NCBI GenBank assembly: GCA_021802645.1
Contig: JAJZRO010000005.1
Span: forward strand, 1 to 39,020
Source: Deltaproteobacteria bacterium
GTDB lineage: Bacteria; Desulfobacterota; Desulfobulbia; Desulfobulbales; Desulfurivibrionaceae
DNA: 39,020 bases
Direction: 5' to 3'
Under the pieces are notes generated by a model. It saw only the letters and a program-made list of their open reading frames with translations. It was not told the origin of the DNA and did no database searches. Every line of letters starts with the position of its first letter. Position 1 is the first letter of the stretch. Position numbers and translations under genes: made by a program. Below, one piece after another: positions 1 to 39,020 of this stretch.

Positions 1-106
1 TCTTTTCCTCGACCAGCATGCGGGTGCCTTGGTGGATGTTCAGTTTTTTCTTGAGCGAGGCCGGGATGGTGACCTGGCCTTTGATAGTGGCGGTGGTGGT
101 GGGCAC
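1..106 (-). CDS. AbrB/MazE-type DNA-binding protein, N-terminal part (partial)
   Basis: The minus strand reads MPTTTATIKGQVTIPASLKK and continues for 35 codons to the window edge. This is the swapped-hairpin AbrB/SpoVT fold, with the typical GQVTIP strand followed by a small helix and a G-T-R turn. Such proteins are transition-state regulators or antitoxins of a toxin-antitoxin pair, and the toxin, if any, would lie beyond the left edge. I chose the GTG at 106 because an AAGG sits about 8 nt upstream and the nitroreductase stop lies just before it (11 nt gap), so the two may be cotranscribed. The 3' part is not visible, so the exact subfamily cannot be given. Confidence 0.7.
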   Translation of the reverse strand, partial: MPTTTATIKGQVTIPASLKKKLNIHQGTRMLVEEK

Positions 107-117
107 GTAGCGCCTTA

Positions 118-936
118 TCACCGCCAGCTCACCTGCGCCTCATTGCGCAGCGGAATCCGCTGGTAGGCGTTCTTGGGATAGCCGGCCATCATGGCGCCGG
201 TGAGGACGTGGCCAGCGGGCAGATTCAGCGCCTCCCGGAGCGGCGGCCAGAAGGCGGCAGCCGAGAAAAGGAAGCCGGCCCAGCAGGTGCCCACGCCCTC
301 GGTGGCCGCGGCCAGCTCGAAGGTGGTGAGCGCGATGGTGCTGTCGACCATGCCGTAGCGGTACGTTTCCGGCGCATGGGTCACCACCAGGCAGGGCGCA
401 GAGCGCAGGACCGGGTCCCGTCCCTCCTCCCACCGCGCCACCAGCCGCGGCATGCGGTAGGTGGTGGCCAGGGGGTCCTTTTTGGCGATCAGGTCGCGCA
501 TCCAGTCCACCGCCTTGCCGGCCAGCTCTTCCAGCAACTCCTTGCGGCTGATCACCAGCCAGCCGAGCTGCTGGGTGTTCTTGGCCGTGGGCGCATAGCG
601 GGCCGTATCGAGCAGGCGCGCCAGCTTCTCCTGTTCGATGGGTTTGTTCTTGTAGACCCTGGTGGAGCGGCGGGAACGGACCAAACGGCGGAAGACCTCG
701 GGGGCGGGCAGCAATTCCGGTTCCATGGGCGCGCAGGCCTCCGTGGCCATGGTCTTGAGGGAAAAGGCGCCGTGCGGGCAGACGGCCACGCAGTGGCCGC
801 AGTTGATGCACAGCTCTTCCGCGTGTTCCACCGGCGCCGGGGTCTTGTGGTCCATGGTCAGGATGCCCATGGGGCATTCGGCGACGCAGAGGCCGTCTGC
901 CGCGCATTTGTTTGCATCGATGGTAAAGAAGCTCAT
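118..936 (-). CDS. Ferredoxin-nitroreductase fusion protein
   Basis: A 272-residue flavoprotein. Residues 1-60 are a 2x[4Fe-4S] ferredoxin-like domain, and about 85-270 are an FMN-binding nitroreductase domain starting at the RRSTRVYKNKPI segment. It probably reduces a small organic substrate with FMN, fed by electrons through its own iron-sulfur clusters; the substrate is unknown. The second cluster motif is complete (C43, C46, C49, C53-P). In the first motif the second cysteine is replaced by Asp14 (C11, D14, C17, C21-P), a pattern I believe is usual in this family. The start at 936 is fixed by an AGGAGG 5 nt upstream; a longer reading from 990 has no such site. It is the last complete gene of the minus run. 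Confidence 0.85.
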   Translation of the reverse strand: MSFFTIDANKCAADGLCVAECPMGILTMDHKTPAPVEHAEELCINCGHCVAVCPHGAFSLKTMATEACAPMEPELLPAPEVFRRLVRSRRSTRVYKNKPIEQEKLARLLDTARYAPTAKNTQQLGWLVISRKELLEELAGKAVDWMRDLIAKKDPLATTYRMPRLVARWEEGRDPVLRSAPCLVVTHAPETYRYGMVDSTIALTTFELAAATEGVGTCWAGFLFSAAAFWPPLREALNLPAGHVLTGAMMAGYPKNAYQRIPLRNEAQVSWR

Positions 937-975
937 AATTCCTCCTGCGAGTGGTGGGGAATGGATTTTTCTTAT

Positions 976-1004
976 GTTGTAATGCGGCAAGACCGGGGCC
1001 GCAA
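976..1004 (-). promoter_or_regulatory. Possible sigma70 promoter for the nitroreductase
   Basis: On the minus strand TTGCGG is followed after 17 nt by TACAAC (about 3/6 and 4/6 matches). It lies 40 nt before the nitroreductase start, in the 212-nt gap after the beta-propeller gene. It is weak, and read-through from the upstream gene is also possible. I saw nothing else in this gap. Confidence 0.3.
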
Positions 1005-1148
1005 GGGAAATGGGAGGATAGCGTGTCAGGCACCCAGAAGCGGCGGCCAGTCGATTGGGCTATGGTGCCGGAGGCGGCGGGGAGTTGGTGAATGAAAGAG
1101 GGCGTCGCCTTATCGGCCCATCGTGAACATCGGACTCTGTCCCCTCTT

Positions 1149-2168
1149 CTACTGCTGGAGCAATAACTCGCTGGCCGTTGATCGGCTTTTCGTGGGAACC
1201 GCGTAAATCCAAACCGCTGCCTCGCGCTGACCTCGATGGGGTACGGCCAGGAACAACCGCCGCATTGCAGGGACGAACAGGGAAGTGCGCGCCCCAGGTG
1301 CCGTGGGGATTCTTGCGATAGAACGGTAATGACCGGAATCGGTTCGTTCGAGGACATCGAGATACCCCGTGCCACACGAAATATAGAGGCGGTGCTGCTG
1401 GGAATCGATGAAGATATCGTCTGGGTCACCATCGATGGGAACAGAGACGACAATCTTCCCGGATCGGGTATCGAAGCCGATGAGCTGGGAAGGCTCTCGG
1501 GCGCCGATGAACAAGAGATGGGCAGCTTCATCCAGGGCCATTGGAAAATTGCCTTTGGCATTTCGCAATGGCCAGGTGCCGACTATGTGCTGTTTGGCGA
1601 CATTCGCCACGATGACCCCTTGGATCGCCGGGACATTGACGAACATCCTGCCGTCGCCCTTGCTTAACGCGAACGATTCCGGATGACCAGGGAGCGGAAT
1701 GACACCAAGTCGTTGGAGTTTCGTATCGAATATACCAATCGCGCCTCTTCCGTACGCCACAAAGAGCTGTTGCGCGGCAACGTCGTAACGTAGGTTGTCT
1801 GCATCCTCGTGGAGGTCAAGTTGCGTAAGGAGTTCGAGCGTGGTTGCGTCGAACACCGAACAGGCGCCATTTCCTCCATTGGAAACAACCAGGCGGCCGG
1901 AGTCCGCCATAAAGACCACATCCTGCGGTTCGCTGAGCCGGGGGATGCTCTTGATTCTCTCCGCTTTTCGCAGATCGACGACTTCAAGGCTGTTGTTGCC
2001 GAGTGCAGCGATGAAAAGCCTGTTGCCCGCCGTATCGACCGCCATATGATCGATTCGTCCCATCACCTGGGGTAAGGGGATTTGGCCCGCTAACTGCAAG
2101 GACAGGTCTTCGGCGTATGCCCAGCCAGAGACAACAAGCAAGACGACAATGACCGGCAGGACTCGCAT
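1149..2168 (-). CDS. Exported YncE-like beta-propeller protein
   Basis: A 339-residue protein with a Sec signal peptide (MRVLPVIVVLLVVSGWAYA, cleavage near residue 19-20). The rest is a repeated pattern of short beta strands with about 40-residue periodicity, such as D-T-A-G-N-R-L-F-I-A-A, D-S-G-R-L-V-V-S-N and D-S-Q-Q-H-R-L-Y-I-S. This is typical of YVTN/YncE seven-bladed propellers. It should be periplasmic. Members of the family bind DNA, cell wall or small ligands, or serve electron-transfer enzymes, so no specific role can be assigned. An AGGGA-type site lies just upstream of the ATG. It follows the PhnA gene by 76 nt on the same strand. Confidence 0.75.
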   Translation of the reverse strand: MRVLPVIVVLLVVSGWAYAEDLSLQLAGQIPLPQVMGRIDHMAVDTAGNRLFIAALGNNSLEVVDLRKAERIKSIPRLSEPQDVVFMADSGRLVVSNGGNGACSVFDATTLELLTQLDLHEDADNLRYDVAAQQLFVAYGRGAIGIFDTKLQRLGVIPLPGHPESFALSKGDGRMFVNVPAIQGVIVANVAKQHIVGTWPLRNAKGNFPMALDEAAHLLFIGAREPSQLIGFDTRSGKIVVSVPIDGDPDDIFIDSQQHRLYISCGTGYLDVLERTDSGHYRSIARIPTAPGARTSLFVPAMRRLFLAVPHRGQREAAVWIYAVPTKSRSTASELLLQQ

Positions 2169-2244
2169 CTCCGTGTCCCTCCATCGTGTGAGGCCTGTGT
2201 CAGGTACTTATGCCATCAGCGTTCACTCATCTGTGCCGCATTTT

Positions 2245-2586
2245 CTACGCCTTTTTCACAAACTCCGATTTCAACTGCATCGCCCCGAAGCCATCGATTC
2301 GGCAGTCGATGTTGTGATCGCCCTCGACAAGTCGGATGTTCCGCACCTTGGTGCCGACCTTGAGCGCCGAGGAGGCGCCTTTGACCTTCAGGTCCTTGAT
2401 GACGGTGACCGTGTCGCCGTCCTGGAGCAGGTTGCCATGGGCATCGCGCACCACCAGGGTATCGTCCGTACTTGCCGCTCCCGCCTCCTTGCCCCACTCA
2501 TGGCCGCATTCCGGGCAGACGTAGAGGGTCCCGTCTTCGTAGGTGTATTCGGAACTGCATTTGGGACAATGGGGCAGCGTGCTCAT
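2245..2586 (-). CDS. yjdM: PhnA/YjdM family zinc-ribbon protein
   Basis: A 113-residue protein with an N-terminal zinc ribbon (CPKC at residues 7-10 and CPEC at 24-27) and a C-terminal SH3-like PhnA domain containing [15 protein letters not shown]. Despite its old name, alkylphosphonate uptake protein, its biochemical role is not established and there are no phn genes nearby. The start at 2586 has an AGGAGT 7 nt upstream; the open frame extends further 5' to 2883, but that stretch is the shadow of the neighbouring gene. It sits between the DUF488 gene and the beta-propeller on the same strand. Confidence 0.9.
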
Positions 2587-2657
2587 GCGGTACTCCTGTT
2601 GGGGGCTGGAAGGTATTCTGCCGGCGCGCGGCAAGGGGTGCCGGTCTGCGTGAATCG

Positions 2658-3038
2658 TCAGGCGCCGCGCAAGGAGGCTGGAGGGCGTTTGCCCAGTGCT
2701 TCCAGATACTCCTTGAGCACCACGGCCTGGTTGTGCTGTTCGTCCTTGGCGCCATAGACAAGCGTCACTGTCCCAGGACGGAGATGTGCCACGATCTGCG
2801 CCACCGCTTCGGGGTTGTGCTGCAACTCTTCGCGGTACCGGCGGCGGAATTCTTGCCACCTGGCCGGGTCGTGGCCAAACCACTGCCGCAGCGCGGTGCT
2901 TGGCGCGATTTCCTTGAGCCAGAGGTCGATATGGGCAGTATCCTTGGCGATGCCGCGCGGCCAGAGCCGGTCCACCAGAATCCGGAATCCGTCCCCTGCA
3001 CTGAATGGCTCGTATGCACGTTTCAGAAGGATAGGCAT
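2658..3038 (-). CDS. DUF488 (YeaO-like) protein
   Basis: A 126-residue protein matching the DUF488/YeaO family. It shows the K-R-A-Y-E-P N-terminus, the [11 protein letters not shown] motif near residue 20, a W-F-G-H-D-P-A-R-W segment in the middle and a T-L-V-Y-G-A-K-D motif near 95. The length is normal for the family. The function is unknown. It is a soluble cytoplasmic protein following trpA by 50 nt on the same strand, and it may be cotranscribed although a hairpin lies between them. Confidence 0.85.
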
Positions 3039-3059
3039 GGCTCTCGATGCTGGTTTTTA

Positions 3060-3081
3060 CGCTGCCTTTGGGCAGGCAGCG
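3060..3081 (-). terminator. Hairpin between trpA and the DUF488 gene
   Basis: A perfect 8-bp inverted repeat CGCTGCCT / AGGCAGCG with a 6-nt loop follows the trpA stop. There is no T tract after it in the direction of trpA transcription, so it may attenuate or protect the 3' end rather than act as a classic terminator. Confidence 0.35.
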
Positions 3082-3088
3082 GAGGTGG

Positions 3089-3853
3089 CTACCGCAGGCC
3101 GGCGATGAAGGGGCCGACCGCTTCAGGCCCTTTTCCTTCGACCAGCCGGATGGTGGCGGTACCGATCACCGCCATGTCCGCCTTGCCCTTCAAGACCTCC
3201 ACGTCCGCCTTGCTGGCGATGCCGAAGCCCACGGCCAGCGGCAGGTTGGTGGCGGCCCGGCAGTGGGCGAGGTAGTCGTGGAAGGCAGCGTCGAAGGTGG
3301 TCTGGGCGCCGGTCACCCCGCGCCGCGCCACGCAGTAAACGAGGCCCTCGCCGTAGCCCGCCAGTTCGCGCATCCGCATGTCGGTGCTGGTGGGGGCAAA
3401 GATCATGACCGGCGCAATGCCGTATTTCTTGGCCAGATTGAGGTACTCCTCGCCCTCCTCGGGCGGCAGGTCCGGCACGATGAAGCCCTGGATGCCGATC
3501 TCCTTGGCCTTCTTGAAGAACTTCTCCACCCCGTACTTGAAGAGGATGTTGTAGTAGGTCATGAAGAGGAAGGGGATCTTATGGGTCGCGGCCATCTCGG
3601 CGGCGAACTCCAGGCACTCCCGGACCTTGAGGCCGTGGCTGATCGCCTCCTGGTTCGCCTTCAAGATCACCGGCCCGTCGGCCACCGGTTCGGAAAAGGG
3701 GATCTGCAACTCGATGCAGTCTACGCCGTTGTCGACCATCTGCCTGACCACCTCGCGATTGACAGCGAGCGAGGGGTAGCCCAGCACCAGGTGGGTCATG
3801 AGCAGGATATCTTTCTCGGCGCGCCGGGCGCGCAGCGTCTCAGTCAGCTGCAT
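3089..3853 (-). CDS. trpA: Tryptophan synthase alpha chain
   Basis: A 254-residue TIM-barrel enzyme cleaving indole-3-glycerol phosphate to indole, which passes to TrpB. The catalytic motif is clear near residues 45-60: [14 protein letters not shown] contains the catalytic Glu and Asp. The phosphate-binding part includes R-R-G-V-T-G and the A-V-G-F-G-I strand. The start at 3853 overlaps the trpB end by 14 nt, which suggests translational coupling; the frame stays open to 3913 but that lies within trpB. The usual trpEGDCF genes are not next to this pair. Confidence 0.95.
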
Positions 3854-5072
3854 ACTGCTTTCCTTTCTCGCGGATAAAGGCCTTCCAGGAGGGGTCGTCA
3901 AAGGCGTGGGCAATGGTGAAGATGTCCTTGTCGCCGCGGCCCGACTGGTTGATGATGATCGCCTCGTCCTTGCTTAAGCTGCCCGCCTCCTTGAAGGCGT
4001 GGACAAAGGCGTGGGCCGATTCGAGGGCCGGGATGATCCCTTCCTGCTTGATGGTGAGGTCGAGGGCGGCCATGACCTCGGCGTCGGTGGCGGCCGCAAA
4101 GCGCACCCGCCCCTTTTCCCACAGGTCGGTGAGGATGGGCGAAACCCCGATGTAATCGAGGCCGGCGGCCACCGAGTGGGTGTCGCACATCTGGCCGTCA
4201 CTGTCCTGCAAGAACATGGTCTTGTAACCCTGGGCCACGCCGGGCGAGGCATCGGGGCTGGCGAGCCGGGCGGCGTGCTGCTTGGTGGCAATGCCCTTGC
4301 CGCCCGCCTCGACGCCGATCAGCTCCACCTCGCGGTCGTCGAGGAAGCCCTGGAAGATGCCCATGGCGTTGGAGCCGCCGCCGACGCAGGCATAGACCCG
4401 GGCTGGCAGCTTGCCGAAGTGCTGCATGATCTGCTTGCGCGCCTCGATGCCGATGATGGACTGGAACCAGGCCACCATGGCCGGGAAGGGGTGCGGGCCG
4501 CAGACCGTGCCCATGACGTAGTGGGTGGTGTCCATGTTGGCCACCCAGTCGCGGAAGGCCTCGTTGATGGCGTCCTTGAGGGTGCGGCTGCCGGAGGTGA
4601 CCGGTACCACGGTGGCACCCAGTTTTTCCATCCAGAAGACGTTGGGCCGCTGGCGCTGGACATCCTCCTCGCCCATGTAGATGGTGCAGGCAAAGCCGAA
4701 CTTGGCCGCCATGGTGGCGGTGGCCACCCCGTGCTGGCCGGCGCCGGTCTCGGCGATCACCCGCTTTTTGCCCATGCGCTTGACGAGCAGCCCCTGGCCC
4801 ATGACGTTGTTCGCCTTGTGCGCCCCGGTGTGGTTGAGGTCCTCGCGCTTGATGAAGATCTGCGCCCCGCCGAAGTGGCGGGAGAGGTTCTCGGCGTACG
4901 TGAGCGGCGTCGGCCGGCAGGAGTAGGTGCTCATCAGCTCGACATACTCCTGCCAGAAGGTCTTGTCCGCCTGGCATCTGGCAAAGGTCGCGTTCAACTC
5001 GCGGAAGGTCTCGTAGAGGATCTCGGGGATAAAGGCGCCGCCCCACTGTCCGTAATAGCCTGGCTTGATCAT
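3840..5072 (-). CDS. trpB: Tryptophan synthase beta chain
   Basis: A 410-residue PLP enzyme joining indole and serine to tryptophan. The PLP lysine lies in H-T-G-A-H-K-A-N-N, the phosphate cradle is G-G-G-S-N-A-M-G, and E-T-G-A-G-Q-H-G-V-A is the catalytic glutamate loop. The N-terminus MIKPGYYGQWGGAFIPE begins like normal TrpB1. The open frame continues upstream to 5531, but that extra part has no TrpB similarity, so I chose ATG 5072. A clear ribosome site is lacking (GGGA about 13 nt away). trpA follows with a 14-nt overlap. Confidence 0.95.
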   Translation of the reverse strand: MIKPGYYGQWGGAFIPEILYETFRELNATFARCQADKTFWQEYVELMSTYSCRPTPLTYAENLSRHFGGAQIFIKREDLNHTGAHKANNVMGQGLLVKRMGKKRVIAETGAGQHGVATATMAAKFGFACTIYMGEEDVQRQRPNVFWMEKLGATVVPVTSGSRTLKDAINEAFRDWVANMDTTHYVMGTVCGPHPFPAMVAWFQSIIGIEARKQIMQHFGKLPARVYACVGGGSNAMGIFQGFLDDREVELIGVEAGGKGIATKQHAARLASPDASPGVAQGYKTMFLQDSDGQMCDTHSVAAGLDYIGVSPILTDLWEKGRVRFAAATDAEVMAALDLTIKQEGIIPALESAHAFVHAFKEAGSLSKDEAIIINQSGRGDKDIFTIAHAFDDPSWKAFIREKGKQYAAD

Positions 5073-5106
5073 ATGCGCTGCGTTCCCAAAAGGTGGTTGT
5101 TGCAAG

Positions 5107-5116
5107 GTTTGCAAAC
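5107..5116. promoter_or_regulatory. Perfect 10-bp palindrome upstream of trpB
   Basis: GTTTGCAAAC lies 35 nt upstream of the trpB start and overlaps a possible -10 box. It could be half of an operator or chance. No TrpR-type site could be assigned. Confidence 0.2.
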
Positions 5117-5141
5117 TACCCGAAATGGCGTGGTTTGTCGA
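5113..5141 (-). promoter_or_regulatory. trpB: Possible trpBA promoter
   Basis: On the minus strand TCGACA is followed after 17 nt by TAGTTT. The -35 is one mismatch from consensus, the -10 is weak. The predicted leader is about 34 nt, with no leader peptide rich in tryptophan visible. Confidence 0.3.
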
Positions 5142-5763
5142 CAGGAGTTTCAGTTGCCCCAGCGATGCAGTCAGGCTGGGAGAGGAATTTTCCGGTTGCC
5201 GGGCCGAAGGGAATCCGGTTATAAAGCAAATCGTTAAATGCCTGAGAGCGCTTTGGGTGTTCCGCACCCGTGTCGATTTCAGCTTCCTTTCATTCTTTGG
5301 AGAGTCGTGATGCAACGCAGCTTCCATCACATATGAGCACTGCTCCGGCGTAAGCCGGCCGGCCCGGTTCGGGCTGGACGCAATTGCGGCTCTTCCTGCC
5401 AGGTTCTTCGTCCCCAGCGTTTCCTCGGGTGATTCTTTCCCTCTTCGCTGACAAGGCCCGCGGCTGAGTAAGAGCCGCGCCCGGGCCGGAGGTTTGTCTT
5501 CCGGCCCGCACAGCGAAGAGGGTCTATGCACGCGCCTGGTTCCCTGCTGCCCGTTCTACGGGCGGCTGAGCCGGCATGGGGCATGGGGGCCGTTTTCCCG
5601 GTCACCCTGCGCCGTGTCGCCTCGCATTCCATCCCATCTCTGGTCGAGCTCCGTTTCGATCGCCACCGCACGGTGGTGCCGTGTTGCCGCGGCTCGCCTC
5701 CCGTCGCTCGCGCATCATTCTGGATCCGCAACGTCATAAACAAACTGCATAAGGAGCATTCCC
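5142..5763. other. Gene-free 620-nt stretch rich in inverted repeats
   Basis: No open frame here looks like a real protein: all candidates are arginine- and proline-rich shadows. The central part holds nested hairpins (separate entry). Further hairpins include GCTGCCCG / CGGGCGGC at about 5546-5566 and CACCG / CGGTG at about 5663-5674. No tRNA, RNase P, 4.5S or tmRNA signature was recognised on either strand. The AAGGAG at 5750-5755 belongs to the downstream rhodanese gene. Confidence 0.5.
5439..5522. ncRNA. Candidate structured RNA: closing stem with two internal hairpins
   Basis: A perfect 12-bp inverted repeat, CCCTCTTCGCTG (5439-5450) and CAGCGAAGAGGG (5511-5522), closes a 60-nt interior that itself folds into two perfect hairpins. 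These are CGCGGCT / AGCCGCG (5459-5465 with 5473-5479, 7-nt loop) and CGGGCCGGA / TCCGGCCCG (5482-5490 with 5500-5508). The result is a three-way junction with 28 uninterrupted base pairs in 84 nt. It lies between the divergent trpBA and rhodanese genes, so it could be a leader element, an independent small RNA or a small palindromic repeat. The strand is not decided by the sequence, and I could not match it to a known family. Confidence 0.45.
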
Positions 5764-6186
5764 ATGAAGAAGTATGTATTGTTGTGCCTTTCTCTGCTCT
5801 GCCTGTTCAACGTGGCAGCGTTCTTTGAGACTTTCAACTGGGTGGAGCCCGAGCAATTCAAACAATGGCTGGAGGCGAAGAAGCCCATGATCCTGGTGGA
5901 TATCCAGGACAAACCTTCCTTTGCGGCCCACCATTTCCCCGGCGCCATCGAGACCAACGCCTTCCCGGTGGAGACGGACGCGGAGCGGCATCGGCTCGAC
6001 CCGGCGGTGGCGACCGCGAAGAAGAGCGGTCAGGAGGTGGTGGTGCTCTGCCCGCGGGGTGGTGGCGGGGCGAAACGGGCCTACGATTACCTCAAGGCCC
6101 AGGGCGTGCCGGAAAAGAAGCTCGTCATCCTTACCGGCGGGGTGGACAAGTGGCCCTACCGCAACATGCTGGAGGCGAGCAAGTAG
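5764..6186 (+). CDS. Exported rhodanese-like protein
   Basis: A 140-residue protein with a signal peptide or N-terminal anchor (MKKYVLLCLSLLCLFNVAAFF) followed by one rhodanese domain. I-L-V-D-I-Q-D and H-F-P-G-A-I are the usual first-half motifs. The active loop is V-V-V-L-C-P-R-G-G-G-G-A-K-R-A, with the cysteine near residue 96 in a glycine-rich loop that is longer and smoother than the usual CxxGxR. It should transfer sulfane sulfur, or sense it, outside the cytoplasm; the acceptor is unknown. An AAGGAG lies 8 nt upstream of the ATG. Confidence 0.85.
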   Translation: MKKYVLLCLSLLCLFNVAAFFETFNWVEPEQFKQWLEAKKPMILVDIQDKPSFAAHHFPGAIETNAFPVETDAERHRLDPAVATAKKSGQEVVVLCPRGGGGAKRAYDYLKAQGVPEKKLVILTGGVDKWPYRNMLEASK

Positions 6187-6193
6187 CGAAGAA

Positions 6194-6232
6194 GCACGAT
6201 GCCCGGTTGCTGGTTGGGGCCGGGCATCGTGC
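6194..6232 (+). terminator. Strong 13-bp hairpin after the rhodanese gene
   Basis: A perfect 13-bp stem GCACGATGCCCGG / CCGGGCATCGTGC with a 13-nt loop begins 8 nt after the stop codon. There is no following T tract, so it is either a factor-dependent terminator or a 3'-end-stabilising hairpin. Confidence 0.5.
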
Positions 6233-6339
6233 CGCTGGGTGGTGGAGGCCGTTGCGAACACGCGCTCGGCTCGGCGGAATTCTGCCTGGGGCACGGAATC
6301 CTTGCCTCGGCGGCCAGGCGGCGAATTCCATGGAGAGGC

Positions 6340-6368
6340 TTGCCTTCGATCGGAGAAATCCCTAAACT
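6340..6368 (+). promoter_or_regulatory. Sigma70-type promoter for the RHH gene
   Basis: TTGCCT and TAAACT (4/6 each) are separated by exactly 17 nt. The predicted start near 6375 leaves a leader of about 48 nt to the ATG at 6423. The rest of the 236-nt gap holds only the hairpin above. Confidence 0.45.
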
Positions 6369-6422
6369 ATGTTGTAGAGAAGTGGGAAGTCATCGCCTTA
6401 CAACCGGAAAGGAGGAGTGATT

Positions 6423-6710
6423 ATGCCACAGCCGATTTGTGAATGCCAGACGACGCCGAAGGAAGATGAGCGTACCACCGTCACCCTGGAGATGCCGGTG
6501 GGGCTGCTCAAGCAACTGGAGGAGGCGGCAGCGCTCCAAGGCACCGACTATCGGGAGATGGCACTCTGCTTTCTTCGCGATGGGGTGGGCAACAGCAGCT
6601 TCAAGGTGAAGCGGGAACAATTCGTCAAACACGTTAGGGAGATCTTGGAGAAACACGGCGTCAAGCCCACCGAGGTTGAGGAAGAGGTCTTCAACAAGAT
6701 TCTCTATTGA
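6423..6710 (+). CDS. Small ribbon-helix-helix-like protein
   Basis: A 95-residue protein. Residues about 17-55 have the ribbon-helix-helix layout: a short strand R-T-T-V-T-L-E-M, then an amphipathic helix V-G-L-L-K-Q-L-E-E-A-A-A-L, a turn G-T-D-Y and a second helix. This suggests a CopG/Arc-type DNA-binding or antitoxin-like protein. The C-terminal 40 residues are charged and helical. ATG 6423 is preceded by AAAGGAGG with 7-nt spacing. It lies 223 nt upstream of the selenoprotein gene on the same strand, and no toxin gene is adjacent. The assignment rests on the pattern only. Confidence 0.6.
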   Translation: MPQPICECQTTPKEDERTTVTLEMPVGLLKQLEEAAALQGTDYREMALCFLRDGVGNSSFKVKREQFVKHVREILEKHGVKPTEVEEEVFNKILY

Positions 6711-6933
6711 CGAAACCCGGGTGCCGTTACGTGCCAGAACGTCCTGCGGGTGGCCGTTTTCGCACGCAGCATCAACCCGACGGGAGAAGATGACGGCCAA
6801 GGCGGCCGCCGGTCGTGGCGGCTTGTGCCCGAGGTCGAGGGTTTTTGGCGCGGGTTCCGGCTGTCGCTCCAGGGCGCTCCCCTGCGGCCGGCCATGAGGG
6901 GGCGGGAAATACAAAACGGAAAAGGAGACGCCC

Positions 6934-7200
6934 ATGATCGAGATGGTGCTGTTCCACAGTGGCAATCCTGCGTGAGGAACCTGCCAGAAGGCCACGGGCG
7001 TGGCCAAGGCGATGCAGGAGCAATTCGGCGGGCAGCTCACGCTGCGTACCTACCTCTCCAACTCCCCGGAGGCGGCAGCCTACAGCCTCAAGGGTTCGAC
7101 CAATGTCTTTGTCAACGGCGAGTGGGTTGCCCTGGAGGTGGCCACCGACCGGGAAAAAATGGCAGCCCATCTGAACGGCATCCTCGCCCGCGGCGGATGA
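6934..7200 (+). CDS. Thioredoxin-like selenoprotein (UGA-encoded Sec at codon 14, UxxC)
   Basis: ATG 6934 has AAAAGGAG 7 nt upstream. The frame reads MIEMVLFHSGNPA, then TGA (6973-6975), then GTCQKATGVAKAMQEQ and on to a TGA stop at 7198-7200. Read as Sec, the TGA gives an 88-residue protein with a redox motif U14-G-T-C17 at the end of the first beta strand, exactly where thioredoxin-fold proteins carry CxxC. A later S-T-N-V-F-V-N-G-E-W segment resembles the strand-turn-strand of small thioredoxins. A SECIS-like stem-loop follows the UGA. A standard gene caller would start at GTG 7000 and lose the active site. The partner and substrate are unknown. The gene ends back to back with the minus-strand gene at 7201. 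A pseudogene is the alternative, but downstream coding is intact. Confidence 0.8.
6980..7018 (+). promoter_or_regulatory. Bacterial SECIS-like element
   Basis: Downstream of the UGA a two-part stem forms: lower CCTGC (6980-6984) with GCAGG (7014-7018), upper GGCCAC (6990-6995) with GTGGCC (7000-7005), apical loop GGGC. The loop G lies 21 nt after the UGA, inside the range known for bacterial SECIS elements, where an apical-loop guanine is needed for SelB binding. Confidence 0.7.
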
Positions 7201-8802
7201 TCAGGGTGTCGCCGGGAGCGCCCGCCGGCAGGCGATGGCGAAATCCTCCGGATAGTGGCCGTTGATCCAGCGGAGTTGCGCCTCGGAAAAAGCCCCCATG
7301 GAGTAGGGCAGCTTGGGCAGCAGGCTGTAGAGGAGCCGCTGATCGGTATCCGGATTGTCGATCCGTTTCGAATATTCGATGCTGGTGACCAGCCGGGCGC
7401 CGAGTTTGGCCAACGCCTGCTGGGCTAACAGTAATGCCCGGTCCAGACTGGCGCGGCAGGCGGTGTCCGCCTCAAGGATGTTGCCTACCGCCCCCTTGGT
7501 CATGATCTGCACCTCCCACTGGGACACCTGCGCCTTGGGCACGAAGAGGAGCACCTGGTCGTCCTCGTGGATGACGAGGCTTGCCGCATCCGTACGGCCG
7601 TCCATGCGCTGGTTGGCGCGGATGGCGTTCAAATAGCTGGCAAAGAACCCTTGGCCGGTTTCGGCGCGGAAACGGGCACCGTGGTCGGCGATCTGGTCGC
7701 CGTTCGAGAAGGCAGGGAGCGATGCGGCTGGGTCATTGCCGCTGTGATAGCCCGTTACTGTCGGCGGCACCAGGGCGTACTGCTGGTGGATCTGCTGGTG
7801 CGAGGCGTGGAGCCGGTAGCCGCTGCCGGCAAAGTCGAAGCCGAAGTTCCAGCCCCAGAGGATGCCGGTGTAGGGCAGGGTGCCGGGGGCGATCCGGCCG
7901 AGGGTCGCCACGATCTGCTGCCGTAACCCCTCCAGTTCTGCCACCGTGAGCCCGCGGCGGCTCGCGTTCATGCTGATCCCCACCATCTCGGCGAGCCGCA
8001 CATAGGTGCGCTGGTAGTAGAGGTGCCTGAGCCCGGTCATGTCGGCCAGGGTGAGGTCGCCGATTCGGTAGCGCACCGCGTCGTCCGCCATGTTGGCCGC
8101 ATAATGGCCGCCGGCAATGTACGAGTTGCGACGGAGATACTCGAAGACGTGAGTCGCCTCGCCGGGGCCGCCGTACTCGCCGACGATCTCGCTCCCCCCC
8201 TGGGCGCCCGGCCTGAGCACCATCACCCTTTTGTAGGCATCCGGCAAAGCGGGGTTGTTGACCACGGTTTCGAAGAGGTCGTGGTCCATAATCACCGGCC
8301 GGGGGCCGTGTGTGCCGTGCTCATACCGCAGGCCATTTGGCTGGCCCTTGCCATCGTGGGTCAAGGCGCAGCTCAGTTCGGCGAGCAAGGCGCATTCCTG
8401 CGGATCGGTGGAGGTGGCGGCCAGGGTGATGCGCAGCGGTTGGGGCAGGCGGCGCAGAAAGGCCTGGTGCTCCTCGCCGGCCAGATCACCGAGTGAGACC
8501 GGCGCCGGGGCGGGCAGTCGGATGGCGGCCGGGTCGGCGGCCTTGGCCTCGGCCCACGACCTGCTGATGTAGGTGGTGCCGCGGAAGGCAAAGGGATTGG
8601 CGATCTCGTAGACCCAATCCGCCGCCGGCACGGCAACGTCGCCCGGCGGGAAATTGCGACCATTGTCGAGCACGGTGCCATCGGGCAGGGAACCCAGGGG
8701 GGCGAGATGGTCCTGCGGTCGCAGGTTGCGGACCGTATAGGATGGCTGGTGGAGGCCGAAGACAAAACGGCCATCGGCAGTGACACAGGTGCGAAGCGGC
8801 AT
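7201..8802 (-). CDS. Uncharacterised 533-residue protein, possibly distant GalT/HIT-like
   Basis: A soluble protein without signal peptide or membrane segments; I do not recognise the family with certainty. About residues 310-350 contain the cluster R-L-H-A-S-H-Q-Q-I-H-Q-Q, which resembles the H-P-H-x-Q nucleotidyl-transfer motif of galactose-1-phosphate uridylyltransferases. The earlier G-D-L-T-L-A-D-M-T-G-L-R-H-L segment is also GalT-like in layout. An N-terminal N-P-F-A-F-R-G-T-T-Y-I-S segment and the D-H-D-L-F-E-T-V-V-N-N-P motif are further landmarks. The start lies 2 nt after the thiD stop with GGAGGA upstream, so the two are cotranscribed and probably coupled. A nucleotidyl-transfer or sugar-phosphate role is only a hypothesis. 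Confidence 0.6.
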   Translation of the reverse strand: MPLRTCVTADGRFVFGLHQPSYTVRNLRPQDHLAPLGSLPDGTVLDNGRNFPPGDVAVPAADWVYEIANPFAFRGTTYISRSWAEAKAADPAAIRLPAPAPVSLGDLAGEEHQAFLRRLPQPLRITLAATSTDPQECALLAELSCALTHDGKGQPNGLRYEHGTHGPRPVIMDHDLFETVVNNPALPDAYKRVMVLRPGAQGGSEIVGEYGGPGEATHVFEYLRRNSYIAGGHYAANMADDAVRYRIGDLTLADMTGLRHLYYQRTYVRLAEMVGISMNASRRGLTVAELEGLRQQIVATLGRIAPGTLPYTGILWGWNFGFDFAGSGYRLHASHQQIHQQYALVPPTVTGYHSGNDPAASLPAFSNGDQIADHGARFRAETGQGFFASYLNAIRANQRMDGRTDAASLVIHEDDQVLLFVPKAQVSQWEVQIMTKGAVGNILEADTACRASLDRALLLAQQALAKLGARLVTSIEYSKRIDNPDTDQRLLYSLLPKLPYSMGAFSEAQLRWINGHYPEDFAIACRRALPATP

Positions 8803-8804
8803 GG

Positions 8805-9632
8805 TTATGGGGTCCTCCGGACGAGATGGTGGAGCAGGGGGCCGGTGCCGTGGCCAAGGGAGAGGTCGGCGCTCTGTTCGATGAGCGCCGCCACCAAGCG
8901 GCTGGCTTCGCGGAAGGCCTTCTCGTAGGAGCCGGTTAGGGCATGGCAGGCGGCCAGGGCCGAGGCAAAGGTGCAGCCGGTGCCGTGGAGGTTGCGGCTG
9001 GCAAGGCGGGGATGACGGTGTTCACTGGTGGCGAGGCTCCCGTCGGGCCGCCGCTGGTAGAGCAGATCGACGATCTCCCTCCCGGCCTCGTCCCGGTGGC
9101 CGCCGGTCACCGCCATGGCCGCCAGGCGCGGGTGGCGCTGGAAAAGGGCGGTGGCCGCGGCGGTGATTTCGGTGGCCGTGGCGCAGGGCAGGCCGGATAA
9201 CGCCGCCAGTTCCGGCAGGTTCGGGGTCAGGACCGTGGCCCGGTCAAGCAGTTGGGCCAGAGCGGCGCGCGCCTCGCCCGCGAGCAGCGATTGTCCGGTG
9301 CCGGCCTTGAGCACCGGATCGTAGACCACCTCGCCGGAAAAATCACGGAGTATCCCGCCAATGGCGCTGGCAATGGCGGCGCTGCCCACCATGCCGATCT
9401 TGACATGGGAAACCGGCAGATCGTCGAGCACCGCCCGGATCTGCTCCGTTACCAGGAGTGGGTCCAGCGGGGTGAAGGAGCGCACCCCCAAGGTGTTCTG
9501 CACGGTGAGGCAGGTGACGGCGGCCGCGCCATAGACGCCGAGGGTGGCGAAGGTCTTGAGGTCCGCCTGGATGCCGGCCCCGCCCGAGGGGTCGGAGCCG
9601 GCGATCGAGAGCACTACGGGAGGCGCGGCCAT
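8805..9632 (-). CDS. thiD: Hydroxymethylpyrimidine (phosphate) kinase
   Basis: A 275-residue ribokinase-fold enzyme phosphorylating HMP and HMP-P for thiamin synthesis. The N-terminus shows S-I-A-G-S-D-P-S-G-G-A-G-I-Q-A-D, a ThiD signature. D-P-V-L-K-A-G-T-G lies mid-protein and the anion-hole/catalytic motif N-L-H-G-T-G-C-T-F-A-S-A lies near the C-terminus. The length is normal and there is no fused ThiE or ThiN domain. It lies 12 nt after slyD and 2 nt before the unknown 533-residue gene, so the three form an operon. No THI-box riboswitch was seen upstream. Confidence 0.93.
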   Translation of the reverse strand: MAAPPVVLSIAGSDPSGGAGIQADLKTFATLGVYGAAAVTCLTVQNTLGVRSFTPLDPLLVTEQIRAVLDDLPVSHVKIGMVGSAAIASAIGGILRDFSGEVVYDPVLKAGTGQSLLAGEARAALAQLLDRATVLTPNLPELAALSGLPCATATEITAAATALFQRHPRLAAMAVTGGHRDEAGREIVDLLYQRRPDGSLATSEHRHPRLASRNLHGTGCTFASALAACHALTGSYEKAFREASRLVAALIEQSADLSLGHGTGPLLHHLVRRTP

Positions 9633-9644
9633 GGACCTACCGGG

Positions 9645-10166
9645 TCAGCTGCAACCCTTGCAGGAAGAAGCGCAGCCGCCATTGTGAGCGGCCTGGGGCG
9701 CACACCCGCTGCAACCGCCACCGCCCTCAGGCTGAGCGATGGACTGGAGGGTGAGGGTGAAGGTGAGGGATTGGCCGGCGAGCGGGTGGTTGAAGTCCAC
9801 GGTCACCGTGGTATCGGCAATCGCCACCACGGTGGCTGGCACCTGTTGCGGCTTGCCCTCCTGCTCCACGGTGAGGCCGAGCACCATGCCGCGGCTCAGT
9901 TCCCGCGGGCCGAAGGTGTCGCGCGGCACCTCGATCACCAATTCTTCGCGGCGGGGGCCGTACGCCTCCTCCGCCGACAGGGTGATGGTCTTGGTCTCCC
10001 CGGTGGCCATGCCGATCACCGCCTGTTCGAAGGCGGGCATGACGCTCTGGTCGCCGATCTGAAAGGAGAGAGGGCCGGTGTCCTTGGATGATTCGAAGAC
10101 CTCGCCGTTGGCGAGTTGGCCGTTGTAGAGGATGGTCACGGTGTCGTTCTGCTGGGCGTGTTGCAT
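9645..10166 (-). CDS. slyD: SlyD-like FKBP-type peptidyl-prolyl isomerase
   Basis: A 173-residue protein. Residues 1-70 and 120-145 form the FKBP domain (N-D-T-V-T-I-L-Y-N-G near the N-terminus) and the middle is the IF chaperone flap (E-E-A-Y-G-P-R-R). V-D-F-N-H-P-L-A-G is the SlyD signature. The last 25 residues are a cysteine/glycine-rich tail with seven cysteines, which should bind metal such as nickel or zinc in place of the histidine-rich tail of E. coli SlyD. It assists folding and possibly metallocentre assembly. AGGAGT lies 9 nt upstream of the ATG. Confidence 0.92.
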   Translation of the reverse strand: MQHAQQNDTVTILYNGQLANGEVFESSKDTGPLSFQIGDQSVMPAFEQAVIGMATGETKTITLSAEEAYGPRREELVIEVPRDTFGPRELSRGMVLGLTVEQEGKPQQVPATVVAIADTTVTVDFNHPLAGQSLTFTLTLQSIAQPEGGGGCSGCAPQAAHNGGCASSCKGCS

Positions 10167-10205
10167 GCTCGATAGACTCCTGCTGCGGGTTGCTCAAGGT
10201 GGCGA

Positions 10206-10236
10206 AGCGAAGCCGCTATTATGCCCAAGCTTCGCT
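10206..10236. promoter_or_regulatory. Inverted repeat straddling the slyD -10 box
   Basis: AGCGAAG (10206-10212) and CTTCGCT (10230-10236) are perfect 7-bp arms 17 nt apart, with the -10 hexamer of the slyD promoter between them. This is the position expected of a repressor operator; the regulator is unknown. Confidence 0.35.
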
Positions 10237-10246
10237 GAAAGATCAA
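10218..10246 (-). promoter_or_regulatory. slyD: Sigma70 promoter for slyD-thiD
   Basis: On the minus strand TTGATC and CATAAT (4/6 and 5/6) are separated by 17 nt. The predicted start near 10211 gives a leader of about 45 nt with an AGGAGT ribosome site. Confidence 0.6.
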
Positions 10247-10274
10247 GTAGATGATGCGCGGCTGGCGCCGCGGC

Positions 10275-10490
10275 CTAGAGCCGATCCCGCAGAAATTTGA
10301 GGCCGAGGAGCAGAAGCGGCAAGAGGTGGAAACAGAGATCGAAGATGTCCAGCGGGCGCTTGAGCGTGCCGTTTTTCAGCATGATGAGTTTTTCCACCAC
10401 GTGCGGCATGGGGAAGATGGGGGCGATCAGCATGAAGCCCGCAATGAGAAAAAGCAGGGGGTAGGAAATGTGGTCGAGAAAGGCGAACAT
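10275..10490 (-). CDS. Small two-TM membrane protein
   Basis: A 71-residue protein with two hydrophobic helices (residues 9-28 and 53-67) joined by a conserved-looking polar loop H-V-V-E-K-L-I-M-L-K-N-G-T-L-K-R-P. I have seen similar short proteins in related anaerobes, but no function is known. It starts 3 nt after the stop of the 470-residue helical protein on the same strand, so the two are surely cotranscribed and probably translationally coupled. Confidence 0.7.
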   Translation of the reverse strand: MFAFLDHISYPLLFLIAGFMLIAPIFPMPHVVEKLIMLKNGTLKRPLDIFDLCFHLLPLLLLGLKFLRDRL

Positions 10491-10493
10491 ATT

Positions 10494-11912
10494 TTAATAT
10501 ACCTCAAATTGGTCGGTCCAGCTCTCAATTTTGGCCACCAGCCGCCCTACCGTCATCTTGCCCTTGGCCTCGTTCTTGTCGCTGCGATCCTCCATCACCA
10601 TGAACTCGACCAGTTTGTAGTTGTTCACATACTGTTCCAGCCGGGTGCCGTAGGTATCGATGAGGTTTTTCATGAATTGGAACAGCGCATCATAGGGAAA
10701 GGGCTGGTTGTAGCCATCCAGTTGATTTTCGAGGAAGTTTTTCAGCTTCGTCAGATCGGATTCGGTGGTGCCGTAATAGGTGTGGCAGGAATTGAGCACG
10801 GCCACCGCCTTGTCCTGAAGTTCGACGGTGGAGATCGACTTCTGGCCGGTGAGTGATTGGAACAGGAGTTTCAGCGTGCGGACGAAGCCCTGCACGCCCA
10901 GAAAGAAATCCGGCACCTTTTCCGCCGCCACCGTGGCCGGGTTGAGCGGCGAGTCGCTTTTGAGTATCTGGTGTTTGATCTCCTCCCGCAGGGGACCGGA
11001 GATGGTGGCATACAGGAGATCGAGGTGCTTGAGGAAGACCGGCAGGAGCTCCATCTGCCGCAGGGCCTTGGCCCGGTTGTAAAGGGCGGAGAGGGCGTTG
11101 CCCACCGCCAGGGTGACCTCGGGCAGGTTTTGGATCACGGCGGCCAGTTCGGCCTCCCGGAGTTTTTCGGTCTGCTGGATCACGGTCGCGATTTTTTCCA
11201 ACTCGCCGGGCGGATACTGGTGGAAGTCCTCGATATAGGCCTTGATTTGATCGGCGGCCTTGACCGCGACATAGACCTGGTGTTCCAGCACCGCGGCCGC
11301 CAGTCCCGGCAGTCCTTTGGTCTCGATGGCTTTGAATTTCTGTTCCAGCTTGGCTGCCCTGGCCTGGCAGCGGGACAACGACGGTCCCGCCTCCTCCTGA
11401 TGCGATTCATTGACAAAGCAGAAGAAGCGGTACCCCTCGTCCACGCGATCGGCATGGATTTCTTTGTATTTTTTGGCCTGCGGGATGAGAGCGGTGAAGG
11501 TCAGCTGTTCGCGCAACTTCTTCTGGCCGGCAAGTAACAGAGAACATTGTTCCTTGAGCGCGGTAAGCGGTCCCCCCAGCAGGTCGCATTCCCCTTCCAG
11601 CCGCTTGGCCAGAGCTAATGCCGCCTCAGGCTTGATCCCCCGGCGTTTCAGATCGAGGGCCAGGCTTTGCAGCTCGTTTTCCAGACGTTCGACCTGACGC
11701 AGGATTTCTTTGGGCGCGGATTTATAAACGTCGAGGGCCTTCTTGTAGTTGTCGGTAAGGCCGAAGGCCTCGAAGAGCTGGCCCGCCTTTTCGAAGTTGA
11801 CCCGATCCCATTGGCGCAGTTCCTCGTTGGCCATGAGCGAGTTGATCGCGGTCATGGTGGTTTGCAGTACCGAGTGGAGCTGCGCGATGATGGCCTGGGG
11901 TGTGTCGCTCAT
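10494..11912 (-). CDS. Uncharacterised helical cytoplasmic protein
   Basis: A 472-residue protein, almost all predicted alpha-helix with charged heptad-like stretches (for example residues 75-160 and 185-260) and no membrane segment or signal peptide. I do not recognise a family. Landmarks are D-R-V-D-E-G-Y-R-F-F-C-F-V-N-E-S near residue 155, Y-Y-G-T-T-E-S-D-L near 380 and a C-terminal G-R-L-V-A-K-I-E-S-W. ATG 11912 (MSDTPQAI) is preferred to a GTG at 11942, though neither has a clear ribosome site. It is followed after 3 nt by the small membrane protein, which suggests a joint membrane-linked role. Confidence 0.7.
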   Translation of the reverse strand: MSDTPQAIIAQLHSVLQTTMTAINSLMANEELRQWDRVNFEKAGQLFEAFGLTDNYKKALDVYKSAPKEILRQVERLENELQSLALDLKRRGIKPEAALALAKRLEGECDLLGGPLTALKEQCSLLLAGQKKLREQLTFTALIPQAKKYKEIHADRVDEGYRFFCFVNESHQEEAGPSLSRCQARAAKLEQKFKAIETKGLPGLAAAVLEHQVYVAVKAADQIKAYIEDFHQYPPGELEKIATVIQQTEKLREAELAAVIQNLPEVTLAVGNALSALYNRAKALRQMELLPVFLKHLDLLYATISGPLREEIKHQILKSDSPLNPATVAAEKVPDFFLGVQGFVRTLKLLFQSLTGQKSISTVELQDKAVAVLNSCHTYYGTTESDLTKLKNFLENQLDGYNQPFPYDALFQFMKNLIDTYGTRLEQYVNNYKLVEFMVMEDRSDKNEAKGKMTVGRLVAKIESWTDQFEVY

Positions 11913-11942
11913 GGGAAACAAAACGGTTTGGGTAAATGTCAC

Positions 11943-12303
11943 GGGAGAAACTGCGGGAAATCAACCCGCGCCAGCCGTATATAACAGATTTCCCTGGCAG
12001 GGAGGAACAGAAAAAAGTACTCTGCGCCGGAAGGGCGCCAGCGGCCGATGTTGCCGGGAAAGACTTGACAAATCGGGCGGATAGGCTATGCTGCCACTTC
12101 TTTTTGGCAACCATGGCGTTGGGTGCGACAACTCTTTGAGAGATCGTTGGGCACCGCAGACGCCCGTTGCCGACGGCCAAGGCAGGCCATCGTGCCGGTT
12201 CCGCTCCGCCTGCCTGATGCATGTTCCCGCCAAGGAAAAGGGAAGCAACGGGGACGGATAAGGCAGCTTCGGACTCACGAACGATTAGGTAAGGAAGAAC
12301 ACG
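11943..12303. other. Divergent intergenic region with long hisI leader
   Basis: No gene seen in 360 nt between the divergent helical-protein and hisI genes. It holds the hisI promoter and then a leader of about 205 nt with an 8-bp stem AGGCAGGC / GCCTGCCT (12180-12187 with 12208-12215). No histidine-rich leader peptide or known riboswitch was found. An AT-rich TATATA at about 11978 may serve the minus-strand gene, but no -35 was convincing. Confidence 0.5.
12065..12092 (+). promoter_or_regulatory. hisI: Sigma70 promoter for hisIG
   Basis: A perfect TTGACA (12065-12070) is followed after 16 nt by TATGCT (4/6). Transcription would start near 12099. Confidence 0.6.
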
Positions 12304-12306
12304 GTG

Positions 12307-12684
12307 ATGATCACCCTGCGCTTTGACAAGGGCAATGGCCTCATTCCCGCCATTGCCCAGGATTATAAGACCGGCGAGGTGCTGATGCTGGCCTATGTCA
12401 ACGAAGAGGCCTGGCGGCAGACCCTCGCCACCGGCAAGGCCCACTACTGGAGCCGCAGCCGCAACAAGATCTGGCTCAAGGGCGAATCGTCCGGCCATGT
12501 GCAGCTGGTGAAGGAGATTCTGATCGATTGCGATGCCGACACCGTGCTCTACAAGGTGGAGCAGTTGGGCGGCGCCGCCTGCCACACCGGCCACCGCAGT
12601 TGTTTCCATCGGGTGGTGCAGGGCGGGGAATTGGCCGTGGTGGGCGAACGGGTATTTGATCCGGCGGAGGTATACAAGCAATGA
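12307..12684 (+). CDS. hisI: Phosphoribosyl-AMP cyclohydrolase
   Basis: A 125-residue single-domain HisI, third step of histidine synthesis, opening the adenine ring of PR-AMP. The metal ligands are visible: D-C-D-A-D for magnesium, and the zinc cysteines in the C-H-T-G-H-R-S-C-F motif plus the one in D-C-D. W-S-R-S-R is the substrate-binding motif. No HisE domain is fused. The start may be ATG 12307 or GTG 12304; AAGGAA is 11 or 8 nt upstream. The stop overlaps the hisG start by ATGA, indicating coupling. Confidence 0.95.
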
Positions 12685-13553
12685 ACGTGTTGAAACTCGG
12701 CATTCCCAAAGGGAGCCTGGAGAAGGCGACCATCGAACTCTTCGAGAAATCGGGCTGGAGCATCAAGCTCTCCTCCCGCAACTACTTCCCCGAGATCGAC
12801 GATCCGGAACTCGCCTGCTCCATCTGCCGGCCCCAGGAGATGTCCGCCTATGTGGAAAAGGGGGTGCTCGACGCCGGCATCACCGGCAAGGACTGGACCC
12901 TTGAGAACGAGTCCGACGTGGTGGTGGTGGCGGATCTCGTCTATTCCAAGGTGAGCAAGCGGCCCACCCGCTGGGTGCTGGCGGTGCCGGGCGATTCCGA
13001 CATCCATAAGGTCGAGGACCTCGAGGGCAAGAAGATCGCCACCGAACTGGTCCGCTACACCAAGAAGTTCTTTGCCGAGCGCAAGATCAACGTCGATATC
13101 GCCTTCTCCTGGGGCGCCACCGAGGCCAAGGTGGTCTCAGGGCTGGCGGACGCCATCGTCGAGGTGACCGAGACCGAGTCCACCATCCGGGCCCACGGCC
13201 TCAAGATCATCCACGAGCTGATGACCTCCAATACCCAGCTCATCGTCAACAAGGCGGCCTGGCAGGACCCGTGGAAGCGGGAGAAGATCGAGAACATCGC
13301 CCTGCTGCTGCAAGGGGCGCTGCGGGCCGACAAACTGGTGGGGCTCAAGATGAACGTCCCCCAGCAGAAGCTCGATCAGGTCATTGCCCTGTTGCCGAGC
13401 CTTAATGCCCCGACGGTTTCCCCCCTCTACCAGACCGACTGGTTCTCGGTGGAGACGGTGATCTCCGAGCACGAGGTGCGGGACCTCATCCCCCGGCTGC
13501 TGAAATCCGGCGCCGAGGGGATCATCGAATACTCCCTCAACAAGGTCATCTGA
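12681..13553 (+). CDS. hisG: ATP phosphoribosyltransferase, long form
   Basis: A 290-residue HisG-long, first committed step of histidine synthesis (ATP plus PRPP). The N-terminal L-G-I-P-K-G-S-L and D-A-G-I-T-G-K-D-W motifs mark the catalytic fold. [12 protein letters not shown] binds PRPP. The last about 75 residues form the ACT-like regulatory domain that binds histidine, so it needs no HisZ. It starts inside the hisI stop (ATGA). hisI and hisG stand alone here, without the rest of the his operon. Confidence 0.96.
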
Positions 13554-13588
13554 CCGCACCGGCGATCAGGCTGAGACGGGGAACGGAC

Positions 13589-14170
13589 GTGCGGTGCAGT
13601 GAGGTGGAGTTCGTCGATAGTGTCTTTTCCCTGAAGCGGTTGCCAGAGGCGGACCTGCCCGAGGTCGCCTTTGCCGGCCGTTCCAACGTCGGCAAATCGA
13701 GCCTGATGAACCGGCTCTTGAACCGCAAGGCGCTGGTCAAGGTGAGCGCCAAGCCGGGCAAGACCCAGAGCCTTAATTTCTTCCGGGTGGACAAGCGCTG
13801 CTACTTCGTCGACCTGCCGGGCTACGGCTTCGCCAAGGTGGACAAGAAGGTGCAGGATGCCTGGCAGGCGCTTATTTCCGGCTACCTCGAAGCGCGGGCG
13901 ACCCTGCGCTGCGTGGTGGTCATCGTCGATCTCCGCCATGAGCCCAAGGAGCTCGATCGCATGCTCATCGATTGGCTGCGGGCCAAGGGCATCTTTCACT
14001 TGCTGGTCTATACCAAGATGGACAAGCTTTCCCGCAACGAACAGGCCAAACAGGCCCGCTTGCTGGATGCGGGGTTCGGGGTGGCGGCCGGCGACCGCCT
14101 GCTTTTTTCCGCCAAGACCGGCGAGGGGCGGGAGGCGTTGCTCGAAAGACTTGACGACCTGCTGATGTAG
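13589..14170 (+). CDS. engB: Ribosome-biogenesis GTPase EngB/YsxC
   Basis: A 193-residue TRAFAC GTPase needed for 50S subunit assembly. G1 is G-R-S-N-V-G-K-S-S (residues 30-38), G2 includes P-G-K-T-Q, G3 is D-L-P-G-Y-G, G4 is T-K-M-D-K and G5 is S-A-K. The length matches the family. The start at GTG 13589 is the only suitable codon after the hisG stop; the ribosome site (GGGGA) is weak. It follows hisG by 35 nt and is probably cotranscribed. Confidence 0.95.
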   Translation: MRCSEVEFVDSVFSLKRLPEADLPEVAFAGRSNVGKSSLMNRLLNRKALVKVSAKPGKTQSLNFFRVDKRCYFVDLPGYGFAKVDKKVQDAWQALISGYLEARATLRCVVVIVDLRHEPKELDRMLIDWLRAKGIFHLLVYTKMDKLSRNEQAKQARLLDAGFGVAAGDRLLFSAKTGEGREALLERLDDLLM

Positions 14171-14217
14171 TGTTCTATTAACTGCTTAAGCGATACGGGT
14201 GTCGATAACCGGGGGGA

Positions 14218-14227
14218 TTGTCGACAA
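14218..14227. promoter_or_regulatory. Palindrome upstream of the two-CW gene
   Basis: TTGTCGACAA is a perfect 10-bp palindrome 33 nt before the two-CW start. It could be an operator; nothing else supports this. Confidence 0.15.
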
Positions 14228-14260
14228 ATCTCTACGGCATGGAATGGGGAGGTGACGGCG

Positions 14261-14554
14261 ATGGGCAGCGTGCGGGAATGGCCTTGTTGGGAAATCACCA
14301 AATGCGTCAGCGAGGATTGCTGCCTGTCCCGGGGACAGGAACTCCACGCCAAGCCGTGCTGGGAGATTGCCAGCGAACTCGATGACTACCGCAGCGCCCT
14401 CAATGTCTGCAAGGACTGCATCGTCTATGTCTCCAAGCAGGGTTCCTCCACCCTGAGCGAGGCGGAGCTGGAGGCGATCGTCAGCGCGAAAAGAGTGGAG
14501 TGCGTGCTGGTGCAGAAATGCCCCAACTACAAGCGGGAGAAGAAGATCGCCTGA
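14261..14554 (+). CDS. Two-CW domain cysteine-rich protein
   Basis: A 97-residue cytoplasmic protein with ten cysteines in the two-CW layout: C-W-E-I-T-K-C near the N-terminus, then a C-C pair, K-P-C-W-E-I-A, and C-K-D-C-I-V-Y-V. These probably bind a metal or an iron-sulfur cluster. Proteins of this kind are common in sulfate- and metal-reducing deltaproteobacteria and have no known function. I chose ATG 14261 because GGGGAGG lies 8 nt upstream; an in-frame GTG at 14252 overlaps that site. It lies 90 nt after engB and converges on lepA. Confidence 0.75.
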   Translation: MGSVREWPCWEITKCVSEDCCLSRGQELHAKPCWEIASELDDYRSALNVCKDCIVYVSKQGSSTLSEAELEAIVSAKRVECVLVQKCPNYKREKKIA

Positions 14555-14608
14555 GCGCAATCCCGCTCGTCTTTCGTGATGCCGCCAACGTCCGGTGACG
14601 GAGACGGC

Positions 14609-16414
14609 TTATCCCTGTTCTGATTTGAGGACCGCGAGGAAGGCGCTCTGCGGGATCTCGACGTTGCCCACCGTCTTCATCCGTTTCTTGCCCGCCTTCT
14701 GCTTTTCCAAGAGTTTCCGTTTCCGGCTGATATCGCCGCCATAGCATTTGGCCAGCACGTCTTTTCTGAGCGCCGAGATATTGGTGCGCGCTACGATACT
14801 GCCGCCGATGGCCGCCTGGATGGCGATCTTGAACATCTGGCGCGGGATTTCTTCCTTCAGCCGTTCGCAGGCGGCGAGCCCCCGAGCCCGGGCGCCGGAA
14901 CGGTGCACCAGCTGGGAGAGGGCGTCCACCTTGTCGCCGTTCACCAGGATATCGAGCTTGACCAGGTCGCTTTCGCGGTAATCGAGCATCTCGTAATCAA
15001 AGGAGCCGTAGCCCTGGGTGATCGACTTCAACCGGTCGTAGAAGTCGTAGATCACCTCGGCCAGGGGGAGCTCGCAGGTGAACTCCAGGCGACCCGGCAG
15101 GGGATAGTGATAGCTGGTGTTGACGCCTCTACGCTCCATGCACAGGGTCATCACCCCGCCCATGTAGCGTTCCGGCATGTGGATGGTCGCCTTGATGAAC
15201 GGTTCCTCGATGCGGGCGATGCGGGCCGGGTCCGGGAAGTAGGCCGGGTTGTCCACCTCGATGTTGGTGCCGTCGTTTAGGGTGACGTGGTAGTTGACCG
15301 ATGGCACGGTGAGGATGAGCGAGAGGTCGAACTCGCGCTCCAGCCGTTCCTGCACCACCTCGAGATGAAGCAGGCCGAGGAAGCCGCAGCGGAAGCCGAA
15401 GCCCAGCGCGGTGGAGCTGTCCTTCTGGAAGGTGAGCGCCGCGTCGTTCAAGGTGAGCTTCTCTATCGCCGCGGCCAGGGCTTCGTAGTCGTCGGTGGAG
15501 ACCGGATAGATCGAGGAGAAGACCACCTGTTTCGCCTCCTTGAAGCCGGGCAGCGGCGTGGCGCAGGGGCGCTCCTTCAAGGTGATGGTATCGCCGGCGC
15601 GGGTGTCGCTGATGTTCTTGATGCCGGCGATGATGTAGCCGACCTGGCCGGCGGCGAGCTCTGGCTGCGGCTCGCGGTGCAGCCGGAAGAAGCCGACCTC
15701 CTCCACCCGGTAGGTGGCGTTGTTGGACAGGAAGAGGATGGTGTCGCCGGCCTTGACCCGGCCTTGAAAGACGCGGCAGGAGATGATGGTGCCGCGGAAG
15801 GAGTCGTACTGGGCGTCGAAGATCAGCGCCGAGAGCGGCGCCTCGGGGTCGCCCTTGGGCGGCGGCAGGTAGTTGACTACTGCCTCGAGGATGGCATCCA
15901 CCCCCAGGCCGGTCTTGGCCGAGCATTTCTGGATGTGCTCGGCCTCGAGGCCGAGATCGTCGGTGATCTGGGCGGCGATGGCCTCCGGGTCGGCCGCCGG
16001 CAGGTCGATCTTGTTGATCACCGGAATGATCTCCAGATCGTGTTCCATGGCGAGATAGAGGTTGGCCAGGGTCTGGGCCTCGACGCCTTGGGCGGCGTCC
16101 ACCAGCAGGAGCGCCCCTTCGCAGGAGGCCAAGGCGCGTGAGACCTCATAGCTGAAATCCACGTGGCCCGGGGTGTCGACCAGATTCAAGAGGTAGTGCT
16201 GGCCGTCCTTGGCGTGGTAAGGCAGACAGATGGTCTGGCTTTTGATGGTGATGCCGCGTTCCCGCTCGATCTCCATGTTGTCGAGTAGCTGGTCCTGGAA
16301 CTCGCGGTCGGTCACCATGCCGCAGAGCTGGATGAGGCGGTCGGCCAGGGTGGACTTGCCGTGGTCGATATGGGCGATGATGCTGAAGTTGCGAATGTTT
16401 TTTAACTGTACCAT
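14609..16414 (-). CDS. lepA: Elongation factor 4 (LepA)
   Basis: A 601-residue ribosome-dependent GTPase. G1 is A-H-I-D-H-G-K-S-T near residue 14, G3 is D-T-P-G-H-V-D-F, and G4 is N-K-I-D. R-E-R-G-I-T-I is the switch I signature. Domains II, III ([11 protein letters not shown]), V and the LepA-specific C-terminal domain ([17 protein letters not shown]) are all present. It acts on stalled or initiating ribosomes. The usual neighbour lepB is not adjacent. The ribosome site is weak. The gene is divergent from rpoH and convergent with the two-CW gene. Confidence 0.97.
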
Positions 16415-16604
16415 GGCGGCCTGTGTGGTGGGGCGGGCATTTTTTGCTGGGCATCCGCTGCCCGAGGGGGAAATTTTTTACCATAAAATCAGCCGGCTGC
16501 AAATAGAATTCTCGTCGTGGTCCGGCAATCCGAGGGTTGCGGCATGAGTATTGATGGCAATATTTGCCCAAATGGGGTATGACCGCAGAGTGGCTGGGAA
16601 AGGC

Positions 16605-16633
16605 TTGACCTTTCCCTTGGGGCCAACAATAAT
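16605..16633 (+). promoter_or_regulatory. rpoH: Sigma70 promoter for rpoH
   Basis: TTGACC (5/6) and AATAAT (5/6) with a 17-nt spacer, 50 nt before the coding start. It is the strongest match in the 268-nt region between lepA and rpoH; no other gene is seen there. Confidence 0.65.
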
Positions 16634-16682
16634 GATGGATACTCTGGTCGGCCAGGCTACCCTTGGGCCGCCCCACCGATAG

Positions 16683-17654
16683 ATGCCCATGAACGACGAT
16701 CCGGAACTTCTCGATATCTCCGACGACGGCCCCGAGCCGCTGGCCCACCCCCTGGTCACCCTGGACGACGACCAGCATCTGCCGGTGGCGGGCAATGCCG
16801 CGCTGCATCGTTATTTGCAGGAGATCAGCCAATACAAGCTCCTCTCCCGTGAAGAGGCCGACGACCTGGCCCGACGCTACAAGGAGACCGGCGATCAGGA
16901 GGCCGCCTACAAACTGGTTACCGCCAACCTGCGGCTGGTGGTCAAGGTGGCCATGGATTTTCAGAAATACTGGATGCAGAATTTTCTCGATCTCATCCAG
17001 GAGGGCAACGTCGGCCTGGTGCAGGCGGTGAAGAAGTTCGACCCTTACCGCCAGGTGAAGTTTTCCTACTACGCCGCTTACTGGATCCGCGCCTACATCC
17101 TCAAGTTCATCATGGACAACTGGCGGCTGGTCAAGATCGGCACCACCCAGGCCCAGCGCAAGCTCTTTTTCAGCCTGAACAAGGAGAAGAAGCTCCTCGA
17201 ATCCCAGGGGTTCAAGCCCGAACCCAAGCTGCTCGCCGAACGGCTCAACGTCAAGGAGAGCGAGGTCATCGAGATGAGCCAGCGCATGGACAACTGGGAT
17301 GTCTCGCTGGAAAGCCCGGTGCGCGAGGATTCCGACGAGGAGCAGAAGAACTTCCTGCCCGTGGCCGGTCCCACCGTCGAGGAGCGGGTGGCGGAGAAGG
17401 AGATCCATGCCTGGATGACCGATATCCTGGCCAAACTGCTCAAGACCCTCAATGACAAGGAGCAGGTCATCCTGCGCGAGCGTCTCCTGAGCGACGAGCC
17501 GGTGACGTTGCAGGAGATCGCCGACCGTTTCGGCGTTTCCCGCGAGCGGGTGCGGCAGATCGAGGTGAACCTGCTGGCCAAGATGCGCAAGTACATCGAA
17601 AAAGAAGTGCCGGACATCAAGGACTTCCTCGAGGAATTCTTCAACCCCTGGTGA
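16683..17654 (+). CDS. rpoH: RNA polymerase sigma-32 factor (RpoH)
   Basis: A 323-residue sigma factor for heat-shock promoters. Region 1.2 (A-L-H-R-Y-L-Q-E-I) is at about 40-50, and region 2 contains D-L-I-Q-E-G-N-V-G-L-V-Q-A-V and W-I-R-A-Y-I. The RpoH box Q-R-K-L-F-F-S-L sits just after region 2.4 and separates it from RpoD. Region 4.2 ends with the helix-turn-helix T-L-Q-E-I-A-D-R-F-G-V-S-R-E-R-V-R-Q-I-E. The acidic first 30 residues are unusual in composition. Start codons ATG 16683 and 16689 are both possible, neither with a good ribosome site. Confidence 0.93.
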   Translation: MPMNDDPELLDISDDGPEPLAHPLVTLDDDQHLPVAGNAALHRYLQEISQYKLLSREEADDLARRYKETGDQEAAYKLVTANLRLVVKVAMDFQKYWMQNFLDLIQEGNVGLVQAVKKFDPYRQVKFSYYAAYWIRAYILKFIMDNWRLVKIGTTQAQRKLFFSLNKEKKLLESQGFKPEPKLLAERLNVKESEVIEMSQRMDNWDVSLESPVREDSDEEQKNFLPVAGPTVEERVAEKEIHAWMTDILAKLLKTLNDKEQVILRERLLSDEPVTLQEIADRFGVSRERVRQIEVNLLAKMRKYIEKEVPDIKDFLEEFFNPW

Positions 17655-17702
17655 TGCGGGGGCGTACCCCCCACGCCGCAGATTACGAGCCTAGAGAGTG
17701 AC

Positions 17703-18896
17703 ATGACCGTACCCCTGCTTGACCTGAGGGCGCAGCTCGCCCCGTTGCGCGACGAGATCCTGACCGCGGTCACCGAGGTGATCGACTCCACCACCTACAT
17801 CATGGGCCCCAAGGTGGAGGCCCTGGAGCGCCATGTGGCCGAGTACTGCGGGGTGGAACATGCCATCGGCGTCTCCAGCGGCACCGATGCCCTGCTGCTG
17901 GCGTTGATGGCGCTTAATGTCGGCCCCGGCGACGTGGTGCTCACCACGCCGTACACCTTCTTCGCCACCATGGGCAGCATTCTGCGGCTGGGCGCCACGC
18001 CGCTCTTTGTCGACATCGACCCGGTCTCCTACAACATGGATCCGCAGCAGGCCGAGGCAGTGCTGGCGGCCCATCCCGAGGCAGCAGCCAAACTCAAGGC
18101 GATCATGCCGGTCCACCTCTATGGTCAATGCGCCGACATGGCGCCACTGCTGCGGATGGCGGCGGGTTACGGGGTGCCGGTGATCGAGGACGCGGCCCAG
18201 GCCATTGGCGCGGTCTGTCCCCTTGCCGAGGGCGGCAAGACCGTGTGGCAGCGGGCCGGCGCCATGGGCACGGCGGGCTGCTTTTCCTTTTTCCCCAGCA
18301 AGAACTTGGGCGGGATCGGCGACGGCGGCATGATCGTCACCAATGACGCGGCGCTGGCGGAAAAGATGCGGATCCTCCGGGTGCACGGCAGCGCGCCCAA
18401 GTACTACCACCGGCTGATCGGCGGCAATTTCCGGCTCGACCCGCTGCAAGCCGTGGTACTCGATATCAAACTCCCGCATCTGCCGACTTGGCATCAGGCC
18501 CGGCGCGACAACGCTGGCCGCTACCAGCGGCTGTTCACCGAGGCCGGCCTGCTGGCGACTGGCGTCGTGACTTTGCCCCACGCGGTGTATGGGGAGGCGG
18601 CCCGGCGGGACGGGGTCGCCGATCACCACATCTACAACCAGTTCGTCATCCGGGTCGAGGCGCGGGACGAACTCATCCAACACCTCCACTCCTCCGGTAT
18701 CGGCGCCGAGATCTACTACCCGGTGCCGCTCCACCAGCAGGAGTGCGTGGCCAGCCTCGGTTACGGCGGACTTTCCTTCCCCGCGGCGGAGAGAGCGGCC
18801 CAGGAAACCCTGGCCTTGCCGATCTATCCGGAATTGACCGAGGCCATGCAGCAGGAAGTGGTGGCCGCGATTGCCGCCTTTTACCGTGGGCGTTGA
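17703..18896 (+). CDS. DegT/DnrJ/EryC1-type sugar aminotransferase
   Basis: A 397-residue PLP enzyme of the DegT family, which aminates keto-sugar nucleotides for surface polysaccharides. S-S-G-T-D-A-L-L-L-A-L is the phosphate-binding turn, V-I-E-D-A-A-Q-A-I-G contains the PLP-ring aspartate, and S-F-F-P-S-K-N-L-G-G-I-G-D-G-G carries the Schiff-base lysine. The C-terminal Y-Y-P-V-P-L-H-Q-Q is typical. It follows rpoH by 48 nt and is followed after 18 nt by the TPR/beta-barrel gene, which supports a shared role in polysaccharide or surface sugar metabolism. The substrate is not predictable. Confidence 0.9.
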   Translation: MTVPLLDLRAQLAPLRDEILTAVTEVIDSTTYIMGPKVEALERHVAEYCGVEHAIGVSSGTDALLLALMALNVGPGDVVLTTPYTFFATMGSILRLGATPLFVDIDPVSYNMDPQQAEAVLAAHPEAAAKLKAIMPVHLYGQCADMAPLLRMAAGYGVPVIEDAAQAIGAVCPLAEGGKTVWQRAGAMGTAGCFSFFPSKNLGGIGDGGMIVTNDAALAEKMRILRVHGSAPKYYHRLIGGNFRLDPLQAVVLDIKLPHLPTWHQARRDNAGRYQRLFTEAGLLATGVVTLPHAVYGEAARRDGVADHHIYNQFVIRVEARDELIQHLHSSGIGAEIYYPVPLHQQECVASLGYGGLSFPAAERAAQETLALPIYPELTEAMQQEVVAAIAAFYRGR

Positions 18897-18914
18897 CGCA
18901 AGAGGGCGGGACTG

Positions 18915-21900
18915 ATGCTCTTCCCGGCGGAACGAGAAAAAGGGCGACCGGCGTGGTGGTGGGCAAGCGGGACTGATGCTGCCTGCTGTCGGCCGACGTG
19001 GTGCCCCTGGGTTTCGTGCTGCCTGCTGCTTTTGCCTTTCATCTTCCCCGCTCCTTTATGCGCCGCCAGCGCCGCCAACCCAGGAGAGCCGGTGCCACAC
19101 CGGGAGATCGTGCAGCAAGGCACACAGCCGCAGGCGCGCTGGAAAATCTTATGGGATCAGGCCCGCGCCCAAGCCAGGGCGGGGCATCCGGCCGTGGCGG
19201 CCGACCTCTATGAAGAGGTGCTCCGCCTCAAGGGTGATATCGAGGAGGCGCGCTGGGAACTGGCCCGGATCTGGCTGCTCCTGAAAAAACCGGATCGGGC
19301 GCTCCCGCATTTGGAGCGGTTGGTGGAGATGGCGCCGGCTAACGGTGAGTATCAGAGCGCCTTGGCTGGCGTGCTGCAGCAGCGCGGGCAGTATGGCCGG
19401 AGTGTGGAGTTGTATGGCCGGGCGTTGGAAGCGGAACCAGCCAACAGCAGGGCGCTGAAGGGAATCAGCGAAAATTTGTTGGCGTTGGGGAAACGGGCCG
19501 AGGCGGTGCCGTACCTTGAGCGATGGTATGCGGCGGCACCGGCCACTCCAGGGTTGCGCCGACTGCTGGCCGACGTTTACTACGACCAGGGATGGTACGA
19601 CAAGGCGCGACCTTTCCTGGCAGATCTGGCTGTCGGTTCGCGGGATCCGGAGTTGCTCCGACGCGCGGCCCTTACTCATGCCAAACTCGGTCTGGCCAGC
19701 CAGGCGGCGGAATACTGGAAAAAGCTCCTGCACCTTGATCCGGCCAGTAGGGAGGCGCGGGCCTTTCTGGCGGAATATTATGAAAAAGAAGGGCAAGGCG
19801 AGGAGGCCTTGGTCTTTCTCCTGCCACGGGTTGCGCATGAACCGCGCAACCCGGCGCTGCTCAAGCGGGTCGGCCAGCTGTATCTCACCATGGGGCAGCG
19901 CGCCATGGCCTTGCCGTATTTCGAACGATATGTGGAACTGAGACCCACCGACCGGGAGGTGCTGCGGTTGGTGGTGGACCTTAACGCCGGGCTCGGCAAC
20001 CGGGCGGAGACCCTGGCCAGCCTCGAACGTCTGCTGGCGGTGGAACCCCAGCCGGAGCTGGCGAAACTCAAGCAGGCAGCCTATCTCTACGAGGCGCAGG
20101 GGCAGTTGGACCGCGCTTTGCCGCTCTACGAGCGCATCATCGAGAGCACACCGGATGATCCGGAGATCGTTTCGCGCTTGGCCCAAGCGCTTTCGACCCA
20201 GGGCGACGATCAGGCGGCGCAGGCGTTGTGGGAGCAACTGGGCAAGCGCCAGAAATTGCTGGAGGCACTGGAAGGCCTCCATGGCCAGGAACCGGCGAAT
20301 CGCGTGGTGATGTTGCGACTCGCCACCATGTATCTGGCCAAGGATGCCCTGGAAAAAAGCCGGCAGATGTTCGACAAACTCGCGGCGGCGGGTGAGCGCA
20401 GCCCGAATTTCCTGGCGGCGCGGGGGAGTTATTACGAACGGATCGGGCAGCTTGACCATGCCCTCACGGATTACGATGCCGCCCTGGCTGCCTGGCCAAC
20501 CCGTCACGAGTTGCGGGTGCGTTGTCTGCGTCTGGCCGGAGCCCTTGGCTATGACGACCGGGTAACCGCCTATGCCGGGGTGCTCGTGGCCGCAGACCGG
20601 CGGGGGGAGGCGGTGCCGCCATTCCGACTGGCCGTGGCTAATGCCTATCGCGATGGAGGATTGTGGCAAGAGGCGGCGGCATGGTATGGGCAGGCTCTGG
20701 CGCAGGCCCATACCCCGCAGGAACGGACGGAAATCTTGCTCGAACTCGCGCGGCTTCATGAGGAAGCCGGCCGCCTCTATGAGGCGGAGCAAACCGCCCG
20801 AACGGCGGCTCTGGAAAGTCCTGGCAGTACCACGGCCTATCTGCGGCTCTTCGATCTGGCGCTGCGGCGGCAGGCCATCGCCGACGCCGCGACCTGGCTG
20901 GCGCAGCTGGAGAACCTTAGCCAACGGGGTGGAGAACCAAGTGGCCCAGCGGGGGAAGGGTCCAGGACGGCCACGGTGCCGGTGGCGGAGTTGCAAGCCC
21001 GTTTGCTGGCCGCCCAGGGCGAGCACAAGGAAGCCATCAGAAGGCTGCGCGTCATGCTCGCCGAGCTCTCTTCGGTGGCGGCGAATCAATCCTCTGTGCA
21101 ATCGAATCGGCTTCGTCATGACCTGATCGTCCTGCTGGGTCGCTCATTGCTGGCGGCCGGACGGGCGCCGGAGGCCGAGGTGCTGCTGCGGCGGGAGTGG
21201 ACCGGCAATCAGGAAAATCTGGCCGCGGCGGTGGTGCTTATCAAGGTTTACGCTGCGTTGGGGCAGGAACCGCAAGCCAGGGAGATTTTTGCCCAGGCGC
21301 GCAAGGCCGCCGAGGTGGATGCCGGTCGTGTGATCGAGTTGCTGCGGCTGTGCGGGCAGGAAAAATGCTTTGCCGAGGTGCTGGCCATGGTGACGACCCA
21401 CCCGGAATTGGCTGGTCACTCCCTGGTGGTGCAGCGGGCCGAGATCGTGGCCGCCGCCAACCACGGCGAACAGGAACAGGCCTTGGATTTGCTGGCGAAA
21501 TTGAGCCAGCGCTATCCGGCGGAATACGATCTGGTGTTGCAGCGCGGCGAATTGTTGTCGCAGCGCGGTCATCTGGCCGAGGCGTTGCAGGCCCTCGATG
21601 CCTTGCCGGCCGCCGTCCGGCAACAACCGGAAGCGCGCCTGCTGCGGGGCCGTATCCAGTGGACCATGGGGGATCGGCCGGCAGCGCTGCGCACCTTGCA
21701 GGAGAGCCTGACGCCATCGGTGGAGGAGGAGTTGGTCGCCGCCGCCCATGCCGACGGAGTCGGCCTGCCGGTGGTGGAGCCGCCGGGACTCTGGTCGCGA
21801 ATTGTCGAGGGTGGCGAGGAGTCGATGCCGATTGCGGCCTTGGTCATGATGCCGCAGCATTTTTTGACCGAGGTGGACAGCGCGAAGGAGCCAGGCGTCA

Positions 21901-23105
21901 GCCACCTTGCCACCCCGCTCTATGCCCGCTACGAATGGCAGCGGCGGATCGAGGCCGAGCTGCGGGCCAAGAAGGCGGTGGATCGTCGTGAATATTTCGC
22001 TGCCGCGAAGGAATACGAAAAACTGGTGCGCGAGTATCCCACCGACGGCTCGGTGCTCTACGATCTGGCTGGTGTCTACAGCAAGTTGGAGCAGCCGGCG
22101 GAAGAAGCCGCGATTTATGCGACCCTGCAGGCCAACGGAGAGGAATATCCGGGACTTGCCGCTGCCGCCGAACGGAACCAGTTGCAGCGAGAGCCGCATT
22201 CGGCAATTGCGTACAGCTCGCAGCGGGAAGAAGGCCGCGGTGGCTACAAGGCGATGGAACAGGAACGGATGACGCTGAGTCACCGCTATGCCCCGGGGTT
22301 GCAACAGGAGATTACCGTCGACCTCAACCGGATCGATTACCGGTCGACCACTGGCGAATCCGCGGTAAAGGCGAACCGGGCCGAGGCGGGCTACGCGCGG
22401 CGGCTTTTTTCCGGGCTGACGCTGAGCGCGGGGGGTGGGGTCTCCGCGCTGGAGGACGGCGCCAATATCTTCTTGGCCCGTTGCGCGCTGGCTGGCGACC
22501 TGGGTGACCGGCTGTGGACCAGCCTTTCCTATCGGCGGGATGTGGTCGAGGACACGGTGGCGAGCCTCACCCGCGCCATTGTCCAGGAGGCGGTGAAGGC
22601 GAAGGCGGCGGTGGATTTGCTGCCCCGGCTGCAGGTGGGTACCGGTTATGACTATACCGGTTTTTCCGACAACAACTGGACGCAAGGCTACGATCTCTGG
22701 GCCTCATACATTCTGATTACCGATCCCACCCTGCTGAAGTTGACGTACACCTATGATTTCAAGGACTCGTTGGAGGCGCCGCGGATACAAGGCCCGGTGC
22801 TGGCCGATGGTTTTGCCGCCGAGGATCACCCCTATTGGGCGCCGCGCAGCTATTGGCAGAAGCGCTTCAATGTCTTCTTCCGTCACCAGTTGGGCGACGA
22901 CCCTTACCGCCGCGAGGCACCGCGTTATTACACCGCCTCGTACACCTTGATCTACGATTCCAATGGCTATCCGTTGCAGGCGTGGGAAGGCGGGCTCTTT
23001 GTCGAATGGTTGCCCGGCATGCTGCTGAAAGCATCGGGAGGGCTGACCACGGGCAAGGATTACCGTAGCCGCGGTTTCTCTCTTTCCTTGATCCATCGCT
23101 GGTAA
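18915..23105 (+). CDS. TPR plus outer-membrane beta-barrel protein (PelB/BcsC/PgaA-like)
   Basis: A 1396-residue protein. Residues about 30-52 form a signal peptide (L-L-L-L-P-F-I-F-P-A-P-L-C-A-A-S-A) after an unusually long N-region. About 70-1090 hold many tetratricopeptide repeats of the A-x-x-x-Y-E-x-x-L type. From about 1110 to the end the sequence alternates short amphipathic strands and turns and finishes with L-S-L-I-H-R-W, the C-terminal aromatic of an outer-membrane barrel. This is the layout of polysaccharide export porins such as PelB, BcsC and PgaA. No synthase or c-di-GMP protein gene is nearby except the aminotransferase 18 nt upstream. The only in-frame start is ATG 18915. Export of a glycan is an inference. 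Confidence 0.8.
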   Translation: MLFPAEREKGRPAWWWASGTDAACCRPTWCPWVSCCLLLLPFIFPAPLCAASAANPGEPVPHREIVQQGTQPQARWKILWDQARAQARAGHPAVAADLYEEVLRLKGDIEEARWELARIWLLLKKPDRALPHLERLVEMAPANGEYQSALAGVLQQRGQYGRSVELYGRALEAEPANSRALKGISENLLALGKRAEAVPYLERWYAAAPATPGLRRLLADVYYDQGWYDKARPFLADLAVGSRDPELLRRAALTHAKLGLASQAAEYWKKLLHLDPASREARAFLAEYYEKEGQGEEALVFLLPRVAHEPRNPALLKRVGQLYLTMGQRAMALPYFERYVELRPTDREVLRLVVDLNAGLGNRAETLASLERLLAVEPQPELAKLKQAAYLYEAQGQLDRALPLYERIIESTPDDPEIVSRLAQALSTQGDDQAAQALWEQLGKRQKLLEALEGLHGQEPANRVVMLRLATMYLAKDALEKSRQMFDKLAAAGERSPNFLAARGSYYERIGQLDHALTDYDAALAAWPTRHELRVRCLRLAGALGYDDRVTAYAGVLVAADRRGEAVPPFRLAVANAYRDGGLWQEAAAWYGQALAQAHTPQERTEILLELARLHEEAGRLYEAEQTARTAALESPGSTTAYLRLFDLALRRQAIADAATWLAQLENLSQRGGEPSGPAGEGSRTATVPVAELQARLLAAQGEHKEAIRRLRVMLAELSSVAANQSSVQSNRLRHDLIVLLGRSLLAAGRAPEAEVLLRREWTGNQENLAAAVVLIKVYAALGQEPQAREIFAQARKAAEVDAGRVIELLRLCGQEKCFAEVLAMVTTHPELAGHSLVVQRAEIVAAANHGEQEQALDLLAKLSQRYPAEYDLVLQRGELLSQRGHLAEALQALDALPAAVRQQPEARLLRGRIQWTMGDRPAALRTLQESLTPSVEEELVAAAHADGVGLPVVEPPGLWSRIVEGGEESMPIAALVMMPQHFLTEVDSAKEPGVSHLATPLYARYEWQRRIEAELRAKKAVDRREYFAAAKEYEKLVREYPTDGSVLYDLAGVYSKLEQPAEEAAIYATLQANGEEYPGLAAAAERNQLQREPHSAIAYSSQREEGRGGYKAMEQERMTLSHRYAPGLQQEITVDLNRIDYRSTTGESAVKANRAEAGYARRLFSGLTLSAGGGVSALEDGANIFLARCALAGDLGDRLWTSLSYRRDVVEDTVASLTRAIVQEAVKAKAAVDLLPRLQVGTGYDYTGFSDNNWTQGYDLWASYILITDPTLLKLTYTYDFKDSLEAPRIQGPVLADGFAAEDHPYWAPRSYWQKRFNVFFRHQLGDDPYRREAPRYYTASYTLIYDSNGYPLQAWEGGLFVEWLPGMLLKASGGLTTGKDYRSRGFSLSLIHRW

Positions 23106-23173
23106 GGGGCTTGTTGCAATCCCCCCTCAGGTATGGTAGTTTCAGACGCCTGCGGTAAGGTATGTGCCGTTCC

Positions 23174-23217
23174 GCCGTTTTCCAGCCCAGGCGCCGGGAA
23201 AACGGCTTCCTTTTTTT
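23174..23217 (+). terminator. Rho-independent terminator
   Basis: A perfect 10-bp stem GCCGTTTTCC / GGAAAACGGC with a 13-nt loop is followed by TTCC and seven T. It ends transcription of the aminotransferase-TPR operon. It is the best classic terminator in the window. Confidence 0.9.
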
Positions 23218-23293
23218 ATCGGTCCCCGCACGACGATGACGTTCGTTGGTTTTGCTGCGGCATGGTGCGGCCGGTTGGTACGGAGGTGGAGGC

Positions 23294-23776
23294 ATGGTTG
23301 AGCGGATTCCCATGACCCAGAAGGGGTATGACAAGCTGCGCCAGGAGTTGAGCCATCTGCAGAAGGTGGAGCGGCTTGCGGTGATCGAGGCGATCGAGCG
23401 CGCCCGTGAACATGGCGACCTGCGGGAAAACGCCGAGTACCATGCGGCCAAGGAGCGACAGGGCCATGTCGAGGGCCGGATCATGGAACTCAAGGACAAG
23501 CTGAGTCGGGCCGAGGTCATTGACTGCACGGCCATCGATTGCGAGCGGGTGGTCTTTGGCGCGGTAGTGACCGTGGTCGATCTCAATACCGACGGCGAGG
23601 CGCGTTATCAGTTGCTGGGGCCGGAGGAAGCAAATGTGGAGCGGGGCAGCATCTCGGTGCTCTCACCCATGGGCCGTTCCATGATCGGCAAGTGCGTTGG
23701 CGACGAAGTCACCGTCAAGACGCCAGGCGGCATCCGCCAGTTTGAAATCCTTGATATCTCGCGGCCGGACGAGTAA
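23294..23776 (+). CDS. greA: Transcription elongation factor GreA
   Basis: A 160-residue protein. Residues 1-75 are the coiled coil that enters the RNA polymerase secondary channel, with tip acidic residues in R-E-H-G-D-L-R-E-N-A-E-Y. About 80-158 are the FKBP-like domain with S-P-M-G-R-S-M-I-G and a V-T-V-K-T-P-G-G turn. It rescues backtracked polymerase by stimulating transcript cleavage. ATG 23294 has GGAGG 7 nt upstream; the frame is open further but without similarity. It converges with the TetR gene 18 nt away. Confidence 0.96.
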   Translation: MVERIPMTQKGYDKLRQELSHLQKVERLAVIEAIERAREHGDLRENAEYHAAKERQGHVEGRIMELKDKLSRAEVIDCTAIDCERVVFGAVVTVVDLNTDGEARYQLLGPEEANVERGSISVLSPMGRSMIGKCVGDEVTVKTPGGIRQFEILDISRPDE

Positions 23777-23794
23777 TCCCGGCCCCCTGCCTCG

Positions 23795-24382
23795 TTATCG
23801 TTCTTCCAGGATTCCTTCCAAGAAGATTGCGCTGATTTGGGCGGCTGCCTCCTCGATGGTGTAGCTGTGGTTCGGCGAGAGCACCCAGAGCCGGGCGGTT
23901 TCGTCCAGGGCGCCGAAGAAGGCGCGCTTGAACACCCCCGGCAGCACGCTTTCCCGAAACATCCCCATCTCTTTTCCTTTCTTCACGATGGCGGAGATGA
24001 TGTCCACGTACTCGATGAATTTGGTGTTGCGGTACTCGCGCATGAATTTGTTGCACTGCCGCAACTCCATCTGCAGTACCTCGGCCAGTTCCCGTTTTTC
24101 TTCCATCAGCTTCAGGTGATGGAGGGCAAAGAGTCGCAACATCTGGCGCGGGTCGTTTTCCTGTTCGATCAGGAGCTTGACCTCGAGGATGATCTTGCCG
24201 ATCTCCTCCTCGAACAGCGAGATGAGGATGTCGTACTTGTTGTTGAAGTAGAGATAGATGGTGCCGTCAGCGACCTGCGCCTCCTTGGCGATGTCGGAGA
24301 TGCGGGCGTTGTAGAAGCCCTTGCGGGAGAAGACCTTGATCGCTGCGTCGATGATCTTTGAGTGTTTGTCGGCCGTACGCAT
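23795..24382 (-). CDS. FadR-type TetR family regulator
   Basis: A 195-residue repressor. Residues 8-54 form the TetR helix-turn-helix (I-I-D-A-A-I-K-V-F ... V-A-D-G-T-I-Y-L-Y-F-N-N-K). The ligand domain has the L-Q-M-E-L-R-Q-C-N and F-G-A-L-D-E-T-A-R-L-W motifs that I recognise from Bacillus FadR, the acyl-CoA-responsive repressor of fatty-acid degradation. The same A-D-G-T-I-Y-L-Y-F ... D-I-L-I-S-L-F run supports this. Its own promoter carries a FadR-like operator (separate entry), so autoregulation is likely. No beta-oxidation genes lie in the window. The ligand is inferred, not shown. Confidence 0.88.
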   Translation of the reverse strand: MRTADKHSKIIDAAIKVFSRKGFYNARISDIAKEAQVADGTIYLYFNNKYDILISLFEEEIGKIILEVKLLIEQENDPRQMLRLFALHHLKLMEEKRELAEVLQMELRQCNKFMREYRNTKFIEYVDIISAIVKKGKEMGMFRESVLPGVFKRAFFGALDETARLWVLSPNHSYTIEEAAAQISAIFLEGILEER

Positions 24383-24429
24383 GGGATGGGGTGAGGGCAG
24401 TGTTACAAAGCGTGACAGTGTTAGACGAT

Positions 24430-24458
24430 ATTATATGAATGGAGTCTCATTCACTAAA
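24430..24458 (-). promoter_or_regulatory. Promoter of the TetR/FadR gene
   Basis: On the minus strand a perfect TATAAT (24430-24435) follows TTTAGT (24453-24458, 3/6) at 17 nt. The spacer is the operator palindrome itself. The leader to the ATG at 24382 is about 40 nt. Confidence 0.6.
24436..24453. promoter_or_regulatory. FadR-like operator
   Basis: TGAATGGAGTCTCATTCA has perfect 6-bp arms TGAATG / CATTCA around 6 nt. From memory the Bacillus FadR consensus is TGAATGAMTANTCATTCA, which agrees in both arms and in total length. It sits exactly between the -35 and -10 of the tetR promoter, so binding would block transcription. Confidence 0.65.
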
Positions 24459-24544
24459 ATGGGTATATAGAAGGACGGCACTGGTGTGTCAAGTTGAAAA
24501 TGTATGATCGCTTCGTTTGTGCGTCTGGTTGCCCGCCTTCTTCC

Positions 24545-24574
24545 TTGACAAGCGTTGGCGGGAGCAGGTAGGTT
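24545..24574 (+). promoter_or_regulatory. purD: Probable purD promoter
   Basis: A perfect TTGACA (24545-24550) is followed after 18 nt by TAGGTT (3/6), with the start codon 68 nt downstream. The same two hexamers at the same spacing occur before the flavoprotein gene at 32110-32139. The rest of the tetR-purD gap holds the operator and CAGTGTTA twice, 18 nt apart, near 24396-24421. Confidence 0.45.
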
Positions 24575-24641
24575 GGCAGACGGGCTGGCGCCGCGCTGCC
24601 GGCCGGGTTCCCGATTGTGAAATTGTCCGGAAGGAGTGGCC

Positions 24642-25916
24642 ATGAAGATATTGGTTGTGGGTTCGGGGGGGCGCGAGCATGCCCTGGTGTGGAAGCTGCG
24701 GCAGTCGCCCCGGGTAACCGAGGTTTTTTGTGCGCCGGGCAATGCGGGGATTGCCCAGGGCGCCACCTGCGTTCCTCTGGCAGCCACCGATGTCCTCGGC
24801 CTCGCCGCCTTTGCCAAGAAGGAGGGAATCGGTCTCACCGTGATCGGCCCGGAGGCGCCGCTCACCGAGGGCATTGTCGATCATTTCCAACAGGAAGGGC
24901 TGCGCGTCTTTGGCCCTGGCAAATTGGCGGCGCAGCTTGAGGGCAGCAAGGTCTTCATGAAGGCGCTGCTCAAGAAGTATGGCATTCCTTCGGCCCAATA
25001 CGAGGTCTTTGACCAGCGCGACCAGGCGGTGGCGTACCTTGATCGCCTGACCATGCCGGTGGTGGTGAAGGCCGATGGCCTGGCCGCCGGCAAAGGGGTC
25101 ATCGTGGCCCAGACCAAGGCGGAGGCAACAGCGGCCATCGATTGTATCATGACGGAACGCGCCTTTGGCACCGCTGGCGACCGGGTGGTGATCGAGGAGT
25201 TCCTGGCCGGCGAAGAGGCCTCCTTCCTCGCGTTCACCGATGGCACCACCGTGCTGCCCTTGCCCTCCTCCCAGGATCATAAGGCGATCTTCGATAACGA
25301 CCGCGGCCCCAATACCGGCGGCATGGGCGCCTATTCACCGGCGCCGGTGGTCACCCCGGCCTTGCACGAGCAGGTGATGGCCGAGGTGATGCTGCCCACC
25401 GTCCGGGCCATGGCCGCCGAAGGCCACCCCTACAAAGGAATCCTCTATGCCGGCCTGATGATCAAGGATGGCCGCGCCAAGGTGCTCGAATTCAACTGCC
25501 GCTTCGGCGACCCGGAGGCGCAGCCGCTGCTCATGCGGCTTAAGACCGATCTGGTGGAGGTGGTCGAGGCGGCCATCGACGGCCGGCTCGATACGATCCG
25601 GCTGGCCATCGACCCGCGGCCCACGGTCTGTGTGGTCATGGCTGCCGGCGGTTATCCGGGCAGCTACGAGAAGGGCAAGATCATCAGTGGTATTGCAGCG
25701 GCCGAGGAGGTGGAGGGGGTCCAGGTCTTCCATGCCGGCACCGCGGCCCAAGACGGTAAGGTTGTTACCGCCGGCGGCCGAGTGTTGGGGGTGACCGCCA
25801 TTGCCGAGACCCTTGCCGCCGCCATCGCCAAGGCCTATGAAGCGGTGGGCCGGATCAGTTGGGACGGCTGCCAGTATCGCAAGGATATCGGCCAGAAGGC
25901 ACTGCGCCGCCAGTAA
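24642..25916 (+). CDS. purD: Phosphoribosylamine-glycine ligase
   Basis: A 424-residue ATP-grasp enzyme, second step of purine synthesis. N-terminal V-G-S-G-G-R-E-H-A-L starts the PRA-binding fold. The ATP-grasp part has V-V-K-A-D-G-L-A-A-G-K-G-V and E-E-F-L-A-G-E-E-A-S, then the D-N-D-R-G-P-N-T-G-G-M-G-A-Y-S loop and F-N-C-R-F-G-D-P-E. It is monofunctional. ATG 24642 has AAGGAG 5 nt upstream; the in-frame GTG at 24636 overlaps that site. purE follows after 19 nt. Confidence 0.97.
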   Translation: MKILVVGSGGREHALVWKLRQSPRVTEVFCAPGNAGIAQGATCVPLAATDVLGLAAFAKKEGIGLTVIGPEAPLTEGIVDHFQQEGLRVFGPGKLAAQLEGSKVFMKALLKKYGIPSAQYEVFDQRDQAVAYLDRLTMPVVVKADGLAAGKGVIVAQTKAEATAAIDCIMTERAFGTAGDRVVIEEFLAGEEASFLAFTDGTTVLPLPSSQDHKAIFDNDRGPNTGGMGAYSPAPVVTPALHEQVMAEVMLPTVRAMAAEGHPYKGILYAGLMIKDGRAKVLEFNCRFGDPEAQPLLMRLKTDLVEVVEAAIDGRLDTIRLAIDPRPTVCVVMAAGGYPGSYEKGKIISGIAAAEEVEGVQVFHAGTAAQDGKVVTAGGRVLGVTAIAETLAAAIAKAYEAVGRISWDGCQYRKDIGQKALRRQ

Positions 25917-25935
25917 ACATCAGGGAGGAGACGCG

Positions 25936-26421
25936 ATGATCAGCATCGTCATGGGCAGTGATTCGGACCTGCCGGTTCTGCAAGGCTGTATCGACACCCT
26001 GAAGGGGATGGGTATCCCCTATGAGGTCACCGTCGCTTCCGCCCACCGGACGCCGGCCAAGGCGATGCAACTCGCCGCCACCGCGCGGGAGCGCGGGGTG
26101 AAGGTGATCATCGCCGCTGCCGGCATGGCGGCGCATCTCGCCGGCGTGCTGGCTGCCCACACGACCCTGCCGGTGATCGGGGTGCCGGTGGACAGCTCGG
26201 CGCTGAACGGCCTTGACGCCCTTTTTTCCACGGTGCAGATGCCGCCCGGCATTCCGGTGGCCACCATGGCCATCGGCAAGGCCGGGGCCAAGAACGCCGC
26301 CATCTTCGCGGCGCAGATCCTCGCCACCAGCGATGCGCGTCTCGCGGAGAGGCTGGCAGCCCTCAAGGCGGAAATGGCCCGCGAGGTCGAGGAAAAGGCA
26401 AAGAAGGTCGAAGCGCTGTAG
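25936..26421 (+). CDS. purE: N5-carboxyaminoimidazole ribonucleotide mutase (class I PurE)
   Basis: A 161-residue enzyme moving the carboxyl group of N5-CAIR to make [12 protein letters not shown] is the phosphate-binding start, S-A-H-R-T-P contains the catalytic histidine, and A-A-A-G-M-A-A-H-L follows. These are class I features. Its usual partner purK was not seen here. ATG 25936 has GGAGG 7-8 nt upstream. The last 25 residues are a charged helix. It is cotranscribed with purD and the sua5-like gene. Confidence 0.96.
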
Positions 26422-26461
26422 GTTGCACGAGGCGGCAACGCAAGTAGCCAAGGGCCGTGTC

Positions 26462-27085
26462 GTGAAGTCTCCCCCATTCCCTCCCGAAGAGTTGGCAAAG
26501 GCCCTGGCCGTGATCAGGGCCGGTGGCGTGGTCGCCTTCCCGACCGAGACCTATTACGGCTTGGCGGTGGACCCGTTCAATCCCGAGGCCCTCTCCCGGC
26601 TCTTTGCCTTGAAGCACCGGCCACCCGACAAGCCGGTCCTGACCCTGATCGAAAGGCGAGAGCAGCTGGCGCTCCTGGCCCGGCGGGTGCCGGAGCTGTA
26701 TCCGCCGTTGATGGATGCCTTCTGGCCGGGGCCGCTCACCTTGGTTTTCGAGGCCGTTCCGGCGCTCCCCGCGCTGCTTACCGGCTCCACCGGCACCATC
26801 GGCGTCCGGATCTCCTCCCATCCCATTGCCCGTCGTTTGGTCGCCGCTGCCGGCCAGCCGCTCACCGCCACCAGCGCCAACTATTCCGGCCAACCTCCAG
26901 CCGTCTCCCCGGCAGAGGTAATGGCGCAGTTTGGACCGAGGGTGGATTTCGTCGTCCAGGGCGGCAGCACTCCGGGCGGCGGGGGCTCCACGCTGGTGGG
27001 GCTGTCGGGTAACGACCTCGTCGAGTTGCGCTCCGGCGTCATCCCCTTTGCCGCGATTCTCGACCAGGCACGCAAGCGGGTCTGA
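26462..27085 (+). CDS. tsaC: Threonylcarbamoyl-AMP synthase (Sua5/YrdC/TsaC)
   Basis: A 207-residue enzyme making threonylcarbamoyl-AMP for tRNA t6A37. The YrdC signature is [11 protein letters not shown] near residue 26 with K-H-R-P-P-D-K-P-V after it, and the nucleotide site S-A-N-Y-S-G is at about 140. It has no long Sua5 C-terminal domain. I chose GTG 26462 (AAGGG upstream); a TTG at 26423 next to the purE stop is possible. A tsaE gene, acting in the same pathway, lies at 30281-30763. Confidence 0.92.
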
Positions 27086-27149
27086 TCCTTCCCAGAGAGG
27101 TTTCGCCCTTTTTTACGATTGCCCTTCTGGCACCATCACCAGATAACAA

Positions 27150-27179
27150 TTGCCGTGGGTGCGGCAAGTTTGCTATCAT
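27150..27179 (+). promoter_or_regulatory. Sigma70 promoter for the signalling group
   Basis: TTGCCG (4/6) and TATCAT (5/6) with an 18-nt spacer, 74 nt before the Hpt protein start. Confidence 0.5.
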
Positions 27180-27252
27180 CTGGGGAAGAATTCCGAGGCG
27201 TCCGGCTGCGGGGGGTGCGGCGGAACGGCTTGCAACCCCATGGGGAACGGCG

Positions 27253-27579
27253 ATGACGGATTTACAGTGGGATAGAAAATTTGCCTTGGAGCAGGCCGGC
27301 GGGGATGAAGAGATTCTGGCGGAACTGCTGGAGTTGTTTCGTCACTCTGCCCGTGCCGACCTGGAAAAAATTAAGGACGGCGTGGCGAAAAACGATCCCG
27401 TGGCGATGGGCGAAGCGGCCCATAGCATCAAAGGCGCGGCTGCAAGCCTCGGCGTGGAGGCGGTCCGGCGGGTGGCTTACGAAATCGAGAAGGCCGGCCG
27501 TGGCGGTGATTTGTCGGGAGCTTCGCAGCAGGTGCCCTCCCTGGAAGAATTGCTCTGCCAACTCGAGTCCATGAAGTAG
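27253..27579 (+). CDS. Stand-alone Hpt phosphotransfer protein
   Basis: A 108-residue four-helix protein with the histidine phosphotransfer motif A-A-H-S-I-K-G-A-A-A-S-L-G; the phosphorylated residue is His57. It would shuttle phosphate between the receiver of a hybrid kinase and a distant response regulator. The next genes are an HDOD protein and a hybrid histidine kinase on the same strand, which makes a local phosphorelay likely. ATG 27253 has only GGGGAA upstream, a modest site. Confidence 0.88.
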   Translation: MTDLQWDRKFALEQAGGDEEILAELLELFRHSARADLEKIKDGVAKNDPVAMGEAAHSIKGAAASLGVEAVRRVAYEIEKAGRGGDLSGASQQVPSLEELLCQLESMK

Positions 27580-27654
27580 CGAGTCGAGGCGCCAACCGCA
27601 TGGGTATCCTCGGGATACCGCGGGATGTCGGTGGCGCGTGGGGAGCACATCACG

Positions 27655-28497
27655 ATGATGACCGCCAAGGATATTGTCAAGAAGTACAGCGACACCAAGA
27701 CGTTGCCCCACGTGGCGATCAAGGTAAGCCAGCTCGTCAACGACGAGCGGAGCACGATGCATGATTTCGAGGAGATCATCAAGCTCGATCCCGTGCTGGT
27801 TACCCGGTTGCTGCGCCTGGTGAACAGCCCTTATTTTGGCCTCGTGCAGAAGGTGGAATCGATCACCAAGGCCGTGGTTTTCTGCGGCATGAAGCAGTTG
27901 CGCAACCTGGTGGCAGTGGAGGCCCTGCGGCAGATGTTTCACGGTGGCGACGAGCAGTTTTCCCGGGAAAAGCTCTGGCTTCATTCCGCCACCGTCGCCA
28001 TCCTGGCCGAGATGATCGCCAAGCGTATCTTTGGCTTCGCGGCCGAGGACATCTTTTTGGCCGGCATTGTCCACGACATTGGTCTGGTGGCCGAAGACCA
28101 GGTGGCCGGGGAAGCGCTGCGCAAGGCGGCCAAGGCGGTCCAGCAGGGCAAGGGCGAGCTGATCCAGTGCGAACAGGAGGCGATCGGCACCGACCACTGC
28201 GAGGTGGGGGTGACATTGGCCCGGGACTGGAAGCTGCCGGACGAGGTGTTGAAGGCGATCAAGTATCATCATGACTCCAGCCGTAAATTCCCGTTGCAAA
28301 GCATCACCAGCATTATCCAGCTGGCCGAGTTCATGGCCGCCAAGATGCAGTATTCTCCCGTCCCCCATGCACCGGTGCCAGCCTTGTCGGAGTCTCTTGC
28401 CCGCCATGTGAAGAACATGATGGCCAACTATCGGGTCATCGTGCGCGATTTGCCAAGCGAGATGGCCAAGGCCAGGGAACTCTACCAGATCGAATAG
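27655..28497 (+). CDS. HDOD domain protein
   Basis: A 280-residue protein with one HDOD domain (about residues 10-205): L-P-H-V-A-I-K-V near the start, L-D-P-V-L-V-T-R-L-L-R-L-V-N-S-P-Y-F-G as the signature, and F-L-A-G-I-V-H-D-I-G near 140. HDOD proteins regulate signalling, motility or development and usually lack HD hydrolase activity. There is no receiver or GGDEF domain attached. GGGGAG 9 nt upstream favours ATG 27655; an earlier ATG at 27625 is possible. It lies between Hpt and kinase genes (75 and 6 nt gaps). Confidence 0.88.
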   Translation: MMTAKDIVKKYSDTKTLPHVAIKVSQLVNDERSTMHDFEEIIKLDPVLVTRLLRLVNSPYFGLVQKVESITKAVVFCGMKQLRNLVAVEALRQMFHGGDEQFSREKLWLHSATVAILAEMIAKRIFGFAAEDIFLAGIVHDIGLVAEDQVAGEALRKAAKAVQQGKGELIQCEQEAIGTDHCEVGVTLARDWKLPDEVLKAIKYHHDSSRKFPLQSITSIIQLAEFMAAKMQYSPVPHAPVPALSESLARHVKNMMANYRVIVRDLPSEMAKARELYQIE

Positions 28498-28503
28498 CCG
28501 TCC

Positions 28504-30252
28504 ATGATGACCGATCCGACCTTCGACAACGTTTTTGATGAGCTGGTGGCGCAAAACGAGCGCCAGCAGGTCTTTCTGCGTTTGCTGGCGGGCTTGCTGC
28601 CCGGGGTCGGTTTGCGGCTGCTGTTGGTCGATGGTTCGACGGTGGTTGCCGGTGCGGCGCTAGCCCTTCGCCCCGAGCGGGAAAAGAAGCTGCTGGAAAG
28701 TGCCCGCAAGCGGGCCGGCGTGGTGGCGCTCAAGGATGGCAAGGGCGGCTGGCTCTATGCCATGGAACTGGCCGAGTTGGAAGGAGTGCTCTTTTTTGTC
28801 CTGCCCAACAAGGCGGACCTGCGGAGCCACCCCCTGGGTGAAGCCTCTGTTCACAACGGCGTGCGGCTTGCGCTCATGATGCAGGAGCAGGAGGAGCTCC
28901 ATGCGCAAAAGGAGCAGTTTGTCCGCCAGATCGGCATGCTGAAACAGCAGCATGGCAAGCTGATCGAGGATAACTACCGCCAATATCGGCTCAACCAGGA
29001 AAAGGACAAGGAATACGCCAAGCGGCTGGAAAGTGAGATCTCGCAGCAGACGGCGGAGTTGCGGGAGGCCAATGCCAGGCTGGCGGAGATCAGCCGTTTG
29101 AAGAGCGATTTTCTGGCCAACATGAGCCATGAATTGCGGACGCCGATGAACGCCATCATCGGATTCACCGAGTTGCTTGCCGAGACGCAACTTACCGGCG
29201 AGCAGGGCGAATACGCCCAGACCATCCGGCAGTCGGCCTCCAGCCTGCTTTCTCTCATCAACGATATCCTCGACCTCGCCAAGATCGAGGCGGGCAAGCT
29301 TGAACTCGACCCGCAGCCCTTCGATCTGCCTGAAATCATGAAGAACGTGGCGGCCATGTTCAAAATTCCGGCCCACGCCAAGGGAGTGGAGGTTTTTTGG
29401 AGTTTTGATAAGCGCGTGCCGGCGCAGGTGTGGGGCGACGGCAACCGGCTGCGGCAGATCCTGGTCAACCTGGCCGGCAATGCCATGAAATTTACGGAAA
29501 GGGGCCGGATCGACATTGTGGTCGAGTGCATCAAGGAGACGGAGCAGGGAGTGCTGGCCACCTTCGCGGTGCGGGACACGGGGATCGGCATTCCCGAGGC
29601 GCGGCGTCAGGCGATTTTTGAAAAGTTTACCCAGGCGGACGGTTCCACCACCCGCAAATACGGCGGTACCGGGCTGGGGCTTGCCATCTGCCAACAGCTG
29701 GTGGCCTTGATGGGCGGCGAGATCGCGGTGGAGAGCGAGGTCGGCAAGGGCAGCACCTTTCTGTTCACCATTCCCCTGGTGGCCGCCCGCGAACCGGTCA
29801 AGATCGCAGAGACTGACGGCGCCGGCAAGAACGCGGCCGCCAGTCCCGTTGCCACCTCCATTCTGCTGGTGGAGGACAACATCGTCAACCAGAAGCTCGC
29901 CAGTATCCTGCTCTCCCGCCAGGGGTTGCAGGTCGGGCTGGCGGCCGACGGCGTCGAGGCCCTGGCGCAGCTCAAGACTCAGGAGTTCGACCTGGTGCTG
30001 ATGGACGTGCAGATGCCCAACATGGACGGCCTTACGGCTACCCGCAAGATCCGGGAGATCGAGGCGGATCCGGCGGCGCGGCGGGAATATGCCAGCCTGC
30101 GCAACCGGGAGACCCCGTTGCGGATTATCGGGCTTACGGCCCACGCCCGCAGGGAAGACGAGCAGGCGTGCTACGAGTCAGGCATGAACGGCTTTCTTAC
30201 CAAGCCCATTGTCAAGGACAAGTTGATCGCTGCCCTGACCGCGGTGCAGTAG
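28504..30252 (+). CDS. Cytoplasmic hybrid histidine kinase
   Basis: A 582-residue sensor kinase without membrane segments. Residues 1-125 are an unidentified input domain, and 125-200 are a coiled coil. HisKA has [12 protein letters not shown] with His209 as phosphorylation site. HATPase has the N box G-N-A-M-K-F-T, G1 D-T-G-I-G-I and G2 G-T-G-L-G-L. From about 450 there is a receiver with V-L-M-D-V-Q-M-P and Asp501. It starts 6 nt after the HDOD gene. With the Hpt protein upstream it gives His-Asp-His; the final response regulator is not in the window. Confidence 0.93.
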
Positions 30253-30280
30253 AAGCCGTAGCCATCGTGACTGGCGGCTG

Positions 30281-30763
30281 CTAGGAGAATTCGCCGGCGA
30301 GTATCGTCAGTCGTCCGCGCCAGCGGTCACCAAAGGCGGTGAGCGTCGCCTCCCGGCTGGTCGGCCCGTTGACCGTCAGTTCCAACTGGAGCCGCTCCGT
30401 CGGCATGAGGGAGCCCAGACGGTCCGGCCATTCGATCACGCAGAGCCCCTCGCCTTCAAGGTATTCTTCCACCCCCAGTTCCAGCAACTCTTCTTCCCCG
30501 CCCAGCCGGTAGAAATCCATGTGATAGAGGGGGAGACGCCCTGGGTACTCATGGAGCAGGCCGAAGGTCGGACTGGTGATGTAGTGGTCCGCCGGCACCG
30601 CCAGTCCTTTGCCGATGGCCTGGGTCAGGGTGGTTTTGCCGGCCCCGAGGTCGCCGCTTAAGGTGATGATGTCGCCGGGCGCGGCCAATTCCCCGAGGCG
30701 TTGACCGAGCTTGCAGGTGGTCGCCAGGTCGGGCAGGGCGACGTGCAGTGGCAGGCCGGCCAT
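30281..30763 (-). CDS. tsaE: tRNA t6A biosynthesis ATPase TsaE
   Basis: A 160-residue ATPase of the TsaBDE complex that completes threonylcarbamoylation of tRNA. Walker A is G-D-L-G-A-G-K-T-T-L near residue 37, then S-P-T-F-G-L-L-H-E-Y, H-M-D-F-Y-R-L and V-I-E-W-P-D-R, all typical of TsaE. The ATG at 30763 lies 1 nt after the stop of the diheme protein gene (TGAGATG), so translation is coupled. The longer open frame upstream is a shadow of that gene. It converges with the kinase gene. Confidence 0.93.
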   Translation of the reverse strand: MAGLPLHVALPDLATTCKLGQRLGELAAPGDIITLSGDLGAGKTTLTQAIGKGLAVPADHYITSPTFGLLHEYPGRLPLYHMDFYRLGGEEELLELGVEEYLEGEGLCVIEWPDRLGSLMPTERLQLELTVNGPTSREATLTAFGDRWRGRLTILAGEFS

Positions 30764-30764
30764 C

Positions 30765-31031
30765 TCAGGTGCGTTTGTGGCAGAGGAGGCAGCGGTATTT
30801 GGGCGGATGATTGGCCGGCAGGGGCGCCGTTCCCTGCGGTTGATGGCACTCCTCGCAGAATTTCTCCGCGGCCTTCTTGTCCATGGCAAAGAAGCGTTCA
30901 TGGTCGGGATTGTGGGGCAGCTTCTTGGTGCTCTCCGGCGGCGCATGCAACAAAAAGAAGAGGATCGCGGCGCCGCTGGCCAGGAAGAGCAGATGGAACC
31001 ACCAGTTCTTTGTTTGCTTCGGTTCGTCCAT
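30765..31031 (-). CDS. Membrane-anchored diheme c-type mini-cytochrome
   Basis: An 88-residue protein with one N-terminal transmembrane anchor (about residues 11-27, F-H-L-L-F-L-A-S-G-A-A-I-L-F-F-L-L) and two heme c attachment motifs, C-E-E-C-H and C-L-L-C-H, 19 residues apart. The soluble part should lie in the periplasm. It probably carries electrons, but its partner is unknown. It lies 11 nt after the geranylgeranyl-reductase-like flavoprotein and immediately before tsaE in one operon. Confidence 0.85.
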   Translation of the reverse strand: MDEPKQTKNWWFHLLFLASGAAILFFLLHAPPESTKKLPHNPDHERFFAMDKKAAEKFCEECHQPQGTAPLPANHPPKYRCLLCHKRT

Positions 31032-31042
31032 AGGGTTCTCCG

Positions 31043-32068
31043 TCAGCCGCCCAATTCCAGGGCGGTGTGGTTGAACATGCGGCAGCGCAGGGCGGTCACC
31101 AGGGTTTCCAGGACCAGGGTGCAGGTCCAGCGGTGGTGGCCGGCCAGGGTCAGAACCCGCTCATGGAGGCGGTGTTGCCTGAGCAGCGCGGCGAGCCGCT
31201 GGTCCGTGTAAGCGGGGTCCAGAATGGTCCGAGCCGCAATTTCTCCGGAGAGCAGGGCACCATAGATGCCCTCGCCGGTGAGCCCGGAGGCGAGACCGGC
31301 GGCGTCCCCGATCAGGAAGACCTTGCCGAAGTGCCATCCCCGGTAGTCGAAGTTGATGCGGGCCGCCCGGGGCGGTGCCGATGAGAGATCAATACCACAT
31401 TGTTCTGCAAAGTGGTGCAACTTTTCCTGGAGTCGGTGGGGCGGCAGATTGCCGTTGGCGCTGTAGATGCCGACGGAGCCGCTTTCCCGGTGCGGGAAGA
31501 TCCAGGCATAGCCGTTGCCGAAGTGGCGCGGGTTGAGATGCCAGGCCATGTCCGCAAAGGTACCGGGGAGTTGATGATGCAGGCCGATGCCGAAGCGCTC
31601 GACTGGGAGTCCGAGGTGCCTGCGGACCAGGGAGGAACTGCCGTCCGCCCCCACGAGATACTCATGGCGGAAGGAGCCGTGGGTGGTATGAACGCCGGCG
31701 TGGTCGATGGTTTGCGCGGCGACGCCGGTCATGATGGTGACCCCCGCCGCTGTCGCCTCCTGGGCCATCCACTGCCCCAGCTTTTCCCGGTTTACCGTGC
31801 AGACCATGGGCTCCGGCGCGGTGAGTTCCAGCCGTTGCCAGCCGCTCTCGATCTGTTGCCGGGCGAATTGGCGTTCGATCAGGGCCGGCGGTACGGCGAG
31901 CAGGGCAAGGGTGCTGGCCGGCACTCCGCCGGCGCATACCTTGGGGCCGATGCGCGGCTGGCGTTCGAGCAGCAATACCGAGCGGCCGGCTCTGGCCAGC
32001 GTGGTGGCGCAGGCAAGACCCGCCGGGCCCGCCCCGATGACAATGGTGTGGAAGGAGGTCTTGGGCAT
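31043..32068 (-). CDS. Geranylgeranyl-reductase-family FAD-dependent oxidoreductase
   Basis: A 341-residue flavoprotein. The N-terminal dinucleotide motif is V-I-G-A-G-P-A-G-L-A. K-V-C-A-G-G-V-P near residue 45 is the family-specific loop, L-V-G-A-D-G-S-S-S-L-V-R lies mid-protein, and V-F-L-I-G-D-A-A-G-L-A-S is the second FAD motif. Members reduce isoprenoid double bonds, for example in quinones or lipids. The substrate here is unknown; the diheme protein downstream could be redox-linked. I chose ATG 32068; the frame upstream to TTG 32098 lacks similarity. Confidence 0.88.
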   Translation of the reverse strand: MPKTSFHTIVIGAGPAGLACATTLARAGRSVLLLERQPRIGPKVCAGGVPASTLALLAVPPALIERQFARQQIESGWQRLELTAPEPMVCTVNREKLGQWMAQEATAAGVTIMTGVAAQTIDHAGVHTTHGSFRHEYLVGADGSSSLVRRHLGLPVERFGIGLHHQLPGTFADMAWHLNPRHFGNGYAWIFPHRESGSVGIYSANGNLPPHRLQEKLHHFAEQCGIDLSSAPPRAARINFDYRGWHFGKVFLIGDAAGLASGLTGEGIYGALLSGEIAARTILDPAYTDQRLAALLRQHRLHERVLTLAGHHRWTCTLVLETLVTALRCRMFNHTALELGG

Positions 32069-32103
32069 CGTGGTTTTCCGACAAGAGCAGGCAATCAATC
32101 CGA

Positions 32104-32120
32104 GCGACTAACCTAGTCGC
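32104..32120. promoter_or_regulatory. Palindromic operator candidate at the flavoprotein promoter
   Basis: GCGACTAACCTAGTCGC: perfect 7-bp arms around ACC. It covers the -10 hexamer of the minus-strand promoter, the typical place for a repressor site. Confidence 0.4.
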
Positions 32121-32139
32121 CGACTTCCCCTGCTGTCAA
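32110..32139 (-). promoter_or_regulatory. Promoter for flavoprotein-cytochrome-tsaE operon
   Basis: On the minus strand a perfect TTGACA is followed after 18 nt by TAGGTT, the same pair and spacing as before purD. The start codon lies about 42 nt downstream. The rest of the 215-nt divergent gap before the M23 gene holds no clear plus-strand promoter. Confidence 0.5.
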
Positions 32140-32283
32140 GCAGCAAATCGCCGCCGGATACCACTATCCTTTTGGCGGTCGGCATGGTAGATTAGTGGCG
32201 TTTGCGGGCGGGGCGAATCGCCCTGCTTCCGGCCCGTCGCGGTCTGATCGTTTCCGGTGGTGGTAGCAGAGAGAGGATGGTTC

Positions 32284-33651
32284 ATGGAGCTTGAAACGTC
32301 TGAGAAAAGAAAAGGCAAGGGCCCGCTGTGGTATGGGTTGCTGCTCGGCCTCCTGGTCGTGTTGGCGCTGGCAGGCTGGGCAGGCAGCCGGCTCTTCGAA
32401 ACCGAAAAGCCACAGCTGACCCTGGGGGGCGAGCTTTCCCGCCTCGGGGGGAAACGTGAGGTGGTGCTGCAGCTGGCCGACGCCCGCAGCGGCCTGCGTT
32501 CCCTGCGGGTGGTCATGAGTCAGGGGAGCAAGACGGCGGTGCTGCTGACCAAAGAGTATCCGCGTCAGGGCGGCATGTTGGGCGCCGGCCCCCATCAACT
32601 GGAGGAACGTTTGACCGTGGACCCGCGGGCCGCCGGTTTCACGGATGGTGCCGCCGAGCTGCTCATCGAGGTCCGCGATCATTCCTGGTGGCGGATTCCG
32701 CCCGGCAACCTCACCGCCTTGCGGATTCCGGTCACCATCGACAGCAAGCCGCCGGTGGTCAGCATTGTCAGCGTGCCGCAGCACATCACGACCGGCAGCG
32801 CCGGCATCGTGGTTTACCGCGTCAGCAAGCCGGTAACAGAGAGCGGGGTCGTCATCAACGGCCATTACAATCCCGGCTTCCCGCTGCCCTCCCAAGGCGC
32901 TGGGGCCTACGGCGCCATGATCGGCCTGCCCTATGACCTGCAAAAGCTCGAAGAGACGGCGGTGACCGCGGTGGACCAGGCCGGCAACATTGGCAAGACC
33001 GCCTTTACCCTGCCTTTCCGGCCGGGCCGTGTCGTCCGCGACCGCATTACCATCAGCGACGAGTTCCTCAACGCCAAATTGCCGGAGTTTGCCCAGCATT
33101 ATCCGGAGTTGAAGGGGACCCCGGTGGAACAGTACCTCATGATCAATCGGGCGATCCGCGACAAGAATTATCAGACCGTCCAGGCCGCCTGCAAGAATTC
33201 CGTCCCTGATCGGTTGTGGGACGGGGCGTTTCTGCGCATGCCCGGCAGCCCCAAGGCCGGTTTCGCCGATGTGCGGAGCTATCTCTATCAGGGCAAGGAG
33301 ATCGACGTCGAGACCCATCTCGGGGTGGACATCGCCTCGCTGGAGCATGCCCAGGTGCCGGCCGCCAACCGCGGGGTGGTGGTCTTTGCCGACTACCTCG
33401 GCATCTACGGCAACACCGTCATCCTCGACCACGGCCAGGGGATATTCACCCTTTACTCCCACATGAGCCAGATCAACGTCACCAAGGGCGCCAAGGTGGA
33501 GAAGGGGGCGACGCTTGGCCTGACCGGCACTACCGGGCTGGCTGGCGGCGACCATCTTCACTTCAGCGTGCTGGTGAGCGGCGTCTTCGTGAGTCCCATC
33601 GAGTGGTGGGACGCCCACTGGCTCCAAGACAACCTCCTTCGTTTCATGTGA
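32284..33651 (+). CDS. M23 family metallopeptidase, membrane-anchored
   Basis: A 455-residue protein with a single N-terminal membrane anchor (about residues 17-36, L-L-L-G-L-L-V-V-L-A-L-A-G-W). Residues 40-300 are a beta-rich region of unknown function. About 325-430 are a LytM/M23 endopeptidase domain. The zinc ligands are visible: T-H-L-G-V-D, then L-Y-S-H-M-S, then G-D-H-L-H-F. It should cut peptidoglycan cross-links or bind cell-wall peptides in the periplasm. ATG 32284 has AGAGAGGA 6 nt upstream. mutL follows after 3 nt. Confidence 0.9.
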   Translation: MELETSEKRKGKGPLWYGLLLGLLVVLALAGWAGSRLFETEKPQLTLGGELSRLGGKREVVLQLADARSGLRSLRVVMSQGSKTAVLLTKEYPRQGGMLGAGPHQLEERLTVDPRAAGFTDGAAELLIEVRDHSWWRIPPGNLTALRIPVTIDSKPPVVSIVSVPQHITTGSAGIVVYRVSKPVTESGVVINGHYNPGFPLPSQGAGAYGAMIGLPYDLQKLEETAVTAVDQAGNIGKTAFTLPFRPGRVVRDRITISDEFLNAKLPEFAQHYPELKGTPVEQYLMINRAIRDKNYQTVQAACKNSVPDRLWDGAFLRMPGSPKAGFADVRSYLYQGKEIDVETHLGVDIASLEHAQVPAANRGVVVFADYLGIYGNTVILDHGQGIFTLYSHMSQINVTKGAKVEKGATLGLTGTTGLAGGDHLHFSVLVSGVFVSPIEWWDAHWLQDNLLRFM

Positions 33652-33654
33652 CCC

Positions 33655-35487
33655 TTGTCCGCGATCCGCATCCTGCCAGAGCAGCTCGCCAACCAGATCG
33701 CCGCCGGCGAGGTCGTGGAACGGCCCGCCTCGGTGGTGAAGGAGCTGCTGGAGAATGCCCTTGACGCCGGCGCCCGCCAGCTGACGGTCCAGGTGGAGGG
33801 TAACGGCACCCGGCTCATCCGGGTGAGCGACGACGGCGGCGGCATGGATCACGACGACGTGCTCCTCTCGCTGGAGCGCCACGCCACCAGCAAACTCACC
33901 AGCGCCGAGCAGCTTGGCGCCATCACCTCGCTCGGCTTTCGCGGCGAGGCGATTCCCAGCATCGCTTCGGTCTCCCGGCTCACCATCACCTCGCGCCAGG
34001 TTGACGCCCCGCTCGGCACCGTGGCCGAGGTGCGCCACGGCACGGTGGTGCGGGTGCACGAGGCAGGTTCCGCTCCCGGCACCACCATGGAGGTGCGCGA
34101 CCTCTTCGGCAACGTTCCGGCCCGCCGCAAATTCCTCAAGTCCACCGCCACCGAACTCTCCCACATCGAGGAGGCGGTGAAGAATTATGGTTTGGTGCGG
34201 CCGGAGGTGGGCGTGGTCTATACGGTGGATGACCGCACCGTCTTCCAGTGGCCCAGCGGGGTGGATACCCTGGCGGCGCGTGTCCTGCGCCTCCTAAACC
34301 GCCGCGCCGGCCAGGACGCGCTGCTTGCCGTGGAGGGTCGCACGGAGGATCATCTTGCCATCGCAGGCTATCTGCTGGCGCCGGAGGAGACGCCGGCCAC
34401 CGGCGCCAAGCTGCGGATCTTCGTCAACGGCCGGGTGGTGAAGGATCGCATGATCGCCCATGCAGTCGGCGAGGGGCTGCACAACTTCCTGCTGGTCGGC
34501 CGCGCTCCGGCGGGCGTGCTGTTGTTGACCATCGCCCCGGAGGCGGTGGATGTGAATGTCCACCCCACCAAGCAGGAGGTGCGCTTCCGCCATGGCCAGG
34601 CGGTGCATCAGGCGGTGGTGCAGGCAGTGCGGCAGGCAGCGGTCCGCTTCCAGGAAGCGCGCAAGGAGAGCCTCTTTGGCCGATCCGCGCCGACAAGGCC
34701 GGCAACGCCATCGCCACCACCCCCAGCGGCTTCGCCGCAGGTGCGGGAGCCGCAGCCGCTCTTCCGGAGCGAGACCCCGCGTCGGCCGGTGCGCGAGGAA
34801 AAATCGTCGGCCGTCATCTCAGCTCCACAAGTCGCGACATCGATCCCGACACCGACCCCGCCCCCTGCGCCAGAATCGGCCGCGTCCGTCGAGACTCCAG
34901 CATCGGCCATCAGTGCCCCGCTTCGCCTGCTCGGCCAGGTGGCGGAGTGCTATCTCCTCTGCGAGAGCGAGGGCGGCCTTTTGGTGGTGGACCAGCATGC
35001 GGCCCACGAGCGGCTGCTTTTCGAGGAACTGCGCCAACGCTACACCAGCGGTGAGGTGGCCCGCCAGCGCTTGCTCTTTCCCAAGGTGCTCGAATGCACG
35101 GTGAAAGAATGCCAGCTGCTCGAAGAGAACAGCGCGGAGCTCCAGCGGCTGGGGTTGGAGGTGGAGGCGTTCGGCGGCGACAGTTTCGTGGTCAAGGCGG
35201 TGCCTGCCATCATGGGCACCACCCCGCCGGAAGAGGTGGTGGCCGCCATTCTCGCTCAACTGGGCGACGAAGGCAGCGGCCGTGGCAGTCAGCGCGTGGA
35301 AGCAGTGCTCGCCTCCATGGCCTGCAAGGCCGCGATCAAGGCCGGCCAACGACTGACGCCGCAAGAGATGGAACATCTCCTCCAGAAGATGCAGGCGGCG
35401 GACATCTTCAGCCATTGCCCCCATGGCCGCCCGGTAGCCCGCCGTTTCTCACCCGACGACCTCAAGAAATGGTTTCACCGGACGTGA
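33655..35487 (+). CDS. mutL: DNA mismatch repair protein MutL
   Basis: A 610-residue protein. The N-terminal GHKL ATPase has A-N-Q-I-A-A-G-E-V-V, E-L-L-E-N-A-L-D-A-G, D-D-G-G-G-M and G-F-R-G-E-A. A proline-rich linker (about 345-420) leads to the dimerisation domain. The endonuclease motif D-Q-H-A-A-H-E-R-L-L-F-E-E, A-C-K-A-A-I-K-A-G and C-P-H-G-R-P are all present, so this is the nicking type used where MutH is absent. The start must be TTG 33655, because an in-frame stop, the TGA of the M23 gene, lies just before it. Confidence 0.96.
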   Translation: MSAIRILPEQLANQIAAGEVVERPASVVKELLENALDAGARQLTVQVEGNGTRLIRVSDDGGGMDHDDVLLSLERHATSKLTSAEQLGAITSLGFRGEAIPSIASVSRLTITSRQVDAPLGTVAEVRHGTVVRVHEAGSAPGTTMEVRDLFGNVPARRKFLKSTATELSHIEEAVKNYGLVRPEVGVVYTVDDRTVFQWPSGVDTLAARVLRLLNRRAGQDALLAVEGRTEDHLAIAGYLLAPEETPATGAKLRIFVNGRVVKDRMIAHAVGEGLHNFLLVGRAPAGVLLLTIAPEAVDVNVHPTKQEVRFRHGQAVHQAVVQAVRQAAVRFQEARKESLFGRSAPTRPATPSPPPPAASPQVREPQPLFRSETPRRPVREEKSSAVISAPQVATSIPTPTPPPAPESAASVETPASAISAPLRLLGQVAECYLLCESEGGLLVVDQHAAHERLLFEELRQRYTSGEVARQRLLFPKVLECTVKECQLLEENSAELQRLGLEVEAFGGDSFVVKAVPAIMGTTPPEEVVAAILAQLGDEGSGRGSQRVEAVLASMACKAAIKAGQRLTPQEMEHLLQKMQAADIFSHCPHGRPVARRFSPDDLKKWFHRT

Positions 35488-35507
35488 TCCCCTCGCTGAG
35501 AAATGGG

Positions 35508-35536
35508 TTGGATTTTTCCAGCGCCGAAAGCATAAT
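35508..35536 (+). promoter_or_regulatory. Possible promoter for the orphan membrane protein
   Basis: TTGGAT (3/6) and CATAAT (5/6) with 17-nt spacing, 70 nt before the start codon, in the AT-richer stretch after mutL. Confidence 0.4.
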
Positions 35537-35605
35537 AACGCAACTGGAACTCCTTTCAGTATCGTTAGAAAACGCAATACGTCGCATGGGGAAAGGGAGG
35601 AACTT

Positions 35606-36151
35606 ATGGAAAATATCAGTGGCTACATCGCTACAGGGCTTATTAGTCTTACTGTAGGTCTTCTGCTACAGCGGTTACAAGATCGTCCGAAGTTGCTTTA
35701 TTGGATTCCTGGGTCTTTTCTTTTTCAGTTGAAAACACCGGCGATGGATCTCCGTACCGATTCTCTCACTATTCAAAACGTTGGACGCAGACCAGCTACA
35801 AACATCGAAATTATTCATAAGTCGCGTCCTGATCACTTTCAATTTTCAACTCAAATAGATTTCACCGAAGTAATAACGCCCAGCGGAGAACATGTTATCA
35901 AGATTTCAAGCCTTGGTGCCAAAGAGCACATCAATATCCAGTTACTAAGCCACGTAGCTCCACCTGTTCTGCTCAATGTACGTTCGGCAGAAGGACGAGC
36001 TCAACTTATTCAGGTACATCTGCAGCGTGTGCTGCCTATTGTCGTTCAATGGTTGATCGGCCTTCTTCTGCTGCTAGGGGCAGGTTTCTTGCTTTATTGG
36101 ATGGTTTCGGTGATAGTTTTTTTGTCTAAAGCTATTGGGGTGGTGAAGTAA
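35606..36151 (+). CDS. Orphan membrane protein of unknown function
   Basis: A 181-residue protein with an N-terminal hydrophobic helix (residues 6-21) and a strong C-terminal helix (about 146-172), framing a beta-rich soluble part of about 110 residues with an N-V-G-R-R-P-A-T-N-I-E motif. I recognise no family. GGGAGG lies 5-6 nt upstream of the ATG. The gene is clearly lower in GC and uses more A/T-ending codons than mutL or purC on either side, and a decayed gene follows it. This suggests acquisition by transfer. A role in phage defence or signalling cannot be shown. Confidence 0.65.
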   Translation: MENISGYIATGLISLTVGLLLQRLQDRPKLLYWIPGSFLFQLKTPAMDLRTDSLTIQNVGRRPATNIEIIHKSRPDHFQFSTQIDFTEVITPSGEHVIKISSLGAKEHINIQLLSHVAPPVLLNVRSAEGRAQLIQVHLQRVLPIVVQWLIGLLLLLGAGFLLYWMVSVIVFLSKAIGVVK

Positions 36152-36182
36152 TTCAATAGGAAGCAACCAGAGACAAGACGAA

Positions 36183-36484
36183 GTGCATTCTGCTGAGCCT
36201 TTAATCCCCAAACACGGCGGCTACCGGAAGCTCAAGAGCTTTCAGGTGGCGTAGTTGGTCTATGACCTCAGCGCGGGCTGGCGGTTAATGCGGCCCTGGT
36301 GCTGCTGGCCGTAGCCTGCTCCCCGCGTGACCGCCAGTTGGCTGCCCTTGCAACCGCCTTTGAATCAGAGGGCGATTTCACCGAGCGCCTCCACCGGGTG
36401 CGCACCCAAAAGGGCGCTGTCAAGGTCTCCATGTCCACGCCGTCCACTTGGTCCACATCGTCCACCCGGTCCATTGAGCCTTAG
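36183..36484 (+). pseudogene. Decayed four-helix-bundle suffix-domain protein gene
   Basis: From GTG 36183 the frame reads M-H-S-A-E-P-L-I-P-K-H-G-G-Y-R-K-L-K-S-F-Q-V-A, then TAG, then L-V-Y-D. This is the N-terminus of the four-helix-bundle (23S rRNA intervening-sequence-like) proteins. The centre is missing. In another frame from about 36275 the typical C-terminal part appears, including D-R-Q-L-A-A-L-A-T-A-F-E-S-E-G-D-F-T-E-R-L, followed by a repeat-coded S-T tail. About 80 of the expected 180-plus residues remain, with a nonsense codon and a frame change, so it is a pseudogene by internal deletion. The family is recognised from memory. Confidence 0.65.
36434..36478 (+). repeat. 9-bp tandem repeat TCCACNNNG-like, five units
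   Basis: Units TCCACGCCG, TCCACTTGG, TCCACATCG, TCCACCCGG and TCCATTGAG follow each other without gaps, after one partial TCCATG. They encode the serine/threonine tail of the decayed four-helix-bundle gene. Confidence 0.7.
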
Positions 36485-36615
36485 TTTTCACCCCTGAAAA
36501 AAAACATCGCCAAGCCGGGGGGCTTCACGGTATGATGTCGCGAAACGCCGGAAACGCCGATGGGCGCGCGGCTGCGACCAGATCACCCCGACCATTCAGC
36601 AACGAGGCTTTTTTT
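36485..36615. other. Intergenic region before purC
   Basis: Contains eight A (36497-36504) and a small hairpin AAGCC / GGCTT (36512-36525). Read on the minus strand these are stem then T-run, so a minus-oriented terminator is possible. TATGAT at 36531-36536 may be the purC -10, but the -35 is poor. Confidence 0.35.
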
Positions 36616-37509
36616 ATGACCACCCCGCTGCGCGAGACTCACTTCGATACCCTCAAATTCCTCCACCGTGGCAAGGTCCGCGACCTTTACGAGGTCGAGG
36701 GCAAGCTCCTCATGGTGGCAAGCGACCGCATCTCCGCCTTCGACGTGGTGATGGACGACCCGATCCCCAACAAGGGCGCAGTGCTCACCAAGCTGTCGCT
36801 CTTCTGGTTCGACTATCTCAAGGATGTGCTGCCCAACCACCTCATCACCGCCGATGTGGAGAAATTCCCGGCCGCCTGCGCGCCTTACAAGGAACAATTG
36901 CGCGGCCGCAGCCAGCTGGTGAAGAAGGCGAAACCACTGCCGGTGGAGTGCATCGTGCGCGGCTATCTTTCGGGCTCCTTCTGGAGTGCCTACAAGAAAG
37001 ACACCACGGTCTGCGGCGTGCAATTGCCGGCCGGCATGCGGGAGTCGGACAAGTTCCCGGAGCCGCTCTTCACCCCGTCTACCAAGGCGGCCTTGGGTAC
37101 CCACGACGAGAACATTTCCATCGGCCAGATGGAGGACCTGCTCGGCAAGGAGACCACCCGCCAGGTGCAGGAGGCGTGCGTGAACCTTTACGTTAAGGCG
37201 GCAGACTATGCCCGCACCAAGGGGATCATCATCGCCGACACCAAGTTCGAACTGGGCCACGATGACAACGGCCAGCTCATCCTGATCGACGAGGTGCTCA
37301 CCCCGGACTCCTCCCGCTTCTGGCCGGTGGATCAATATAAGCCGGGCGGCGGGCAGCCGAGCTTCGACAAGCAGTTCCTGCGCGATTATCTTTCGTCGCT
37401 TGATTGGCCGAAAGCCCCGCCGCCGCCGAAACTGCCGGCGGAGATTATCGCCAAGACGGCAGCGCGTTATCTCGAAGCGCTGGAACGGATCACCGGCGCC
37501 TCCCTGTGA
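36616..37509 (+). CDS. purC: SAICAR synthase
   Basis: A 297-residue phosphoribosylaminoimidazole-succinocarboxamide synthase, adding aspartate to [11 protein letters not shown] is the ATP-binding start, S-D-R-I-S-A-F-D-V follows, then [12 protein letters not shown] near residue 115 and D-T-K-F-E-L-G and [12 protein letters not shown] near 215-235. It is the long yeast-like form. ATG 36616 has GAGG 8-9 nt upstream across a run of T. It lies far from purD-purE, so the pathway genes are split even within this window. Confidence 0.97.
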
Positions 37510-37560
37510 AAGGGCCACGGCAAGGAGAGGATGTTACCAACGTGAATATTCTCCCGCTGG

Positions 37561-38262
37561 ATGCGGAATCGGCAGGTGGCGTTGCGGAAGCGAAGCTGGC
37601 ATAAGGTGCTGTTGCTGCTGCTGTTGCCCGCCCTGGGTGGTTGCGCCACCGAGTCGGGCGGCGGGTTGAGTGAAATCTTCACCCCGACGGATGCGACCAT
37701 CATCCGCCATCATGTCCGGGAAGACCAGACGGCCCTGGAAGAGTTCACGATCCGGCTCTACGCCAAGAACCCCAAGTACGAGAAGGATCCGCTCGAACGC
37801 CAGCGCAAGCTCCGCTTCCTTTTCCACGGCGACCTGCCGGTGGAGAACAATTACGCCTACCGTCCCTCCCACGAGGTGCTCACCGCCGCCTTTTCGGCCA
37901 AGCCGGACTACCCGGACCGGGTCTATCTGTTGGGGCTGGGGCTCGTCAAGAGCATCCGCGAGGCATATGACGGGCATGACCAGACCTTCTTCACGGGGCT
38001 CCAGATCCCGCTGGATCGCCTTCAGCGGCTGCATCAGAACCTCAGTCAGGTGAACTGGCGGCTCAAGACTTACAGGGATGCGCGGGGCGAGTTGTTGTTC
38101 CGCACCAACGAAGTGGGCCCGGATGGCACCCTCAACATGGGCTACGAGGTGCTGATGACCGAGATCCTGACCAGGGTCAAGGACGACATCATCCTGCGTG
38201 GCGGCCTGCCAGGCAAGTACCTCTTCAACATGTCCACCCTATTTGTCGGGATTCTGCTTTAG
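37561..38262 (+). CDS. Putative lipoprotein
   Basis: A 233-residue protein with a lipoprotein signal: basic N-terminus, L-L-L-L-L-L-P-A-L-G-G-C lipobox with the lipidated cysteine at residue 28. The mature part is helical, with H-H-V-R-E-D-Q and Y-A-K-N-P-K-Y-E-K-D-P-L-E-R-Q segments. I recognise no family. The ATG at 37561 has no good ribosome site; an AAGGAGAGG at 37521-37530 precedes a four-codon ATG frame that ends in TGA. It follows purC by 51 nt. Its stop codon touches the MITE-like element. Confidence 0.7.
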   Translation: MRNRQVALRKRSWHKVLLLLLLPALGGCATESGGGLSEIFTPTDATIIRHHVREDQTALEEFTIRLYAKNPKYEKDPLERQRKLRFLFHGDLPVENNYAYRPSHEVLTAAFSAKPDYPDRVYLLGLGLVKSIREAYDGHDQTFFTGLQIPLDRLQRLHQNLSQVNWRLKTYRDARGELLFRTNEVGPDGTLNMGYEVLMTEILTRVKDDIILRGGLPGKYLFNMSTLFVGILL

Positions 38263-38369
38263 TTCCAATTCTAAATCATTCGTATAACTTTGTCGGCTTC
38301 GCTGCGCGGCTCCTCGCCTTTATACCCCTTGCGGGGTGTTCGCATTCTACTTTTGATTGAGAAATGGAA
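38263..38369. mobile_element. MITE-like element with imperfect terminal inverted repeats
   Basis: The left end (38263-38287, starting TTCCAATTCTAAATCATTCG) and the reversed right end (38345-38369, starting TTCCATTTCTCAATCAAAAG) match at 19 of 25 positions. The 107-bp interior codes for nothing and holds a small hairpin ACCCC / GGGGT. No clear target duplication is visible. It may also serve as a shared 3' end between the convergent lipoprotein and co-chaperone genes. Confidence 0.5.
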
Positions 38370-38407
38370 TAAGTGAGGATCGGGCGCATGCCGACCGGAG
38401 CGGGGTT

Positions 38408-38421
38408 GGCCTTTAAAGGCC
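38408..38421. terminator. 14-bp palindrome across the co-chaperone stop codon
   Basis: GGCCTTTAAAGGCC is a perfect palindrome containing the TAA stop of the minus-strand gene. It could fold in either transcript; no T tract follows. Confidence 0.25.
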
Positions 38422-39020
38422 GGTCTTGGCCAGTTCGCGCAGCAGTTTTTCCTGCTCGTCGGTGAGCGTTTTGGGCACGCCCACGGCAAGGCGGGCGAGG
38501 AGATCGCCGCGCGGTCCCTTGGGGCCCGCGGGCAGGCCCTGGCCTTTGAGGCGCAGCTTGGCGCCGGGTTGGCCGCCGGCCGGCACCTTGACCTTGAGGT
38601 GTTTGCCGTCCAGGGTCGGCACTGCCACCTCGGTGCCCAAGGCCAGACCGCTGTAAGAGACCTCGGTCTCCACCACCAGGTTGTTGCCCTCGCGGGTGAA
38701 GAGGCGATGGGGCAGAACGGTGATGGTGAGATAGAGGTCGCCGGGCGGGCCGCCCATGGGCGAGGGTGAGCCCTTGCCGGCCAGCCGCAGTTTCTTGCCC
38801 GACTCGATGCCGGCCGGCACCTTTACCGAAACCTTGTCGCCGTGGCCGAGGGCGATGGTTTTTTCGGTGCCGTGCAGCACCTCTTCGAGGGTGATCGAGA
38901 GTTCCAGGCTGAGGTCGCCGCCCTTGACCGGCTGGGCTCGGTGGCTGGTGCGGAAGCCTTGGCCGCCGCCCATCCCGAAGAGGTCGTCGAAGAAGCCGGC
39001 GCCGCCCATCCCGCCGGCGG
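38413..39020 (-). CDS. DnaJ-family co-chaperone, CbpA type, C-terminal part (partial)
   Basis: About 202 residues are visible, and the N-terminal J-domain lies beyond the right edge. The visible start is the glycine/phenylalanine-rich region (G-F-F-D-D-L-F-G-M-G-G-G), followed directly by the C-terminal substrate domains (L-E-L-S-I-T-L-E-E-V-L-H-G-T-E-K, V-K-V-P-A-G-I, G-D-L-Y-L-T-I-T-V, K-V-P-A-G-G-Q-P-G). The cysteine-rich zinc domain of DnaJ is absent, so it is a class II type like CbpA. It should work with DnaK. Confidence 0.9.
   Translation of the reverse strand, partial: AGGMGGAGFFDDLFGMGGGQGFRTSHRAQPVKGGDLSLELSITLEEVLHGTEKTIALGHGDKVSVKVPAGIESGKKLRLAGKGSPSPMGGPPGDLYLTITVLPHRLFTREGNNLVVETEVSYSGLALGTEVAVPTLDGKHLKVKVPAGGQPGAKLRLKGQGLPAGPKGPRGDLLARLAVGVPKTLTDEQEKLLRELAKTGL

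Follow-up and report, generated by a model that had tools for sequence, protein, structure and literature searches.

The TGA at codon 14 of tsoX, an 88-codon frame on the forward strand (Table 1), almost certainly encodes selenocysteine (Sec), and sequence comparison places the product in the TsoX family. The fuller account, in which TsoX is a selenoprotein with a Sec14-Cys17 redox pair and has its Sec inserted under the guidance of a SECIS hairpin, is very probably right as a whole. Family membership, the conserved TGA, a covarying hairpin, a complete Sec machinery and the predicted fold argue for it, while we infer that the pair undergoes a redox cycle and that the protein is a small electron relay acting on a sulfur or metalloid substrate. 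A preliminary description of this DNA had already read the TGA as Sec, and the conserved TGA, the presence of selA, selB, selC and selD and the retention of the upstream frame support that reading; our attempts to refute it all failed.

Table 1. Features of the tsoX region, with positions numbered within the window (the whole 39,020-nt stretch of DNA that was analyzed)
Feature	Position	Strand	Description	Evidence
Rhodanese-like protein	5764..6186	+	Two genes upstream of tsoX	PF00581, E 3.6e-11; link to tsoX by position only
95-aa conserved protein without known family	6423..6710	+	Upstream neighbor of tsoX	In five relatives just before the ArsR-tsoA cluster
Ribosome-binding site	6922..6927	+	AAGGAG	Sequence; 6 bases 5' of ATG 6934
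tsoX	6934..7200	+	88 codons, predicted Sec at codon 14, stop TGA 7198-7200	NF045809, E 6.2e-36; 24 homologues aligned
Predicted Sec codon TGA	6973..6975	+	Residue U14 of U-G-T-C	24/25 aligned members have TGA, the other TTA; matched to Cys32 of E. coli thioredoxin in the profile alignment
Cys17 codon	6982..6984	+	Second residue of the UxxC pair	Column invariant in the family alignment
Lower helix of the folded hairpin	6980..7018	+	6980-6984 with 7014-7018	Fold; 70% paired in relatives, three pairs often broken
Putative SECIS upper hairpin	6990..7005	+	6-bp stem 6990-6995/7000-7005, loop GGGC 6996-6999, 20 nt after the TGA	Pairing in 96% of cells across 23 sequences; two pairs show compensatory changes

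The features of the gene that had been described from the letters, namely a ribosome site, a TGA at codon 14 of the frame from ATG 6934, 74 sense codons between this TGA and the stop, and a UxxC motif with its cysteine three residues past the TGA (U-G-T-C), are all present in the sequence. Most relatives likewise have a purine-rich, GGAG-like ribosome site at a comparable distance. The plain ORF list of the window holds a 66-residue ORF from GTG 7000 and nothing longer for this gene, which is exactly the fragment that automatic callers had been expected to report. A sigma-70 scan upstream of tsoX found no plus-strand promoter, a search of positions 6800-7300 against Rfam returned nothing meaningful, and a scan of the window for further TGA read-through genes (UxxC, CxxU, UxC and CU), judged by eye, gave no convincing second case.

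Searched against NCBIfam, the product matched NF045809 (TsoX, "HSGNPxU motif (seleno)protein") at 122.5 bits, where the family cut-off is 52, over positions 1-80 of the 82 in the model, and it carries the HSGNPxU motif followed by xxC as HSGNPAUGTC. It thus shares with TsoX the motif, the UxxC pair, the length and a full-length profile match. A 2026 review (PMC13188914) includes TsoX, as a family with a UxxC motif, in its list of predicted selenoproteins of prokaryotes and cites Haft and Tolstoy 2025 (mSystems) for it. The selenoprotein had been called overlooked, a label that does not hold for a family already modeled by NCBI and named in that review: on sequence grounds the gene is a further, isolated member of a described family, not a newly discovered kind. 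A search of plasmid sequences found no match to it. What the gene adds is an isolated member of a selenoprotein family, together with leads on the role of TsoX in the form of a conserved TGA without a Cys alternative, a Thr at the cis-Pro position and a thioredoxin reductase fusion.

Among 58 genomes (its own and 57 relatives), the gene was found in nine, each time with the TGA inside it. Across 395 genomes of the phylum, 20 scored above the family cut-off, and 19 of these contained the TGA. In the alignment of 25 members, which come from many families of the phylum, the TGA falls at the same codon in all except one, which has TTA (Leu), and no member has Cys there. The earlier expectation that homologues would show either Cys or an aligned TGA was therefore borne out for TGA but not for Cys, since the sole departure is the Leu codon. 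Over codons 1-13, comparison with seven relatives showed 4-6 codons differing synonymously and 0-2 non-synonymously; as these changes are mostly synonymous, the stretch upstream of the TGA is coding. Loss of the upstream frame in relatives, which would have told against Sec, was not seen, the frame being conserved in every relative examined. It is the homologues, not the hairpin, that raise the observation above chance.

The TTA-containing copy (L052:155-412, genome G343) retains the hairpin. Its Leu codon is not obviously due to loss of the pathway, because that genome still has selA; a sequencing error or the decay of this copy could explain it. In the same genus as ours, one genome (G001, approximately 90% complete) has selA and lacks tsoX.

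Downstream of the TGA, the RNA can form the hairpin GGCCAC-GGGC-GTGGCC on a lower helix CCUGC/GCAGG, which together fold at -18.3 kcal/mol (z -2.24). The published bacterial SECIS model has a loop of 3-9 nt, a G in the first two loop positions, a spacing of 16-37 nt and an energy of at most -7.5 kcal/mol (PMC13188914). With its GGGC loop at 20 nt, the gene agrees with that model, though so do 81 of 300 random TGAs (27%) in this GC-rich window. Because so many arbitrary TGAs satisfy the same model, the hairpin in a single sequence is weak evidence by itself. The full upper stem also forms in 24% of synonymous recodings of tsoX, and we rejected the single-sequence hairpin as stand-alone evidence on both counts.

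The comparison across species, on the other hand, provides the real evidence for a SECIS. The model fits 24 of the 25 alignment rows, with the loop lying exactly 20 nt past the codon in 23, and the pairing of the upper stem over the 23 distinct sequences exceeds that of all 500 shuffles, a comparison inflated by the kinship of the sequences, and of all slid versions, which retain that kinship. One covarying pair links the third bases of two codons, which in most members specify Ala and Val, and occurs as U-A, C-G and A-U. Of the two-part stem-loop proposed in the preliminary description, the upper hairpin is thus conserved and covarying, but many relatives have a disrupted lower stem, so that only the upper hairpin is supported.

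The search for the Sec genes suggested earlier found all four, selA, selB, selC and selD, in the genome that carries this gene (99% complete). Its tRNA-Sec (selC) scored 72.7 bits and has the anticodon TCA. The selD gene (L032; G000 contig 4, 29820-30743) carries an in-frame TGA, and SelD of this genome is probably itself a selenoprotein.

We weighed two other readings of the TGA against Sec. Were it a true stop, with the locus a pseudogene or an ordinary short gene restarting at GTG 7000, the 66-residue fragment would be the whole product, and both the plain ORF list, which contains the fragment alone, and the unexceptional single-sequence hairpin would be accounted for. Such a fragment would, however, be missing both strand 1 and the active site of the AlphaFold2 model, and this reading sits poorly with the mostly synonymous variation of the first 13 codons, with a complete Sec machinery in the genome and with the fact that the TGA and the coding parts on both sides of it are kept in 23 other genomes; we consider it very improbable. 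The TGA might alternatively be decoded as some other residue, for example Trp, or be suppressed. Nothing specific speaks for this, and both tsoX and the preceding gene end at TGA, which argues that TGA is an ordinary stop here. The tRNA-Sec with its TCA anticodon, the covarying hairpin at a SECIS-like distance after this particular TGA and the correspondence of its position to the catalytic Cys of thioredoxin likewise point to Sec, and make decoding as another residue exceedingly improbable.

We modeled the product with AlphaFold2 from the 25-row alignment and obtained a predicted thioredoxin fold (mean pLDDT 94). The best solved structures in a Foldseek search were thioredoxins (1v98: Z 11.9, rmsd 1.7 over 83 residues), and the TsoX profile also picks up thioredoxins by sequence (E 5e-5), with U14 aligned to Cys32 and Cys17 to Cys35 of E. 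coli thioredoxin. The predicted fold and the profile alignment agree with the earlier suggestion of a thioredoxin-like protein with a UxxC active site. Compared with thioredoxin itself (Trx1; PF00085), the fold is alike in prediction and the active-site pair occupies the same two positions, but TsoX has Sec for Cys32, no WCGPC motif and approximately 16-20% identity, and a Pfam search of the product recognized no family, PF00085 included. Moreover, the position of cis-Pro76 is taken by Thr56, a Thr that is at least 90% conserved in the TsoX alignment. A thioredoxin without the cis-Pro is unusual, and TsoX, lacking it, may not work like an ordinary thioredoxin. Short archaeal thioredoxins of approximately 85 residues also give weak profile matches, namely the MJ0307 family (TIGR00411; E 0.034) and 1nho (E 1.1e-4); these have Cys instead of Sec, and 1nho keeps a Pro-like context that is absent from TsoX.

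TsoX is usually encoded in a tso selenoprotein cluster, although the family model does not demand it, whereas the gene described here stands apart from TsoA and TsoC. In 12 of the 19 other loci, TsoA (LULAxC), which has its own in-frame TGA, and an ArsR-type regulator lie upstream of tsoX; six loci have TsoC (NEPxGxxU) nearby, four have an SQR-like flavoprotein together with a NapH-like ferredoxin protein, and in three a DsrE-like protein follows tsoX. The window contains neither TsoA nor TsoC. TsoC was not found in the rest of the genome by a search that was positive in five other genomes, nor was TsoA, in a search without a positive control, and a weak tblastn search saw no remnant of TsoA, TsoC or an ArsR-type gene between 6710 and 6934. 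Since the gene at 6423-6710 is the outer gene of five tso loci, the window looks like a shortened tso locus that retains tsoX and this outer gene but lacks the part between them, whatever the order of events. The product of 6423-6710 has no significant match in Pfam or NCBIfam; by eye, its first half resembles ribbon-helix-helix proteins. In one relative (L059; G025 contig 76), selA (13580-14938, minus strand) adjoins the ArsR-tsoA-tsoC-tsoX cluster.

In a distant TsoX member (L054:1489-2709; G196, contig 195), a TsoX domain with the TGA stands in front of, and in frame with, a complete thioredoxin-disulfide reductase (TIGR01292, 384 bits) in a fusion of 407 codons, which comes from a single contig of a draft genome with 9% contamination. 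This fusion and the neighborhoods above may already be covered by Haft and Tolstoy 2025.

We propose that SelB and tRNA-Sec would insert Sec at TGA 6973 under the direction of the hairpin that lies 20 nt beyond it, to yield an 88-residue thioredoxin-fold redox protein that is probably cytoplasmic. The UxxC pair Sec14-Cys17 would cycle between the selenol/thiol and the selenenylsulfide, and TsoX would act as a small electron relay that is reduced by a thioredoxin-reductase-like flavoprotein and hands electrons to a sulfur or metalloid substrate. The L054 fusion and the UxxC geometry suggest reduction by such a flavoprotein and relay of the electrons onward, and we regard the relay role as reasonably likely. 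In relatives, the sulfur-related neighbors would point to reactive sulfur species, and the ArsR-type regulator would suggest stress from sulfur or metalloids. Any one particular substrate is unlikely to be the right choice, guessed as it would be from neighbors in relatives that this genome does not share. A protein that uses Sec mainly for binding a metal, a metalloid or an Fe-S cluster, or for sensing, would fit both the replacement of cis-Pro by Thr and the ArsR-type neighbor of tsoA in those 12 loci, but the reductase fusion and the UxxC geometry indicate electron transfer, and the family alignment has no conserved Cys beyond the U14-C17 pair, so that we find a binding or sensing role rather improbable. 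Within the electron relay account, TsoX could conceivably be a distinct Sec-dependent kind of thioredoxin, without cis-Pro or any Cys version seen, that serves a reactive-sulfur or metalloid pathway with its own thioredoxin-reductase-like partner and that persists here without the remaining tso cluster, a proposal that we hold tentatively.

Outside the window, the same genome has a weak match to the C-terminal part of TsoB (L080; G000 contig 5, 75459-75776); the open frame that holds it is 197 residues long with a single in-frame TGA and possibly encodes another thioredoxin-like selenoprotein.
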